NCBI GenBank assembly: GCA_013911415.1
Contig: JACETI010000007.1
Location: forward strand, 62,001-126,000
DNA: 64,000 bases
Origin: Legionella sp.
GTDB taxonomy: Bacteria > Pseudomonadota > Gammaproteobacteria > Legionellales > Legionellaceae
Direction of reading: 5' to 3'
Below are positions 1 to 64,000 of the stretch, piece after piece. A program made the translations under genes and the position numbers. Within the stretch, counting starts at the first letter, position 1, and every line of letters begins with the position of its first letter. The notes under the pieces were generated by a model. The model ran no database searches. It had not been told where the DNA came from and was given only the letters and a program-made list of their open reading frames with translations.

Positions 1-555
1 TCCAAACCCAAAAAGCGCATTCACCCCGATTCTTTGCAGATGTGCAATCACTGTCTGCAAATCAGCGCTGGTTTTGATTGATTGAATACCATTAAATTCT
101 TCCATTAGAGGTTGCACACCAACTTGATTAATCAGCGATTCATTCATACCACTCTTATAAAAGTTAGCTACTTTCTGCTCTATACTGCCGGGTGCATTAC
201 TTTTGTTTGCCAAACTTATCAGCATCTCGTGGATGCGTGTTTGAACCTTTTCTTGTAGCATTTGAAAAGAGCCCCACACTGTATAATCCGGAGGAATAGG
301 GTTCGCTTTTTGCCACGCACCATTAGCATATGCATAAAAATTTTGGCTAGGACTCACCTTTGAATCAATCCAATCAAGGTGCAGAGTGGCGACAGCAGGT
401 AGATTAGAAGGCGAAGATTTTTGAACATCTGTTTTAATCGTTTGATTTGAAAGAGAAGAATTTACCTTCTTATCAGGGGTCGGCTCCGGTGTACTGGCTT
501 CTGCGAACCGAGTACTCATGAGACACACCAACGTAATAAGCCTTAGTAGTTGCAT
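1..555 (-). CDS. M13-family (neprilysin/PepO-like) metallopeptidase, N-terminal part, cut by window edge
   Basis: Reading leftwards from an ATG at 555, an uninterrupted frame of 185 codons runs off the left edge. It starts with a signal-peptide-like segment (MQLLRLITLVCLMS, then FAEAS), a Ser/Pro/Lys-rich linker, and then the N-terminal signature of M13 zinc endopeptidases: LDWIDSKVSPSQNFYAYANG followed by AW, IPPDYTVWGSF and a helix-rich lid region. The HExxH zinc motif of this family lies near the C-terminus and is outside the window, so activity cannot be judged. A Shine-Dalgarno AAGGAG sits about 10 bases before the ATG. The gene is divergent from queA. Inferred role: export to the periplasm or outside and degradation of small peptides. 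Family assignment is confident from the NFYAYANGAW block; substrate unknown. Confidence 0.88.
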   Translation of the reverse strand, partial: MQLLRLITLVCLMSTRFAEASTPEPTPDKKVNSSLSNQTIKTDVQKSSPSNLPAVATLHLDWIDSKVSPSQNFYAYANGAWQKANPIPPDYTVWGSFQMLQEKVQTRIHEMLISLANKSNAPGSIEQKVANFYKSGMNESLINQVGVQPLMEEFNGIQSIKTSADLQTVIAHLQRIGVNALFGFG

Positions 556-720
556 CACCCTTTATCTCCTTCTTTTCCGACAGCTTATTTACGTTTATCA
601 TGCGCTTACTACTGACCGAAGGCAACCGAAAATACCTATTAATCGCATCAGCCGAAAAATCCGCTGATTATCTATTTAGCGGCTAACATGAAAAATCTAT
701 CCTTCTTCCAAACATACCGG

Positions 721-726
721 TATAAT
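721..726 (+). promoter_or_regulatory. Probable -10 box (TATAAT) for queA
   Basis: A perfect TATAAT ends 8 bases before the queA ATG. No good -35 hexamer lies 16-18 bases upstream. If the box is used, transcription would begin at or within a base or two of the start codon, giving a leaderless or nearly leaderless mRNA, consistent with the absence of any Shine-Dalgarno sequence before the ATG at 735. Confidence 0.5.
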
Positions 727-734
727 TCTTTACT

Positions 735-1796
735 ATGAAGACTCTTGATTTCCACTTTGATCTCCCTGAAGCACTGATTGCTCAATATCCCTTACCTAAC
801 CGAAGCGATTCTAGGCTATTGGTTCATGATCCCCAGCAAGGCAACCGACACCAGCAGTTTAAAGAATTGCCTTCCTTCTTGAATCCCGGTGATTTATTGG
901 TCATGAATAATTCTAAGGTTATTCCTGCTCGCTTATATGGTACGAAAGCTACCGGTGGTAAGGTAGAGTTATTAGTAGAACGTCTGCAGGGAGAACGACG
1001 GTTTTTAGCACATATTAAAGCCAGTAAATCGCCGAAACCCGGTACGATCATTTATCTTAACGCCCAAAAAGAACATACAAAGAGCGCTTCAGAGATTGCT
1101 GGGGGCCAGTATGTTCTGCAGGTAATCGAAAAAATTAACAACCTATATCTTTGCGAAACGCAGAGCGACACGCTGGAAACACTGCAAAAGATCGGGCATA
1201 TCCCTTTACCGCCTTATATCCAACGTAAAGCTGATAATACTGATCAAGATCGTTATCAGACCGTTTATGCAAAACATAATGGTTCCGTTGCAGCACCCAC
1301 TGCTGGGCTGCACTTTGACGATGCGTTATTGTCTGCATTAAAAGACAAGGGGGTTAATATTGCCTATACGACGCTACACGTCGGGGCAGGTACTTTTCAA
1401 CCGATTCGTTCCGAATGTATTTCTGAACATAGAATGCATGAAGAAAGGTATGTCATCACCCCTGAGCTAGCTGAAGCAGCTAAGTACGCACGCGCTCAAA
1501 AGAAACGTATTATCGCCGTTGGAACCACTGCTTTACGCAGCCTAGAAAGCGCAGCAGAAGAGGATGGTTCTTTGCGCGTTGGCGAGGGAGCAACGGAAAT
1601 TTTTATTTCTCCCGGTTACCGATTTCGCCTTATCGATGGCCTAATTACAAACTTTCATTTACCACAATCGACATTGATTATCCTTGTAGCAGCGCTCATT
1701 GGCTATGAGCAAGCGATGGCTCTTTATCAGGAAGCCATCTCTCAAGAATATCGTTTTTTTAGTTATGGTGATGGAAGCCTTTTATTTCGCTTGTGA
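735..1796 (+). CDS. queA: S-adenosylmethionine:tRNA ribosyltransferase-isomerase QueA
   Basis: QueA transfers and isomerises the ribosyl part of SAM onto 7-aminomethyl-7-deazaguanine in tRNA, the penultimate queuosine step. The 353-residue length is normal. It starts with the family's MKTLDFHFDLPEALIAQYP block, then SRLLV, GDLLVMNNSKVIPARLYG, GGKVELLVER, and later the highly conserved PTAGLHF, HVGAGTFQPI and NFHLPQSTL motifs. No Shine-Dalgarno precedes the ATG; a TATAAT lies just upstream. The usual neighbour tgt is absent; the gene converges with and overlaps the end of an MFS gene by 15 bases. Identification is secure. Confidence 0.97.
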   Translation: MKTLDFHFDLPEALIAQYPLPNRSDSRLLVHDPQQGNRHQQFKELPSFLNPGDLLVMNNSKVIPARLYGTKATGGKVELLVERLQGERRFLAHIKASKSPKPGTIIYLNAQKEHTKSASEIAGGQYVLQVIEKINNLYLCETQSDTLETLQKIGHIPLPPYIQRKADNTDQDRYQTVYAKHNGSVAAPTAGLHFDDALLSALKDKGVNIAYTTLHVGAGTFQPIRSECISEHRMHEERYVITPELAEAAKYARAQKKRIIAVGTTALRSLESAAEEDGSLRVGEGATEIFISPGYRFRLIDGLITNFHLPQSTLIILVAALIGYEQAMALYQEAISQEYRFFSYGDGSLLFRL

Positions 1797-3062
1797 AACT
1801 TTCACGTCTCTCATAAAGAAAGCGAGAATGGTCACCAATAACAATGAGATAGGCAGGATAGAAAGCGCGATTTGATAATCGACCACTGTGTAGACGTGCT
1901 GCCCTGCTACTAACCCTCTGTCGTTAACAGCATCGAGCAATTGCCCCACCAATGGTTGAAAAATGACTCCTCCTAAGGTAACGATCATATTCACGGCCGC
2001 GAAAACCGTGCCCGATAACGCCGCACCGCTATTTTCTTTGCCCATAATAAATACGATGATTTCAGCACCGCTAAATAAACCATACAAGAACAACAATGTT
2101 ACCAAATACACATAAGGTAGGTTTGGATAATAGAGCACAAAACTGATACATACTAAAGCAAAGGCTGCCCCCAGCGCTAAAGGCAGTACGCGCCGACCAC
2201 TTTTATCCGATAAATAACCGATCAAGGGCGCACCAATTGCCCAACCTAAAAATACCGCAGAAATGGCTTTAGCGGCTTCGAGCTTTGTTAAATGATGAAC
2301 ATGCTCTAAATAATTTTTACCCCATAATTCACCAAAAACGGAAAGCGATGTATAGAGACATGCACCCACGCAGCCAATCAGCCAAACTTGGGGTGAGGTT
2401 AACACTTGCCAAACATTGGTAAAAAATTCAGGCAAAGGTTGGCTATGCATTTCATGCCCTTTAGGGCCATCCCTAACGACCAAAAACATTAGCACCATTA
2501 ACACAACACCAATAATCACAAGCAAACTAAGAATATATTGCCAGCCCAGAGTTACAGCGACATCGGTAATTTTTACTTCACCGTAAACTAAGCCCAACAT
2601 TCCCAGGGTGGTAATTAATCCAACCACTAAGGAAAAATACTGCCGTGGCAGCCAGTGAATGGCAAGGGATAACACCCCCACAAAAGCAAAAGAAGAACCA
2701 AACCCAACCAAGAATCGTCCACTGCCTGCTGTCAACATCGACGATGTATCGGCAAATAACCACGTCCCCAGCGCGCAACAAAAACAGGCAAAGGTTAGTA
2801 ACCGTCTTGGCCCATATCGATCCATAAGCATGCCAACGGGCATTTGCATTGGAGAATAAGCAAAGTAATAAAGCGCTGAAAGCTGGCCAAAAATGGTTGC
2901 TGAAATATTACCAAAAGCTGCACTGAGTTCACTTTGTAATGCACCCGGTACAATCCTAAGAATAAACTCGTAACAATAAAAAAAGGCACCTACAGTACAA
3001 ATGAGACAGCCGTAAAGTGTTTGTCTTTTATTACGCGCTCGATCAGTTTTTTGCATGTGCAT
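1782..3062 (-). CDS. MFS transporter (first of a tandem paralogous pair)
   Basis: Twelve hydrophobic segments over 426 residues, with the MFS A-motif loop DRYGPRRLL after transmembrane segment 2 and a matching DKSGRRVLP loop in the second half. The closest shape is the anion/organic-acid MFS group (GlpT/phthalate-permease-like). It is a clear paralogue of the gene directly upstream: both share the YYFAYSPMQMPVG / YYYAYVPMQLPVG and FGRFLVGFGS-type blocks. The start at 3062 lies inside the 3' end of the upstream transporter (20-base overlap), so the two are translationally coupled. A second ATG two codons in is equally possible. Substrate not predictable. Confidence 0.9.
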   Translation of the reverse strand: MHMQKTDRARNKRQTLYGCLICTVGAFFYCYEFILRIVPGALQSELSAAFGNISATIFGQLSALYYFAYSPMQMPVGMLMDRYGPRRLLTFACFCCALGTWLFADTSSMLTAGSGRFLVGFGSSFAFVGVLSLAIHWLPRQYFSLVVGLITTLGMLGLVYGEVKITDVAVTLGWQYILSLLVIIGVVLMVLMFLVVRDGPKGHEMHSQPLPEFFTNVWQVLTSPQVWLIGCVGACLYTSLSVFGELWGKNYLEHVHHLTKLEAAKAISAVFLGWAIGAPLIGYLSDKSGRRVLPLALGAAFALVCISFVLYYPNLPYVYLVTLLFLYGLFSGAEIIVFIMGKENSGAALSGTVFAAVNMIVTLGGVIFQPLVGQLLDAVNDRGLVAGQHVYTVVDYQIALSILPISLLLVTILAFFMRDVKVSQAK

Positions 3063-4347
3063 ACGTCTCTTTCAAAAAGAAGGTTAATAGAGCTGCAATA
3101 AAAATCCCTAATGGGATTATCGATAGAGCAAACTGATAATCTTGAGCAGTATACATTTGATGTAACCGATCGACAGGCATACTTTGCAGAAGCGATTCAT
3201 CCACTTGAAGATGCGTCGACAAACTAAAATCTAACAATTTTCCTACCAGTGGCTGCAAGAACATTGCCCCGAACATAACAAGCATATTCGTCATTGCCAT
3301 TGCTGTTCCTGCTGCTTCTGTGGGACTCAACTCGCGACCAACTGCAAACACAATGCATTGTGCGCTATAAAGCAAACCTAATAAAAACATTAAGCAGCCG
3401 ATTTGATGTTCTGTTAAACCGGGCAAATACAGTATGACGATCATAATGATTCCGGCACCAATCGCTCCTATGCGCATAGGTAGTTTACGGCAGCAATTTC
3501 TATCGGATAGATAGCCCATTAAAGGCGCACCTACTGTAAATCCTAAAAATAAAAGCGAATTAGCAAAATCAGCACTTGCTTGGGTCATCCCGTGCGCATA
3601 TTTTAAATAAGGGATACCCCATAATTCAGCAAAGACAGTCGTCGGTAAGTAAATTAAACATCCAAAAACGCCATTAACCCATATTTGCTTATTTTTAGCG
3701 ATTAAACTGAGATCCCGCATACTTTGTTTGAAATCGACGACCGTCCCGGTCTCTTCGGAAGAATTTGCGCGATTGCGTATACCTATCCACAGAAGAATCG
3801 TCAAACCGATCCCGAAATAGGCGGTATATTGTACGGTTGAACGCCATCCCACTTGCATGACTAAGTTACCCAGCAGATTATCACCCACCATGGCACCAAT
3901 CGTGCCCAACGCGGCTGCTAAGCCTGAGAACATTGCTAATTTATTTTCGGGCAACCAAATCGTTGCAAGCTTTAGAACACCAACAAACGCAAACGCTGAA
4001 CCAAAGCCCACTAAGAAACGTCCAAAAGCCGCTACCCAAAAATAAGTGGTTCCCGCAAAAATGAAAGTGCCTAAAACGCAGACTGCACAGGCTAAAGTTA
4101 ACAATAATCGCGGCCCGTATCGATCCAAAAGGACACCAACTGGGAGCTGCATGGGAACGTAAGCGTAATAGTAAAATGCAGAAAGAAATCCAAAGCCTGT
4201 CGCTGAGACATTAAAATGCTCCCGTAAGGCAAGCTCCATTACACTTGGCGAGATACGTAAGAAATATTCGTAACTGTAATAAATTGCCCCCAACGCACAA
4301 ATTAACCAGGGAACCAACATGTATTTTCTATGGGTCTTTTTATACAA
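3043..4347 (-). CDS. MFS transporter (second of the tandem pair, promoter-proximal)
   Basis: About 434 residues with 12 predicted membrane segments and MFS loops DRYGPRLLL and DRNCCRKLPMR. The frame can be read from a GTG at 4362, but the bases following that GTG are GGAGGG, a strong ribosome-binding site placed about 8 bases before a TTG at 4347; I take the TTG as the start. It is followed by a short basic stretch (YKKTHRKY) and the first membrane helix. It is paralogous and translationally coupled to the next transporter, suggesting a duplication that may give two substrate specificities or a heteromeric pair. Substrate unknown. Confidence 0.88.
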   Translation of the reverse strand: MYKKTHRKYMLVPWLICALGAIYYSYEYFLRISPSVMELALREHFNVSATGFGFLSAFYYYAYVPMQLPVGVLLDRYGPRLLLTLACAVCVLGTFIFAGTTYFWVAAFGRFLVGFGSAFAFVGVLKLATIWLPENKLAMFSGLAAALGTIGAMVGDNLLGNLVMQVGWRSTVQYTAYFGIGLTILLWIGIRNRANSSEETGTVVDFKQSMRDLSLIAKNKQIWVNGVFGCLIYLPTTVFAELWGIPYLKYAHGMTQASADFANSLLFLGFTVGAPLMGYLSDRNCCRKLPMRIGAIGAGIIMIVILYLPGLTEHQIGCLMFLLGLLYSAQCIVFAVGRELSPTEAAGTAMAMTNMLVMFGAMFLQPLVGKLLDFSLSTHLQVDESLLQSMPVDRLHQMYTAQDYQFALSIIPLGIFIAALLTFFLKETYAHAKN

Positions 4348-4554
4348 AATAACTCCCTCCACTGATATACATTCACCCTTTCAAGCCGATTTACGGCCTG
4401 CTCTAGAATACGATTCTGCTTTTATGACTTTACGCTACTTTTCCCCCATCACAGACCTTGGGCCTGGGGTTGCATAGTGAAGCGATTGCTCCACTAAAAA
4501 ACCAATGATTACTCTATTCATTAATTTTTTTAGATTAAGCATATCTTGAAAAAA

Positions 4555-5811
4555 TTAATAGTATTTTTGCGGAACGATTTGATGAACGCCACTTGCAATG
4601 GCAGCTTTTACAACAGCTGCAGCAACGCGGTCTTTCAAGCGAGGATCGCTTGGTTTAGGAATAATATAATTCGCACCATAATTCCAGTCAGTTACGGTAG
4701 GATAATTATGCTTAACAACAGAAGGGACAGGTTCATGTGCAAGGTGTCGAATAGCATCTACAGCAGCGATACGCATTGCTTGGTTGATGCAAGTAGCACG
4801 AACATCCAAAGCACCTCGAAATATGTAAGGAAAGCAAAGAACGTTATTAACCTGGTTAGGGAAATCACTACGGCCAGTGGCAATAATTAAATCCGGCCTC
4901 ACTTGATGAGCAAGCGCTGGACGAATTTCTGGCTCTGGATTAGAAAGTGCAAAAATAATGGGTCTTTCGGCCATCAGATGCAAAGACTCGGCATCAAGCA
5001 AGCCAGGTTTTGAAACGCCAATAAAGACATCTGCATCTTTTAAAGCGTCTTCAAGCGTTCGTGCAGACGTTTTACTAGCAAAAGCTCGCTTGTAGACATT
5101 GAGATCATCGCGACCTTCGTGAATGACGCCTTTACTGTCTAAGAGTAATAAATTCTCTTTATCTGCACCCAATGCGACTAATAATTGCATTGAAGCAAGC
5201 CCAGCAGCACCGGCGCCGACACAGACTATTTTGACTTGCGATAAACTTTTTTGTTGAAGTTCTAGCGCATTTAACAGGCCAGCTGCAACGACAATAGCAG
5301 TGCCATGTTGATCATCATGAAAAACTGGAATATTTAATTGTGCAGCGAGTGATTGCTCAATTGCAAAGCATTCCGGGGCTTTGATATCTTCTAAATTGAT
5401 ACCACCAAATGTAGGTGCCATGCATTTTACGGTGGAAATAAACAGATCTGGATCGTCTGCATCTACTTCAATATCAAAAACATCGATGTCAGCCAGGCAT
5501 TTAAACAATATCGCCTTTCCTTCCATCACCGGCTTACTAGCCAATGCACCGACGTGACCTAATCCCAGGACCGCTGTACCGTTTGTAATTACAGCAACCA
5601 GATTACCTTTCGCTGTATATCGAAAAGCGTCTTCGGGATTACTTGCTATCGCAAGCACAGGTTCAGCAACACCCGGAGTATAAGCAAGTGACAAGTCGTC
5701 TTGCGATTGTGCTGGCTTTGTCACTTGGATACCAAGTTTCCCTGGAGTCGGGTATTGATGGTACTCTAAGGCACGAATTTTTAAGCTGTCATTATCCACC
5801 GAGTTAAGCAC
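4555..5811 (-). CDS. NAD(P)-dependent malic enzyme (oxaloacetate-decarboxylating malate dehydrogenase), short form
   Basis: Converts malate to pyruvate and CO2 with NAD(P)H, linking the TCA cycle with pyruvate. The 418-residue protein has only the malic-enzyme part: LAYTPGVAEP, ITNGTAVLGLG, GKAILFKCLADIDVFDIEVD, HDDQHGTAIV, and the nucleotide fold VGAGAAG, then FALSNPEPEI. The C-terminal phosphotransacetylase-like domain of E. coli MaeB is missing, as in the shorter bacterial enzymes. The start is a GTG (5811) without a clear ribosome-binding site; a second in-frame GTG lies four codons further on. It follows rpmE by 6 bases. Confidence 0.94.
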   Translation of the reverse strand: MLNSVDNDSLKIRALEYHQYPTPGKLGIQVTKPAQSQDDLSLAYTPGVAEPVLAIASNPEDAFRYTAKGNLVAVITNGTAVLGLGHVGALASKPVMEGKAILFKCLADIDVFDIEVDADDPDLFISTVKCMAPTFGGINLEDIKAPECFAIEQSLAAQLNIPVFHDDQHGTAIVVAAGLLNALELQQKSLSQVKIVCVGAGAAGLASMQLLVALGADKENLLLLDSKGVIHEGRDDLNVYKRAFASKTSARTLEDALKDADVFIGVSKPGLLDAESLHLMAERPIIFALSNPEPEIRPALAHQVRPDLIIATGRSDFPNQVNNVLCFPYIFRGALDVRATCINQAMRIAAVDAIRHLAHEPVPSVVKHNYPTVTDWNYGANYIIPKPSDPRLKDRVAAAVVKAAIASGVHQIVPQKYY

Positions 5812-5817
5812 TCATAA

Positions 5818-6036
5818 TCATGATTTTTGCTGCCCTGTTCTGCCATAACGTTGGTTGAAACGTTGGACACGTCCACCAGTATCAATCAGTTTTTGTTTAC
5901 CAGTGTAAAAAGGGTGACACTCCGAGCATACTTCAATCGTCAAATCATGCGATAAAGTTGATCGTGTTTTGAACACATGCCCACAGCTACAGGTCACCGT
6001 AATTTCAGTATAATCAGGATGAATCTCTGCCTTCAT
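5818..6036 (-). CDS. rpmE: 50S ribosomal protein L31
   Basis: Small zinc-binding protein of the large ribosomal subunit. About 72 residues beginning MKAEIHPDY, with CSCGH and [10 protein letters not shown] supplying the cysteines of the zinc-containing (C+) form, and the terminal [10 protein letters not shown]. An ATG four codons upstream (6048) is also in frame, but all family members begin at MKxxIHPxY and GGA stands at suitable spacing before that ATG. It heads a two-gene unit with malic enzyme, 6 bases apart. E. coli's neighbour priA is not present. Confidence 0.95.
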
Positions 6037-6111
6037 GATTAATTCCATGGATTTTTTAAACGAAGAACTTTAGCAGAAATCCTGCAAGGGATCAATCTGC
6101 CTTTCCTAGAG

Positions 6112-6282
6112 TCACTCAACTTGCACTTTGTCTAAAGGAATAGCTGCTCCTACTTTTAAAACAGCACATTGCCATAACTTCCTTACTTCTTGCGCTGCTG
6201 TTTCAAATTTCTCATTAACCAGCTTAAATTCTTTCAATGTCCTACATTTATTGTACTTAAATTTCTTACTGGTTTTTGTAAG
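6112..6282 (-). pseudogene. Possible ORF remnant or small unknown protein
   Basis: The minus strand is open for 56 codons ending at a TGA at 6112. The peptide's second half looks coding rather than random (TLKEFKLVNEKFETAAQEVR, then KLWQCAVLKVGAAIPLDKVQVE). There is no ATG; a TTG at 6237 would give 41 residues. A stop lies directly upstream at the fragment's left end. It may be the C-terminal end of a decayed gene. I do not recognise the family. Confidence 0.25.
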
Positions 6283-6475
6283 TTAAGATCGTAGTATCAT
6301 GTTGAGTGACTTAACCATTATCCTATCCCAGCTTTAATTAGAATTTGCAGAGGTGATTGCAAATGCGCTAAATACTAAGCCTGTTTGACTACGCAGCACT
6401 ATCGAAAACTGGACCATCGAACGTGACATTATATTCAAGTTAATAAATAGTTAATGCCACGTTGAGGTTCAAAAA

Positions 6476-6502
6476 AGGCTTAAACGTTGGAGATTTAAGC
6501 CT
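6476..6502. other. Perfect 9-bp hairpin in the rpmE-operon intergenic region
   Basis: AGGCTTAAA (6476-6484) is followed after nine bases by its exact reverse complement TTTAAGCCT (6494-6502). It stands directly before a second, GC-rich hairpin. No T-run follows, so it is not a simple terminator; it could be part of a small RNA. Confidence 0.35.
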
Positions 6503-6509
6503 ACCTGCG

Positions 6510-6547
6510 AGGGGGCTTGCTATGGCCCTTCCACTACTCCCCCTTTT
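6510..6547 (+). terminator. GC-rich hairpin with T-tail, possible terminator
   Basis: AGGGGG (6510-6515) pairs with CCCCCT (6539-6544); the loop can fold further through GGGC/GCCC, and TTTT spans 6544-6547. No annotated rightward gene ends before it, so it may close a small RNA beginning somewhere after 6300. Weak evidence. Confidence 0.3.
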
Positions 6548-7079
6548 CTGCAATAAATAACCCGTACTATTATTCCTGTTAATATTCCTTGTACATGCTT
6601 GCAGCATCAGCATCTAATTATTTAAATGTCACTTATAACCTCTACACAATTAGTGCTGAACAAACAAAAAAGGGGTATGATTCCTTCCATACACTTATTA
6701 AAACATAATGTTTGTTTTGAGTAAAGAATTTTATGAACCAAACATAAAGTTTCCTACTACTATTCATTGCTTTTTGATTTTGTTTCTTCCACTAAGGTTG
6801 CAACTCTAAATTTCCAATTTGATATTCATCCCAAAACTCGTATACTTTCGCTTATTAGGCAGATGCTAGAATTTAGACTTATAAGATCATAAAGAAATGC
6901 AATCATATCAATTTTTCCCAATAAGATGTTCCTGATTAAAACAACCCAACAACGCGATAACGTGATATGTCGCATTTGCTTAGAGATAAGAAGGTATTAC
7001 ACGTTATAAAGGTTAAAGAGCTATTTATAAATTTCGATGCCAGGTAGGATATCGTTTCAAAGAAGCACCCCATATATTC

Positions 7080-8093
7080 ATGATCAAAAACTTTTTATTT
7101 ATTTTTTGCTATCTCTGGTTACCTAACTCTATAGTTCATTCCGCGCCACCAAAAGTTGTTAAGATTTTGAGCTGGTGGAGTTATTTTGACCCTGCATGGG
7201 TTCGATCTGAGATTAAAAATACCTGTAAAGTAGACCTTGCTGTCCAGTCGTATAAAGATGCAAATGAATTTAGTAAAAGCTTTGATTTAAGCAATTACGA
7301 CATAGCAATATATGAATTATCTCAATTCAAAGAAGTTGAAAAACAACTCCCTGCTAGGGAAACACGCAATCACCTATTGCAAAAAAACTCTTATCAGCCT
7401 TTTGCACAAACCATTCAAGATAATTTTATAAAAGATCAAGGTACTGCCTTTTTCTTCATAGCCAATACGGTCTTTTTGTACAACCCTCAGAATGTCATGC
7501 TTGATCCTCAAGACTCTATGCAAACAATTATAAAGAAATTAGGTGAGAAAAATTCACATCCTTTCATTATCCTAGATGACGCAGTAATTATTAACTCCTT
7601 GGTAGTACAAGAAACTAGTCACTATATGACCACAAAATACTTTAAAAAGGTGTTTAATTACCCTAATTTAATCGTTTCAAACGATTTTATAGATTATAGA
7701 AATTTAGGAGTGTTCTTTACATGGTCAGGCTCCGCTATTTATCATTATGAATTAGCAAAAAAACAAGGTGTAAAGTTAAAAATTATAACAATTCCGAGAT
7801 ATTCCTATGCAACTGGCGACTTAGTGAGTCTATTCTCTGATTCAAAAGAGGCTCGCTGTGTTGCTCAATTAATTTGCAGTAGAAATTTTTTACAAGAATT
7901 ACAAAAAAATAATTTTTATTATTTGCCCTTCAAGAAACATGCAAACATTTTGCATCCTACATATACTTTGTTAGAAAAACATTTTGTGAAAGATTTAATG
8001 TTAAAGAAAACAAAATGGCTTCTTCCATCAAAAGAAGAATTAGAACAATCAATTTTATCTTGGGAAAAAATCATTTTAGATTATGGTTTTTAA
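7080..8093 (+). CDS. Periplasmic solute-binding protein, PotD-like, partner of the adjacent kinase
   Basis: A 337-residue protein with a signal peptide (about residues 1-22, ending IVHSA). The mature part begins VVKILSWWSYFDPAWV, which resembles the first strand and ligand-entry region of spermidine/putrescine-type binding proteins. Further lobe-like blocks are YDIAIYELSQF, FFFIANTVFLYNP and VFFTWSGSAIYHYELAKKQG. No ABC permease or ATPase gene is nearby. Instead its stop overlaps the start of a membrane histidine kinase by 11 bases, the arrangement of binding-protein/sensor pairs such as LuxP-LuxQ, TorT-TorS and NspS-MbaA. Inferred role: bind a small molecule in the periplasm and report it to the kinase. 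Ligand uncertain. No strong ribosome-binding site is seen. Confidence 0.7.
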   Translation: MIKNFLFIFCYLWLPNSIVHSAPPKVVKILSWWSYFDPAWVRSEIKNTCKVDLAVQSYKDANEFSKSFDLSNYDIAIYELSQFKEVEKQLPARETRNHLLQKNSYQPFAQTIQDNFIKDQGTAFFFIANTVFLYNPQNVMLDPQDSMQTIIKKLGEKNSHPFIILDDAVIINSLVVQETSHYMTTKYFKKVFNYPNLIVSNDFIDYRNLGVFFTWSGSAIYHYELAKKQGVKLKIITIPRYSYATGDLVSLFSDSKEARCVAQLICSRNFLQELQKNNFYYLPFKKHANILHPTYTLLEKHFVKDLMLKKTKWLLPSKEELEQSILSWEKIILDYGF

Positions 8094-10275
8094 AATGGTT
8101 ATAACTTCCATCCCAGATCTCAATAAAAAACTCAATATCTTCCTTTTTACTTATATCTCCCTATTAGTCATTATCCTCGCTTTTCTTTTAACATTTTTTT
8201 TCAACTCATATGCAAAAAAAACTTATCAAATTAGCGAAAATTCAATTAGAAATAAACTCTCTAAATTTATAAGTAGCTATGAATATCAGGCAATCTCCAT
8301 CGCATCTCAACCCCTCCTTAGAAATTTGCTTGAGGCAGATAACAAAACAATAGAAATTGCTGATACACACAGTAATTCTTATTACAGATTAAGACGGCAA
8401 ATTGCTGTGCTAATTGCAAAATACAAACCCGATGCCATATTCGAAGGTATCCAGGTCATTAATCGATATACACAAACTGTTTTTACACAAGGTAGTACTT
8501 CATCAACCTACAAGATCTCCATACAATTATGTTATCGCGACTCCATTCTATCTTACAATAAGGGAAACCCTTGCCTAGGAACATGGACTTTTTATATCAG
8601 TGAATCTAAATTCATCAAAAATTTGTTGAAAAATCATATTAAAATATCCAAGATTGAGAAAAATAATATTCCGATTGATGATTTATTTTCTTTTGAAGTT
8701 ATGCAGGTGTCTCAAAAGACCTTACCTAAGATTTTCTTTCAATTAGAAACACCTTATATATATATAAAATATTTGATATCTGCAGTTATTGCACTTCTTT
8801 TTTTATCAATGATATTCCTCGTTAGATTTATTTTAAATATTTATAAAAAAAATTATTTTAATTATATTTTACAGATACATAATCACTTAACATGGAATAA
8901 ATTTATACCTGATGAGAAATACCGAGAAAGTCCTTCTGAAATATCTGATTTATTACATGCCGTCAATAAAGCACTGGCTCAAAAGAAAATTGAAGCCATT
9001 GAAAATTTGGCGCATGATTTGAATCCTCCTCTCAAAAGGCTTCAAGAAATTTCATACAAAGTTACGGACAATCACAAACAAGATATTATAAAAATTCATA
9101 CGCAATTTTACTTGGCAATAAAAAAACTTCATGAAAAAAAGCTTGAAAATATCGACATCAAAAAGTCTTTATTTTATTGCATACTTTCAATATATACCGA
9201 ACAATTTAACCACGGAATTATTACTCTTTCTTCTGTTGGTGAGTATATATTCTGCCGAGGATCATATAGCCATTTTGTTAGAATTATTAGTAACATAATC
9301 GAAAATGCACTTAAAGCCACGCTTAGCATACCTTCTCCGAAAATTATCATAAATTTATCTATAGAAAAGTTCATGGTTAAAATAGATATCCAGGATAATG
9401 GAGAGGGAATCTCTCTTCAAAACATCGAAAAAATTTTTGTTGATGGCGAATCCTTTACAGGCAGCAGCGGAAAAGGTCTCAGTTTTTGCAAACGAGTTAT
9501 AGAATCTTGGCTTGGAAGTATTACCTGTGTTTCAAGAAAAAATGAAGGTACAAATTTCTGCGTTCAAATACCTCAATCAAGAGCTCCATTTGATTATTTA
9601 AATACTGTTTTTTACTTAAAAAACACGAAATTTATCATTATAGATGATGAACCTCAATTTCATAAAATTATTATTAATTTAATCCCGCAAAAACAAACCC
9701 TTATTCATCTCCATAATCTTCGCCAAGTGAAAAATTTTTTAGCCACTCCATTTTCTCGTGATGCCATTTTTATTATCGACTATCAATTTAGCGAATGCAT
9801 GAATGGTATAGACATTATTAAAAAATACAACTTATTTGGTCAAGCATACATGGTATCTTCTTCAGCAGATTATGTTAAGGAACTTTATCCAGAATATAGA
9901 GGCTCTATTCCTATGATTTCGAAGGGGTATATTAATAAAGTAAAATTCCAGTTATTGAAACAGATAGATGCTATTTTAGTAGATGATGATACTGAGATCT
10001 TAGCGGATGCTACAGCGATTGCAGATATCAAATCAATTTCTCTACTTGCATTAAATAATTTTCTTCAATTGAAAATGATTTTACATCTGCTCGAAAAAAC
10101 AACTCCAATTACGCTTGATAATCATATCGATGATATTTTAGAAACAGGTTTAGAAGTTGGAGAAAAACTCTATAAAGATGGATTCCGCGAGTTATATTTG
10201 CAAAGTGGCGAAAAAATGAAACGTTCCAGATTTTTCAAAAAAATATTCGACAAAGGAGATTTTTTCCATGAATAA
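8083..10275 (+). CDS. Hybrid sensor histidine kinase with two receiver domains
   Basis: Order of parts in 730 residues: membrane helix about 18-41; periplasmic sensor about 42-228; membrane helix about 229-252; dimerisation helix with phospho-acceptor His311 in NLAHDLNPPLKRL; ATPase domain with N-box IISNIIENAL (about 401-410), G1 box DIQDNGEGI (435-443) and G2 box GSSGKGLSFC (460-469). A first receiver (about 516-625) has Asp521/522, Asp566 (IIDYQF), Ser592-594 and Lys614. A second, diverged receiver (about 629-730) has Asp634-636, Asp679 (ITLDNHI), Ser708 and Lys724, and stops right after the last strand, without the usual final helix. Overlaps the binding-protein gene by 11 bases and the next small ORF by 8; an ATG at 8095 is an alternative start. 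Strongly AT-rich, with poly-A/T runs. Inferred: senses the binding protein and feeds a phosphorelay. Confidence 0.85.
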   Translation: MVFKMVITSIPDLNKKLNIFLFTYISLLVIILAFLLTFFFNSYAKKTYQISENSIRNKLSKFISSYEYQAISIASQPLLRNLLEADNKTIEIADTHSNSYYRLRRQIAVLIAKYKPDAIFEGIQVINRYTQTVFTQGSTSSTYKISIQLCYRDSILSYNKGNPCLGTWTFYISESKFIKNLLKNHIKISKIEKNNIPIDDLFSFEVMQVSQKTLPKIFFQLETPYIYIKYLISAVIALLFLSMIFLVRFILNIYKKNYFNYILQIHNHLTWNKFIPDEKYRESPSEISDLLHAVNKALAQKKIEAIENLAHDLNPPLKRLQEISYKVTDNHKQDIIKIHTQFYLAIKKLHEKKLENIDIKKSLFYCILSIYTEQFNHGIITLSSVGEYIFCRGSYSHFVRIISNIIENALKATLSIPSPKIIINLSIEKFMVKIDIQDNGEGISLQNIEKIFVDGESFTGSSGKGLSFCKRVIESWLGSITCVSRKNEGTNFCVQIPQSRAPFDYLNTVFYLKNTKFIIIDDEPQFHKIIINLIPQKQTLIHLHNLRQVKNFLATPFSRDAIFIIDYQFSECMNGIDIIKKYNLFGQAYMVSSSADYVKELYPEYRGSIPMISKGYINKVKFQLLKQIDAILVDDDTEILADATAIADIKSISLLALNNFLQLKMILHLLEKTTPITLDNHIDDILETGLEVGEKLYKDGFRELYLQSGEKMKRSRFFKKIFDKGDFFHE

Positions 10276-10438
10276 TCATGACGCTAACGTAATCGTTGGA
10301 AAAATTAAAATGAAACTAACCTTGATATTAAATGATCTTTCTTCTGGAGATAACCGCAGCGCTCTTTCTCAGATTGAAAGAATTAGTTATTTGCTCATCG
10401 AGCTTAAAAAAATAAGCAGCAATAATGAATATAAATAA
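10268..10438 (+). CDS. Small 56-residue helical protein inside the sensory operon
   Basis: An ORF from ATG 10268 (overlapping the kinase stop by 8 bases) to TAA 10438 (overlapping the receiver gene start by 14). The peptide has two likely amphipathic helices: NVIVGKIKMKLTLILNDL, then ALSQIERISYLLIELKK. A purine-rich AAAGGAG lies about 11 bases before the ATG. Overlap at both ends, in step with the operon, argues for a real gene coupling translation. Not recognised. It could interact with the truncated second receiver of the kinase, or act as a small phosphorelay adaptor, but no HPt-type histidine motif is visible. Confidence 0.55.
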   Translation: MNNHDANVIVGKIKMKLTLILNDLSSGDNRSALSQIERISYLLIELKKISSNNEYK

Positions 10439-11081
10439 TACTTCTCTAATCAAATTAAAACCAAAGGTGGCAATCTTAGATGATGACAAAGATTTGATAT
10501 CTGACATGATTACTTGTGTAAATGAGATTGATTTGATGGGATTTTCTTCGCCTGAAACAATCGAACAATGCATCTCTACCACTTATAATCGTTTCTTAGA
10601 TACTTTGAACACCTTCTTTTTTTATTTAAATAAATCAAATCTTCCAAAGAGCGAGATAAATCATGTTTTTTTGAATTTAATTGAATTTAGGCCGTTCTCA
10701 GTAGCTTTGATTGACTTGAATTTAAATAGCATCCACACCAATGAAGGTTTTGAAATTTGCGAGTTACTTCGCCCTTATAAGGTTAAAACACTTATTTATT
10801 CGGGTAGTCCCTTTAATAATTTTTCATTAGAATTAATTAATCAAGAAATGATTGCAGGATACCTGAATAAGTCAGATGATTTATTTGAAAATATTCTTCC
10901 TTCTATTTTTAGTCTAAACCAAGCATTTTTAGATTATCATTATAATCATACACACCTATGTGCTTTGAAAGGTATTTTGCCTTCAAATTTTAACCAGAAT
11001 AATATAGTAAACGTACTCACTAATAATGCAGAAAATTATATTGTGTATGACGAATTTTTAAATTTTTTAACTTTAAATTAA
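10425..11081 (+). CDS. Stand-alone response-regulator receiver protein with an insertion
   Basis: 218 residues. The receiver hallmarks are present: VAILDDDKDL (Asp19-21), ALIDLNL (Asp97), LIYSGSP (Ser126) and YLNKSDD (Lys149). The acidic cluster and the phospho-acceptor Asp are some 76 residues apart, against roughly 44 in CheY, so about 30-35 extra residues sit in the alpha2 region (around the FFFYLNKSNLPKSEINHVF segment). A C-terminal part of about 60 residues (LCALKGILPSNFNQNN, YIVYDEFLNFL) is no known DNA-binding domain. It follows the 56-residue ORF and precedes the HTH gene by a single base. Likely receives phosphate from the kinase; output unknown. Confidence 0.75.
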   Translation: MNINNTSLIKLKPKVAILDDDKDLISDMITCVNEIDLMGFSSPETIEQCISTTYNRFLDTLNTFFFYLNKSNLPKSEINHVFLNLIEFRPFSVALIDLNLNSIHTNEGFEICELLRPYKVKTLIYSGSPFNNFSLELINQEMIAGYLNKSDDLFENILPSIFSLNQAFLDYHYNHTHLCALKGILPSNFNQNNIVNVLTNNAENYIVYDEFLNFLTLN

Positions 11082-11082
11082 A

Positions 11083-11688
11083 ATGATGAATATACTGGAA
11101 GTAGGTTTTAGAATTAAACAAAGTATAGGCCTTACCGGATATAACGTAAAAGAATTCTGCGAAAAGACTGAGCGTTCTAGAGTAACAACTGCTCTCTGGA
11201 TTTCTGGACGCGGCGGCTTGATAAAAGATAAGAGCTTAGAAGAACTTTGTTTTGACCTTAAAAAATGTTATGTGCAGTGCACTCCTAACTGGTTAAAATA
11301 CGGCACAGGCGCTTCCCCGGTTCTTATTTTCACAGAGTCTTCTACCTATATTGAAAATAATTCCAGGCTAAATAAACTGAATATCAATGCCGACGATATT
11401 TTATTACATTTAAAAAAAAATGACACCGATAGCTATTTTGAAGTTAATAACCCATATTTTTATGCGATTGCAGAAATCCAGGACTTAACACATCTTGTTA
11501 AAAAAACATCAAATGCACTGATTCTACTTTCCACTAAGAATGAAGATTTAATTGGATATATTGAAGGACATTGCTCCGACACGAATACCTTAGTGTTCAG
11601 GTCGTTAACAGGTACGATACGTTGTTTGAGTTGCCCATTAATTAAAAAGATAGGAAAGGTTACCACTTACATTAACAAATTTAAGTAA
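11083..11688 (+). CDS. HTH protein resembling phage CI/LexA-type repressors
   Basis: 201 residues. The N-terminal 75 look like a Cro/CI helix-turn-helix: VGFRIKQSIGLTGYNVKEFC, then TTALWISGRGG, ending NWLKYGTGASP, which matches the WLLYG(T/E)G closing motif of phage-repressor HTH domains. The C-terminal part (about 115-201) is beta-rich (FYAIAEIQD, ALILLSTKNEDLIGYIEG, GKVTTYI) and could be a degenerate S24-type dimerisation fold; I see no convincing Ser/Lys catalytic dyad. Two ATG codons in a row make 11083 or 11086 possible. It is the last gene of the five-gene operon and probably its DNA-binding output. Confidence 0.65.
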   Translation: MMNILEVGFRIKQSIGLTGYNVKEFCEKTERSRVTTALWISGRGGLIKDKSLEELCFDLKKCYVQCTPNWLKYGTGASPVLIFTESSTYIENNSRLNKLNINADDILLHLKKNDTDSYFEVNNPYFYAIAEIQDLTHLVKKTSNALILLSTKNEDLIGYIEGHCSDTNTLVFRSLTGTIRCLSCPLIKKIGKVTTYINKFK

Positions 11689-11764
11689 GCGGTAATAAAA
11701 CTCAAGAGAAAAGAAAATGTTTAGAAACTACTCAATAATTTATTATAGTAGCCGTAACTGCCCA

Positions 11765-13960
11765 TCAAATACCGTTGCGATGAGAGGTATTCTCTTCTTC
11801 TCTCACCTCTTGAGTAAGCACTGCTGTAGCATATTTTTGTAATAATTCAATAATATCAGGACTCTTCGCATATTCTATGGAGGTTACACCTTTGGCATTT
11901 TTTGTATTCGGATTAACCCCTGCTTCAAGCAAGGTTTGTACTTTTACCACATCGCTTTTTCGACATGCAAGATCGAGTGCAGTAAATCCGAAAGCGTTAG
12001 ACAGCGCAGGATTGGCACCATTTAGCAGTAAAAATTTCAGTACATCTGGAGAGGTCGATAAATGCAGTTGTGTATTACCTGCCGAGTCGGCACCATTCGG
12101 GTTGGCGCCTCCTTCAATCAACGTTTGTATAACCTCTAAACTATTTCGATAACTGACTACCCGTTCGAAGATATGCTCAAAATTTGCATTAGCCCTTACA
12201 GCCGATTTAATCCCTTTTTCGCCTCGGTGAGCACCGGCTAATGCCAGTTCTTCAGCAAATGCGGGAAAATTTCTGCAATAAAGACTTAAATAATATTCAA
12301 CTAGCTCGGTATCTTCAGGATAGGCAGCTAAATATTGCATATGTAAATTAAAGAAATGATACATATCATTGTGCGAAGAGGATAAAGGAGAATTCATAAA
12401 GATGAGATAGAGATCGAAAAGACTAAGCCTATTATCAGCTTTTGCCAGCCCTACAAAGATATCCAGGTTTTGACCAAATGTACCATTACGCAAAATAGTA
12501 GGAAATAGTAAAGGATATTTCTCCATGCATTTGTAAGCAAAAGGAATTAATCGAACTTGATCGACCCCTTTGGCCATTCCCTCTCTGAACCGCTCGGCAA
12601 TTAATTCTGCATGTCGAGCCGTTACTATATGGAAAACCAATTCTTCACAGGTTTGTTCCTGCTCGTTGTTAATACGAGTAATTTTTATATAGATATTTTC
12701 TCCGTCCCTAGAAAACTGGATTTTTCTTTTATCATCAGAAAAATTAGCAGAAAGTTCTTCAAGGGAAGTAGCCGGCGTTTCACTTTTAAAAAAATGATTC
12801 ATCATGGGTAAAAAATTATTTGCATCAGCACCTACTTCAAAATTTTTTGAATAATAACTAATGTTTTCTAAACCTGATAAAAGATTGAAAAAAGCTTGAC
12901 CTGTTTCAACAGTATTAATGTTATCGACTTTAAAATCACCTGCTGCGTAAAATGCACTCAGTTTTTCGTTTAACTTAAGTTTCTCTGGTAGCATGGAAGG
13001 GTCAAAGCAATTTTTCTCAGGCGAAAGCAGAAGAATATTAAATAAATTTTGAAAGGCAGTCTCAACACAACTGGGCCTCTTCGCGCTCGACTGATAAGCA
13101 TAGCCCCTGGCAAAAACTTCAGGCAGATAAAAATCTTTCTCTTTTAACAGCAGATACGCCATGATTTGTTCATAATTTTCTTCTAAGATTGTTTCCATTT
13201 CCGGATAGTTAAAGGTTTCCTGTAGGTTTTCTAATTTTTCTCGACCAATCCTTAAATCTTCTGGAGTGAACGTTTCAAATTTTGGTAAGAGACTTTCTTT
13301 ACCTTCGGGATTTTTTAATCGATTCAGGTGCTGGAAATACGATAAAATTTCTTCTGAATTTTCGGCTTTTCCACTAAGAAAACTAAGTAATAGCACTTCT
13401 GCGTATTGTTTTTCAAAAGGATTCCCTGCCTCTAACGCATCCTTTTTAGTGTGGAGAAATGCATTCAAAAAAGCGTTAAATTTGGAAACAGTCAGCTTGC
13501 TTTTTGTTTTTATAAAATGAGCTTCCTTCCATAACTGATAAATTTTATTCGCTGTTTGAGTATGATCAAAAGGTATGTTTTCATCTAAAGCGCTGTACGA
13601 TTCGAGATAAACCATAAGATGAGCGATAATCTCTGGCGTCAGAGATGAAGCGATATTCGAGCTAGAATTTGTCGTATGAAAAAGTTGTCCATTTTTATTA
13701 AAAAGGAGATCAATTAATTGCTGTCTTGCATTTAATGGCTCTAACCTACTCTTTAAGCTTTGAGCAATGTCATAGCTACGAGGTAATGAGTTTTGCTGCA
13801 GCCTGCAAATACCCTCCAGAATTGAATAAGCAGGGTCTTGCTTATGATTTTGAATACTCCTTGTTTTTTCCAGCAACCCTTTCAAGTGTAAATAAGAGAT
13901 AGGTTTTTTTTGATAAAAAGCGAGTTGCCTTACTAAAAAGGCATGGCGTAGGAAATTCAT
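11765..13960 (-). CDS. Large protein with C-terminal ankyrin repeats, effector-like
   Basis: 731 residues, mostly helical, with no recognisable domain until about residue 600. There, three to four ankyrin repeats occur: LEVIQTLIEGGANPNGADSA, GNTQLHLSTSPDVLKFLLLN, GANPALSNAFGFTALDLACR and LLEAGVNPNTKNAKGVTSIE. The tail is acidic (EEENTSHRNGI). There is no signal peptide. Ankyrin proteins of this build are frequent among type IV-secreted effectors of Coxiella and Legionella; whether this one is secreted cannot be told from sequence alone. The ATG at 13960 has no obvious ribosome-binding site and lies beside an AT-rich leader. Confidence 0.8.
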   Translation of the reverse strand: MNFLRHAFLVRQLAFYQKKPISYLHLKGLLEKTRSIQNHKQDPAYSILEGICRLQQNSLPRSYDIAQSLKSRLEPLNARQQLIDLLFNKNGQLFHTTNSSSNIASSLTPEIIAHLMVYLESYSALDENIPFDHTQTANKIYQLWKEAHFIKTKSKLTVSKFNAFLNAFLHTKKDALEAGNPFEKQYAEVLLLSFLSGKAENSEEILSYFQHLNRLKNPEGKESLLPKFETFTPEDLRIGREKLENLQETFNYPEMETILEENYEQIMAYLLLKEKDFYLPEVFARGYAYQSSAKRPSCVETAFQNLFNILLLSPEKNCFDPSMLPEKLKLNEKLSAFYAAGDFKVDNINTVETGQAFFNLLSGLENISYYSKNFEVGADANNFLPMMNHFFKSETPATSLEELSANFSDDKRKIQFSRDGENIYIKITRINNEQEQTCEELVFHIVTARHAELIAERFREGMAKGVDQVRLIPFAYKCMEKYPLLFPTILRNGTFGQNLDIFVGLAKADNRLSLFDLYLIFMNSPLSSSHNDMYHFFNLHMQYLAAYPEDTELVEYYLSLYCRNFPAFAEELALAGAHRGEKGIKSAVRANANFEHIFERVVSYRNSLEVIQTLIEGGANPNGADSAGNTQLHLSTSPDVLKFLLLNGANPALSNAFGFTALDLACRKSDVVKVQTLLEAGVNPNTKNAKGVTSIEYAKSPDIIELLQKYATAVLTQEVREEENTSHRNGI

Positions 13961-14072
13961 TGTATTCTACAAAAATATATAACAATACCTTTTATTATAC
14001 ATTTTATGTTTATATTGATCAATAAGTTATTTTTTATATCTTAATGTTTGATTTTAGAGGTTTATTTTTAGT

Positions 14073-14867
14073 TTAACCGCTAAGATTAACCCAAACCGGC
14101 GCATGATCTGACGGACGCTCCCACCCTCTCGGCGTAGGATCGATGTTAGATGTCAAACAGCGAGTATTTAAAGCTGTACTTAAAAGAATATGATCAATTC
14201 TAAAGCCTCGATTGCGTCTAAAGCCTGCTGCGCGATAATCCCACCAGCTAAAGGTATTCGCTTCTTGCGGGAAATTCCGGAAACTATCACTCAAACCTAA
14301 TTGCAACAATTTCGCAAAAGCTTCTCGCTCTGCTGGGCTCACTAACACTTCGTCGATGCATGCCATCGGATCATGCACATCTCTGTCCTCTGGAGCAATA
14401 TTAAAATCTCCCACAACGGCTACATTCGAATAGCGGGTCAATTGTTCTCTAATAAAATGGGTCATTTTATCAAGCCAGTCTAATTTATAGCAATATTTCT
14501 CAGATATCAAACTCGCACCATTAGGCACGTATAAATTGAGTAAGCGGATAGGCTCGCCACCTAATGCAGCAATATTTGGAATTGTAACAGCAAGTATTCG
14601 GCGTTGTGGATCCACAAAACTTTCCATGTCCGTCACTGTTTCTATCATTGGATATCGACTGATAATTGCTACGCCGTTATACGTTTTTTGCCCAGCGAAT
14701 ACCACTTCATAACCTTTGGACTGAAAAGCTTCCACAGGAAAAAACTCATCCGTTAATTTGGTTTCTTGCAACGCTAAAATATCGATATTGGTGCTTTCCA
14801 TCCATTGTAAAACGTGCTCTAAACGGACTTTTAGAGAATTAACGTTCCAGCTAGCTAATTTAAGCAT
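14073..14867 (-). CDS. xthA: Exodeoxyribonuclease III (AP endonuclease), copy 1
   Basis: Base-excision-repair nuclease of the exonuclease III family: cuts at abasic sites and removes 3' blocks. Motifs: LKLASWNVNSLKVR, ILALQETKL (metal-binding Glu), YNGVAIISR, LYVPNG, VVGDFNIAPEDRDVH, FSWWDYR, RGFRIDHILLS and PSDHAPVWV (catalytic Asp-His). I start at the ATG at 14867, preceded by AAGGAG about 8 bases away; a frame seven codons longer includes that site. The start overlaps the end of the second copy by 8 bases. Confidence 0.93.
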   Translation of the reverse strand: MLKLASWNVNSLKVRLEHVLQWMESTNIDILALQETKLTDEFFPVEAFQSKGYEVVFAGQKTYNGVAIISRYPMIETVTDMESFVDPQRRILAVTIPNIAALGGEPIRLLNLYVPNGASLISEKYCYKLDWLDKMTHFIREQLTRYSNVAVVGDFNIAPEDRDVHDPMACIDEVLVSPAEREAFAKLLQLGLSDSFRNFPQEANTFSWWDYRAAGFRRNRGFRIDHILLSTALNTRCLTSNIDPTPRGWERPSDHAPVWVNLSG

Positions 14868-15660
14868 CCCAAGCTCCTTTGTATTCAATAATTAGCGGGG
14901 CATGGTCAGACCAACGTACCTCACGCGAAACCGTGGCATTTAAGACACTTTCTTTAAGCCCTGGTGTAATCACTTGATAATCAATGCGCCACCCTACATT
15001 ATTTTTCCATGCGCTGGGATGTCGATAACTCCACCAGGTATAATGACCTCCTTCAGATTCAACCAGGCGAAATGCATCGATAAAACCAAGCGTGCCAAAA
15101 AGCCTATCCATCCAGGCGCGTTCTTCGGGTAAAAATCCGGAATTTTTTTGATTGCTTTGCCAATTTTTAAGATCGATTTTCTGATGGGCAATATTGTAGT
15201 CCCCACATAAGATCAGCTCTCGACCATTCTCCTCGGCCTCTTTTTTAAGCGCAACGAGATGCGCAGCAAATTGTTCTAAAAACTCATATTTGGCTGACTG
15301 TCGTATTTCTCCACTGGTGCCAGAAGGTAAATAAAGAGAAGCCACACTCAATTTCGGGTATTCGAATTGAATATATCTACCTTCTTGATCACAGAGAGAA
15401 AAACCCAGCCCTTTTTTAATGGTATGTGGTTGTCGGCGGGCATAAATAGCAACCCCACTGTATCCTTTTTTTTCAGCATCATAATAATCGCAGAAATAAC
15501 CTGCGGGGTTAAAAAGAGCACCAAGGTCCGTTTGCAACATCATTTGGGCTTTTGTTTCCTGTAGACAAACAAAATCCGCATCTTGTTCGGCCAACCATGA
15601 AAAAAAGCCTTTACGGGCGCTGGCGCGAATGCCATTGGCATTAAATGTCAAAACTTTCAT
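14860..15660 (-). CDS. Exodeoxyribonuclease III-like AP endonuclease, copy 2
   Basis: 266 residues with the full exonuclease III set: LTFNANGIRASARKG, FVCLQETKAQ, GYSGVAIYARR, YLPSG, LILCGDYNIAHQKIDLKNW, YTWWSYR, NVGWRIDYQVI and WSDHAPLIIEY. It is closer in pattern to the second bacterial subgroup (NANGIRA, DYNIAH.KIDL) than to copy 1, so the pair is not a recent duplication but two subfamilies side by side, probably with different substrate ranges. It is the upstream gene of the coupled pair. Confidence 0.92.
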   Translation of the reverse strand: MKVLTFNANGIRASARKGFFSWLAEQDADFVCLQETKAQMMLQTDLGALFNPAGYFCDYYDAEKKGYSGVAIYARRQPHTIKKGLGFSLCDQEGRYIQFEYPKLSVASLYLPSGTSGEIRQSAKYEFLEQFAAHLVALKKEAEENGRELILCGDYNIAHQKIDLKNWQSNQKNSGFLPEERAWMDRLFGTLGFIDAFRLVESEGGHYTWWSYRHPSAWKNNVGWRIDYQVITPGLKESVLNATVSREVRWSDHAPLIIEYKGAWDA

Positions 15661-15810
15661 AAAAAAATAACCCTATTACTAAATCGCCTCACTCTTCCTA
15701 GATAAGCCAGTACAGACAATGATTACTGAGCCATTTAAGAGCAAGTTTTCTACAGGTACCGTGAGTGAAGCATTTACGGCAATACTAACTGCTTCTTGTT
15801 GATAACTTTT

Positions 15811-16458
<648 letters not shown>

Positions 16459-16539
16459 CTATTCTACTATCAAATACCCAGCAAATCAGCAACGTATTAA
16501 TTCTGACAAATCGAACGTCAGTCATCAGGAAGGTAAGGG

Positions 16540-17787
16540 ATGCAGTGGAAAAAACAACTTTTAAAAAAATATTATGAAGCAAAACGCTTCATGCTCTTTG
16601 TTGCCGAGCATTTCATTAAAGACGACTGCACCTATCGCGCTTCTGCACTGACATTCACCACCTTACTCGCTGTAGTGCCGTTAATGACGGTAGGTTTCAC
16701 CATCTTTTCTTCATTGCCGGTATTCCAACATTTATTGAATCCCTTACAAAATTTTATCTTTGAAAATTTTGTTCCCACCGCCGGTCAAGCGATTCAAGAA
16801 TATTTAAGACAATTCGCTGCTCAAACCACGAAGTTATCTGTTTTTGGGATTGCTATTTTATTTATTACAGCGCTACTCGTCATGGTAACGATAGAGAATG
16901 CGATGAATCAGATATGGCGTGTTTATTCAGCCCGCAAAGGTGTGTCTGCTTTCTTACTGTATTGGGCCATTTTATCCTTAGCACCTATCTTATTGGGATT
17001 AAGTTTGGCCGCAAGTTCTTATTTTCTATCAATACCTTTTATTCAGCATCAGCAAACTTACTCTCTCTTACCCAAAAGCATTCCATTTTTCTTATCCTGG
17101 TTAGGTTTTACCTTTTTATTTGTTGTTGTCCCTAATTGCTCGGTAAAAATTATCCATGGTTTATGGGGAGGGATGGTAACAGCCTTGTTATTTGAAGCCG
17201 CTAAGCAAGCCTTTGCTTATTATTTAACACAATATAAAACCTACGAATTGCTTTACGGAGCTTTTGCGACTATCCCTATTTTCTTTTTATGGGTTTACTG
17301 GGGTTGGGTCATCACGCTTTTGGGGGCAGAAATTAGTTACGCTCTTTCAGTGCATTATAAAAGACGTGAAGGTCTGCCGCTTGATGGATTTTCGCATGCT
17401 GTACTTTGGTTATATAAGCTATGGTGTGCACAACAAAAAGGTAGCGGTTTAAACCGTGAGGAACTGGTTGAAGCAAGTTCACAACCCTTTGTCATTGATG
17501 CCAATGAAATGATTAACACTTTAGTGCGACTTGGGCTCATACATCATACCCAACAAGATATTTTTATGTTGAGCCGTGATTTGAACCAGATCAGTCTCTA
17601 TGAATTAGCACAGAATTTACCTTTTCGTTTACCGACCCAATCAGAAATCACGCTCGAAATTTTCCCATACACTGCCGCTTGGCAGAAAGTTTGGTATGCC
17701 ACGGATCATGCCTTACATCGTTCTTTAGCAATCAGCCTGCATCAACTTTTCAACCAAGCCCTACATCCTGAAAATCTTTTAAAATGA
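16540..17787 (+). CDS. yihY: YihY/BrkB-family inner-membrane protein
   Basis: 415 residues; an N-terminal soluble turn with DDCTYRASALTFTTLLAVVPL (family signature), then about six membrane segments, including LLYWAILSLAPILLGLS and FLWVYWGWVITLLGAEISYAL, and a C-terminal soluble domain of about 130 residues (PFVIDANEMINTLVRLGLI) resembling a winged-helix-like tail. Once called ribonuclease BN, but it is a membrane protein of uncertain function. An AAGG-rich site precedes the ATG. Divergent with wrbA. Confidence 0.9.
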   Translation: MQWKKQLLKKYYEAKRFMLFVAEHFIKDDCTYRASALTFTTLLAVVPLMTVGFTIFSSLPVFQHLLNPLQNFIFENFVPTAGQAIQEYLRQFAAQTTKLSVFGIAILFITALLVMVTIENAMNQIWRVYSARKGVSAFLLYWAILSLAPILLGLSLAASSYFLSIPFIQHQQTYSLLPKSIPFFLSWLGFTFLFVVVPNCSVKIIHGLWGGMVTALLFEAAKQAFAYYLTQYKTYELLYGAFATIPIFFLWVYWGWVITLLGAEISYALSVHYKRREGLPLDGFSHAVLWLYKLWCAQQKGSGLNREELVEASSQPFVIDANEMINTLVRLGLIHHTQQDIFMLSRDLNQISLYELAQNLPFRLPTQSEITLEIFPYTAAWQKVWYATDHALHRSLAISLHQLFNQALHPENLLK

Positions 17788-17798
17788 AATTGTCTTTA

Positions 17799-18818
17799 TT
17801 ACTTACAAACGCAATCAAAAAGTGCAGTTGGCTTTTCGATATTCGTTTGTTTTTTTTCTTGATGATCCCATAAGCTACATTTACTTTGTGAAACTTTAGG
17901 AATTTCCTCTGGTTCAACACATGCCGGTAAAGTTAAGGCATAACAACTATAACGAGGTTTACCCTGTGCCTCTGCTGGCATCTGAAGAGGAATAATTAAC
18001 TGTTGATTGACTGTGTTTAAAAGAGCAAGCGAATCTTTATCCAAGCTAACCTCTTGCAGAAGATTACTAAACATCGATTTTATTAACTTTAATTTCTCTT
18101 CGGTAAAAAAATCCTTGGTTTTAAGAATTTGCTCAAGCTGACCGATTTCCGTCAGAACCTTCAATAAACCAGGACCAATTTTCTTACTGTGAACAAATAA
18201 TCGGCTATATTCCGCCTGAAAATATAAGTTCATAAGATAGCTGAGTGCTTCAAGTCTTTCATAGGTCATGCTACCGGCCTGGGTACAATTTTGCCCTAAT
18301 AGGCTCAATTGTTTCGAAGCCTCCTGTAATGCGAAGGAATAGGCGCCTTTGATAACTGTTGCTGGCCTTAGCGCTATAAGCCGCGGAAAATCAATGCAAT
18401 AACCAGCCATTCTGAGCGTTTTTTCCACTGCATCCGCACAGTTATTTTTGAAAAAATTATAACCCGAGCCATAAGGTTTACCTGTTCCACAAGGTTCTTC
18501 CTTATCATAGTAATAAGAGGATTTTATAAAATTAGCCTTAAACAATTCAAAATTCATTGGCGACACTGGCAGAATCAAGAGCTTGGGCAGCGCCTCGAGC
18601 AAGTGGACATCACTGCTATAATTATTTCCCATCGCCCAACTAACATAAAAAGTTTCGGTAACGGCAAACCTATCGAAGGGATCTTTGATAAGTTGATAAT
18701 TTCTTATCGGCTGGATTTCTACGGCGACGTGACCAAAATTTATATTACAGTTCGGCCAGTAATAAACTATAGCGCGTAAACCATTTTTGGGTGGATTCGA
18801 CTCTTTGTTACTTTTCAT
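17799..18818 (-). CDS. Possible NlpC/P60- or LRAT-like cysteine protein, effector-like
   Basis: 339 residues without a signal peptide. The N-terminal half has the order expected of circularly permuted papain-like folds: a histidine strand NFGHVAVEIQ, then about 90 residues later SGYNFFKNNCADAVEKTLRM, in which NNCADAV resembles the nucleophile-cysteine helix (NC motif) of LRAT/PPPDE/permuted NlpC families. The rest is helical, with a Cys-rich end. Neighbouring Legionellales encode such thiol proteins as secreted effectors; that is inference by analogy. Converges with yihY, 11 bases apart. It could instead be a structural protein with no catalysis; the His-Cys order is all that supports an enzyme. 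Confidence 0.6.
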   Translation of the reverse strand: MKSNKESNPPKNGLRAIVYYWPNCNINFGHVAVEIQPIRNYQLIKDPFDRFAVTETFYVSWAMGNNYSSDVHLLEALPKLLILPVSPMNFELFKANFIKSSYYYDKEEPCGTGKPYGSGYNFFKNNCADAVEKTLRMAGYCIDFPRLIALRPATVIKGAYSFALQEASKQLSLLGQNCTQAGSMTYERLEALSYLMNLYFQAEYSRLFVHSKKIGPGLLKVLTEIGQLEQILKTKDFFTEEKLKLIKSMFSNLLQEVSLDKDSLALLNTVNQQLIIPLQMPAEAQGKPRYSCYALTLPACVEPEEIPKVSQSKCSLWDHQEKKQTNIEKPTALFDCVCK

Positions 18819-18980
18819 TTAATTCAGTCATTATATAACAATTGTTACATTTTAAATCTTTTAAATTTTTAATCAACCAAATCATCTCTTATTTTTTCTT
18901 TTTAACTTTTTATAGAAGAAATTGTTTGTTATAAAAGTTCTTAAAAATTGATAAGTGGCTGCTAGGAGGGTAATGTGAAG

Positions 18981-19051
18981 GGAGCGTGCTCCTCGAAAGG
19001 CGATATTGTCTATTGACATAGACCCCACGCCTACAAGGAAGGCTTTTTTTT
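18981..19051 (+). ncRNA. Candidate structured small RNA ending in a rightward terminator
   Basis: Between two leftward genes the plus strand carries stacked foldings: GGAG/CTCC with loop CGTG (18981-18992); AGGCG (18998-19002) pairing with CGCCT (19028-19032) around an inner perfect stem GTCTAT/ATAGAC (19008-19023); then GCCT (19029-19032) can pair instead with AGGC (19040-19043), followed by eight T (19044-19051). The last two pairings exclude each other, as in attenuators. No rightward gene lies on either side, so a free small RNA is the simplest reading. No clear promoter found. Both the 5' end and the function are unknown. Confidence 0.4.
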
Positions 19052-19074
19052 ACAGGAGAATAAAAATACCGTTG

Positions 19075-20445
19075 TTAAAGAATGTAACGGGTTAAATCTT
19101 CGTCTTCGACTAATTTTCCAAGTTGTTTGTCCACATAAGCAGCGTCAACGTGGACTGCTTCTCCTGGACGGTCGGTAGCATCAAATGAAACCACTTCTAA
19201 AAGCCGTTCCATTACCGTATAAAGACGCCTTGCACCAATATTCTCAGTCCGTTCGTTAACTTTCCATGCCACTTCAGCAATTCGTCGGATACCATCTTCT
19301 GCAAAGGTTAATGACAAACCTTCCGTCGCCATTAAGGCGCTGTATTGCTCTGTCAACGACGCATGCGGCTCGGTTAAAATGCGTACAAAATCTTCCACAC
19401 TCAATGCCGATAGCTCTACCCGAATAGGAAGGCGACCTTGTAACTCAGCAATCAAATCCGATGGCTTTGAAACATGAAAAGCACCCGATGCGATAAACAA
19501 AATGTGATCGGATTTAATCATGCCGTATTTGGTAGAAACCGTGGTGCCTTCTAAAAGTGGCAGTAAATCTCGCTGTACACCTTCACGTGAAACATCACCG
19601 CCTGTATGCTCTGAACGTCGAGCAACTTTATCCAGTTCATCAATAAACACAATGCCATTTTGCTCCACGTTTTCAAACGCGCGTACACGAATATCTTCTT
19701 CGTTGACCAGCTTGGCTGCCTCTTCTTCCTTTAAAATTTTCATTGCTTTAGCGATTGGCAGTTTGCGAGTACGTGATTTAGAGCTACCGATTTGCTGGAA
19801 CATCGATTGTAGTTGGCTCGTCATCTCCTCCATGCCGGGGGGTGCCATGATTTCAACACCAATTTGATTCGATGCGACTTCTATTTCAATTTCATCTTTA
19901 TCTAATGTACCTTCTCGCAATTGTTTGCGAAAATGCTGCCTAGCCGTTGATTCTTGATCTTCTGCACCACCGTTTCGTGGACGCGGTAATAACACATCTA
20001 AAACCCGTTCTTCAGCTGCTTCTTCTGCTAAATGTTCAACTTTTTTCATGGCAAATTCACGTTCTTGCTTCACAGCAATATCTGCCAGATCACGCAAGAT
20101 AGAATCCACATCACGCCCTACGTAACCGACTTCAGTAAATTTAGTCGCTTCTACTTTAATAAAAGGCGCCTGTGCTAATCTCGCTAAACGGCGCGCAATT
20201 TCGGTTTTACCAACCCCGGTAGGACCTATCATAAGAATATTTTTAGGCGTGATCTCTGTTTGTAAATCAGCATCTTGAAGCTGCATGCGGCGCCAACGAT
20301 TGCGTAAAGCAATAGCAACTGCACGTTTTGCAGCATCCTGCCCCACAATAAACTTATCCAGTTCACCGACAATTTCACGCGGCGTCATCACGGTAGGTAG
20401 TACATTTATCGGCGTACGATGATTATTACTCTCTAATTTGTTCAT
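19075..20445 (-). CDS. hslU: ATP-dependent protease ATPase subunit HslU
   Basis: AAA+ unfoldase feeding the HslV peptidase. 456 residues: [20 protein letters not shown], Walker A GPTGVGKT (residues 74-81), [16 protein letters not shown] (pore loop GYVGRD), intermediate I-domain, Walker [11 protein letters not shown], and the terminal [16 protein letters not shown] sensor region and [12 protein letters not shown] tail that docks into HslV. The start overlaps hslV by 4 bases (ATGA). Confidence 0.97.
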
Positions 20446-20990
20446 TCGCTTTCAGTATCCAGTTCTTCAATGGTTAAATGATGATTGGTGTAAATACAAA
20501 TATCGCCAGCAATACCTAAGCTTTTACGCACAATCTTATCCGCCGATAATTTTGTGTTTTCAAGTAATGCTCGCGCAGCTGCTTGTGCAAAAGGGCCTCC
20601 TGAGCCAATCGCAATTAAACCGCCCTCGGTTTCAATCACATCTCCATTACCGCTGATAATCAATGAGGATTTTTTATCCGCCACTGCTAATAATGCTTCT
20701 AAACGTCGCAAAATTTTATCCGTTCGCCAATCTTTACCAAGCTCAACTGCTGCTCGGATCAAGTGACCCTGATGCATCTCTAATTTGCGCTCAAAGCGCT
20801 CAAATAACGTAAAAGCATCGGCTGTGCCTCCAGCAAAACCGGCGATTACTTGATCTTTGTATAAGCGTCGTACTTTACGCGCGTTATTCTTCATGACGGT
20901 ATTACCCATGGTAACTTGACCATCGCCTCCAATCACCACTTTGTTATCTCTTCTTACACAGAGAATAGTAGTGCCATGAAATTGTTCCAA
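20442..20990 (-). CDS. hslV: ATP-dependent protease peptidase subunit HslV
   Basis: Threonine peptidase of the HslUV complex. 182 residues: [20 protein letters not shown] carries the catalytic Thr after a six-residue leader (MEQFHG) that would have to be removed, unlike the E. coli form where only Met is cleaved. Further motifs: [41 protein letters not shown]. Starts with TTG at 20990, supported by GAGGT about 8 bases before. A heat-shock-type promoter lies at 21023-21050. Confidence 0.96.
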
Positions 20991-21022
20991 AGTAATTACC
21001 TCATTAAATGCCTTTCATCTTT

Positions 21023-21050
21023 AAATGGGGGATAGAAGTAAAAAATCAAG
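21023..21050 (-). promoter_or_regulatory. Sigma-32 (RpoH)-type heat-shock promoter for hslVU
   Basis: On the minus strand, CTTGATT (21050-21044), a 13-base spacer, then CCCCATTT (21030-21023). The RpoH consensus is CTTGAAA with 13-15 bases to CCCCATnT. It lies 33 bases before the hslV start. Confidence 0.75.
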
Positions 21051-21254
21051 GCACCCATCTCGATTGTCCTAGGTATTTTGCGCCACTGTATCATTTATTC
21101 ATCTATCTCTACCCACCGGTCTCTGCTAATCTGTCCTTAGTACTAGTTGTAAAAAAAAACGATCAGAGACTCACACATACGAACAAAAGGATAGAAAGCA
21201 GTGCATTGCATCCGATGAGTGCTTCTCTACCCTTCGTTGGTTAAAGGACGGTTT

Positions 21255-22631
21255 ATGGATCAGACTATTTTTGTTACTCGAACTCTTAACGTTAAAAAGA
21301 TCAAATATATTGGGCTCGATATGGATCATACCTTGGTCCGTTATCACACTAAAAATTTCGAAACCTTAGTCTACACTTTCGTTATTGACAAGCTCGTGAA
21401 AGATAAGGGGTACCCCTCTCTTCTGAAGTCGTTACAGTTTAATTTTGATCATGCGATTCGTGGATTAGTGATCGATAGTAAAAATGGGAATATATTAAAA
21501 CTCAGCCGTTATGCGGCGATCCGTCAAAGTTATCATGGCACCAAAGAAATCCGTTTTAGAGAACAGAAACAAATTTACCGAAGTGTTTACGTTGACTTAA
21601 AAGACCCTAACTACATAGCCATCGATACCTCATTTTCGATCGCTTTTTGCGTGCTCTACGCTCAGCTTGTTGATCTAAAAGATAGCAACCACCTACTGCC
21701 TGATTATCGGACAATTGCTTTAGATGTCTTAAATTCCGTTGACGAAGTCCACGCTGAAGGTCAGCTTAAAGCTTCAATCACAGAACGCATGCACGATTAT
21801 ATTTTTCGCGATAAGCAAATCGTTGAAGGTCTCAAACGCTACATTCAATATGGGAAAAAATTTTTCTTATTAACCAATTCGGATTATCACTACACGAATC
21901 TACTTTTAAATTATTGCATCACACCCTTTCTCGAAAAAAATGAACGCTGGCAAGATCTTTTTGAATATATTATTACCCTAGCTGCAAAACCTCGTTTTTT
22001 TTACGATGATTTGAAATTTTTGGCAGTTAATCCTGAAGATGGCATGCTTTCCAATACCTTTGGCCCATTAAAGCCAGGCGTTTATCAAGGTGGCAATGCA
22101 AGGATGTTAACAGATGCTCTAGCAATTAATGGGGATGAGATTTTATACATTGGTGATCATATCTATGGCGATATCTTGCGCTTAAAAAAAGACTGCAATT
22201 GGCGTACAGCATTGATCGTCGAAGAATTAGGTCAAGAAATTGACTCGCAATGCAAAGCGATTCCTATCGAAAAAAAAATCGTTGAAACCATGCACGTTAA
22301 ACAAAAATTGGAGAAGCAACACATCCAATTGCATTCTCAATTAATCGAAAATAACGATACCGCTTTAGAAAAGAAAATTTTTAATGTCCAAAAACAGATC
22401 TCACGCCTTGATGTCAAAATTACTCAACTGCTGAAAGATGAAAAGGCATTTTACAATGCTTATTGGGGAAGAATTTTTCGTGCAGGCGCAGAGGAAAGCT
22501 ACTTTGCCTATCAAGTAGACCGATTCGCCTGTATCTACATGGAAAAATTTGTTGACTTACTAGATCACTCGCCACTCACCTATTTCCGGGCTTATAGACG
22601 CCGCTTAGCACACGATATTCAGTTTGTTTAA
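21255..22631 (+). CDS. HAD-family purine 5'-nucleotidase (cN-II / HAD-IG type)
   Basis: Dephosphorylates IMP/GMP-type nucleotides in the family. 458 residues with HAD motif I IGLDMDHTLVRY, motif II FFLLTNSDYHYT, and motif III/IV region ILYIGDHIYGDILRLKKDCNWRT, plus the long coiled-coil insert near residues 330-400 (KQKLEKQHIQLHSQL) typical of HAD-IG enzymes; Legionella has a well-known homologue. I start at the ATG at 21255, which has AAAGGA shortly upstream; a 12-codon longer reading lacks a site. A terminator follows about 145 bases after the stop. Confidence 0.9.
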   Translation: MDQTIFVTRTLNVKKIKYIGLDMDHTLVRYHTKNFETLVYTFVIDKLVKDKGYPSLLKSLQFNFDHAIRGLVIDSKNGNILKLSRYAAIRQSYHGTKEIRFREQKQIYRSVYVDLKDPNYIAIDTSFSIAFCVLYAQLVDLKDSNHLLPDYRTIALDVLNSVDEVHAEGQLKASITERMHDYIFRDKQIVEGLKRYIQYGKKFFLLTNSDYHYTNLLLNYCITPFLEKNERWQDLFEYIITLAAKPRFFYDDLKFLAVNPEDGMLSNTFGPLKPGVYQGGNARMLTDALAINGDEILYIGDHIYGDILRLKKDCNWRTALIVEELGQEIDSQCKAIPIEKKIVETMHVKQKLEKQHIQLHSQLIENNDTALEKKIFNVQKQISRLDVKITQLLKDEKAFYNAYWGRIFRAGAEESYFAYQVDRFACIYMEKFVDLLDHSPLTYFRAYRRRLAHDIQFV

Positions 22632-22776
22632 CCTCTGCATAAGCACACAATCGCTTCCTGCGCTTACACGGGATCGCTCGATTAACCTAACATTCGCAAG
22701 TTTCATTCTTGAGTGTTTGCTTCTGCAACAGCAGACACATTTTCGTTCTTCCCGAGCATAAATTATGTCACAGATG

Positions 22777-22804
22777 GTCATTACATCTTTAATAATGACT
22801 TTTT
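22777..22804 (+). terminator. Rho-independent terminator after the 5'-nucleotidase gene
   Basis: GTCATTA (22777-22783) pairs with TAATGAC (22793-22799) around a nine-base loop and is followed by five T (22800-22804). Confidence 0.65.
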
Positions 22805-22907
22805 AATCTGATGCGCCCTCATCCTCCACGGCATCCATAATCCTTTGATTAATCAATTATCTTTTTAAGCATTCATTAATTGATGTCATCTATGTACTTC
22901 TGTACCA

Positions 22908-22936
22908 TTGTAATGGTTCGACATTACAGATATAAT
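22908..22936 (+). promoter_or_regulatory. Promoter of the trpR operon with overlapping operator-like inverted repeat
   Basis: -35 TTGTAA (22908-22913), exactly 17 bases, -10 TATAAT (22931-22936). Overlapping the -35 and spacer is a perfect dyad, TGTAATG (22909-22915) and CATTACA (22922-22928), six bases apart. Its position would block RNA polymerase when bound, so autorepression by TrpR is a natural guess. The sequence does not match the E. coli trp operator core (CTAG-containing), so the binding protein is unproven. Confidence 0.65.
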
Positions 22937-22965
22937 GCTTTAATACCATACAAAAAGGAGATCTT

Positions 22966-23250
22966 ATGAAACAAAGTGGTTGGCGTGACTTTCTCCATGC
23001 CTGTTTAAAAATGAATGATCCTGCAGAGTTTCAATTGTTTTTTGACCTGTTTTTCACGGTCGAAGAAAAACAGAACATTGCTTCACGGTATTTAATTATT
23101 AAAGAACTGCTAGCACATGAGCTCACACAACGTGAGATTTGCAAAGTTCACCAAGTAAGCATTGCGCAGATCACAAGAGGTTCAAATGCGTTAAAAACAT
23201 TAGATGACAGTCAACTTAACGCGTTAAAAGATATTTTATGTGTTACCTAG
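22966..23250 (+). CDS. trpR: Trp operon repressor TrpR, chlamydial type
   Basis: 94 residues, all-helical TrpR fold. ELTQREICKVHQVSIAQITR then GSNALK is the helix-turn-helix with the TrpR-specific ITRGSNxLK. The N-terminal part (SGWRDFLHACLKM, IASRYLIIKELL) agrees, from memory, better with chlamydial TrpR than with the longer E. coli protein. Family function: binds L-tryptophan as co-repressor and shuts off target promoters. First gene of a five-gene operon; AAGGAG lies about 6 bases before the ATG. No trp biosynthetic genes adjoin it; the next gene is an IDO-like dioxygenase 17 bases on. Confidence 0.92.
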   Translation: MKQSGWRDFLHACLKMNDPAEFQLFFDLFFTVEEKQNIASRYLIIKELLAHELTQREICKVHQVSIAQITRGSNALKTLDDSQLNALKDILCVT

Positions 23251-23267
23251 TTTAGAGGAGTACTACC

Positions 23268-24536
23268 ATGTTTTTTTGTTGTCGTAGAAAAATTCAGCCT
23301 ACTATTCATTTTGGTTTTTTACCAAAAACATTCCCGCGCTCAACCCTTATTGATACAGAACCCAAGAGCTTAAACGCACATATTAATCGTATCGCGCATA
23401 ATCTACCGATGTTACTGAAAGAAGGAAAATTGCTCGATGAAATTACAACCCTTGACGCCAAATTTTCTCAAAATTTAATAAAAATAGCGGATGCAGAAGA
23501 TAAAGCAACCGCGATTTTAATGCTCACAATGATATCTCAAGCGTACATTTTTAATGATCCTAAAAACCCTCAAAAATCATTACCCTCTGTGCTTTCTAAA
23601 AATCTAATCAAATTATGTGAGGACAGAAACATTCATATCATTACCTATGATGACTATATCCTACATAACTTCACCCTCCTCGATAAAAAGAAGGGATTTA
23701 GTTTAGAAAACATCGAACCACTCTTTACGTTTACCGATTCCTCTCATGAGAAAGGATTTATTAAAATTCATGTTGCCATCGAAGCGGCTTGCAGCAAAGC
23801 TTTAGATTTGATTCGAGAAATTGCTGTCTTAAAGCAATTAAAAAACGATGATCCATTCCAGGCCCAATTTATTGATAAGCAAACGCTTGTGTGTTTACAA
23901 GAAATTGCACAGGCGCTTAAAGTATCTGGCACGCTTTTACAAGCGATGTATAGCCAATGTGATAGCAACTTTTTTACAAACAATCTACGACCCTATGTCA
24001 CCGGTTGGGGCGTTGTCTCAAATCTTACTGCTGATGGGAAAATCCAGTCGGGCGTTAAGTTAACCTTAGAAGAGGATTCCGAAAAATTGTACTCGTACCA
24101 AGGACCTTCAGGGGCTCAAAGTAGTATTCTCCCAGCGTTTGACGCCTTCTTAGATGTCCATCATGAACCTGGAACGCCGGTGCATAATTTTCAAGCATAT
24201 ATGCCTCAAAAAGACAGGGCTTTCATTCAAGACGCAGCAAAAGCAGGCATAAAAAACCTTAATAACAACCATGAAGGTTCAAGCCTGGTTACAGAAGATG
24301 CTGATGTAAAAAAAGCGTATGAGACAGCAATTGGACGACTAGCTGCTTTTAGAAAATTGCATAAGAACATTGTCCATCACTACCTCGGTATTGAAAAAAA
24401 TGTCGCTCATTCAGACGTTAAAGGAACAGGTGGAACCAACCCCATTTCTTTTTTAGGTGCACTCATTGAGGATACCCTTAAAAAAATAAGCCAGGTAAGT
24501 GATAACCATCAACGTACACAGCAGATAAGAGGTTGA
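23268..24536 (+). CDS. Indoleamine 2,3-dioxygenase-like heme protein
   Basis: 422 residues. The C-terminal two thirds carry the IDO family blocks: FFTNNLRPYVTGW (residues 235-247; substrate-pocket Phe and Arg241), YQGPSGAQSSILPAFDAFL (277-295), His306 in GTPVHNFQAYMPQKDRAF at the place of the proximal heme ligand (His346 of human IDO1), and GTGGTNPISFL (386-396). The family oxidises L-tryptophan to N-formylkynurenine. The N-terminus has FFCCRR instead of a signal peptide. AGGAG lies about 7 bases before the ATG; 17 bases after trpR and 6 before an MFS gene. No kynureninase or formamidase gene is in the window, so the product's fate is unknown. PrnB-type or other heme-indole enzymes are alternatives, but the GTGGT and GPSGAQSS blocks favour IDO. 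Confidence 0.85.
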   Translation: MFFCCRRKIQPTIHFGFLPKTFPRSTLIDTEPKSLNAHINRIAHNLPMLLKEGKLLDEITTLDAKFSQNLIKIADAEDKATAILMLTMISQAYIFNDPKNPQKSLPSVLSKNLIKLCEDRNIHIITYDDYILHNFTLLDKKKGFSLENIEPLFTFTDSSHEKGFIKIHVAIEAACSKALDLIREIAVLKQLKNDDPFQAQFIDKQTLVCLQEIAQALKVSGTLLQAMYSQCDSNFFTNNLRPYVTGWGVVSNLTADGKIQSGVKLTLEEDSEKLYSYQGPSGAQSSILPAFDAFLDVHHEPGTPVHNFQAYMPQKDRAFIQDAAKAGIKNLNNNHEGSSLVTEDADVKKAYETAIGRLAAFRKLHKNIVHHYLGIEKNVAHSDVKGTGGTNPISFLGALIEDTLKKISQVSDNHQRTQQIRG

Positions 24537-24542
24537 GAGACC

Positions 24543-25733
24543 ATGGGTAAACGCAAATTCCTTTTTATTGGTTTCGGTACGGTGATTGAGCATTTAGAAA
24601 ATGTTCTTTTTGGCTTGTACGCTCCTTTGCTCGCTGTTTACTTTTTTAATCCTGTCAACCGAGATCAATCTTGGTTGATAGGGTTGATGTCTTTTAGTTT
24701 ATATTTCCTTGTACGTCCCCTAGGTGCTGTTATTTTTGGTCGCATCGGAGATAACTATGGACGAAAAAGTGCGTTGGTTGCCTCTATTGGATTAATGACA
24801 CTGGGAACATTAGGAATCGGACTCACACCTTCTTACGAGTCGATGGGTGTAGCTGCAAGCTTTCTCTTCCTATCTTTACGATTGGTACAAGGATTAAGCG
24901 TGGGAGGTGAGTATAGCACGGCAATGACTTACGTCTTTGAAAGCACATCCAAAAATCGCCAAACCTTTTATGGTTCGCTTTTGATTGCATCAACACACGT
25001 TGGGGGAATGATCGCAGCAAGCCTTGCTTACACACACCCAACTAACTTTAAAACAGTGTTTGTTATTCTTGGTTTGATGGGCTTAACACTCTTTGGGATG
25101 AGACTCAGTTTGACCGGTAGCCCTAATGAAGAAGCGGTGTTCCAGGAGCCTGTAAAGCCACAAAAAAGCGTCGCGTATTTACGCATTTTCTTATTGAGTA
25201 TGGCTTTAATTTTTTTATTCTATACGGTCACAATTTATTTTAATAAAATTTATTCGGTACAGTTTGCTTTAAGTAACCAACAAACTTACCTGATTAATTT
25301 TTATTTGCTGGCAACATGGGCCTTGCTCACCCCCCTCGTCGGTTATCTCATTGATCTAAGAAAACTTGACCCCAACCGCGTTATGCGTTTGAGTTGCTAT
25401 TTTTCAATGACAGTAGGACTACCTTTGCTTTTCGTTGCGGCTCGTTATCCTCATTTCTATCTTTTTTTACTGGCTCAAATAGCATTGACGATTGCACACA
25501 TTTTATTTTGTGCACCAACACCCGTTATTATTTGTCGTTTTTTTAAATTCGATAAAAGAAACACCCACGTCGGATTAAGTTATGGCATTGGCACATCGAT
25601 AGCCGCTTTGCTTTTGCCACTCAACGATTATTTTTATAACATCTACCGCATCGATGGTGTTATTGCGCTTTTATTTATCTTTATACTTTTGGGATTTTTC
25701 TCAACTTTTCCTTTGAGCTCTAGCCATGAATGA
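24543..25733 (+). CDS. MFS transporter, metabolite:H+ symporter-like, in the trpR operon
   Basis: 396 residues with 11-12 membrane segments. GRIGDNYGRKSAL is the MFS loop 2-3 motif and RLVQGLSVGGEYSTAMTYVFE is the segment-4 signature of the MHS/ProP group (proline/betaine, alpha-ketoglutarate permeases). Context (trpR-IDO upstream, coupled oxidoreductase downstream) suggests uptake or export of tryptophan, kynurenine or a derived indole compound; this is inference. Its end overlaps the next ORF by 8 bases. Confidence 0.88.
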   Translation: MGKRKFLFIGFGTVIEHLENVLFGLYAPLLAVYFFNPVNRDQSWLIGLMSFSLYFLVRPLGAVIFGRIGDNYGRKSALVASIGLMTLGTLGIGLTPSYESMGVAASFLFLSLRLVQGLSVGGEYSTAMTYVFESTSKNRQTFYGSLLIASTHVGGMIAASLAYTHPTNFKTVFVILGLMGLTLFGMRLSLTGSPNEEAVFQEPVKPQKSVAYLRIFLLSMALIFLFYTVTIYFNKIYSVQFALSNQQTYLINFYLLATWALLTPLVGYLIDLRKLDPNRVMRLSCYFSMTVGLPLLFVAARYPHFYLFLLAQIALTIAHILFCAPTPVIICRFFKFDKRNTHVGLSYGIGTSIAALLLPLNDYFYNIYRIDGVIALLFIFILLGFFSTFPLSSSHE

Positions 25734-26091
25734 TCATAATAAACCCTTTTTTGAGCTGTATGATTTAAAAATTGAAGTGCACCAGCAACCAGGTAAAAAT
25801 ATGGTTTGTAACCACCCGAAGGGAACCTATTTTCTACTTCAAGGGGAAAACATTATTTTCCCCGAAGGTATTACTTTCCCCCTTTATAGTTTGGCTGCCT
25901 TAATCCCTCTGTTACCCGCAAAGCAACGTGAAACCGCCGCTTTTGATTGGCTAACTACGGATCATTACGTTGCCTGTCCGGATCCGGCTTGTGGCGGTTT
26001 GTTTAAAATTATCCGACTTCCCGACAAACGTAAATTTTTTCATCATGAAGTCAGTGCGACTCCTTTAGCAGGCAGTCTCAAGCATGAATAA
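25726..26091 (+). CDS. TIGR04076-like small protein
   Basis: 121 residues. Layout like the TIGR04076 family: FFELYDLKIEVHQQPG at the start, CNHPKGTYFLLQGENIIFP (the C-x-H-x-x-G-x-x-F part), LYSLAALIPLLPAKQR in the middle, and CPDPACGGLFKIIRL at the end, where CPDP is the most distinctive piece. Function unknown. It overlaps both neighbours by 8 bases (MFS before, aldo/keto reductase after), so it is made in step with them; I recall, without being able to check, this family near aldo/keto reductases elsewhere. Confidence 0.65.
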   Translation: MNDHNKPFFELYDLKIEVHQQPGKNMVCNHPKGTYFLLQGENIIFPEGITFPLYSLAALIPLLPAKQRETAAFDWLTTDHYVACPDPACGGLFKIIRLPDKRKFFHHEVSATPLAGSLKHE

Positions 26092-27085
26092 ATCTTCCGC
26101 CATTATCAACGGTTGCTGGCAGCTTGCTCAAGGTCATACATTCTCTCGGACAAGTACTCATGTAACTGACCTTTTTTTTAATTATATTGAAGCAGGTTTA
26201 ACGACCTTTGACTGTGCTGATATTTATTGCGGTGTGGAAGAACACTTAGGGCAGCTACGCCGAGAAGCTTCAAGTCAGGGGATTGATATTACCGTCCATA
26301 CAAAATATGTACCCAATAAAGATGCGTTAGCTGATTTAACCTTTCAATGCGTTGAAAAAGCAATTGTTTCTTCCTGTGAAAAATTAGCAACCGAGACATT
26401 GGATTTAGTACAGTTTCATTGGTGGGATTATGCTCGCGGTGATTACCTCCAAGTTTTAGAATGGCTAACTGTTTTAAAAGACAAAGGGCTTATTAAAGAA
26501 ATTGGCTTAACCAATTTTAATGGCACTCACTTACGCCGCATTTTACAACACGGGATAAGCATATATTCGATACAGACCCAATACTCCTTTCTCGACAAGC
26601 GCTTGGAGAAAGAAGTCTTTCAACTTGCACAAACAAATGCGATAAAAATTTTTTGTTATGGCGTCCTTGCAGGGGGATTTTTTTCAATCAATTGGTTAAA
26701 CCAACCTGAGCCTACCTTTCAAACCTTAAAAAATCGTTCCTTGATTAAGTATTTGTTAATTATTCAGGAGTACGGAGGATGGAATAAATTTCAAGCGTTG
26801 TTAAGGACGCTACATAAAATTTCAGAACAGGTGCAGTGTAGTATTTCTGAAGTTGTAGTGCTCTATTTCATTAAATATACAAAAATTGATGCGGTCATCT
26901 TAGGGATTCGTCTAACCTTTGAAAGAAATCCGCTGAATCAATTGAAACTTTTTTCTTTAACCACCGAAGAAAAAAATGACATCCAAAACTATTTTGATTT
27001 TGTTTTAGCGGGCGATATTTATGATTTAGAGCGTAATTCTGAGAGGCATGCGTCTATTATGAAATATAATTTAAATAAAGAATAA
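26084..27085 (+). CDS. Aldo/keto reductase
   Basis: 333 residues, TIM-barrel NADPH reductase. The catalytic tetrad is visible: Asp and Tyr in FDCADIYCG, Lys in VHTKYVP, His in LVQFHWWDY. Further IGLTNFNGTHLRRIL and YSIQTQYSFLDKR, both typical. Last gene of the trpR operon, overlapping the TIGR04076-like ORF by 8 bases. Substrate unknown; by context a carbonyl derived from tryptophan breakdown is possible. The C-terminal 25 residues (DLERNSERHASIMKYNL) are unusual. Confidence 0.88.
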   Translation: MNKSSAIINGCWQLAQGHTFSRTSTHVTDLFFNYIEAGLTTFDCADIYCGVEEHLGQLRREASSQGIDITVHTKYVPNKDALADLTFQCVEKAIVSSCEKLATETLDLVQFHWWDYARGDYLQVLEWLTVLKDKGLIKEIGLTNFNGTHLRRILQHGISIYSIQTQYSFLDKRLEKEVFQLAQTNAIKIFCYGVLAGGFFSINWLNQPEPTFQTLKNRSLIKYLLIIQEYGGWNKFQALLRTLHKISEQVQCSISEVVVLYFIKYTKIDAVILGIRLTFERNPLNQLKLFSLTTEEKNDIQNYFDFVLAGDIYDLERNSERHASIMKYNLNKE

Positions 27086-27146
27086 AAGGACGGGATGCAC
27101 GAATGAAAAACGCAACAGGTACCAAGCTTGTTTTTCATATCATGCC

Positions 27147-27179
27147 AAAAAGGGAGCGATAGGTTCTAGCTCGCTCCCT
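27147..27179 (-). terminator. Strong terminator hairpin (leftward; may also act rightward)
   Basis: AGGGAGCGA (27151-27159) and TCGCTCCCT (27171-27179) form a perfect 9-bp stem. Read leftwards the stem is followed by a T-run (complement of A27147-27150). It sits between the converging ends of the aldo/keto reductase and the unknown gene at 27190 and can serve both. Confidence 0.75.
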
Positions 27180-27189
27180 ATAAGCTTAC

Positions 27190-28617
27190 TTAGCCACGGT
27201 TGGTGGGGGAGATTGCACCGCTTGTTTCACCATCCAGAGTCTTTTGATCTCGTTTAGGATCGTAGAAAGGAAAAGAATAATAGGAAGGCTCTTTTGGTTG
27301 ACTTACCTGCTCGTTTAATTGATTCAGCACAGAGGTTTCTTCGACAGTTTCTGTTTTTTCAACGGGTGTAAAACCACTAAGGTCAGGCATGGTGTCCATA
27401 TGATACTTATTATTTGCCTCGATTATTTTTTGCAGTAAGGCAGAATCAATGAGCTGTCGATCGTCAACCGATTGCTTTTGACGCATCGAATCTAAAAGTG
27501 CGAACCTGTCATCAAGTGACGCGTAAAATGCTTCTAAACGTTTGCTCACGGCCTCTAATTCGCGGGCTGCAAAATACTTGTATCGTCCTTGCCTGAAAGT
27601 ATTACTTGCCATAAACATGCAGTATTTTTTAAAGGCATTAAGATAAATTTCAAATAAAGGGGCAACTTCTTCAAAATCTTTTTGATCTTTGCTTAATTTT
27701 CTTGCAAGAGCTACTTCTGACGTATTTACGCTGCTTTTACAATCAGTGTTTAAGTCTTTCCCCTGAATGAATGTTTTTTGATCGTTTTCAATATGCACTA
27801 ATTGACTATGGTATACGCGCAAATATTCTGCCAAAATTTTTTTTATAAAATTTGACAAGGTAGGATAGATACGATCAAGAGGACTAATCGCATTTTTTTT
27901 AACCAAAACAGACAAGATCATTCTTGAAAACAATCCTTCCTTCACTGTAGGTTGGTTTGATTTACCTTGGCTGGCGAGAACGATTTCATGTATATAATCA
28001 CATAAATCACTCATACTGATTGCATCTTGAGAGAGCATATTAGCCAATAACAGTGAAAATGCTTTGTCTTCAGCACCGTCTTTTATAAAAGTTTTTTCGG
28101 GATGATTCTTTTCGAAGATAAACTTAAGCCGTAAATAGACGCTTGGCTCAAACGTGCTAATAACAATTTTTTCTTGTAGAGCCTTCTTGATGAATGGTTC
28201 AACGTATTCTTTGAAGTTAGAAAGCTGTAGTTGCTCTTTATTGTCCAATAACGCTTGTATGACATCAAAATTCAACTCATTTTTATAGCCTTTAAGGGCA
28301 TAATCAAGGACAGCCCGACCCTTAGAATCTTTTTCAAGAAGATTGATGTGATAAAATTGAATATTTTGAATCAATAATACAGCTATAGCACGCGTATTCT
28401 TACCAAAATACACTGCATTTCTGAGTAATTGGTTTTTATTTTCTACTAGCTCTATCATTACCGCTTTAATAGCAGGATCTTTTATTTCTTTGATACAATT
28501 CAATAGTGTATGTTCTAACAACTTACTTTCTTCTAATAAAGTACCTTCAATCATTAACTTTCGTAATCCGTCGTAGCCAATCCCTCGTGTCTCATCATTA
28601 AAAGGTTCAAAACTCAT
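27190..28617 (-). CDS. Unknown 475-residue protein, effector-like
   Basis: Not recognised. Hydrophilic, helical, no signal peptide or membrane helix. The first 130 residues hint at degenerate ankyrin-like helices (LLRNAVYFGKNTRAIAVLL, KDSKGRAVLDYALKGYKN). The middle is Lys/Leu-rich; the C-terminus is flexible and acid/Ser/Pro-rich (VEKTETVEETSVLNQLNEQV, YYSFPFYDPKRDQK). This build is common among Dot/Icm substrates, but no decisive signal is present. AGGAT precedes the ATG by a few bases. A 16-bp perfect palindrome lies 64 bases upstream, and a strong terminator follows, so it is a single-gene unit. Confidence 0.75.
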   Translation of the reverse strand: MSFEPFNDETRGIGYDGLRKLMIEGTLLEESKLLEHTLLNCIKEIKDPAIKAVMIELVENKNQLLRNAVYFGKNTRAIAVLLIQNIQFYHINLLEKDSKGRAVLDYALKGYKNELNFDVIQALLDNKEQLQLSNFKEYVEPFIKKALQEKIVISTFEPSVYLRLKFIFEKNHPEKTFIKDGAEDKAFSLLLANMLSQDAISMSDLCDYIHEIVLASQGKSNQPTVKEGLFSRMILSVLVKKNAISPLDRIYPTLSNFIKKILAEYLRVYHSQLVHIENDQKTFIQGKDLNTDCKSSVNTSEVALARKLSKDQKDFEEVAPLFEIYLNAFKKYCMFMASNTFRQGRYKYFAARELEAVSKRLEAFYASLDDRFALLDSMRQKQSVDDRQLIDSALLQKIIEANNKYHMDTMPDLSGFTPVEKTETVEETSVLNQLNEQVSQPKEPSYYSFPFYDPKRDQKTLDGETSGAISPTNRG

Positions 28618-28680
28618 CTTATCCTCTATATTGTGTTTATTGTTAAATTACCATGATAACATAATCAATACAATTAGTGT

Positions 28681-28696
28681 ATATTGTTAACAATAT
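28681..28696. promoter_or_regulatory. Perfect 16-bp palindrome, candidate operator
   Basis: ATATTGTTAACAATAT is its own reverse complement; the flanks extend the symmetry with one mismatch (TG..CA). It lies 64 bases upstream of the leftward gene at 28617, just before possible -35/-10 pairs (minus strand TTGTAT, 17 bases, TAATTT). It looks like a dimeric repressor site; the binding protein is unknown. Confidence 0.5.
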
Positions 28697-28852
28697 GCAT
28701 TAAAGATTTTTCCTGTTTATAACCTATAAAAAAGGATTTAACCTTTGTTAAATCATAAGCTTATCGACGGCAGGTTTAAGTAGGACTACGAAGGAGGCAG
28801 TGCGTTGTATTTTTTAAAAGATTAATTAGGCTTTCTTCGTTAAAGGCAGGTT

Positions 28853-29917
28853 TTAAGTATTGACAGTCTCACGTATGTCTAGGCTAAAAAAAGTTGCTTT
28901 GTCTTTGATTGACTCAAAAGCAGACGAGTGTTCTAAAGCAGTTATAAAAAACTGCCCAGGCAAGCTATCCATTAAGGTTAATAAACGCTCGACGTGCTTT
29001 TTATCCAATTCTGCGGTTAAATCATCGCATAAATAGGTACATGGTTTAAGCAGCAGTTGCGCCTGCGCAAGTTTTAAGGCAAACAATATCATTTTTTGTT
29101 GACCGCGGGATAAATGTTTTTTCGCTGAAAATTGCTGACTATCGATGCTTAGATCCGCTTGATGGGCGCCATGTTGTGTATAGGAACGATATTTATCACT
29201 TAGGTAATTCTCCTTAAGGATATCCATGAGAGATTTACCGGTATTTTCTGTATCCCACCCTTTGGTATATTGTAAGGTGCAGGGTATGTCCATCACCTGC
29301 GCCAAGAGCTCATAAAATTTTGGTTCCCAGGCTAGAAAATACATCTTTCTGGCTATATCTAATTGTGTTGCGAGTTCCGTTAATTGTTGATCCCAAGGAG
29401 CAAGCAGTTGTAAGGAACAATGATGCTGCTTTAGAAGATGATTTCTTTGTTTTAAGAGTTCCTTATAGTTTTTCCAGGTCGGATGATAATCGGGTTGGGA
29501 ATGAAACACCCCCCAATCTAGTAGTTGACGTCTTACCGGCGGTCCTGCATCCAGAATTTGAAACAAATCTTGGTAAAAAAGTTGTGCAGGTAAAAAAGAT
29601 GCAAGCTCACTGCTATTGCGACAGGATTCACCATTAATGCGCGCTTGCGTTGGCAGAGCCTTTGTTTTTTTTAAGCTAATGGTTTGGGCATCATCCATTT
29701 TTGCAAAAACCACCAGTGCTTCTTCTTCATGACGAATGAGAGGGCCTATTTCCCGCGTACGAAACGAGCGTCCACTGCCTAATAAATAAATTGCTTCGAG
29801 TAAAGCCGTTTTTCCACTGCCGTTTTCCCCAAAAATAACGTTCAGTCGTGGATGACATTGCCATTTGAGCGAGTCAATGTTTCGAAGATTAGTAATTTGT
29901 AGATCAACGAGCGTCAT
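28853..29917 (-). CDS. recF: DNA replication and repair protein RecF
   Basis: SMC-like ATPase helping load RecA on gapped DNA. 354 residues: VDLQITNLRNIDSLKW, Walker A VIFGENGSGKTALLEAIYLLG, SFRTRE, signature HLSRGQQKMILFALKLAQA, Walker B YLCDDLTAELD. Overlaps dnaN by 4 bases. gyrB, the usual next gene, is absent; 235 bases without a gene follow. Confidence 0.95.
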   Translation of the reverse strand: MTLVDLQITNLRNIDSLKWQCHPRLNVIFGENGSGKTALLEAIYLLGSGRSFRTREIGPLIRHEEEALVVFAKMDDAQTISLKKTKALPTQARINGESCRNSSELASFLPAQLFYQDLFQILDAGPPVRRQLLDWGVFHSQPDYHPTWKNYKELLKQRNHLLKQHHCSLQLLAPWDQQLTELATQLDIARKMYFLAWEPKFYELLAQVMDIPCTLQYTKGWDTENTGKSLMDILKENYLSDKYRSYTQHGAHQADLSIDSQQFSAKKHLSRGQQKMILFALKLAQAQLLLKPCTYLCDDLTAELDKKHVERLLTLMDSLPGQFFITALEHSSAFESIKDKATFFSLDIRETVNT

Positions 29918-31020
29918 AATCGCATCGGCATAATAATGTATTGGTATTGTTTCTTTTCTAAGGATTCTACCAAGATACTGGCATCGGTATTTGACAAAGA
30001 TAGTCGGACAAGTCCGTCATTTAAGTAGTTTAAAACATCGAGCAAATAGGTGACGTTTAAAGCAATCTTGATGTCTTCACCGGTTGTTTCTGCTTCTAAT
30101 GTTTCAACCGCTTCCTCTTGCTCTTGGTTATGTGCAATCAAGGTTAAGGTATTCGCTTGCAAATGGAGTAAGACAGCACGAGATTTTTCATTGGCTAAAA
30201 TGGCGATACGCATTAATGCTTTTTTTAATGTGTCACGCTGTAAGACAACCGATTTATCTTGGGCGTTCGGAATAGCCGTTGTATAGCAAGGAAACCGCGT
30301 ATCGATTAAACTGCAACGTAAGCGGTATTGATTAGCAACGACTTTCAAGTACCGTTTTCCACCGGCTACCACTACTTCGTCGTCCTCAATGTTACTGAGT
30401 AATTTAAGAATTTCTTGGACACCTTTCTTCGGCACTAAGAAACGATGCCCCGTATATTTTGATTGTGAAGCTAATTTGCACACTGCAAGGCGATGCCCGT
30501 CAGTTCCAACCGCTGTGATGGTTTGCCCATTTAATTCTAATAACAGGCCGCCTAAAAAGAGTCGAACATCCTGTTGTGCGACAGCAAAATGAGTCGCCTG
30601 TAACAGATCCATCAATGCTAGCCTTGATACCGTAAATTCTACTTCGTTAACTTCGTCTTCACGGGTAGGAAAACGTTCAGCTGGCAGAGTCGCTAATTTA
30701 AATTGGCTGCGTCCCGCACTAATGGTTACTGTGTCTGCATTAAACGCGAGTGTCGGCACGGCGGTGTCATCGAGTGAACGTATGATATCTAATAATTTTT
30801 TAGCTGGGACCGTGACTTGACCAGCTGGGTGAGTACTATCGCAAGGGACCGAAGCCGTTATCTCGATTTCCAGATCCATACCAGTTAACCACAATTGATG
30901 ATCAGCTAGCGTCATTAGGATATGCGATAAAATAGCAATAGCGGGTTTCTTATCAACAGTACCCGCCACCGTCATCAGTGGAACAAGAAGCTGTTCTTTG
31001 CTGAGGGTCAAATCAAACAT
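29914..31020 (-). CDS. dnaN: DNA polymerase III beta subunit (sliding clamp)
   Basis: 368 residues, three repeated clamp domains. MFDLTLSKEQLLVPLMTVAG, ILSHILMTLADHQLWLTGMD, TVPAKKLLDIIRSL, AVGTDGHRLAVCKL, and the end YQYIIMPMRL are diagnostic. Tethers polymerase to DNA. Downstream of dnaA by 73 bases; overlaps recF by 4. Confidence 0.97.
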   Translation of the reverse strand: MFDLTLSKEQLLVPLMTVAGTVDKKPAIAILSHILMTLADHQLWLTGMDLEIEITASVPCDSTHPAGQVTVPAKKLLDIIRSLDDTAVPTLAFNADTVTISAGRSQFKLATLPAERFPTREDEVNEVEFTVSRLALMDLLQATHFAVAQQDVRLFLGGLLLELNGQTITAVGTDGHRLAVCKLASQSKYTGHRFLVPKKGVQEILKLLSNIEDDEVVVAGGKRYLKVVANQYRLRCSLIDTRFPCYTTAIPNAQDKSVVLQRDTLKKALMRIAILANEKSRAVLLHLQANTLTLIAHNQEQEEAVETLEAETTGEDIKIALNVTYLLDVLNYLNDGLVRLSLSNTDASILVESLEKKQYQYIIMPMRL

Positions 31021-31093
31021 ATGGTTCGCTCATCAGTCAGGCTATGTTCGGCGATCTGGGCAAGTATGGCCGCTCATCATTCGTCCACTAGGC

Positions 31094-32437
31094 CTAGGAA
31101 GTTAAAGTACGTAATAAGTTTTTGTAGTCTTCCGCAAAATCACTTTCGGTTTGTATTAAGGACTTCACCTTACGGCAGGCATGAATAACCGTGGTGTGAT
31201 CACGACCTCCAAAATGTTCACCAATTTCAGGGAGGCTATGGTTCGTTAATTCTTTGGCCAATGCCATCGCAATTTGACGTGGCCTTGCAATGGACCGACT
31301 ACGTCGTTTGGATAATAGGTCCGCGACTTTTATTTTATAATATTGTGCCACTGTCTTCTTGATATTTTCGATTGTCACTAATTTATCTTGTAAAGCAAGC
31401 AAATCTCGCAGTGCTTCATGGACAAAATCGACTGTAATTGATTTTCCTGTAAAATGCGCATTCGCAATTACCCGCCTTAGAGCACCTTCTAATTCACGGA
31501 CGTTGGAACGAATACGTTTTGCAATAAAGAAAGCGACCTCGTAGGGCAATTCTATGTTTGATTGTTCTGCCTTGCTAATTAAAATAGCTACTCTTGTCTC
31601 CAATTCAGGAGGCTCAACAGCGACCGTTAATCCCCAGCCAAAACGTGATTTTAAGCGTTCTTCAACACCTTCAATTTCTTTCGGATATCGATCACTGGTG
31701 AGAATGATTTGTTGTTGACCTTCCAGCAAAGCATTAAAGGTATGAAAAAACTCTTCTTGTGAGCGATCTTTACCGGCAAAAAATTGAATATCATCAATCA
31801 ATAAAACGTCTAAAGAACGATAAAATCTTTTGAATTCATTGATCGCATTGGTTTGTAATGCTTTCACCATATCTGCTACAAAACGTTCAGAGTGCAGATA
31901 GAGTACTTTTGCTTCCGGTTTTGCGTTAAGAATTGCATTACCAATTGCATGCATTAAGTGCGTTTTTCCAAGCCCAACGCCGCCATAAATAAATAAGGGG
32001 TTATAGGCTTCCCCAGGACGCTCTGCAACTTGCAAAGAAGCAGCTCTTGCTAATTGGTTTGAATTACCTTCGACAAAGCTGTCGAAAACAAATTTTTTAT
32101 TTAGATAACTGTTTTTATAGTCCGCCGGTTTTTTAGGTGCGGCTTTGGGCACATCAGGCACATCTTCTGGTATTGGTGGAGGTAGCACGGACTCTTTCGA
32201 TCCAATCTCTATGCTAACGCAAGAGACTTGCGCCTCACTGTGTTGATGGACAAGCTCTTTGATGCGCTCATAAAAATTTTTCTTGACCCAATCCACTACA
32301 AAACGGTTTGGTGCAAATAAGATTAAATTCGTATCACGAAATTCAGCTTGTAAAGGACGCAACCAAGTATTGAACTGTTGCGATGAATACTCTTCCTTTA
32401 ACAGATCTAAGCACGTTTGCCAAATTGTCACAGACAC
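31094..32437 (-). CDS. dnaA: Chromosomal replication initiator DnaA
   Basis: 447 residues. Domain I ([20 protein letters not shown]), a short Pro-rich linker (about 85-105), AAA+ domain with Walker A GGVGLGKT (152-159) and [20 protein letters not shown], and C-terminal DNA-binding signature [15 protein letters not shown]. Initiates replication by opening oriC. Read leftwards with dnaN and recF. Confidence 0.98.
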
Positions 32438-32538
32438 AAATACTCCTCACCTAAAAAAGCATTTTGAGCTTACAAGCATTTGTAGTAAAGCTCAACTATC
32501 TACTGTTATTCCGCATAAACATCACTTGAAAAAAATCA

Positions 32539-32547
32539 ATATTCACA
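32539..32547 (+). promoter_or_regulatory. Single DnaA-box-like site
   Basis: ATATTCACA differs from TTATNCACA only in the first base. Lying about 100 bases before dnaA, it may be an autoregulatory site. Confidence 0.3.
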
Positions 32548-32640
32548 AGCGCTTAACACTTCATAATTCTTATCGATAAATAATCCAACTATCTAAAAAA
32601 TTTCTCGCATTACCGCTTCACTGCGATACAACACATCGAT

Positions 32641-32658
32641 AGCTCTTAGAGCTTTTTT
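32641..32658 (+). terminator. Rightward terminator-like hairpin upstream of dnaA
   Basis: AGCTC (32641-32645), loop TTA, GAGCT (32649-32653), then T-run to 32658. No rightward gene ends before it; it may end antisense or small-RNA transcription. Confidence 0.4.
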
Positions 32659-32814
32659 GTGCGTACTGTTAACTTAATAAAATTAACTGTACTCCATGGG
32701 ATATCAATCAAAACATCAAGCTGCCAACCTAATGAACATTGCCTAAGATAAATTAAGTTTGCTGTTGTTTTTTTAATCTGATACTTTAGTTTTTTTGACT
32801 TAATATTACCTACG

Positions 32815-33246
32815 ATGTTCTATTCAAATAACACTAACGACACCCGCCAAGTTTTTTTCTTAAGTTGGGCTCATTATTGTAATAAAGAACCGTTGTCTCC
32901 GCTAGAAGCACAAATCGTCGATGTCATCATTGCACATCCAGAATACCATGCACTTCTATCTTCGCCTGCAAACGCTGCCTCTGCCTCTTATTCCGCGATA
33001 CTAGGAGAAACCAACCCTTTTTTACATATGGGTTTACACCTTGCGCTACGTGAGCAAATACAAACAGACAGACCTAAAGGTATCGCAGATATTTATCAGC
33101 GACTGCTACTGAAATATCAGAGCATCCTAGATACCGAGCATGCGATGATGGATCATCTGTCTGATTGCTTATGGTTGGCACAAAAAAACCAAACAATGCC
33201 TAATGAGCAATCTTATCTCGCCCAATTAAACACCCTACTTAAGTAA
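32815..33246 (+). CDS. DUF1841 family protein
   Basis: 143 residues. NPFLHMGLHLALREQIQTDR then PKGI is the characteristic block of DUF1841; the N-terminal QVFFLSWAHYCNKEPLSPLE also fits. Cytosolic, helical, function unknown in the family. Its end overlaps the converging cystathionine beta-synthase-like gene by 12 bases. Confidence 0.88.
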   Translation: MFYSNNTNDTRQVFFLSWAHYCNKEPLSPLEAQIVDVIIAHPEYHALLSSPANAASASYSAILGETNPFLHMGLHLALREQIQTDRPKGIADIYQRLLLKYQSILDTEHAMMDHLSDCLWLAQKNQTMPNEQSYLAQLNTLLK

Positions 33247-34188
33247 ACCCTGCTCTTGCATCCATGTATCATTAGCAAATTTAGAGAGATAATTACGTAT
33301 CGAATCTGGCAAGATAACCAAGCATTTTTGCCCGGCTGTTAATGATTTTGCCGCTTCTAACGCTGCCCACATCGCTGCGCCAGATGATCCGCCTACCAAT
33401 AAGCCTTCTTCTTTTATCAAACGTCTGGCCGTAATAAATGCATCCTTATCTTCTATTTTGATGTAAGTATCAATCAATTGGTTATCTAACGTCTCAGGAC
33501 AAAAATCATAACCTATCCCTTCAACAAGATAAGGCTCAATGGTCGTTCCACCTCCTAAGATTGATCCCACTGGATCAACACCGACGATTTTTACTGCCGG
33601 ATTATATTCTTTAAAGCGTCTGGCAATGCCAGTAATTGTGCCCCCTGTTCCTACACCAGCTACTATCATATTCAGATCTTGGCCAAAATCTTCGATGATT
33701 TCTTCTGCTGTACCGTGATAATGAGCAGCTGGGTTATTTGGATTCACATATTGATCGAGCATGTGTGCATTGGGGAGCTCTTTGCACAACCGTCTCGCGA
33801 GTGAAAGATGGCTGTCTGGATGATCCGAAGTCACATCTGAAGGTGTACGATAAATGGTGGCACCGAGACGTTCGAGAACGATCTGCTTCTCTTGGCTCAT
33901 CTTAGTGGGCATGGTAATGATCACCTCATACCCCTTAATAGCACCGGCTAGAGCAATACCAATGCCGGTATTACCCGAGGTTGGCTCAATCAATGTGTCG
34001 CCTGGTTTGATTTGCCCCGCGCGTTCTGCGGCCTCGACCATTGCATAGCCAATTCTATCTTTCACCGATCCACCTGGATTTAAAAACTCGCACTTGGCAT
34101 AAACTTCACATGCAAGCCCTTTTGCTAAAGCATTGATTTTTACTGTCGGAGTGCGGCCTATAACCGATAAAATGTTAGGGTAGATCAT
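33235..34188 (-). CDS. Cystathionine beta-synthase-like PLP enzyme (catalytic domain only)
   Basis: 317 residues of the cysteine synthase/CBS fold. NPGGSVKDRIGYAMV carries the PLP lysine; EPTSGNTGIGIAL, GVGTGGTITGIARRFKE and GGSSGAAMWAALEAA bind PLP. The end LPDSIRNYLSKFANDTWM, with VEGIGYDFCP and GVDPVGSIL, is the pattern of cystathionine beta-synthase rather than CysK/CysM. The C-terminal regulatory CBS-domain pair is absent. Expected reaction: serine + homocysteine to cystathionine (or cysteine synthesis). ahcY and metK in the same window supply homocysteine and SAM. Confidence 0.88.
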   Translation of the reverse strand: MIYPNILSVIGRTPTVKINALAKGLACEVYAKCEFLNPGGSVKDRIGYAMVEAAERAGQIKPGDTLIEPTSGNTGIGIALAGAIKGYEVIITMPTKMSQEKQIVLERLGATIYRTPSDVTSDHPDSHLSLARRLCKELPNAHMLDQYVNPNNPAAHYHGTAEEIIEDFGQDLNMIVAGVGTGGTITGIARRFKEYNPAVKIVGVDPVGSILGGGTTIEPYLVEGIGYDFCPETLDNQLIDTYIKIEDKDAFITARRLIKEEGLLVGGSSGAAMWAALEAAKSLTAGQKCLVILPDSIRNYLSKFANDTWMQEQGLLK

Positions 34189-34316
34189 ATCGAAATCCTT
34201 AAGATTCTTTTTCGCGTGACGCTCAATTTTTCAAACACAAAGGGGTGATTTTGCCTGAAATTCTCTCAATAGTGCAAGGGAAACCTTTTTTACAAATCAA
34301 GCGAAATTCGCTACAA

Positions 34317-34322
34317 TATAAT
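34317..34322 (+). promoter_or_regulatory. Candidate -10 box for the lipoprotein gene
   Basis: TATAAT at 34317-34322, directly after a short dyad GCGAA-A-TTCGC (34301-34311), 73 bases before the ATG. No good -35 at 17 bases. Confidence 0.35.
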
Positions 34323-34394
34323 GGTGCTGTCGTTTTCCCTATGGCTGAATACGCTAAATTTCTTAAAGGCTGACTTTGACAAGGATGAAACGAA

Positions 34395-34808
34395 ATGAAA
34401 CAACCTACTAAAGTGCTATCGCATCGTTGTCTTGTATTTATTTCTTCAGTTTGTTTGCTATCTGGATGCCAAAGTATGGGTGAATTCTTCACAGAAACAC
34501 ATAGTACGACTTACGAAGTTCCTGCAGGGGATTCACCAAGGCATTATAAACCTCTTTATCAACGGCATCGTGCAACTTCACCTTCGGTTCAACCTCAAAC
34601 AGTTCAACCACAAACAGAAGTCATGCCATCTACCGTTCACAAGGCTCCTTCTTCCAGCCCTGAATCAAATTTAGAATCTCGAGGAAATACTTTACAACCT
34701 AAGCCCGATCCTTCTCCTTCGCCAAAAATTGAAAGTCAGCCTATGCAACGAGTGCAGCCGACAAGCACCCCGATGGTTCCAGGAGCAGCACCGACGGTTG
34801 CACCTTAA
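34395..34808 (+). CDS. Proline-rich lipoprotein of unknown function
   Basis: 137 residues. Signal peptide with a lipobox LLSGC (Cys near residue 25) and then a low-complexity Pro/Gln/Ser region (VQPQTVQPQTE, KPDPSPSPKIESQPM) without a folded domain. Expected to be lipid-anchored in the envelope, with a flexible spacer. AAGGAT lies about 8 bases before the ATG. 68 bases before rpiA. Confidence 0.75.
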   Translation: MKQPTKVLSHRCLVFISSVCLLSGCQSMGEFFTETHSTTYEVPAGDSPRHYKPLYQRHRATSPSVQPQTVQPQTEVMPSTVHKAPSSSPESNLESRGNTLQPKPDPSPSPKIESQPMQRVQPTSTPMVPGAAPTVAP

Positions 34809-34876
34809 GATCGTCATATGATGAAAAGGGCATCGTTCGCTGCAATTATTATAAGTAAAAAGAAAGAGAATCCGTA

Positions 34877-35530
34877 ATGAATGCCCTTAAAGAAATGGTT
34901 GCAAAAGCTGCTCTATCCTATCTACCAGCGGATGGTGTTCTAGGTATTGGTACAGGCTCGACAATTAATGTTTTTATTGAAGCGCTGGCTACCAAAAAAC
35001 ATCTGATCGAAGCTTGCGTAGCAAGCTCTAAAGCGACAGAAGAACGCCTCCGTTTACACGGGATTCCCGTGGTAGACCTAAACAGCGTCGATACATTACC
35101 TCTCTATATTGATAGCGCCGATGAAGTTACAAATAGATTCCAGATGGTAAAAGGTGGCGGCGGCGCCCTCACTCGAGAAAAAATTGTTGCGTCCGTTGCA
35201 GAAAAATTTTTGTGTCTTATAGACGAATCAAAATTGGTAAAGCAACTCGGTGCTTTTCCTATCGCAGTCGAAGTGATTCCAATGGCACGCAGTTTTGTGG
35301 CGAGAGAGCTGGTAAAGTTAGAAGGAGATCCCGAGTACCGCGAGGGCTTTATTACCGATAATCATAATATTATTCTAGACGTTCACAATCTTTCAATTTT
35401 TGAACCTATACAACTTGAAGAAAGAATCAAAATGATTCCGGGGGTTGTTGAATGCGGATTGTTTGCCAAAAGAAGTGCGGATAAGGTGTTAATTGCAACT
35501 GCATCAGGCACCCAACTTTTATCGGCATAA
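34877..35530 (+). CDS. rpiA: Ribose-5-phosphate isomerase A
   Basis: Interconverts ribulose-5-P and ribose-5-P in the pentose phosphate pathway. 217 residues: [78 protein letters not shown]; all RpiA motifs are present. Confidence 0.96.
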
Positions 35531-35540
35531 ATTTTTTTAT

Positions 35541-35562
35541 TTATTAGTGTAAGCGCTAATAA
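35541..35562. other. Inverted repeat after rpiA
   Basis: TTATTAG (35541-35547) and CTAATAA (35556-35562), eight bases apart. No T-run follows, so this is an operator-like or processing hairpin rather than a terminator. Confidence 0.3.
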
Positions 35563-35688
35563 CTATACTTTGATTATTGCAAGATGGGACGGATTGACCG
35601 CTGCTAAGAACTATCAGTAATCCCCAGCGAAAAACTGTCTTGCAATTTGTTTTAAACAAGCTATGCTACCAAATAAGTACCCTTTGCC

Positions 35689-35764
35689 GGGCCGTTAGCT
35701 CAGCTGGTAGAGCAGGAGGCTCTTAACCTCTGTGTCATAGGTTCGATCCCTATACGGCCCACCA
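35689..35764 (+). tRNA. tRNA-Lys (anticodon CTT)
   Basis: 76 bases, full cloverleaf: acceptor GGGCCGT/ACGGCCC, D arm GCTC..GAGC, anticodon stem GGAGG/CCTCT with loop CTCTTAA (anticodon CTT, reads AAG), T arm ATAGG/CCTAT, and encoded CCA. Confidence 0.95.
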
Positions 35765-36069
35765 CTTTTTACTAAATCGTTCCCACTTCTAATGAACTTT
35801 TTATACCGTAGCTGGTATCTCCTCTCCCATTCAAATAAACACTAAATCACTTTAATGCTTTTAAAAAGCGTGGACAAAAAAACATCTAATCATCGGAAAA
35901 ATCTTTCGCGTTTTTTTACATTTAATTTAAAGTACACTCATGCATTCTCCAGGAAAATTGATTTTAATAATAAAAAAAAATCGATTTTTTTTTGACAATA
36001 GACAAGATACTTTTCAAGTATTTGCTGATTTGTTAAGATTTAATATGTTTAATTAACGAGAGGTCGAAT
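35765..36069. other. AT-rich spacer between tRNA-Lys and the RHH gene
   Basis: No gene seen. It contains a perfect A/T palindrome at 35972-35993 that runs into TTGACA (35992-35997), a good -35 box for the following gene, though no convincing -10 lies at 17 bases. Confidence 0.4.
35972..35993. other. Perfect 22-bp palindrome of nine A, TCGA, nine T
   Basis: Nine A, TCGA, nine T. It abuts a TTGACA hexamer. It could act as intrinsically curved DNA/UP element or as a weak hairpin terminator (T-run on either strand). Confidence 0.45.
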
Positions 36070-36294
36070 ATGCCGATTATTAACAGTGCTAGCGCTAGAA
36101 AAAAAGAGAAAGTCAAGGCTGAAATCAGCTCTGAAATGGCAAATGCCATCAACGAATATTGTGCTTGGGCGAATATCGATGATATCGGGTTTTTCATTGA
36201 AGAAGCCGCTAGCTTTGTTTTTGCTAAAGATAGAGAATGGAAGCGCCATAAAAAAGCTAAAAAGAAACAAGCAGCAACCGCAGAAGCAGAATAA
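36070..36294 (+). CDS. Small ribbon-helix-helix-like protein (paralogue of 62316-62534)
   Basis: 74 residues. One predicted strand (KVKAEIS), helix (SEMANAINEYCAWANI), turn, helix (IGFFIEEAASFVFAKDREWK), then a Lys-rich tail: the strand-helix-helix order and size of ribbon-helix-helix DNA-binding proteins. A second copy in this window shares the YC-WA-I, FIE and VF-D-EWK positions. GAGAGG stands 7 bases before the ATG. Lies between tRNA genes. Inferred: dimeric DNA-binding regulator; family not recognised with certainty. Confidence 0.7.
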   Translation: MPIINSASARKKEKVKAEISSEMANAINEYCAWANIDDIGFFIEEAASFVFAKDREWKRHKKAKKKQAATAEAE

Positions 36295-36368
36295 AAAATA
36301 AAAATGATAAATGGCTTGACAGCATAGAATCCAACTGATTAAAATGTCTTCCCTAAGTAGCACGATTA

Positions 36369-36444
36369 GGGGCTATAGCTCAGTTGGTAGAGCGTTTGCA
36401 TGGCATGCAAGAGGCCGGCGGTTCGAGGCCGCCTAGCTCCACCA
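36369..36444 (+). tRNA. tRNA-Ala (anticodon GGC)
   Basis: 76 bases: acceptor GGGGCTA/TAGCTCC, D arm GCTC..GAGC, anticodon stem TTTGC/GCAAG with loop ATGGCAT (GGC), T arm GGCGG/CCGCC, CCA encoded. Confidence 0.95.
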
Positions 36445-36490
36445 AAGTGTTTATAATTTTTAGTCGTTTGATCTTGTTGTCATCTGCCAG

Positions 36491-36566
36491 GTCCCCATCG
36501 TCTAGAGGCCTAGGACATCGCCCTTTCACGGCGGTAACAGGGGTTCGAATCCCCTTGGGGACGCCA
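36491..36566 (+). tRNA. tRNA-Glu (anticodon TTC)
   Basis: 76 bases: begins GTCCCCATCGTCTAGAGG, anticodon loop TTTCACG (TTC), T arm AGGGG/CCCCT, acceptor end GGGGACG with encoded CCA. 46 bases after tRNA-Ala, likely one transcript. Confidence 0.95.
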
Positions 36567-36588
36567 ATCTTCGAGCAAAAGATTGGCG
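36562..36588 (+). other. 10-bp hairpin overlapping the 3' CCA of tRNA-Glu
   Basis: CGCCAATCTT (36562-36571) pairs perfectly with AAGATTGGCG (36579-36588), loop of seven. It uses the tRNA's last bases. No T-run follows; it may be a termination or processing hairpin. Confidence 0.4.
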
Positions 36589-36876
36589 AACGTGAATCTT
36601 TTATATTACAGTCATTTCTTCTTTCAATGAGAATCTATCCTAAGTTTTTTGCATTTACAAATGCATCTCTTATCATCATTTTAAGCTTGCTTAGCAGAAC
36701 AATACCCTGATATTACCTTTCATCACCATTACGCCAAATGCGGCAATCCTTCACTAGAAATTTAATAGGGGATGCTAGAATTGCCGTTCTATGTTAGTGA
36801 ATTAATAAAAATCAACCTGTTAAATTAAAAAAAATTTAATTAATATGACAACTTTTAATAATGAAAATAAAACAGT
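36567..36876. other. Spacer between tRNA-Glu and the LRR gene
   Basis: Apart from the hairpin at its left end I see no gene or strong signal. Very AT-rich near the LRR start; no clear ribosome-binding site. Confidence 0.4.
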
Positions 36877-37770
36877 ATGAAATTAAGCAGGGATAAAAAG
36901 ATTTTACTGGAAGTCAAGGCAAGTGATATTAGTTCTGAAGGCAGTGTCTGTATTCCAAAAAGCGTTACTGCGATCGGCGATTTAGCGTTTACAAAACAGA
37001 CTGCCTTAAAAAAAATAATCATACCGGATCACGTTACATCCATTGGCAAAGACGCATTTTATCAATGTGAGAATTTAAAAAGTGTGACTCTTTCTAACAG
37101 CATTACTAAACTCAACCAAGGCACATTTCGTGAGTGTTCAAATCTAGAAAGTATCACTATTCCTGATGGTGTGACTGAAATTGATCATGAAGTGTTTGCG
37201 CAATGTAGTCTTTTAAAGGTAATAACGATTCCAAGCAGCGTGCGAACAATCGAAACCGATTGTGCATTCGCTGACTGCAAGATTTTAAATGTGATTATTG
37301 ATAGTGCGAATGAAGAGGATAAAAAACGTATTACAGCACTTTTGCCCTATCGGCCTCGCAATAATGTCATGCAGAAAGGTTTGGAAAGTAGCCTTTTTAG
37401 TTTGGTCAAAAACGAACTTGATAAAATTTTATATGTTCCCCACAACCATTCACTCTTCCATTTTTTTACAGGTAAGGCACATTGTCTTAAAAATGGAATC
37501 AAAACTAAAATAGACGCTCTTTCACCGAATGTTCTAACTTCCATCAATCGATTTTTAGCTGACGAAAATCCTTATTATCAACAAGCAAAGCAAGCAATTG
37601 CTAAAATAGCTTTTCCCAAATCGCAAGAAGGTCTAGCCAGTTATAAAGATCAAGTAATAGATATTGTGAATAAATATCGTTCAGATTCACAAGTAGATTT
37701 TGCAAAAGCAATGTCATTAAACGTCACTATCGAAGAAGCCTCTCTCATCAAAAAAAATAGCCTTATATAA
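36877..37770 (+). CDS. BspA-type leucine-rich-repeat (LRR_5) protein
   Basis: 297 residues. Residues about 15-150 are four to five LRR_5 repeats: VTAIGDLAFTKQTALKKIII, VTSIGKDAFYQCENLKSVTL, ITKLNQGTFRECSNLESITI, VTEIDHEVFAQCSLLKVITI, VRTIETDCAFADCKILNVII. The C-terminal half is helical and unknown, with PHNHSLFHFFTGKAHCLKNG. No signal peptide. Such repeats mediate protein binding and occur in eukaryote-like effectors; secretion is unproven. Confidence 0.85.
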   Translation: MKLSRDKKILLEVKASDISSEGSVCIPKSVTAIGDLAFTKQTALKKIIIPDHVTSIGKDAFYQCENLKSVTLSNSITKLNQGTFRECSNLESITIPDGVTEIDHEVFAQCSLLKVITIPSSVRTIETDCAFADCKILNVIIDSANEEDKKRITALLPYRPRNNVMQKGLESSLFSLVKNELDKILYVPHNHSLFHFFTGKAHCLKNGIKTKIDALSPNVLTSINRFLADENPYYQQAKQAIAKIAFPKSQEGLASYKDQVIDIVNKYRSDSQVDFAKAMSLNVTIEEASLIKKNSLI

Positions 37771-37809
37771 TACTGGTATCAGGGCAGCACAGCGCTCTAA
37801 TAGGCGTCC

Positions 37810-37827
37810 GGGGCGACCACTAGCCCC
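37810..37827 (+). terminator. Possible terminator hairpin after the LRR gene
   Basis: GGGGC (37810-37814), loop GACCACTA, GCCCC (37823-37827), followed by TTCCTTTG. The T-tail is imperfect. Confidence 0.35.
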
Positions 37828-37903
37828 TTCCTTTGAATTGTTCTCAAGAATGCTAACCTGATTTACGGGCAAAACTGTTTCTTTAAAAATATTTACGCTT
37901 ATT

Positions 37904-39241
37904 TTAGTTATTTTTTTTATATATACTCTGAGAGAAAAATTCATCTGCAGCTGCTGCCTCTTTAAACATACCAAATGTGTTCATCATGTTTACAAAGTCG
38001 CTACCTGCATCAGCATTTACTTTGGGCCATTGAGAATCCGCGATAGCTCCCTCCTCTTGTTCAGGGGATATACTATCATCGCTTAGAAAAGGGGTTTCCG
38101 AAGGACTCTGTTGATTACCTATTCCAGGCTGATTTTTAATGATCAGATATCCACTCTCACCTTTATTTTTTTTAAAGGGTTTCTCAGCCTCGTCACATTC
38201 AGAAATTGAACATCTAGATAATCGGTTACTAACAGCGGCCGATCCAGGGGATGCAACGTCATAGGCAGTAACCAGAGAAGGCCTCGTTTTAAATTTTGTC
38301 TTCGATGGATGGTCTTGATAACATCCGTCTTCCTGCCAACTTGCCACTAATTCTTTCAATTGCTGATATTGTTTTGGGCATTGATTTTTACCTACAAAAG
38401 ATATGTCATTTCGACATTTCCGCTGCATCTTTTGATTCAGATCTTTAAAAATAATATGCATCAAAATCTCTGCTGCCGATATCTTACGTTTGCTATTAGG
38501 TTTGATTTTTTTTATGCTCGCGCGCTGCGGAATCATACTATCGAACTGATCTTTAAATATTTGAATTCGTTCTGTCTCAGGTTTGTTAAAAAATGCCCTG
38601 ACAGGCTCCCTGTAAGAAAATATAGCGCTATCTTTGTAATCTGCTCTAACCACAACTTTCTCTTGAGCACTCAGGCCAAGAGGTACGACCTTTACTCTAA
38701 ATAGCTGGGCATAATCCTCAAGCTCCTTGTTATCGTTGAGCAGAACGCGGAAATGAGCAATTCTGGAAGCTATATCCAGTCCCACAGCCTTTAAAAACGC
38801 TCGAATCTCGTGAGGGAACCCTTCAGCTACCGGAGTAATTTGTTCCAAATCCTCAACGACCATTTTTTTTTCTTTGAAATTTTTCTTTAGAAATCCATTT
38901 AGTAATTTTTTCATATCATCGGGCTTAATACTGATAAAATATTTTTGCCAACTCACTTTTTTTTGCTTGGCTATTGCCCTCTTCTCATCAAAAAAATCCT
39001 TGAGTTCCTTTAGTACGTCCATGATATTGTGCTCATTCAATTTATTAATGCGCGACTGTAATGTATAAGAGCCTCTTAGTGGTTTTTTTCCTGATTCCTG
39101 AATGGTCGTCGAGAATACGTCATCGACAGATTTCTCTTGCTCAGTCACCTTGTACGTCGACTTACACTTCCTTTGTGACCTTCGGCTTGCTAGTTGTTCG
39201 ACGGCTAAGTCATTCACACTTTCTATTTTGACGTTTTTCAT
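37904..39241 (-). CDS. Unknown 445-residue hydrophilic protein, effector-like
   Basis: Not recognised. I start at the ATG at 39241 (MKNVKIESVNDLAVEQ); a longer frame to 39274 would add an unlikely hydrophobic leader. The N-terminal half is Lys-rich and helical (LKELKDFFDEKRAIAKQKK, MKKLLNGFLKKNFKEKK). The middle has IKPNSKRKISAAEILMHIIF. The C-terminal third is low-complexity, Ser/Pro/acidic (SISPEQEEGAIADSQ). No signal peptide or membrane helix. The acidic/polar tail fits type IV-secreted proteins, but this is only suggestive. Confidence 0.72.
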   Translation of the reverse strand: MKNVKIESVNDLAVEQLASRRSQRKCKSTYKVTEQEKSVDDVFSTTIQESGKKPLRGSYTLQSRINKLNEHNIMDVLKELKDFFDEKRAIAKQKKVSWQKYFISIKPDDMKKLLNGFLKKNFKEKKMVVEDLEQITPVAEGFPHEIRAFLKAVGLDIASRIAHFRVLLNDNKELEDYAQLFRVKVVPLGLSAQEKVVVRADYKDSAIFSYREPVRAFFNKPETERIQIFKDQFDSMIPQRASIKKIKPNSKRKISAAEILMHIIFKDLNQKMQRKCRNDISFVGKNQCPKQYQQLKELVASWQEDGCYQDHPSKTKFKTRPSLVTAYDVASPGSAAVSNRLSRCSISECDEAEKPFKKNKGESGYLIIKNQPGIGNQQSPSETPFLSDDSISPEQEEGAIADSQWPKVNADAGSDFVNMMNTFGMFKEAAAADEFFSQSIYKKNN

Positions 39242-39401
39242 TTTTGCTAAATAAACCAATAAAAGATAAAACAAAATTATAGACCATAGTTACATCGATA
39301 TGTAACATTTGTAATCTTAATGTGCGTTTTATAAAATTATTTAAATAAAAAACAATAGGAAAGGTTAAATTATTTGCCCTTATTTTCTTGCTACAAATTA
39401 A

Positions 39402-39866
39402 TCATTGAGTCAGTGCGTTAAGCTTGACTATGCCTGGCGTGTCTGTACGATTTACTTGTATTTGCTTTAATTGGATAGCATTTTTGCGACTCAGCTCCCA
39501 AAACCAAGATAAAAACAATGCAAAAGGTACTTTCTCAAAAGAAAGTTGAATATCGCCAATGCCTGTTTGTTGAAGCTGGTAAGGAAAAGTACGAAATTCC
39601 GGTCGATTTAATTGGGTATTCATCAAGACCAATAAATTTGCTTGAGTGAGTTTATTGGTTTTATGCTGTAATTTTGACGCGTGGCGGACCTCTTCCATCC
39701 ACTGCAAAGTTTCTTGCTTTTCCAGTAATTGCGCAGTCTTATCATGAACGGCAGAAACTAATGGTGAGTAAATACAGGCATACAGTAAATAAACACAAAG
39801 GCAACTTAAACCTATTCCCAAAAAATAGCGTTCCCGTGCATTTAAATTTGTTAGTAGGTGTTTCAT
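39402..39866 (-). CDS. gspM: Type II secretion system protein M (GspM)
   Basis: 154 residues with short cytoplasmic start LNARERYFLGIGLS, one membrane helix (CLCVYLLYACIYSPL) and a periplasmic part with coiled region (VHDKTAQLLEKQETLQWMEE), the GspM plan. It overlaps gspL by 4 bases, as in gsp operons. Inner-membrane platform subunit that binds GspL. Other gsp genes are not in the window, so the locus is split. Confidence 0.82.
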   Translation of the reverse strand: MKHLLTNLNARERYFLGIGLSCLCVYLLYACIYSPLVSAVHDKTAQLLEKQETLQWMEEVRHASKLQHKTNKLTQANLLVLMNTQLNRPEFRTFPYQLQQTGIGDIQLSFEKVPFALFLSWFWELSRKNAIQLKQIQVNRTDTPGIVKLNALTQ

Positions 39867-41143
39867 CGTAACTCCACCGTACCTTGAACTTTACCGTGAT
39901 CAGTCGTTGCTTGTTTTTGTTGAACCTTAATCCCTTCTTTTCGTAAACCCTGATATAAACTCTCTAGGCTTTCAAAATCCTTCGTAATCAAAGATAAAAT
40001 CAGTGTTTGGTTTTGAAAGCGCATTTGTTCTAGTTCCATCTCACTAATATCCCAATGCCGCGCAAGTCCATCAAGCAATTGCCAATAATGATCCGTGGCC
40101 TGATTTTGATTCGATTTGAGCAGCTGATTGATACGAAATTTAGGGCTGATAACTTGGGTGGCTTGAGGAAAAAATTCGCGATAAATGACAGCAATTTTAT
40201 TGTCAATACGCGCTAGTTCTTGTTTTAAATGATATAACTCTTGGGTTTCACGGGCCAAAAAAGTTATTAACCACAATAAGGCTAGCCCCCCCGCCAATTG
40301 ATACCAACGTTTTAATCGTAAGGACGCTGTCCCGACTTCAAATTCACCCTGGCAAAAATCAATAAACGCCTTTTTAGATAACTGCTGAGCAATCCAGACA
40401 TAGCTGTCCTTATTCAAGGTCTCTACCTCGTAACAAGGGTTATCTGCTGCAGGAAGACACTTCTCTAAAAGTTCCGAGGCATTAACCTCCTTGGTCTCTT
40501 GAAGAGAAAACTTTTTCTGCGCATCTGCAGCATTTTTTGCTGCTGCTTCACAACGTTTCCATAAGTCTGCATCGCTGTTTGTAAAGTGGTAAACTTTTCG
40601 CTTGGTGGGGGATAAGACGGCTTTTTCCCAATAAAAAGAAGCAACATCTTCATCGAGAACCCCTTTTAAAGCAATATCGTTAACAAGAATAGCCTGATCT
40701 GTGACTGCCACTTCTTCTTCAGCCAGCGCGAACCAATCCATTGTCATGCTATCCCATTGGATGGTATGCGATTTCAGAAGACTGCATAGCTGATTTAAAT
40801 AATTTTTATCACCAACAATAACAAGATATTCTCCCCCTTTGTAAAAATAACGGTCGAATGCAAAATGAAAAGCTGATATGTTTTGCGCCAGCTGTTCTTC
40901 TAGAGCAAATGGAATAGCTGCCCTGGCTGTTTTTTCGTTTACTTTTTGTGGTAACGGTACTTGATACAAATTAAATCGCTGCGTTGGTAACACAAGAATG
41001 GTTTTGTGATTTTTTTGTAGCAGTTGGACGTCGCCATACGGACGATGTGCAAAAACTTCTGTGACCTCATGATCAGCACCCAAACACAAGCTAAAGCAAC
41101 CTTCTTCCGTAGAACCTTCTGCAAAAATAAAACAAGTAGCCAC
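39863..41143 (-). CDS. gspL: Type II secretion system protein L (GspL)
   Basis: 426 residues: cytoplasmic actin-like part (about 1-265; FNLYQVPLPQKVNEKTARAA, IPFALEEQLA) that recruits the GspE ATPase; one membrane helix (YQLAGGLALLWLITFLA); then a periplasmic ferredoxin-like end (LEQMRFQNQTLILSLI, FESLESLYQGLRKEGIKV). Starts with GTG at 41143 overlapping the mltB stop by one base (TAGTG). Confidence 0.85.
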   Translation of the reverse strand: MATCFIFAEGSTEEGCFSLCLGADHEVTEVFAHRPYGDVQLLQKNHKTILVLPTQRFNLYQVPLPQKVNEKTARAAIPFALEEQLAQNISAFHFAFDRYFYKGGEYLVIVGDKNYLNQLCSLLKSHTIQWDSMTMDWFALAEEEVAVTDQAILVNDIALKGVLDEDVASFYWEKAVLSPTKRKVYHFTNSDADLWKRCEAAAKNAADAQKKFSLQETKEVNASELLEKCLPAADNPCYEVETLNKDSYVWIAQQLSKKAFIDFCQGEFEVGTASLRLKRWYQLAGGLALLWLITFLARETQELYHLKQELARIDNKIAVIYREFFPQATQVISPKFRINQLLKSNQNQATDHYWQLLDGLARHWDISEMELEQMRFQNQTLILSLITKDFESLESLYQGLRKEGIKVQQKQATTDHGKVQGTVELR

Positions 41144-42162
41144 TATCCTATCCTTTTATGCTGATTAAGTTGTTGCGACAACAAATAAACAGCAAGCGCA
41201 TATTGTGGACTCGAGTTATAGCGCGTAATGACATAAAAATTGGGATAGGCCAGCCAAAATTCCTCACCTTTCTGGGTCATTAAAGCAATAAGTCCTGCTG
41301 TGATTGACTCGGTCATTGTAGCTTCCTCAGGGACAATTCCAGCAGCCTTTAACTGGCTAACATCATAGCTAGCGCGCTTTAGTGTGGTGTCGATGGTTTT
41401 TTTATATCTTTCTCCAGCTACTTTGGCCGGCTGAGCCACAAGTCCTTGGTTTTGCCAACCATGTTGTTGAAAATAATTGGCAACACTGGCAATTACAGCT
41501 TCCGTATCCTGCATTAAATCTTTTTTCGTTTTGCCAAGAAAATCGGCGGCGTAATAACGATAACTGCTTGGCATAAACTGAGGTTGGCCCATGGCCCCAG
41601 CATAAGAACCCACATATTCAGTGGGTGATATCTGATGCTCTCGACAAAGCAGAAAATATTCTTTTAATTCTTTGGTAAAGTAAGCAGAACGTTTCGGATA
41701 ATTAAATGCTAATGTTACTAGTGCGTCTAATACGCGATAGTGCCCTTGATTTTTCCCATAACGAGTTTCCACCCCAAGGACAGCCACAATTAGGCTTGCT
41801 GGTACTCCATATTTTTCTTCCGCTTTTTTCAAAATTGCTTGGTTGGCCGACCAGAAAGCAAGTCCTTCTTGTAAACGCTCCGCTGTCAAAAACATTTCTT
41901 TATAAATGTTCCATGCTTTCTTTTCGTAAGGCTTATCCATGGCCTCAACAATGGAGGATTGCCATTTGGCTTCGTTCAAAGCTTTGACAATGGTTGGACG
42001 ATGAAAAGCATGTTCGGTAACCATCTCATTAATAAATGCTTTAACATCCTTTCTTTTCAAAAGTGCGGCATCGGCAAACACGAGGTGCGAACCCAAAATA
42101 AAGAGTGAGCACACGCAACGGACCACGTTCAATTTTAACCATCTTAGGGATATAAAACTCAT
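41143..42162 (-). CDS. mltB: Membrane-bound lytic murein transglycosylase B-like
   Basis: Cuts the glycan strands of peptidoglycan. 339 residues, signal peptide (FILGSHLVFADA; no lipobox), then the MltB pattern: KYGVPASLIVAVLGVETRYGK (catalytic Glu in GVETRYG), FNYPKRSAYF, GSYAGAMGQPQFMPSSYR, ASVANYFQQHGW and YNSSPQYALAVYLLSQ. Directly upstream of gspL with a one-base overlap, so possibly used to open the wall for the secretion machine. Confidence 0.93.
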   Translation of the reverse strand: MSFISLRWLKLNVVRCVCSLFILGSHLVFADAALLKRKDVKAFINEMVTEHAFHRPTIVKALNEAKWQSSIVEAMDKPYEKKAWNIYKEMFLTAERLQEGLAFWSANQAILKKAEEKYGVPASLIVAVLGVETRYGKNQGHYRVLDALVTLAFNYPKRSAYFTKELKEYFLLCREHQISPTEYVGSYAGAMGQPQFMPSSYRYYAADFLGKTKKDLMQDTEAVIASVANYFQQHGWQNQGLVAQPAKVAGERYKKTIDTTLKRASYDVSQLKAAGIVPEEATMTESITAGLIALMTQKGEEFWLAYPNFYVITRYNSSPQYALAVYLLSQQLNQHKRIG

Positions 42163-42321
42163 TTTTATCCTTATATATTTTCATTCCAAAGAAAGTTCGA
42201 GGTTTGTACAACATTTAATAAATGCTGCCCCAGTTTATATACCATTGATTGGTGTTTATTCGTATTTATTGGCATTTCATCAAGCGTCATTTTAAGCTAG
42301 AATTAGTCATCCTATGACTAC

Positions 42322-44136
42322 TTGGTTGTCCCTTTGAAGGATCTCGCTTTTATTCGTAACTTCTCTATTATCGCCCATATCGATCATGGGAAGTCAACGC
42401 TGGCCGATCGTTTTATTCAGCTTTGCGGCGGCTTAACTGATCGCGAAATGGCCAATCAAGTGCTCGACTCTATGGATATTGAGAGAGAACGGGGTATTAC
42501 CATTAAAGCACAAAGCGTTGCTTTAGAATATAAAGCTCTCGACGGCAATACCTACCTCCTTAATCTCATCGATACACCGGGTCATGTCGACTTTAGTTAC
42601 GAGGTTTCGCGCTCGCTTGCTGCATGCGAAGGAGCCATTTTAGTGGTTGATGCCGCACAAGGGGTTGAAGCACAGACAGTTGCCGTTTGTTATATGGCCA
42701 TTGACCAATCCCTAGAAATCTTACCTGTCCTAAATAAAATTGATTTGCCGCAAGCAGAACCTGAACGTGTGATCGGAGAAATCGAAAATATTATTGGTTT
42801 GGATGCTTCACATGCAATTAGGGTAAGTGCAAAAAGCGGATTAGGTGTTCAGGATGTTTTAGAAGCCATTGTTGCCCATATTCCGCCTCCTAAAGGTGAT
42901 CAAGCAGGCCCCTTACAAGCCTTAATCATGGACTCCTGGTTCGATAGCTACTTAGGCGTAGTGACGCTGGTTCGCATTGCCCATGGCTGCTTGAAAAAAG
43001 GAGACAAGATTCGTGTCTTTTCAACCGGCAAAGTTTACGAGGTCGATCAAGTTGGTATTTTTACCCCCAAAAGAACACCCCTCAGCCAGCTTGAAACGGG
43101 CATGGTAGGATACGTGATTGGAGGTATCAAAGAGATTCAAGGTGCACCTGTTGGGGACACACTCACTTTAGATAAGAAGTCAGCCGATACCCCTTTACCA
43201 GGTTTTAAACGTGTAAAACCCCAAGTTTATGCAGGCCTCTTTCCTGTCAACGCCGATGATTTTGAAGCTTTTAGAGAAGCTTTAGCAAAATTGAGTTTGA
43301 ACGATGCTTCCTTGTTTTACGAGCCTGAATCATCTGACGCACTTGGCTTTGGATTCCGCTGTGGTTTTTTAGGGATGCTCCATATGGAAATCATCCAAGA
43401 ACGCCTCGAGCGAGAGTACCATTTAAATTTAATTTCAACGGCACCTACCGTTGTTTACCAAGTACTGACAGAAAAAGATGAGACCCTACTCATTGATAAC
43501 CCCTCGCAGCTTCCCCCCCCGGGACAAATCAAACAAGTCCTTGAGCCCTTAGTGCGTGCAACTATTCTTGTCCCTCAGGATTATCTGGGGCCTGTGATCC
43601 AGCTTTGCATCGAACGCCGAGGCGTCCAGCAACAAATGACTTATACAGGCAGACAAGTATCGGTTACCTATGATTTACCCATGAGTGAAGTGGTTTCTAA
43701 TTTTTTTGACCGAGTGAAATCCATTAGTCGCGGTTATGCTTCGCTTGATTATAATTTTTTACGTTTCCAAGAAGCGAATTTAGTGAAATTAGATGTTTTA
43801 ATTAATAGTGAACGTGTCGACGCACTCGCCTGCATCGTACATCGTGATAGTGCTTACAGCAAGGGTAAAAGTTTAGTCGATAAGATGCGCGAGTTAATAC
43901 CCCGCCAGATGTTTGACGTTGCTATCCAAGCAGCCTTAGGCAATCATATAATTGCTCGACAAACTGTCAAAGCCTTGCGTAAAAATGTCACAGCAAAATG
44001 TTACGGCGGTGACATTTCGCGTAAACGAAAGCTGTTAGAGAAACAAAAAGAAGGTAAAAAGAGGATGAAACAAGTAGGTAGTGTTGAAATCCCCCAAGAG
44101 GCTTTCATGGCCGTCCTTAAAACTGACGAAAAATAA
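42322..44136 (+). CDS. lepA: Elongation factor 4 (LepA)
   Basis: Ribosomal GTPase that back-translocates stalled ribosomes. 604 residues: [17 protein letters not shown] (P-loop), [27 protein letters not shown], and the LepA-specific C-terminal domain ([32 protein letters not shown]). No ATG is available: TTG at 42322 or TTG at 42334 are candidate starts, neither with a good ribosome-binding site; homologues begin close to IRNFSIIAH, favouring the later one. Heads lepA-lepB-rnc. Confidence 0.95.
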
Positions 44137-44147
44137 TGAGCTAGCTT

Positions 44148-44903
44148 ATGAACTTCGCATTACTTTTAGTTATCCTCTCTGCTATTAGCGGAATTATTTA
44201 TTTATTGGATGTATTGATATTCGCTAAAAAAAGAGGGGCACATGCACCTCAACCAAAGATTATTGAATACTCCCGTTCTTTTTTTCCGATCTTTATCTTT
44301 GTATTACTATTAAGATCGTTTTTATTGGAGCCTTTCCGCATCCCTTCTGGCTCATTAGAACCCACCCTACACGTTGGTGATTTTGTCGCTGTCAACAAAT
44401 TTGCCTACGGATTACGTTTACCTGTATTAGAAACTAAAATTCTTGCTATTGCTAACCCCAAGCGAGGAGAGATCAGTGTTTTTCGTTGGCCTCCTAACCC
44501 GCATTTTGATTATATTAAACGAGTCATCGGTGTGCCGGGCGATCATATCAATTACCACAATAAAACGTTGACGATTAATGGCAAGTTGATGCCTAAAACT
44601 TTCGTTGGTTACACAACAGACGAAAGTTCAGGACAACCGGTCGCAAAATACCGTGAAAACTTAGATGGCGTTTTCCATGACGTTTACCTACGCCCGGATA
44701 CCTCAGGGGAAGATTTTGACGTCACCGTTCCACCCAATCATTATTTCATGATGGGCGACAATCGGGATGACAGCGCAGACAGTCGCTATTGGGGATTTAT
44801 TGAAGATCGTTTTTTACGCGGTAAAGCATTTCTCGTTTGGATGAGTTGGAATAGTAAAACTGACGCAATTCGATGGTCTCGTATAGGGCAAATCATTCAC
44901 TAG
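44148..44903 (+). CDS. lepB: Signal peptidase I
   Basis: 251 residues. Two N-terminal membrane segments (about 1-20 and 45-65); catalytic Ser in FRIPSGSLEPTLHVGDFVAV; catalytic Lys in YIKRVIGVPGD; MMGDNRDDSADSRYWG. Removes signal peptides at the outer face of the inner membrane. 11 bases after lepA. Confidence 0.96.
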   Translation: MNFALLLVILSAISGIIYLLDVLIFAKKRGAHAPQPKIIEYSRSFFPIFIFVLLLRSFLLEPFRIPSGSLEPTLHVGDFVAVNKFAYGLRLPVLETKILAIANPKRGEISVFRWPPNPHFDYIKRVIGVPGDHINYHNKTLTINGKLMPKTFVGYTTDESSGQPVAKYRENLDGVFHDVYLRPDTSGEDFDVTVPPNHYFMMGDNRDDSADSRYWGFIEDRFLRGKAFLVWMSWNSKTDAIRWSRIGQIIH

Positions 44904-44986
44904 TTGAATGAGAACATTCACTTGTTCTATTTCATCTTATTGTAGTCACTTGAATTAATGAGAAAGCACTGTTGGAGAACCCTCGC

Positions 44987-45682
44987 ATGTCTTCTTCCCC
45001 TGTTTCTCTAGAGGCTTTGATGAAAAGTCTCGGTTACTTTTTTAAAGCTGAAAATTTGCTGCAGCAAGCCCTCACTCATTGTAGTGCAGGCCCCATTAAT
45101 AACGAACGCCTCGAATTCCTCGGTGATGCGCTACTAAGCTTTGTCATTGCTGACGAATTATTTAAACGTTTCTTTAATGCTAGCGAGGGCGAATTAAGCC
45201 GCTTGCGCGCCTTCTTAGTCAAAGGTGAGGCCCTTGCCAGCATCTCAACAGAGCTCAATTTAGGGCAGTATTTATTGCTAGGGCCTGGGGAATTAAAAAC
45301 GGGAGGCAACCGACGACAATCTATCCTCGCAGACGCGTTTGAAGCGGTAATAGCCGCTGTTTATCTCGATGGAGGCATCGAGCCTTGCCGACAACTGATC
45401 CTCTCGTTATATGAAAAAAAATTAGCAGCCCTTACTGTCAAAGCCGACATGGACGCGACCCTTAAAGATGCTAAAACACGCTTACAGGAGTTTTTACAAT
45501 CCAACCAACGTTCTTTACCCACCTATTCACTTTTGCAAGTTGAGGGCAAAGCGCATGAACAAATTTTTTATGTCACCTGCCATGTCGCGAGTTTAAAAAA
45601 AGCAGTTACTGGAAAAGGATCGAATAGGCGACGTGCTGAGCAACACGCCGCTGAACAAATGTTGAAACTATTACTTGGTTAA
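44987..45682 (+). CDS. rnc: Ribonuclease III
   Basis: 231 residues. NERLEFLGDALLSFVIADEL is the RNase III signature; LADAFEAVIAAVYLDGG holds the second metal cluster; a double-stranded-RNA-binding domain (RLQEFLQSNQRSLPTY, SNRRRAEQHAAEQML) ends the protein. The frame can begin at TTG 44972, but its next bases (GGAG) are the ribosome-binding site for the ATG at 44987. Processes rRNA and mRNA. The usual next gene, era, is absent. Confidence 0.95.
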   Translation: MSSSPVSLEALMKSLGYFFKAENLLQQALTHCSAGPINNERLEFLGDALLSFVIADELFKRFFNASEGELSRLRAFLVKGEALASISTELNLGQYLLLGPGELKTGGNRRQSILADAFEAVIAAVYLDGGIEPCRQLILSLYEKKLAALTVKADMDATLKDAKTRLQEFLQSNQRSLPTYSLLQVEGKAHEQIFYVTCHVASLKKAVTGKGSNRRRAEQHAAEQMLKLLLG

Positions 45683-45691
45683 TATTGGCCA

Positions 45692-46741
45692 CTACTTAGG
45701 TTGCATAGCGACGTTTTTTTGCAAAGGAAGATCGTTTATAGAATCCGCTAAAATCTTCTGATATTTTTCTTCGGAAGAAAGTTCAGGTTCTTTACTAAAA
45801 AATTGTTTCAGTTTAGTGAATCCTTGAAATTTTTTATTTTCAGGTAGGGTATTGTATTTTTTACATCTTGTGACACAGGACGTTAAAAGTGCTTGAGCAT
45901 CGAAGTCCAATTTTGCAGGTTCCCTCTCTAAGAGTTTGATGGCTTCCAATAAATCGCCGATAGCTGCCATCCTATTATTTACTTCTTCTTGTTTATCACG
46001 GGTCGGAATTTTGCTATTTTCGTTTCTTTTAGCAATGTCAGCTAAATCCTCAGTAATAATATACTGTACTCTGTCTGCTTTTGTTGCGAGATATCCCATG
46101 TAGCTCCTCGCGATCTCTTTAAGATCAAGTAGCAGCTTTAAGGCCTCTTCTTTTTCACTACCAGGTCTATCTGAATTGTCCTTTATGTAATAGTTATCAG
46201 CTTCATTAAATCGGGAATTAACTTGCTTGTGAAAGTGCTCTTTAATTTTATTGTGTGCCTTTGCAAGAGCGGGGTACCTATTTGCAAAATTACTTCTATG
46301 TGCATAAATTGATGGCTTAATCTGCTCAAATGTTTCTTCATCAATATAATCTGTTAATGAATCCATGATCTTAAAAGTAAATCTTTTTTCCGCAGATTTT
46401 GGATCAGCATTGCTAAATCCTCTAAATCTTTCTTTGATATCTCTTAACTGTTGGGATTGATTGTCGATAAGTTTTTGGAAGGCACTTAAAAATTCATTAA
46501 TAGCTTTGCGATCTTGAGAACGAGCAATGTTTGGGACATTTGCAAGCATTGTTTTTAGAGCCAAAAGCCTAGCTTCCTGAGCCTCCTTTTTATCTAAGTC
46601 TAAGATAAGTTTAGGTGAATCTAATTTCCCTCTAACATATTTTATATACTCTTCTATGTGTCCATTTATAATATTTGCGTCAAGTTCTTCCATGCCTTCT
46701 TGTAGAAAACCGCCAACCTGCTCTTGATCATTTCTTTTCAT
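45692..46741 (-). CDS. Unknown 349-residue helical protein, effector-like
   Basis: Not recognised. Almost entirely charged helix (DLKEIARSYMGYLATKADRV, RLLALKTMLANVPNIARS), no signal peptide or membrane segment; ends with a short Ser/Glu stretch (KEPELSSEEKYQKIL). Converges with rnc 9 bases away. AT-rich, with an AT-rich leader; composition differs from the core genes beside it. Candidate secreted protein by general build only. Confidence 0.72.
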   Translation of the reverse strand: MKRNDQEQVGGFLQEGMEELDANIINGHIEEYIKYVRGKLDSPKLILDLDKKEAQEARLLALKTMLANVPNIARSQDRKAINEFLSAFQKLIDNQSQQLRDIKERFRGFSNADPKSAEKRFTFKIMDSLTDYIDEETFEQIKPSIYAHRSNFANRYPALAKAHNKIKEHFHKQVNSRFNEADNYYIKDNSDRPGSEKEEALKLLLDLKEIARSYMGYLATKADRVQYIITEDLADIAKRNENSKIPTRDKQEEVNNRMAAIGDLLEAIKLLEREPAKLDFDAQALLTSCVTRCKKYNTLPENKKFQGFTKLKQFFSKEPELSSEEKYQKILADSINDLPLQKNVAMQPK

Positions 46742-46973
46742 ATTAGTTTCATCCGAGAAATATTTGTATATTAATTATACTAAATTTATCTAAATTAATC
46801 AAATTTTGGTAAAATTAATTAATTATTTTGCATTTTAAATATTTTTTCAGAAAATGGATTAATTAATAGGCTCTAATCTGCCCATTTTAAGCGTCGATTA
46901 AAGTCAGGAGCAATAACTCAATAAAATTCCTGTTATGATATAACTAGCAAACGATTCCTAGTTGAGAAAATGA

Positions 46974-47312
46974 ATGGATGTATTGACGGTTGAAGGTTTA
47001 CAGGTAAAAACAAAAATTGGAATTTATCCATGGGAGCAACAGATACTTCAAGCCCTGCTTATTGATATCACTATTCCTACTAATTTCGGTCAATGTGATG
47101 ACAACATTAAAAGTACGCTCGACTATGCATTACTGTGCAATGAAATCACTACTTACTTGGAGGTCAATCATTTTCAATTAATAGAAACCGTAGGGCAACG
47201 ATTAATTGAATTCATTCAACGGGAATTTAACGTTTCAAAACTCACCGTTCGCGTCAGCAAACCGCAAGCCGTTAAGAACGCTAAAAATGTATCAGTAACC
47301 TGCTCGCGATAA
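46974..47312 (+). CDS. folB: Dihydroneopterin aldolase
   Basis: 112 residues. Folate pathway: splits dihydroneopterin to 6-hydroxymethyl-dihydropterin. VEGLQVKTKIGIYPWEQQ, STLDYALLCNEI, ETVGQRLIEFI, and VRVSKPQAVKNAKNVSV with the catalytic lysine. No other folate gene is adjacent. Confidence 0.93.
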   Translation: MDVLTVEGLQVKTKIGIYPWEQQILQALLIDITIPTNFGQCDDNIKSTLDYALLCNEITTYLEVNHFQLIETVGQRLIEFIQREFNVSKLTVRVSKPQAVKNAKNVSVTCSR

Positions 47313-47345
47313 TTCTTTGAAGGCAAACAAAGCCCAGGTTAACTT

Positions 47346-48080
47346 CTAAGAACGATAGACCATGCCGCGGATATGTTCATTTTGTGCGATAGTTAACTGC
47401 ATTTTTTCAGCGAGATTTTTTGAAGGATAAGGACCTGACAAAACACGGAACCATGCTCCTTGATTGGATGCGGCTGTTTTAATTTGCACATCAAATCCTT
47501 TTAAAGCGAGGCTAGCTTTTAACCGTTCTGCTTCTGGTTTTCCTTTAAAAGAGGCAATTTGAATCCAATAATTGTTTTTCTCTTGGGATTGTAAAACTAC
47601 GGCATTCGGTGTAGTTATTGTGGGCGTCGTAACGTTGTTTGTTTTCGCTACTGTCGCCGGAGTTGAGGATGGGCTTTTAGTCAAAGAGGAGAGTGGATTA
47701 TTCGCATTTTGAGATAATGCCACGTTTTTATTGGCCGATTGTTGTGTAGCTGGGACTGCTTTGGAAGGCATTGTAGCAGACGCAATGTGCGCGCGCGCTT
47801 TTATTGGGGTTGGACGCTCTTCGTCCGTCTTCTCAAGCAGCGTATAAAATTCAAATTTCGGCTTGGGTAAGCTGATGGTTTTAACAGCAACTTTTACGTT
47901 TTCGTTACCGCGATTCGAAGCACGACTTAGATGGTGAACCCAATCAGTAAGTTGAGTAAAGTTAAAGAAATTCGCCGTTAAATAACCAATGAGAAAAACA
48001 CAAAAAACATTAAAAACTCGTGAGAAAGTTTTTTTAGGTGAAGAAACTGCCCTGTCTCGTCTTTCCTGGGTATAGGTCAT
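47346..48080 (-). CDS. SPOR-domain inner-membrane protein (FtsN/DedD-like)
   Basis: 244 residues: basic cytoplasmic start, one membrane helix (VFNVFCVFLIGYLTANFF), Ser/Thr/Ala/Asn-rich linker (about 90-165), and a C-terminal SPOR domain (YWIQIASFKGKPEAERLKAS, AWFRVLSGPYPSKNLAEK) that binds denuded septal glycan. The ATG overlaps the argS stop by one base (TAATG). An argS-SPOR pair is found in many gammaproteobacteria, where the second gene is often called ftsN-like. Confidence 0.88.
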   Translation of the reverse strand: MTYTQERRDRAVSSPKKTFSRVFNVFCVFLIGYLTANFFNFTQLTDWVHHLSRASNRGNENVKVAVKTISLPKPKFEFYTLLEKTDEERPTPIKARAHIASATMPSKAVPATQQSANKNVALSQNANNPLSSLTKSPSSTPATVAKTNNVTTPTITTPNAVVLQSQEKNNYWIQIASFKGKPEAERLKASLALKGFDVQIKTAASNQGAWFRVLSGPYPSKNLAEKMQLTIAQNEHIRGMVYRS

Positions 48081-49864
48081 TACATTTTCTCAGGTGCTGA
48101 TACTCCAAGGAGGTGTAAGCCATTTTTTAAAACTTGGCCTACAGCCTTCAATAAACTCAAACGTGCGTTTCTTAACGTCAGATCTTCGCACAACAACCTT
48201 ACCGCATTATAGTAACTATGTAACCCATTTGCGAGCTCACGCAAATAATACGCAATTTGGTGAGGTTCGCAGACGCTGGCGGCGGATTCTATGACTTCAG
48301 GATAATGGTTAAGTAACGAAATTAATAGTGTCTCTTCCGGCGCATTTAGACATTGCAAGGATGTTATTACCTCATGAGAGGACTCCCAGGTCATACCACG
48401 ATCTTCAAGCTGTCGGAAAACGGAGCAAATGCGTGCGTGTGCATACTGAATATAATAAACAGGATTCTCATTTGATTCAGACTTCGCCAAATCTAAATCA
48501 AAGTCCATGTGCTGCTCAGGCTTACGCATGACATAAAAGAAACGCGAAGCATCATTACCTACTTCTTCACGCAACGCCCTCAACGTGACAAATGAGCCAC
48601 TTCTAGTAGACATTTGCACACGCTCTCCCTGGCGGTACAAGATTGCAAACTGTACTAAGAGAATCGTCAAAGCTTTTTCGTCATGCCCCAATGCTTGAAC
48701 GGCTGCTCTAATTCGACCCATATATCCATGATGATCTGCGCCGAAGATATTAATCACACGATTAAAACCACGTTTATATTTGTTCCAATGATAAGCAATA
48801 TCGGAGGCAAAGTAAGTTGCTTGACCATTTGCCCGGATCAAGACTCTGTCTTTCTCGTCACCAAAATCAGTGCTTCGAAACCACAGTGCACCCTCTTTCT
48901 CGTAGGTATATGCACTTTCTTTTAAGGTATGAATACCTTCACTTAAAGCATTGGTATCCAAGAGTGATTTTTCAGAAAACCATGAATCATAATCAACACC
49001 GAAACCCGTCAAATCATCTTTAATATCTGCTAAAACAAAATTCAGAGCCGCCTGGTGAAACTTTTGAAAATAAGACAGACCTAATAACGCTTTTGCACGC
49101 GCAATGATCGCGTCTATATAAATTTCTTTATCACCACCATCGCCTAAATCAGGCGGCAATCCTTCGGTAATGGTTTCCCAAGAATAATCCGTGGGTACTG
49201 CTGACAGTGTCTGATTCGATTCTAATGTATCACGTAGGTTTTGTGCGATATCACGCACATACTCACCTCGGTAGCCATTTGCAGGGAAGACAATGGTTTT
49301 GCCGATGATCTCTAAATAACGAAGCCAGACGCTGGCAGCCAAGATATCCATTTGACGGCCAGCATCGTTGACATAGTATTCACGTGTGACTAAAAAGCCC
49401 GCAGCCTTTAATAAATTTGCAAGAGTGGCACCAAAAGCGGCGGAACGGCCATGCCCGACATGAAGAGGGCCGGTGGGATTCGCAGAAACATATTCTAAGA
49501 GAACTTTTTGACCTTTGCCTAACTGGCTACAGCCAAAATCATCACCTTCGTCAAATATACGTGCCAGTATCTGAAAATGTGCTTCGGCATGGATAAAAAA
49601 ATTGATAAAGCCTGGGCCTGCGATTTCAATGCGCTCAATTAGCGGATGAGCAGAAAAGCTATCTACGATAGCAGCAGCAATTTGTTGAGGAGAACGGCGG
49701 GCAGGTTTTGCCAGTATCATGGCCAAGTTCGAGGCAAAGTCCCCGTGTTGGTCCTTTTTGACTCTATCCACTTGAATACTGGGGGAAATATCTTGAGGAA
49801 TAATCTGAGCGCTTTTCAAGTGGTCAACTGCTTTTTGAAGCAGTTGTTCAATAATTTGTTTCAT
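48080..49864 (-). CDS. argS: Arginyl-tRNA synthetase
   Basis: 594 residues, class I synthetase. HIGH motif in [18 protein letters not shown]-terminal Add-1 domain ([15 protein letters not shown]); [20 protein letters not shown] after a KMSKS-equivalent [12 protein letters not shown]-terminal anticodon-binding helices ending [20 protein letters not shown]. Complete. Confidence 0.97.
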
Positions 49865-49886
49865 TGATTGATGTCAAAAAATAATA

Positions 49887-50102
49887 TTATTCTATAGTAC
49901 TTTTTTTGAATTTCCTAACAATTTCTTTGGTTACGTTGTCAATGATTTCACCATGAAAATGACAATTCACACGTGTATCTCGATAACTGTCCCCGTTATT
50001 ATAAATCAACATCCAGGCATACAATGCTTCAATGTCATCGCCGGATTTTTGTGCAACCGTTAGATTTTCGGCATAAATCGTTGCGGTGTACATATTGCTC
50101 AT
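49887..50102 (-). CDS. Small conserved-looking protein of unknown function
   Basis: 71 residues: YTATIYAENLTVAQKSGDDI, EALYAWMLIYNNGDSY, CHFHGEIIDNVTKEIVRKFK. Looks folded (alternating strands and one helix) and coding. 22 bases before argS on the same strand. Not recognised. Confidence 0.6.
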   Translation of the reverse strand: MSNMYTATIYAENLTVAQKSGDDIEALYAWMLIYNNGDSYRDTRVNCHFHGEIIDNVTKEIVRKFKKSTIE

Positions 50103-50120
50103 GATTTGACCTTATTTCGG

Positions 50121-50143
50121 GAGCTACACTTAAGGTATAGCTC
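50121..50143 (-). other. 9-bp hairpin upstream of the 71-residue gene
   Basis: GAGCTACAC (50121-50129) and GTATAGCTC (50135-50143), one G-T pair, five-base loop. It lies in the leader just before the small gene, between it and the ahcY end. Possibly regulatory or a partial terminator. Confidence 0.35.
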
Positions 50144-50274
50144 GTTATTTTTGTTCTATCAAATCCAACGAGCACCTTATTTTACGAAATATCTCGAGCA
50201 GATTCTGCGTTCCACGAAAAGGCTTTAAAACGCAGAAAAAATGAATCAAAAAGAAGCACTTAAGCTTATAAGGA

Positions 50275-51600
50275 TTAATAACGATAATGATCAGGTTTGA
50301 AAGGGCCGTCTTGAGAAACACCAATATAATCTGATTGTTCTTCCGTAAGTTGTGTCAACTTAACCCCAATACGATCTAGATGTAGACGTGCAACCTTTTC
50401 ATCAAGATGCAAGGGCAACCGGTAGACATCATTCTCATACTGTTCATGATTTTGGAAGAGTTCAATTTGAGCAAGCACTTGATTAGTAAAGGAAGTCGAC
50501 ATTACGAAACTTGAATGACCTGTCGCACAGCCTAAATTCACTAGTCGTCCTTCAGCAAGCACAATTAAAGCATTTCCACTGGGCAGACTAACTTTATCAA
50601 CTTGAGGTTTGATGTTTTCCCAGGAATATTGGCGTAAACTCTCTATATCAATTTCATCATCAAAATGACCAATATTACAAACGATAGCCTGGTTTTTCAT
50701 TTGTAGCATGGCTTCGTGATGAATCACATGGTAATTGCCTGTCGCTGTCACAAAAATATCCACTTCTTTGACAACGTCGTCTAAACGAACAACGCGGTAA
50801 CCTTCCATCGCCGCTTGAAGTGCGCAAATCGGGTCGACTTCCGTAACCAAGACGGTTGCCCCTTGGCCACGCAACGCTTGTGCACATCCTTTTCCAACGT
50901 TTCCATAACCACAAACAAGCACAACTTTACCTGCAAACATAATATCAGTCGCGCGCTTTAATCCATCTAAAAGTGACTCACGGCAGCCATAAATATTGTC
51001 AAATTTTGATTTTGTAACCGAATCATTAACGTTAATTGCTGGGATGAGTAACTGACCTTTTTCAGCTAAATCATACAACCTTGCAACCCCGGTGGTTGTC
51101 TCTTCAGAGACACCTTTGATATCAGAAATCAGTTCTGGATGATATTGATAGAGATAGCTAATTAAATCCCCACCGTCATCCAATAAAAGATTCGGTTTCC
51201 ATCCATCAGGGCCTTGTAGCGTTTGCGCAACACACCACCAATATTCTTCTTCCGTTTCACCTTTCCATGCAAAGACAGGCGTACCTGCCGCAGCCACAGC
51301 TGCTGCTGCATGATTTTGGGTTGAGTAAATATTACAAGACGACCATCTTACTTCTGCGCCCAAGCATTGCAGCGTTTCAATCAGAACCGCGGTTTGAATC
51401 GTCATATGGATGCAACCTGCGATTCGTGCCCCTTTTAATGGCTGTTGTTCTGCGTATTCTGCTCGGAGTGCCATTAAACCAGGCATCTCTGCTTCGGCCA
51501 ATTGCATCTCTTTACGACCCCAAGATGCAAGTGAAATATCAGCTACTTTAAAATCTTGATATTGAAGATCGGCATTGGGAGCAAGCGTCGATTGATTCAT
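50275..51600 (-). CDS. ahcY: Adenosylhomocysteinase
   Basis: 441 residues. Hydrolyses S-adenosylhomocysteine to adenosine and homocysteine after SAM-dependent methylation. [55 protein letters not shown] fold [47 protein letters not shown], and the C-terminal PFKPDHYRY. Downstream of metK, 52 bases apart, so SAM synthesis and recycling are made together. Confidence 0.97.
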
Positions 51601-51629
51601 GGTTTATCCTCTTTAATGCGGGTTAGGGG

Positions 51630-51648
51630 ACTGCTTTTTTAAAGCAGT
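51630..51648 (-). other. 8-bp hairpin between metK and ahcY
   Basis: ACTGCTTT (51630-51637), three bases, AAAGCAGT (51641-51648), five bases after the metK stop. Read leftwards it is followed by CCCC, not T, so it is an intercistronic processing hairpin, not a terminator. Confidence 0.4.
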
Positions 51649-51652
51649 GTCG

Positions 51653-52789
51653 TTATTTCAAAACGTTTACTTTATCTAAACGTTCCCAAGGAAAATTGGG
51701 ACGACCATAATGCCCATAAGTCGCTGTCTTTAGATAAATCGGCCGCAGCAAATCATGATGATCGATGATCCCTTGAGGGGTCAAACTAAAATGCGTATAA
51801 ATCATGTCAATAATTTCAGACTCAGGCAGTTGGCTGGTTCCAAAGGTGTTCACACTAATGGCAGTGGGCTCGGCGATACCTATGGCATAAGCTAATTGTA
51901 CCTCGCATTCTTCGGCAATACCTGCTGCCACAAGGTTTTTAGCAATGTGCCTTGCAGCGTACGCAGCTGATCGATCCACTTTGGAAGGATCTTTTCCAGA
52001 AAAACATCCACCGCCATGACGAGCCACTCCACCGTAGGTATCCACAATAATCTTTCTACCGGTGAGTCCACAATCACCTAAAGGGCCACCGATCACAAAT
52101 CGGCCCGTAGGATTAATGTAGTACCGAGTATCGGCAGTAAGCCATTCTTCCGGCAAAACATCGCGTATAATCTCTTCTCGAACAGCCTCTACAAGGTCAG
52201 CATGGGCAATTTCTGGAGCGTGTTGTGTAGAAAAAACCACGGTGTCGATACCGATTGGCTTACCTTGTTCATATCGAACCGTTAATTGGCATTTAGCATC
52301 AGGTCTCAACCAAGGCAGTTTATTCATTTTTCTTAATTGAGCTTGCTTTTCCATGAGGCGATGAGCATAAGCGATAGGTGCTGGCATATACCATTCGGTT
52401 TCACGTGATGCGTAACCAAACATCAATCCTTGATCACCTGCACCTAATACTTGAGTCTCAAGGTTATCGACTCCTCTAGCAATATCCGGTGATTGCTTCC
52501 CAATCGCATTTAAGACGGCACAAGAAGACCAATCAAACCCCATTTCTGAACTGTTATATCCAATTTCTTTTATTACTTGACGAGCAATTGCATCAACATC
52601 CACCCAGGTATTGGTCGTAATTTCACCGCCTACCAACACCATGCCCGTTTTCACCAAGGTTTCACAGGCTACACGTGCCTTCGGATCGTTTGCTATAATT
52701 GCGTCGAGAATTGCATCAGAAATTTGATCGGCAATTTTATCTGGATGGCCTTCCGAGACCGACTCTGAGGTAAACAAATGAGAGCGCAT
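51653..52789 (-). CDS. metK: S-adenosylmethionine synthetase
   Basis: 378 residues. [72 protein letters not shown] (P-loop and active site) and NFPWERLD at the end; all present. Makes SAM from Met and ATP. 12 bases after carA; no riboswitch fits in that gap, so it is expressed from the upstream operon. Confidence 0.97.
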
Positions 52790-52801
52790 TAATTAAATAT
52801 C

Positions 52802-53944
52802 CTATGCTGAAAAATTAACATGTGCATCCATGAGCGTTATAAACGCATCAAAGATGGATTCAAGATCGTGAGGCCCAGGGCTCGCTTCCGGATGACCTTG
52901 AAAGCCCAGCGCAGGTTTAAAGCGATGCTTGATGCCCTGCAAGCTCTGATCAAACAAAGATCGATGGGTCACCTCTAATGTATCTGGCAAAGAGGCTTCA
53001 TCAATGGCAAAACCATGATTTTGACTACTGATAAAAACGGATTTATCGGCACCTGCCCCTATGACAGGGTGATTGGCTCCGTGATGCCCTAATTTCATTT
53101 TTACGGATTTTGCACCACACGCTAATGCTAGGATCTGATGCCCAAGGCATATCCCTAAAAGAGGCACTTCTTTTTCGAGGAATATTTGTGTCGCTTTAAT
53201 AGCATGATCGCAGGCTAGCGGGTCACCTGGCCCATTTGATAATAGAATACCGTCAGGGTTTAATGCTAGCGCTTCTTCGACAGATGTGGTTGCCGGTACC
53301 AAGGTAATATGACAGCCTTTATCATATAGGATACGTAAAATATTCTGTTTAACCCCAAAGTCATAAGCAACCACTTGAAAATGGTTAGGTCTTGTATCCT
53401 CACGTGCCCACTCTCCACGTCCTGCATGCCAACGTTCAATCGTTTGCCTTGAAACTTCTTTCGTCAGATCTAGCCCCTGAACGCCGGCAAAAGCTTTGGC
53501 TTTAGCAATGCAAAGTTCCGGATCAGTAGTGTCTGTACTGATACACGCTGTGAGCATGCCTTGATCACGCAATTTCAGAGTGAGGTAACGGGTATCTATA
53601 TCGGCAATTGCAACAACGCCTTGTTTTTTTAACCAATCAGAGAAGGGTATTGTTGCACGGTAATTACTCGGCGTTAGCATCGGTGGCATTCTTAATACCA
53701 ACCCAGCAGCCCAGGCGCGGGAGGATTCCATGTCCTCGAGATTACAGCCAGTATTGCCCACGTGCGAAGTCGTTAATGTAACGATCTGTTTTGCATATGA
53801 GGGATCTGACAAAATCTCCTGATAGCCTGTCATCGCTGTATTAAAAACTAATTCACCAATACACTCGCCAGCGGCACCTACGGAAACTCCCTCAAGTACT
53901 GTGCCATCTGACAACGCAAGAATTGCAGGTTTGTTCTGAAACAT
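52802..53944 (-). CDS. carA: Carbamoyl-phosphate synthase small (glutaminase) subunit
   Basis: 380 residues: N-terminal [35 protein letters not shown], then a class I glutamine amidotransferase with Cys in [15 protein letters not shown] and the His-Glu pair in [14 protein letters not shown]. It needs the large subunit CarB to make carbamoyl phosphate for pyrimidines and arginine. carB is not next to it; metK follows 12 bases on instead. 28 bases after dnaJ, as in many Legionellales. Confidence 0.95.
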
Positions 53945-53972
53945 TGATTATAATTTCCAGCGAGCAAATAAA

Positions 53973-55100
53973 CTAAAATTTCATATCTTCAAAAAACTTC
54001 TTTACTCCATCAAACCACGAAGATGAACGGGGTGAATGCGTTTTTTGACTACCGTTTAAAGACTCCTGTAATTTTGAAAGCAAGTCTTTTTGCTCCCTTG
54101 ATAAATTAACGGGTGTTTCTACAATCACTTTACATAGCAGATCGCCAGTACCATGTTCGCGCACCCTTTTCATTCCTTTGCTACGTAATCGAAACGTCTT
54201 TCCTGTTTGCGTTTCACTAGGAATTTTCAAAGTGACACGCCCTTCTAAGGTTGGGACTTCAATGGAACCACCCAAAGCTGCCGTAATAAAGCTAATGGGT
54301 ACCTCACAATATAAATCTTGTTCTTGTCGCTCAAAGATAGCGTGTTTTTTGATGTTAATTTGTATGTATAAATCACCTGGGGGGCCGCCGTGAACCCCAG
54401 CTTCACCTTCCCCACTTAGGCGCATTCTATCACCGTTATCTACGCCCGCAGGAATTTTCACGGTAAGCGGTTTTGTTTCTCGAATTCGACCCTGACCATG
54501 ACAAGGGGGACATGCTTCAACAATCACCTTCCCAGAACCGTGACAAGTGGGACAAGTTTGTTGGATAGAGAAAAATCCTTGTTGTATGCGAATTTGTCCC
54601 GAACCTTCGCAAGAAGTACAGCTCTTAAAAGCGGTGCCATTTTTAGCGCCCAGCCCCTGACAAGCATCACATTGTATATGCCGAGGGACTTTAATTTCAA
54701 TTTGTTTCCCTTGGGCTGCTTCTTCTAAGGTCAGTTGTACGTTAAATTGTAAATCCGCACCTTGTTGCGCGCGAGAACGACTACCACCACGACCAGCAGA
54801 AAAGATATTTTCAAAAATGTCTTCGAAAACATCTCCAAAGCCACCAAAACCACTTGCTCCTCCACCCGCTGCCCCGTCTACACCGGCATGACCGAAACGG
54901 TCATAGGCAGCTCTTTTTTGCGGGTCTGAAAGCACGGCATAAGCTTTTTGGATCGACTTAAATGTTTCTTCAGCTTCTTGATTATCGAGATTACGATCAG
55001 GGTGATGTTTCATCGCCAATTTTCGATAAGCTTTTTTAATGGTTGCGTCATCGGCGTCACGACTGACGCCAAGAAGCTCATAATAATCCTGTTGTTCCAT
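53973..55100 (-). CDS. dnaJ: Chaperone DnaJ
   Basis: 375 residues: J domain ([23 protein letters not shown] in MKHHPDRN), Gly/Phe-rich region ([19 protein letters not shown]), zinc domain of four CxxCxGxG units ([32 protein letters not shown]) and C-terminal substrate domain. Stimulates DnaK ATPase. 74 bases after dnaK. Confidence 0.97.
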
Positions 55101-55174
55101 ACTGCTTAATACCTATGTTAGTGCTTCCTTGCGTGTAAACGGTGCATGTTCAGAAGAGCAAGCGCTGTGTTCGA

Positions 55175-57127
55175 TTAGGAAGACTTCTTTCCTCCTTGAT
55201 CATCTTCACCTTTAACTTCCTCGAATTCGGCATCGATTACACCTTCCTCAGCAGGCTTTGAAGTTTCTTCTGCATTCTTCTGTGCTGTTTCAGTTTGTGA
55301 TTCTGCAGATTTTTTGGCATAGACGCGTTCTGCCATCTTACCCGATGCATTTGTCAGAACTTTTAATTTTTCTTCAATCTGTGCCTTATCACTTTCTTTT
55401 AAAGCTTCTTTTAACTCGGCAATTGCTGTTTCGATACCTTGTTTCTCTTCAGGCGTTAGTTCATTTTCTAAATCTTTGAGTGACTTTTCACTGTTATGAA
55501 TGAGACCATCTGCTTGATTGCGAATATCAGCAAGTTCTTTGAACTTTTTATCCTCTGCTTCATGTGCTTTCGCATCATTAATCATCGAGTTCACTTCTTC
55601 GTCGCTTAACCCGCTTGATGCTTTAATCACAATCGATTGCGCTTTGCCTGTCGCTTTATTTTTTGCAGAAACGTTAAGGATACCATTGGCATCAATATCA
55701 AACGTCACTTCAATTTGTGGCACACCACGGGGGGCTGCCGGAATATCTGTCAAATCAAAACGCCCTAGTGACTTGTTCGCAGACGCTTGCTCGCGCTCTC
55801 CTTGCAACACATGAACAGTAACAGCTGTTTGGCTGTCATCAGCCGTCGAGAAAACCTGGTTAGCTTTCGTTGGAATCGTGGTGTTTTTGTCAATCAACTT
55901 TGTCATGACGCCACCTAATGTTTCAATACCCAACGACAGTGGTGTCACGTCAAGTAAAAGAATGTCTTTCACTTCGCCTGACAACACAGCACCCTGAATC
56001 GCTGCACCAACTGCAACTGCTTCATCAGGATTAACATCTTTACGTGGTTCTTTACCAAAGAACTCCTGCACGGTTTTTTGTACGAGTGGCATTCGGGTTT
56101 GTCCACCGACCAAAATAACTTCATCAATTTTAGCAACCGTAAGGCCCGCATCTTTTAATGCAATTTTACAAGGCTCAATCGAACGCTCTACTAAATTTTC
56201 AACAAGAGATTCAAGTTTCGCACGTGTCAGTTTAATATTTAAATGTTTTGGTCCAGATGCATCTGCTGTAATGTAGGGTAAATTCACATCCGTTTGTTGA
56301 GTAGAAGATAATTCAATTTTTGCTTTTTCTGCCGCTTCTTTCAGTCGTTGCAAAGCAAGGGGATCATTATGCAAATCAATACCGGAATCTTTTTTAAATT
56401 CGGACGCCAAATATTCAATGAGCGCAAGATCAAAATCCTCTCCGCCTAAGAACGTATCACCATTTGTTGCTAATACTTCAAACTGGTGTTCGCCATCAAT
56501 TTCTGCAATTTCAATAATAGAAATATCAAACGTACCACCTCCAAGATCATAAACAGCAATAACAGAATCACCACGTTTTTTATCCATACCATAAGCGAGG
56601 GCTGCTGCTGTTGGTTCATTGATGATACGCTTTACTTCTAAACCGGCAATACGGCCTGCATCTTTTGTTGCTTGACGCTGTGAATCATTAAAGTAAGCAG
56701 GTACAGTAATAACTGCTTCTTTCACCTCTTCACCGAGATAGTCTTCGGCTGTTTTTTTCATTTTGCGTAAAACTTCTGCCGAAATTTGTGGTGGCGCTTT
56801 ATCTTGATCTTGTACGCGAATCCATGCATCGCCATTATCTGCTTTAATGATTTTGTAGGGCACAATTTTAATATCTTTTTGCACTACCGCATCGTCAAAA
56901 CGACGGCCGATTAAACGCTTAACCGCATATAAAGTGTCATTTGGATTAGTAACCGCTTGTCGTTTCGCGGGTAAGCCTACGAGGGTTTCGTTATTGTCGG
57001 TATAGGCAACAATAGAAGGGGTAGTACGCTGACCCTCACTATTTTCGATGACACGTGGTTGGTTACCTTCCATCACTGCCACGCAAGAATTGGTAGTACC
57101 TAAGTCAATGCCAATGATTTTAGCCAT
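55175..57127 (-). CDS. dnaK: Chaperone DnaK (Hsp70)
   Basis: 650 residues. [61 protein letters not shown] (linker region LLLDV), substrate domain and C-terminal [15 protein letters not shown] tail. A near-consensus heat-shock promoter precedes it (57174-57201). Confidence 0.98.
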
Positions 57128-57173
57128 TTGTTCTGCTCCAATAATTTGTGTTTTTCAGCATTTCTGAACTTTA

Positions 57174-57201
57174 ATATGGGGTGACATTTACTAATTTCAA
57201 G
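57174..57201 (-). promoter_or_regulatory. Sigma-32 (RpoH)-type heat-shock promoter for dnaK
   Basis: On the minus strand: CTTGAAA (57201-57195), 13 bases, CCCCATAT (57181-57174), equal to the RpoH consensus. It lies 47 bases before the dnaK ATG, between grpE and dnaK. Confidence 0.88.
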
Positions 57202-57245
57202 CAATATTCGAATGAAATATAGCGCTTAGTTCTAAAGTCGATCTA

Positions 57246-57911
57246 TCATGCATCACTTGCAGGTCTAGAAGCAGGCATTTTACCCTTTGCCACAACCACT
57301 CTTGCAGGACGGATCACCCGCTCATGTAAACGATAACCCTTTTGAAAAACAGCGATTACTGAATTCGAAGGCACATCATCCGTTTGTTGTATTGACATTG
57401 CTTCATGCTCTTGGGGGTTAAAAGGTTCTCCCATCGGATTTAATTGTTGAACACCGTGTTTCTCTAGGGTATCAAGCAACAATTTCATTGTTAGTTCAAT
57501 ACCTTCTGCAATTTTTTCATCATGAGCAGCTACTTGTAAAGCCTGTTCCAAACTATCTGCAATGGGTAAAAAACCAATAATTAATTTTTCCACCCCAAAT
57601 CGGTGCGCATTTGCCACCTCTCTTTCTGCACGACGTCGCACATTATCTAATTCAGCCAAAGCACGTGTCGCTTTTTCCCAATTTTCATGCGCTTTTTGCT
57701 CTGTTAAAGTGAGTTGTTCTTCCAACTCACCGTAAGTTAAGTGCTCAAGTGACGTATTCGATTCTTTTTTTGTTGTTTCCTGTTCGTTAGGATCGGCATC
57801 GAAAGAAAAATCACTGGAAGTTTCGGGTGGTTGGTCTTGGTCAGATCCAACTTCGGACTCAAAATTACTGTCTTTAAAATTTTTCCATTTATTATGGGGA
57901 TTGTCATTCAT
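57246..57911 (-). CDS. grpE: Nucleotide exchange factor GrpE
   Basis: 221 residues: an acidic N-terminal tail, long coiled coil (TYGELEEQLTLTEQKAHENW, ALAELDNVRRRAEREVAN), then beta-domain HGVQQLNPMGEPFNPQEHEA and GYRLHERVIRPARVVVAKG. Releases ADP from DnaK. Follows radA by 38 bases; a GTAGGAG site precedes its ATG. Confidence 0.96.
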   Translation of the reverse strand: MNDNPHNKWKNFKDSNFESEVGSDQDQPPETSSDFSFDADPNEQETTKKESNTSLEHLTYGELEEQLTLTEQKAHENWEKATRALAELDNVRRRAEREVANAHRFGVEKLIIGFLPIADSLEQALQVAAHDEKIAEGIELTMKLLLDTLEKHGVQQLNPMGEPFNPQEHEAMSIQQTDDVPSNSVIAVFQKGYRLHERVIRPARVVVAKGKMPASRPASDA

Positions 57912-57949
57912 GCGAGAACTCCTACGTCAATAATAAAAATAATATGAAT

Positions 57950-59302
57950 TTAAATCTTATTTAGCATTTCGTGAAGGTATTTAATGGGTTCAACCTCAAT
58001 GCCTAAATCTTGTGAGGGGGCATTGGCAAAAGGCACTATCGCACGTTGAAACCCATGTTTAGCTGCTTCTCGTAAGCGCTCTTGACCACTTTGCACCGGT
58101 CTAATCTCACCAGCAAGCCCTACTTCTCCGAAAAGAATCGTTTTGCGATCGAACACACGATTCCGCAAACTAGATACAACCGCTGCTAACAATGCTAAAT
58201 CACTACCTGTCTCTGAAATTTTAACGCCGCCCACCACGTTAATAAATACGTCTTGATCAAACGTTGCAATACCCCCGTGACGATGCAACACGGCTAATAA
58301 AATAGCCAGACGATTGGGCTCAAGTCCAGCGGTTACCCGTTTAGCTTGTTGCCCATGGGCTTCATCCACCAACGCTTGAACTTCAACGAGCATTGGCCGA
58401 GAACCCTCCCAAGTGGTCATTACAACGCTCCCAGCCGTGGGCTCGGGGTGTCCTGATAAAAAAATAGCCGAGGGGTTAGCGACTTCTTTTAATCCTCGGT
58501 CCGTCATGCCGAACACCCCTAATTCATTCACAGCTCCAAAGCGATTTTTAATGGCTCTTATAATACGAAAACGGCTATCGCGCTGCCCCTCAAAATACAA
58601 TACGCAATCTACCATATGTTCGAGCACACGAGGGCCGGCAAGAGCACCTTCTTTGGTCACATGGCCCACTAAAAAAATAGCGGTTTGAGTGTTTTTTGCG
58701 TAGCGGACCAATTGCGCGGTCGCTTCTCGCACCTGACTGACACTGCCCGGCGCAGCCGTCAATAAGTCGGTATAAATCGTTTGTACAGAATCAATGACCA
58801 TTACACGTGGCGCTTCTTTTTTAGTATGCTCTAAAATGGTTTCAATGTGGGTCTCTGCAAGTAGCCGAAGGTTAGATAAAGGTAATTCTAATCGTTTTGC
58901 ACGCATGGCCACTTGTTGTAAAGATTCTTCTCCGGTGACATACAAAACGGGGTAAGCTTTTGACAAAAGTGCGAGTGTTTGTATCAGGAGAGTCGATTTG
59001 CCAATGCCGGGATCACCACCAATCAATACAACGGAGCCATCAATTAAACCGCCGCCTAACACACGATTTAATTCTTGCAAGCCACAATCAAGGCGTGTTT
59101 GATCATCAAGGGTAACTGCTTCTGCCGAATTGACCGTTGAGGGCTGCAATGCATCCGCTTGGAACCGAGAACGGGGAGGGGCTGAAATCGTTTTTTCCTC
59201 GTGCACGGAATTCCAGGCACCACATTGTAAACAATGACCGGCCCATTGAGAGAAACTGGCTGCACATTCACTGCAGATAAATCGTATTTTTGTTTTGATC
59301 AT
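57950..59302 (-). CDS. radA: DNA repair protein RadA (Sms)
   Basis: 450 residues. N-terminal four-cysteine zinc finger (FICSECAASFSQWAGHCLQC), RecA-like core with Walker A GGDPGIGKSTLLIQ, RadA motif KNRFGAVNELGVF, and a Lon-protease-like C-terminus (GLAGEIRPVQSGQERLREAA). Branch-migration helper in recombination. Divergent from ispA. Confidence 0.96.
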   Translation of the reverse strand: MIKTKIRFICSECAASFSQWAGHCLQCGAWNSVHEEKTISAPPRSRFQADALQPSTVNSAEAVTLDDQTRLDCGLQELNRVLGGGLIDGSVVLIGGDPGIGKSTLLIQTLALLSKAYPVLYVTGEESLQQVAMRAKRLELPLSNLRLLAETHIETILEHTKKEAPRVMVIDSVQTIYTDLLTAAPGSVSQVREATAQLVRYAKNTQTAIFLVGHVTKEGALAGPRVLEHMVDCVLYFEGQRDSRFRIIRAIKNRFGAVNELGVFGMTDRGLKEVANPSAIFLSGHPEPTAGSVVMTTWEGSRPMLVEVQALVDEAHGQQAKRVTAGLEPNRLAILLAVLHRHGGIATFDQDVFINVVGGVKISETGSDLALLAAVVSSLRNRVFDRKTILFGEVGLAGEIRPVQSGQERLREAAKHGFQRAIVPFANAPSQDLGIEVEPIKYLHEMLNKI

Positions 59303-59347
59303 CGCTGCGGGCTATTACGGTTTCCAAAACTAACCAATTAGCTTATC

Positions 59348-60304
59348 ATGCAAGCTGTCATTTGTCTTGCTTGGGAACCGCCATTGAGTAAATCCAATTC
59401 CTGCATTAAGGATAATGCGACAATCCAATCTTACTTAAAGCGGCACGAATCTGTCTTAAACACTCTCTTACAAGATACGCCTATTCCTGCAGAGCCCCTG
59501 AAGCAAGCCATTCGCTATGCTTTATTTCCTGGCGGAAAACGATTTCGCCCCCTGCTTGTTTACTTAGGCGGAAAACTTCTCTGCGTGCCGGAAGAAAGCC
59601 TCGATATTATGGCCGCTGCTGTCGAGTTAATCCACTGCTACTCACTTGTACATGACGATCTTCCAGCAATGGATAATGATGATTTTCGCCGAGGACTGCC
59701 CAGCTGTCACAAAGCTTTTGATGAAGCTACGGCTATTTTAGCTGGCGACGCCATGCAAATGCTTGCAGTAGAAATCTTGCTGTGTCATCTGCCTCGTTTC
59801 TTCGAAGGTACACGTGTCAACCTAATTGCCTTAGCACTTGTTAAAGCCAGCGGTGGCAACGGCATGGTTAGTGGACAGGTCTTGGATATGTGCCGAAAAA
59901 ATCTCGATGCTGAAGATGATGAGACCAAGTTACGTTTTATGCATAGCCTAAAAACGGGGCAATTGATCTTATCCTGCTTTGAAATGGTGCTGGCAGCGGC
60001 TGGAACGAGCGTTGATAATGATCTGGCTCAAGCCCTGCGCAATTTTGCTTCTCATGTGGGGTTAGTTTTTCAAATGCAAGATGATTACTTAGATTGTTAC
60101 AGTAGCTCTCAAGAAAAACGTAAAAAAAGGGCCTCTGATAAAGCGAATCAAAAATTAACTTTCGTTGAACTTTATAGCAAAGACACTCTACTCGCTCATA
60201 TACAGACACATTTTCACGAGGCAAAATCTCTGCTAGCGCCCTGGAAAGAACAGGCGCAAGATTTGCTCTTATTAATTGATGATATTCATCAACGCGACTA
60301 CTAG
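59348..60304 (+). CDS. ispA: Farnesyl diphosphate synthase (polyprenyl synthase)
   Basis: 318 residues. First aspartate-rich motif DDLPAMDNDD, LFPGGKRFRPLLVYLGG, GQVLDM, second motif QMQDDYLD. Builds C15 isoprenoid diphosphate for quinones and cell-wall carrier lipid. The ATG at 59348 lacks a ribosome-binding site; a TTG at 59384 (LSKSNSCIKD) is an alternative giving the more usual length of about 306. The loop after the second motif (SSSQEKRKKRASDKANQ) is less conserved than in E. coli. Confidence 0.93.
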   Translation: MQAVICLAWEPPLSKSNSCIKDNATIQSYLKRHESVLNTLLQDTPIPAEPLKQAIRYALFPGGKRFRPLLVYLGGKLLCVPEESLDIMAAAVELIHCYSLVHDDLPAMDNDDFRRGLPSCHKAFDEATAILAGDAMQMLAVEILLCHLPRFFEGTRVNLIALALVKASGGNGMVSGQVLDMCRKNLDAEDDETKLRFMHSLKTGQLILSCFEMVLAAAGTSVDNDLAQALRNFASHVGLVFQMQDDYLDCYSSSQEKRKKRASDKANQKLTFVELYSKDTLLAHIQTHFHEAKSLLAPWKEQAQDLLLLIDDIHQRDY

Positions 60305-60350
60305 GCACATTCAATTTGAGACTTTTTAATTTAAAACGTGAGGCACGCTA

Positions 60351-60872
60351 ATGCATAAAATTAATGATCTGATCTTAAATATCTCGAGCATTTTAAAAAA
60401 AAGCATGGTCCTATGCCTCGTTCTCATGGGTTCAACCTATCAAGTCTACGCTTATGCCGATGCGATTTTTAAAGACCTCGAGGGTCATCAAACGTCTTTT
60501 CAACAGTTAAAGGGTAAGTGGGTATTCATTAATTATTGGGCAAGTTGGTGTCACCCTTGTCTCAGTGAAATTTCTGTTTTTAATGATTTTTATCATCAGT
60601 ATAAAAAACACGTCGCTGTCTTTGCGGTACATTATGATAAGTTACCCCTTTCTCAACTAACAACCTTAGTCCATAAATATCAAATCGACTATCCTCATTT
60701 ACAAAATAATCCTGCTAAAGCTTTAAGCCTTGGTCGTATTCCTAGTGTCCCAACAACCTTTGTTTTTAATCCAGAAGGTGTATTGGTACAAACCTTATAC
60801 GGACCTCAAACTTTATCAAGCTTAAAAAAAGCCTCTGTTGCTAAGCTAAAATCGAGAATTGTTCCTTTCTAA
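60351..60872 (+). CDS. TlpA/ResA-like periplasmic thiol-disulfide oxidoreductase
   Basis: 173 residues. N-terminal hydrophobic signal or anchor (MVLCLVLMGSTYQVYAYA), then a thioredoxin fold of the TlpA type: KGKWVFINYWASWCHPCLSE with redox pair WCHPC, and IPSVPTTFVFNPEG with the cis-proline. Probably reduces envelope cysteines (e.g. cytochrome c maturation or lipoproteins). 46 bases after ispA. Confidence 0.9.
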   Translation: MHKINDLILNISSILKKSMVLCLVLMGSTYQVYAYADAIFKDLEGHQTSFQQLKGKWVFINYWASWCHPCLSEISVFNDFYHQYKKHVAVFAVHYDKLPLSQLTTLVHKYQIDYPHLQNNPAKALSLGRIPSVPTTFVFNPEGVLVQTLYGPQTLSSLKKASVAKLKSRIVPF

Positions 60873-60912
60873 TGACTATTGAAGACCAGTAAAGGAATTA
60901 GCCTCCGATTTA

Positions 60913-60950
60913 AATGAAGTAGAGACTTCATTGGTTTGATAAATTTTTTT
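60913..60950 (+). terminator. Possible terminator after the TlpA-like gene
   Basis: AATGAAGT (60913-60920), loop AGAG, ACTTCATT (60925-60932): a perfect 8-bp stem; a run of seven T comes ten bases later (60944-60950). Imperfect spacing. Confidence 0.35.
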
Positions 60951-61102
60951 AATCGAAATTTTAATGGTTAGGCAGTAGCAGCGCACTACCCTCGACCTAG
61001 GTTGAAAGAAGTGTGTCTTTTGAGGAAAAATACTCGCCTTATAGTTGCTCTTTGAGAGGGATGAAAATATAACGGCAGCAACTATAAGAACGAGGGTTTC
61101 TA

Positions 61103-61134
61103 ACCGAAGACAATACAACCCACTTGTCTTCGGT
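61103..61134 (-). other. Perfect 10-bp hairpin after the periplasmic protein gene
   Basis: ACCGAAGACA (61103-61112) and TGTCTTCGGT (61125-61134), 12-base loop, 20 bases past the stop at 61155. No T-run on either side. Likely an RNA 3'-end or stabilising hairpin. Confidence 0.4.
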
Positions 61135-61154
61135 AAAGAACTCAGAAAATTACA

Positions 61155-61565
61155 TTATTTGATAGTGTAGGTGACGCTACCAGGCAGGCGTGTAGAGGTA
61201 GCATGCAGATCGCCTTCAGTAGACGCCCCATCATGAATACAAGCTAAGCCTTTATTCTTCAAATTAAACTTAAGGGTCACTTTTTTTGTCGGCAAACTCA
61301 TTGTATTGAAAGTTAATTCAACAGGCATTATCGTGCCATCAATGCTTTTATTGACAGTAAAAGTGCTCTCAGATCGTTTACTAATTTTTTGAATACCTTT
61401 TGGCTCCAAAACAGCACCTTCTATCGTCGCTGTACTCACGACTAGATCATCGGCCAATTTATTTTTAATTTTTATTTTAAAACCATCACAGGGAGTGGCC
61501 GCTTGAACTAACCCTGAGGCAACTAAAAAAGCCATACAAGAAATTTTCGCGAATCGGCTAGTCAT
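61155..61565 (-). CDS. Small exported protein of unknown function
   Basis: 136 residues. Signal peptide (MTSRFAKISCMAFLVASGLV, cleavage near QAA) then a beta-rich body with two cysteines (ATPCDGFKIKIKN and GLACIHDGAST), probably a disulfide. Ends TRLPGSVTYTIK. The frame is open to 61583, but GAGGAG just before the ATG at 61565 is the ribosome-binding site. Not recognised; likely periplasmic. Confidence 0.75.
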   Translation of the reverse strand: MTSRFAKISCMAFLVASGLVQAATPCDGFKIKIKNKLADDLVVSTATIEGAVLEPKGIQKISKRSESTFTVNKSIDGTIMPVELTFNTMSLPTKKVTLKFNLKNKGLACIHDGASTEGDLHATSTRLPGSVTYTIK

Positions 61566-61647
61566 ATTCTTCTCCTCTTCCATTACTTATTCTTCGACTG
61601 CAGCTTACAACAAGCACCGTGCTGGTGGTCAAACGCGGGGCACGTCT

Positions 61648-61968
61648 CTACTTACGTGCCAGCATCGATAATAGGTAACCAACACCACCTGCAACTAACA
61701 TAGAAACCAAGGGTTTCTCTTTGACAATTTTGATCAAGTCATCAGCATTTGCTGCAAGGTAATCCTGAGCTTCGCCTACTTTTTTCTTCCCTTCCTCAAT
61801 CAACTTCTGTGCAGATTCTTGCATATTACCCAAATGGCCTTCGGCCTTATCTGCCAATTCTTCGGCTTTTTCTTTACCTTGGTAATATGATTCATTCAGT
61901 TTCTTTTTTGCATCGTTACTAACATCTTCGAATTTTTCTTCCACTTGATCTTTAAATTTATTAGACAT
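61648..61968 (-). CDS. DUF883/ElaB-YqjD-like membrane-anchored protein
   Basis: 106 residues. Long charged helix (FKDQVEEKFEDVSNDAKKKL, KAEELADKAEGHLGNMQES) and a C-terminal membrane anchor KPLVSMLVAGGVGYLLSMLA with glycine spacing, the plan of the ElaB/YqjD family, which in E. coli tethers resting ribosomes to the membrane in stationary phase. Start at 61968 chosen because AGGAG lies 7 bases before it. Confidence 0.82.
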   Translation of the reverse strand: MSNKFKDQVEEKFEDVSNDAKKKLNESYYQGKEKAEELADKAEGHLGNMQESAQKLIEEGKKKVGEAQDYLAANADDLIKIVKEKPLVSMLVAGGVGYLLSMLARK

Positions 61969-62240
61969 TATATAACTCCTTTGAAACATTATTTCAGAAT
62001 AATTTCTGCTTACATTTCTTATTATATAAATAACTTATTTTATTAAATGACATATTATTTTCTTAAGTTATTTATAAGATCCACTGTTTTAAAATTTAAA
62101 ATTTCTATTTGTTTTTATTGGAAGAAATTTTTTTTCTTTCTCTCAACAGGTGACAACTACAGACTATCTTCATTTGCCATCGATGTCAACAGGGCATTTC
62201 ATGTTTCGTCACAAATAAAATATATTAATTGTCACAAGTT

Positions 62241-62269
62241 TTGTGTCATACAAAAAAGTATGATAAAAT
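62241..62269 (+). promoter_or_regulatory. Promoter before the second RHH gene
   Basis: TTGTGT (62241-62246), 17 bases, TAAAAT (62264-62269). Transcription would start near 62276, giving a leader of about 40 bases. Confidence 0.4.
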
Positions 62270-62315
62270 ACAACTAAACATATTTCACGAAAACGAACAA
62301 TCGACGATCTCTATC

Positions 62316-62534
62316 ATGCTTATCCAAAAGGAATCTAAATCAGAAAAAAAAATTCAGTGCCGCATTCGGATTGCTGAGTCTATTTATAATGAAATAACAG
62401 CTTATTGTAATTGGGCAGATATCAAGATGAGAGAATATTTTATCGAGCAATGTTGTAAATATGTTTTTACTCAAGATGAGGAATGGAAAAAGGTTCGATC
62501 GGCTGAAATCAGTAAGCTACCTCCCGTCGAATAA
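62316..62534 (+). CDS. Small ribbon-helix-helix-like protein (paralogue of 36070-36294)
   Basis: 72 residues from the ATG at 62316 (MLIQKESKSEKK); the frame is open to a TTG at 62229, but the promoter-like site and the alignment with the other copy favour the ATG. Strand IQCRIRI, helix AESIYNEITAYCNWADI, helix REYFIEQCCKYVFTQDEEWK. Shares with the first copy I-NE-YC-WA-I, FIE and VF-D-EWK. Stands just before a helical-repeat protein gene, 188 bases away. Confidence 0.65.
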   Translation: MLIQKESKSEKKIQCRIRIAESIYNEITAYCNWADIKMREYFIEQCCKYVFTQDEEWKKVRSAEISKLPPVE

Positions 62535-62722
62535 TTTTAGTACCCTGCAGAACAGTCATCGCTTATAACCAAAACCTAAGGTCTTTTTTAAAGATATTGG
62601 CTTCACTAGATTAGTGATACCCCCTAGGCAATTTTTTCTGAAAAAAAATCCATATTGTAAATTTTTAATCAAAAATGTTTATTTTTATGATATAATGGCT
62701 ATTTATAGCAAATAAATCAAAC

Positions 62723-63751
62723 ATGAAAAATTTACAGGAACTACAGCAAGCCATTCAAGATGCACACTATGAAAGTTTAAATACGCTCTCTCCTTTAGAA
62801 AAATTGAATTTCCTGAATAAATTACGAGATCGATATGTTAAGGCTTATGACCAAAATTCCATGCAAATTGAAGAGCTTAATGCAATTATAGTCTGCCTTA
62901 ATAACATGCGCTATGACTGCTATTTTGAAGGATCCATGCTTCAAGAATGTCTTGAATCTTCGACTTTTACCCAATTATCTACCGTGCGCAAAACGAATTT
63001 TCTTAATGAACTGATGCGGCGATTAAACGATATTAAAGAAACCTTAGATCCTATTATTTATGAAGGACATAAAAAACGCATTGATCGAGGAATATTTCAT
63101 TACACCTTCAACCCACTGGCTATGCAAGAATATTTTGAGAGCCAAGAATACCGGGATTCTCCGCTTCTTATGCGAATAAAACGCCTAAATGATTTACAAA
63201 AAAAACTTCAATGCTACTTATTCACAGAAATTACCACACAAAATAATTTTCTTCAAATCGAGAAACTGCTACAGGAGGAACACCTTAACGCTCTAACCCA
63301 AAGCATCGATGTGGACACATTGCATGAGTATTTTAGCGATTCAGAAGATTATAAATTGCTAGCAGCTGCTAAAAAAATACCTTTTCTAAATAGATTAGCA
63401 GAAAAGTTTAAAGAGAGAAGAAATGACTTTCTACAACAAATTTCGGGTTTTATAGGGCTGATAAACGAAGAATTGCAAGAATCAGAAGCGCAGATAGCAA
63501 ACGGACACACGCTTAAATTGTTGCAGACACCTAGATCTCAACTTATTAAACTTTTTTTTGATTCCAGCATAGAGCTCGAAGATGCTGATCAAAAAGATGT
63601 GCAAGATATACGAGATATACGAGATATACACCAAGAAGAATCTCAGAATCGACTAGAGTCAATCTGCGATACTGGAACCATGTCCAATTGGGACGAGGTA
63701 GAAGCACTCATGAATAATAGCCTTCCATCAATGATGAATAAGGGGATGTAA
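62723..63751 (+). CDS. Unknown protein with about four helical repeats, effector-like
   Basis: 342 residues; not recognised. Four copies of a helical unit are visible: LSPLEKLNFLNKLRDRYVKA (about 22-41), LSTVRKTNFLNELMRRLNDI (about 89-108), SPLLMRIKRLNDLQKKLQ (about 145-162) and LLAAAKKIPFLNRLAEKFKE (about 216-235), sharing (K)xxFLNxLxx(R/K). The stretch before units 3 and 4 also repeats (MQEYFESQEYRDS, LHEYFSDSEDYKL). The C-terminus is acidic with a tiny tandem DIRDIRDIH. No signal peptide. ATG at 62723 without clear ribosome-binding site. Confidence 0.75.
   Translation: MKNLQELQQAIQDAHYESLNTLSPLEKLNFLNKLRDRYVKAYDQNSMQIEELNAIIVCLNNMRYDCYFEGSMLQECLESSTFTQLSTVRKTNFLNELMRRLNDIKETLDPIIYEGHKKRIDRGIFHYTFNPLAMQEYFESQEYRDSPLLMRIKRLNDLQKKLQCYLFTEITTQNNFLQIEKLLQEEHLNALTQSIDVDTLHEYFSDSEDYKLLAAAKKIPFLNRLAEKFKERRNDFLQQISGFIGLINEELQESEAQIANGHTLKLLQTPRSQLIKLFFDSSIELEDADQKDVQDIRDIRDIHQEESQNRLESICDTGTMSNWDEVEALMNNSLPSMMNKGM
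63599..63631 (+). repeat. Short 9-bp tandem microrepeat inside the helical-repeat gene
   Basis: GATATACGA-type 9-base units occur three times in a row, giving DIRDIRDIH. In-frame repeat expansion is possible. Confidence 0.6.
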
Positions 63752-63787
63752 CGAACGTTAACACAACACATTGCTTTAGCATTGATT

Positions 63788-63831
63788 CTGTCCACTCGAA
63801 AAGTTCGTATCTTTCTTTAATAAGTGGACAG
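63788..63831. repeat. Inverted repeat CTGTCCACT / AGTGGACAG
   Basis: CTGTCCACT (63788-63796) and AGTGGACAG (63823-63831) are perfect 9-bp arms, 26 bases apart, with a smaller CGAA/TTCG stem inside. ACTTTTG follows. It lies between converging genes and may be a two-way terminator or the trace of a mobile-element end. Confidence 0.4.
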
Positions 63832-63873
63832 ACTTTTGATACTTAGAAAAAGCAAATGCTTCATAGATAAACT

Positions 63874-63996
63874 TTATTCATAATATCTATCAACTGTTGT
63901 TGGCCACGTAGACATATCAGGCCAATGATCCTTATCAAAACCATGCGCTTGTTTTAGTTTTTCTTGATTAACATTCAGAATAAAACATTCTTCCAT
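63874..63996 (-). CDS. Unidentified protein, C-terminal end or short ORF at the window edge
   Basis: A leftward frame enters from the right edge and stops with TAA at 63874. An in-frame ATG lies at 63996, but the frame is open to base 64000, so the real start may lie outside. Visible peptide: ECFILNVNQEKLKQAHGFDK, then DHWPDMSTWPTTVDRYYE. Compositionally coding. Not recognised. Confidence 0.45.
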   Translation of the reverse strand: MEECFILNVNQEKLKQAHGFDKDHWPDMSTWPTTVDRYYE

Positions 63997-64000
63997 TTTG

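What the first reader, a model, noticed from the sequence alone, without database searches (positions are those of the whole stretch)
22908..27085. TrpR-led operon with an indoleamine 2,3-dioxygenase homologue, transporter, TIGR04076-like protein and aldo/keto reductase
Seen: five rightward genes with gaps of 17 and 6 bases and two 8-base overlaps, one promoter and no internal terminator. TrpR retains the ITRGSNALK helix. The second gene keeps IDO blocks (RPYVTGW, GPSGAQSS, proximal His306, GTGGT). Known: IDO is the host enzyme that starves intracellular pathogens of tryptophan, and chlamydial TrpR controls the bacterial response. Inference: this organism senses tryptophan with TrpR and switches its own tryptophan oxidation and transport, perhaps to make kynurenines that act on the host, or to feed on Trp. 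I know of no described system with this gene set. No kynureninase or formamidase is nearby, so the reductase and TIGR04076 proteins may take over the later steps.
Basis: partly seen in the sequence, partly recalled or inferred. Interest (0 to 1): 0.88.

Follow-up and report, generated by a model that had tools for sequence, protein, structure and literature searches.

The report
Tryptophan-repressed operon with odd oxygenase
A bacterium that probably cannot make its own tryptophan keeps, under a tryptophan-sensing switch, a five-gene operon with a relative of the enzyme that human cells use to destroy tryptophan; the switch should turn it on when tryptophan is scarce, the opposite of what a simple tryptophan-eating pathway would need.

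Summary
In detail: trpR, IDO, MFS, TIGR04076 and aldo/keto reductase (AKR) at 22966-27085, rightward, with the stated spacings. One correction: the haem ligand aligns with His365, not His306.

Added here:
(1) The best promoter overlaps a TrpR-type operator (22909-22928). The same box precedes trpR in two sister genomes where trpR heads trp biosynthesis genes. Tryptophan should therefore repress the operon.
(2) The genome shows no trpB and no kynureninase; its one trpE/pabB-type gene passes only the pabB cut-off.
(3) The gene set is inherited: two relatives carry trpR, MFS, TIGR04076 and AKR in this order, but with a FAD monooxygenase in IDO's place. TIGR04076-AKR is an old pair (67 of 80 loci; fused once).
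(4) Four relatives have a trpL-like leader peptide after trpR; the window has none.

Best reading: a tryptophan-starvation-induced operon for uptake and oxidation of an indole-type aromatic, with an exchangeable oxygenase. Substrate, transport and activity are untested. Eight paper searches listed no such operon.

The parts
22908..22936 (+). promoter, TTGTAA-17-TATAAT
   Evidence: best sigma-70-like match of the region (10 of 12); consensus match only
22909..22928 (+). TrpR-type operator TGTAATGGTTCGACATTACA, overlapping -35 and spacer
   Evidence: perfect 7+7 inverted repeat; the form is shared with boxes upstream of trpR in L053 and L069 (trp operons) and L060, L089, L092 (sister operons)
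22966..23250 (+). trpR, tryptophan repressor
   Evidence: PF01371 1.8e-24; TIGR01321 82.4 over cut-off 67.25
23268..24536 (+). indoleamine 2,3-dioxygenase homologue (422 aa), proximal His365
   Evidence: PF01231 5.5e-59; human IDO1 4.4e-23; pocket residues kept
24543..25733 (+). MFS transporter, metabolite:H+ symporter-like
   Evidence: PF07690 7.5e-23; TIGR00883 174.7 bits, under its cut-off 443; closest to the MFS of the sister operons
25726..26091 (+). TIGR04076 family protein
   Evidence: 49.9 bits over cut-off 33; confident AlphaFold2 model, pLDDT 88.7
26084..27085 (+). aldo/keto reductase
   Evidence: PF00248 2.5e-44

Best explanation
A TrpR-repressed, tryptophan-starvation-induced operon in a probable tryptophan auxotroph that carries a Dot/Icm gene. 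TrpR with bound tryptophan occupies 22909-22928 and blocks the promoter; when tryptophan falls, the five genes are made together. The MFS takes up an aromatic compound (tryptophan-related or another host indole). The IDO homologue oxygenates or opens its ring. The TIGR04076-AKR pair, which accompanies different importers elsewhere, processes the product. IDO fills a slot that sister operons fill with a FAD monooxygenase, so the slot's job is oxidising the ring, not specifically making kynurenine. Shown by sequence and comparison: gene identities, packing, operator kinship, missing trpB and kynureninase, conserved order with exchanged oxygenase. Inferred: repression, transport direction, substrate, order of reactions, lifestyle.
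For: Operator box shared with trpR-led trp operons: L053 and L069 were not inspected before the score was fixed, and trpE (L053) and trpB (both) lie downstream. trpB: 0 matches in G000, while 107 of 143 genomes of the order exceed the cut-off; G017 and G040, which hold relatives of the cluster, also have none over the cut-off (chance of all three lacking it 0.015). Kynureninase absent. Same gene order in L089 and L092 with FAD monooxygenase in slot 2. Sister MFS proteins match the window's at 191-199 bits against 123.5 for the best other match in 143 genomes. TIGR04076-AKR adjacent in 67 of 80 loci, one open frame in L096, beside LIV-ABC, TRAP and catabolic genes elsewhere. Trp-codon leader peptides after trpR in four relatives. 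Passages: bacterial IDOs described as less efficient on Trp than IDO1 and fungal IDOs (PMC7001157).
Against: The IDO keeps the full tryptophan pocket including the carboxylate-binding Arg, so it may simply oxidise tryptophan. IDO with this operon was seen in one genome only; IDO stands without the other genes in 9 of 9 other stand-alone IDO neighbourhoods read. Of 15 trpR upstream regions scored, 8 have no convincing box, one has only a distant one, and that of L092 reaches only P 0.105. The AKR grouping is weak, 74/94. The three-genome trpB figure is small and the genomes are related. What a starved cell would gain is not known. A TrpR-regulated catabolic gene has a predicted precedent (tnaAB in Vibrionales, PMC5343134, passages).
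Confidence: 0.5

Rival explanations
1. True tryptophan dioxygenase for a product: the operon takes up tryptophan and makes N-formylkynurenine, then kynurenine by the arylformamidase-like protein elsewhere; kynurenine or a reduced derivative is released to act on the host or competitors, with tryptophan scarcity as the cue for being inside a host.
For: Full pocket; arylformamidase-like cyclase in the genome; no kynureninase, so kynurenine would be an end product; IcmQ suggests a host-associated life.
Against: Destroying tryptophan when it is scarce is costly for an auxotroph; sister operons lack IDO; the formamidase match is under its cut-off.
Confidence: 0.25
2. IDO is a late, mainly accidental insertion or replacement in slot 2 of a TrpR-MFS-TIGR04076-AKR operon, with no pathway link to its neighbours.
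For: 9 of 9 other stand-alone IDO neighbourhoods read lack the other genes; nearest IDO among the loci compared is 33% identical; no second TrpR-IDO locus found.
Against: It lies in the slot of another ring oxygenase, 17 and 6 bases from its neighbours, with an intact pocket; G+C (0.36-0.42) is like the surroundings.
Confidence: 0.13
3. Ordinary tryptophan catabolism switched on by tryptophan, with TrpR acting as an activator or responding to something else.
For: IDO, transporter and reductase together look catabolic; TrpR regulons can include degradation genes (PMC5343134, passages).
Against: The operator overlaps the -35 element and its form is shared with trp biosynthesis operons; no kynureninase; no trpB.
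Confidence: 0.12

Closest known systems
Sister operons L089 and L092 (trpR-FAD monooxygenase-MFS-TIGR04076-AKR; unannotated MAG contigs)
   Same: regulator, transporter, TIGR04076 and AKR in the same order; TrpR-type box
   Different: FAD monooxygenase in place of IDO; Trp-codon leader peptide between trpR and the oxygenase
TrpR regulons of gammaproteobacteria (PMC5343134, passages)
   Same: TrpR with autoregulation-type operator and transporter control
   Different: no IDO, TIGR04076 or AKR among the regulon genes named in the passages seen
Chlamydia trpRBA (PMC7755916 and others, search listing only)
   Same: trpR leads its operon in an auxotrophic intracellular bacterium facing tryptophan starvation
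   Different: there trpBA make tryptophan from indole; here no trpB and oxidising enzymes instead
Bacterial and human IDO (PF01231)
   Same: haem-ligand His, Arg, Phe and GTGGT positions
   Different: TrpR operon context; position of human Ser167 is His, as in the 9 other stand-alone bacterial rows

Membership tests
Indoleamine 2,3-dioxygenase (PF01231) | profile match over the curated cut-off | tested here: met
   200.4 bits vs 26
Indoleamine 2,3-dioxygenase (PF01231) | proximal haem histidine (human His346) | tested here: met
   His365 by alignment; no usable structure model (pLDDT 37.3)
Indoleamine 2,3-dioxygenase (PF01231) | conversion of L-Trp to N-formylkynurenine | not testable with these tools
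   needs enzyme assay
TrpR repressor | equivalog profile over cut-off, distinct from the hisG-linked TrpR-like type | tested here: met
   TIGR01321 82.4 vs 67.25; groups away from his-linked rows
TrpR repressor | operator of TrpR type at its own promoter | tested here: met
   22909-22928, form shared with two trp operons; binding not tested
TrpR repressor | tryptophan-dependent DNA binding | not testable with these tools
   needs gel shift
Kynurenine catabolic pathway | kynureninase in the genome | tested here: not met
   TIGR01814, 0 matches in G000
Kynurenine catabolic pathway | arylformamidase in the genome | tested here: inconclusive
   TIGR03035 130.5 bits, under cut-off 223
Tryptophan synthesis or indole salvage operon (trp, trpRBA) | tryptophan synthase beta (trpB) | tested here: not met
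   TIGR00263, 0 matches in G000
Attenuator-controlled trp operon | leader peptide with Trp codons before the structural genes | tested here: not met
   17-base gap after trpR and no TGGTGGCG-type stretch in the window; leader frames present in L060, L071, L089, L092
TIGR04076 | profile match over the curated cut-off | tested here: met
   49.9 vs 33 bits

The most novel reading that the evidence does not exclude
Tryptophan-auxotrophic, host-associated bacteria share a tryptophan-starvation-induced pathway that takes up and oxidises a host-made indole or kynurenine-type compound. Its oxygenase slot is filled interchangeably by an IDO-family haem dioxygenase or a FAD monooxygenase, and it relies on the uncharacterised TIGR04076-AKR enzyme pair.
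Probability: 0.35. Interest if true: 0.82.

Novelty: new variant of a known kind. Interest (0 to 1): 0.62.

Why it matters
IDO is known as the enzyme by which hosts starve intracellular microbes of tryptophan, and TrpR as the sensor with which some of them notice it. An IDO homologue under TrpR in a probable auxotroph, in the slot of a flavin monooxygenase and beside a widespread uncharacterised pair, gives a concrete way to ask what bacterial IDOs do. It also gives TIGR04076 a context; one paper of the library searched mentions that name.

Tried and rejected
Genome-contig scan with the window IDO: 14 pattern hits, no relative confirmed. Stand-alone IDO neighbourhoods: 9 of 9 read (L011, L012, L192, L193, L195-L199) lack matches to TrpR, MFS, TIGR04076, AKR and FMO; L189, L190 and the short contig L005 were not read wide. 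Own-genome operator scan: beyond the trpR site, hits (8 forward, 11 reverse) are like the reversed control (6, 10), so no further regulon member is claimed; L172 and L177 were read and set aside.

PF01371 count (97 of 143) overstates TrpR: of 64 loci classified, 49 are the hisG-linked type and 15 TrpR (some genomes occur twice, and matches without a locus were not classified). A first operator pattern of 18 bases was mis-specified. The 20-base score was designed after seeing the window, L060, L089 and L092, and its shuffles keep single-base content only.

Kynurenine catabolism as the whole explanation: rejected for lack of kynureninase. The trpE/pabB-type gene's highest raw score is trpE_most (364.4, cut-off 517.7), but the only cut-off passed among the 25 matches shown is pabB (330.4 vs 328.4); trpA, trpC, trpD, trpF and trpG were not searched in G000. 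IDO structure: single-sequence model useless (pLDDT 37.3). Plasmid search with IDO: 10 records, all under 60% identity; neighbourhoods not read. Composition: no sign of a foreign island.
Full report
OBSERVATION. Family scans name them TrpR, IDO, MFS, TIGR04076 and AKR. A 5'-nucleotidase-family gene lies upstream on the same strand, and a leftward gene without any match downstream. The IDO matches human IDO1 at 4.4e-23. In 12 rows compared (window, 9 stand-alone bacterial IDOs, 2 IDO-reductase fusions) His365 is His in 12, His306 in 3. The Arg of human R231 (window R241) is kept in the 10 stand-alone rows and is Lys in both fusions; the F226 place is Phe in 3 and Tyr in 7 of the 10. Human residue numbers are recalled.

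GENOME. The window is G000:C13:62001-126000 of a 2.5 Mb genome, 98.3% complete. The order held for comparison has 143 genomes, all one family. IcmQ of the Dot/Icm system is present, 187 bits over cut-off 25; a neighbour of one relative's trpR is IcmX-like, under its cut-off. From this I infer a host-associated Legionellales member; no tool named it. trpB: no match. Kynureninase: no match. One PF04715 gene passes only the pabB cut-off among the matches shown, although its highest raw score is to a trpE model. An arylformamidase-like cyclase lies close upstream of it, under its family's cut-off. A tryptophan auxotroph is therefore probable, not proven.

CONTROL. The best promoter-like site, 22908-22936, overlaps the perfect inverted repeat TGTAATG-N6-CATTACA at 22909-22928. 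Boxes of the same 20-base form lie upstream of trpR in L060, L089 and L092 and, found only after the score was set, in L053 and L069. There trpR is followed by trpE (L053; best match trpE at 484.8 bits, cut-off 517.7) and, further on, trpB (both); the genes between are judged by ORF length and order only. The best score was reached in these shares of 200 single-base shuffles: window 0, L053 0.005, L060 0.010, L069 0, L089 0, L092 0.105. Against this: of 15 upstream regions, L055, L057, L059, L063, L064, L066, L068 and L072 have no convincing box, and L054 has one only at -185. In the own genome no other site stands above the control. TrpR regulons hold biosynthesis, uptake and some predicted catabolic genes, with taxon-specific operator letters (PMC5343134, passages). 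Repression is inferred from the place of the operator.

RELATIVES. TIGR04076 is rare in the order: 3 of 143 (G000, G017, G040). A scan of genome contigs with a three-row alignment confirmed 144 relatives, of which the best 80 were kept. In 67 of the 80 an AKR follows directly on the same strand. Of the 13 others, L143 has it upstream, L099 and L110 end within 1.2 kb, eight (L097, L100-L103, L109, L124, L127) have an AKR match on the opposite strand about 0.5 kb downstream, and L135 and L167 have none close by. In Solimonas marina (L096) TIGR04076 and AKR are one open frame. Neighbours vary: ABC importer and AKR-RidA protein (L094), TRAP transporter (L119), enolase-family, beta-oxidation and amidohydrolase genes (L152) (the ABC permease and ATPase of L094 were named by eye). 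The pair looks like a general assimilation module.

SISTER OPERONS. L089 (JABDGC010000002, Gammaproteobacteria MAG) and L092 (JABDCW010000050, MAG labelled Chlamydiae) have trpR, a FAD monooxygenase of 498 and 474 aa (PF01494 1.3e-15 and 2.5e-14), MFS, TIGR04076 and AKR in that order (the L092 MFS is open throughout). L088 shows MFS-TIGR04076-AKR near its contig start, so slot 2 is out of sight. G017 (L061 = L091) has MFS-TIGR04076-AKR with the front of MFS lost, next to an IS-like frame, and trpR on another contig (L060). In G040 (L071) trpR is followed by a frame whose start resembles the monooxygenase and whose end is TIGR04076, then AKR; I read this by eye as a deletion remnant. The MFS of L088, L089 and L092 match the window's at 199, 199 and 191 bits; the best other match in the 143 genomes has 123.5. 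The five cluster AKRs group weakly (74/94, 72% of bootstrap trees, 35 rows chosen, window on a long branch). In the TrpR tree most forks are open and the 96/96 split counts only the two named groups. I conclude common descent with an exchanged oxygenase; the direction of exchange is unknown. The Chlamydiae labels may be binning errors; this was not tested. None of the four genomes behind L088, L089, L091, L092 has trpB over the cut-off; their completeness was not told there.

LEADERS. Short frames after trpR end in SSWWRFYA (L060), HSWWRFYA (L071), SSWWRFHA (L089) and FCWRLHA (L092). Calling them trpL-like rests on recall. WW in the last nine residues occurs in 8 of 1515 small ORFs of 13 sequences scanned, leaders possibly included. 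In L071 and L089 the Trp-codon stretch can pair with CCAAGAA before the next gene; two sequences, no covariation test. The window has a 17-base gap and no leader.

MECHANISM. Tryptophan with TrpR shuts the operon, scarcity opens it; an importer, a ring oxygenase and a reductase pair are then made. That suits uptake and modification of an indole-type compound better than feeding on tryptophan. What the cell gains is unknown. The intact tryptophan pocket is the strongest argument for the rival that it does oxidise tryptophan, perhaps for a signalling product. [quoted passage not shown] another discusses IDO and TDO evolution (PMC4191572, passages).

STRUCTURE. TIGR04076 model: 121 aa, five strands and three short helices, pLDDT 88.7, pTM 0.79. 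C28, C84, C89 and H106 are invariant in 37 rows chosen; a metal site is inference. No PDB chain matches its profile to E 1. Fold comparison did not run. The monooxygenase profile's best PDB match is the FAD-binding part of MICAL3, 1.9e-8.

NOVELTY. Eight paper searches listed nothing on a TrpR-IDO operon or this gene set; only listings and the named passages were seen, and most subscription papers are not held.

Noticed in passing
L013:11378-14749; L016:8199-11096 (similar long frames in L014, L015, L017, L018): Long proteins of about 880-1120 aa with an IDO-like N-terminal part; in the two scanned (L013, L016) it is followed by reductase domains and a cytochrome b5 domain. The Arg of human R231 is Lys in both.
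   Followed up: partly
L060, L071, L089, L092, just after trpR: Leader-peptide frames rich in Trp codons at their end, with possible TTCTTGG/CCAAGAA pairing in L071 and L089.
   Followed up: partly
L096:8001-9398: TIGR04076 and AKR as a single open frame in Solimonas marina.
   Followed up: yes
L194:3188-3826 (own genome, contig C11): Arylformamidase-like cyclase close to a pabB-type gene.
   Followed up: partly
L082, L086, L087 and 46 other loci of 64 classified: TrpR-like proteins of another type; in the loci named here one (L086) is shown beside hisG. They inflate Pfam-based TrpR counts.
   Followed up: partly
window 27190-28617, strand -: 475-aa protein without any Pfam or NCBIfam match.
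   Followed up: no
L089:7454-8374: Kinase of the PF04655 family next to the sister operon.
   Followed up: no
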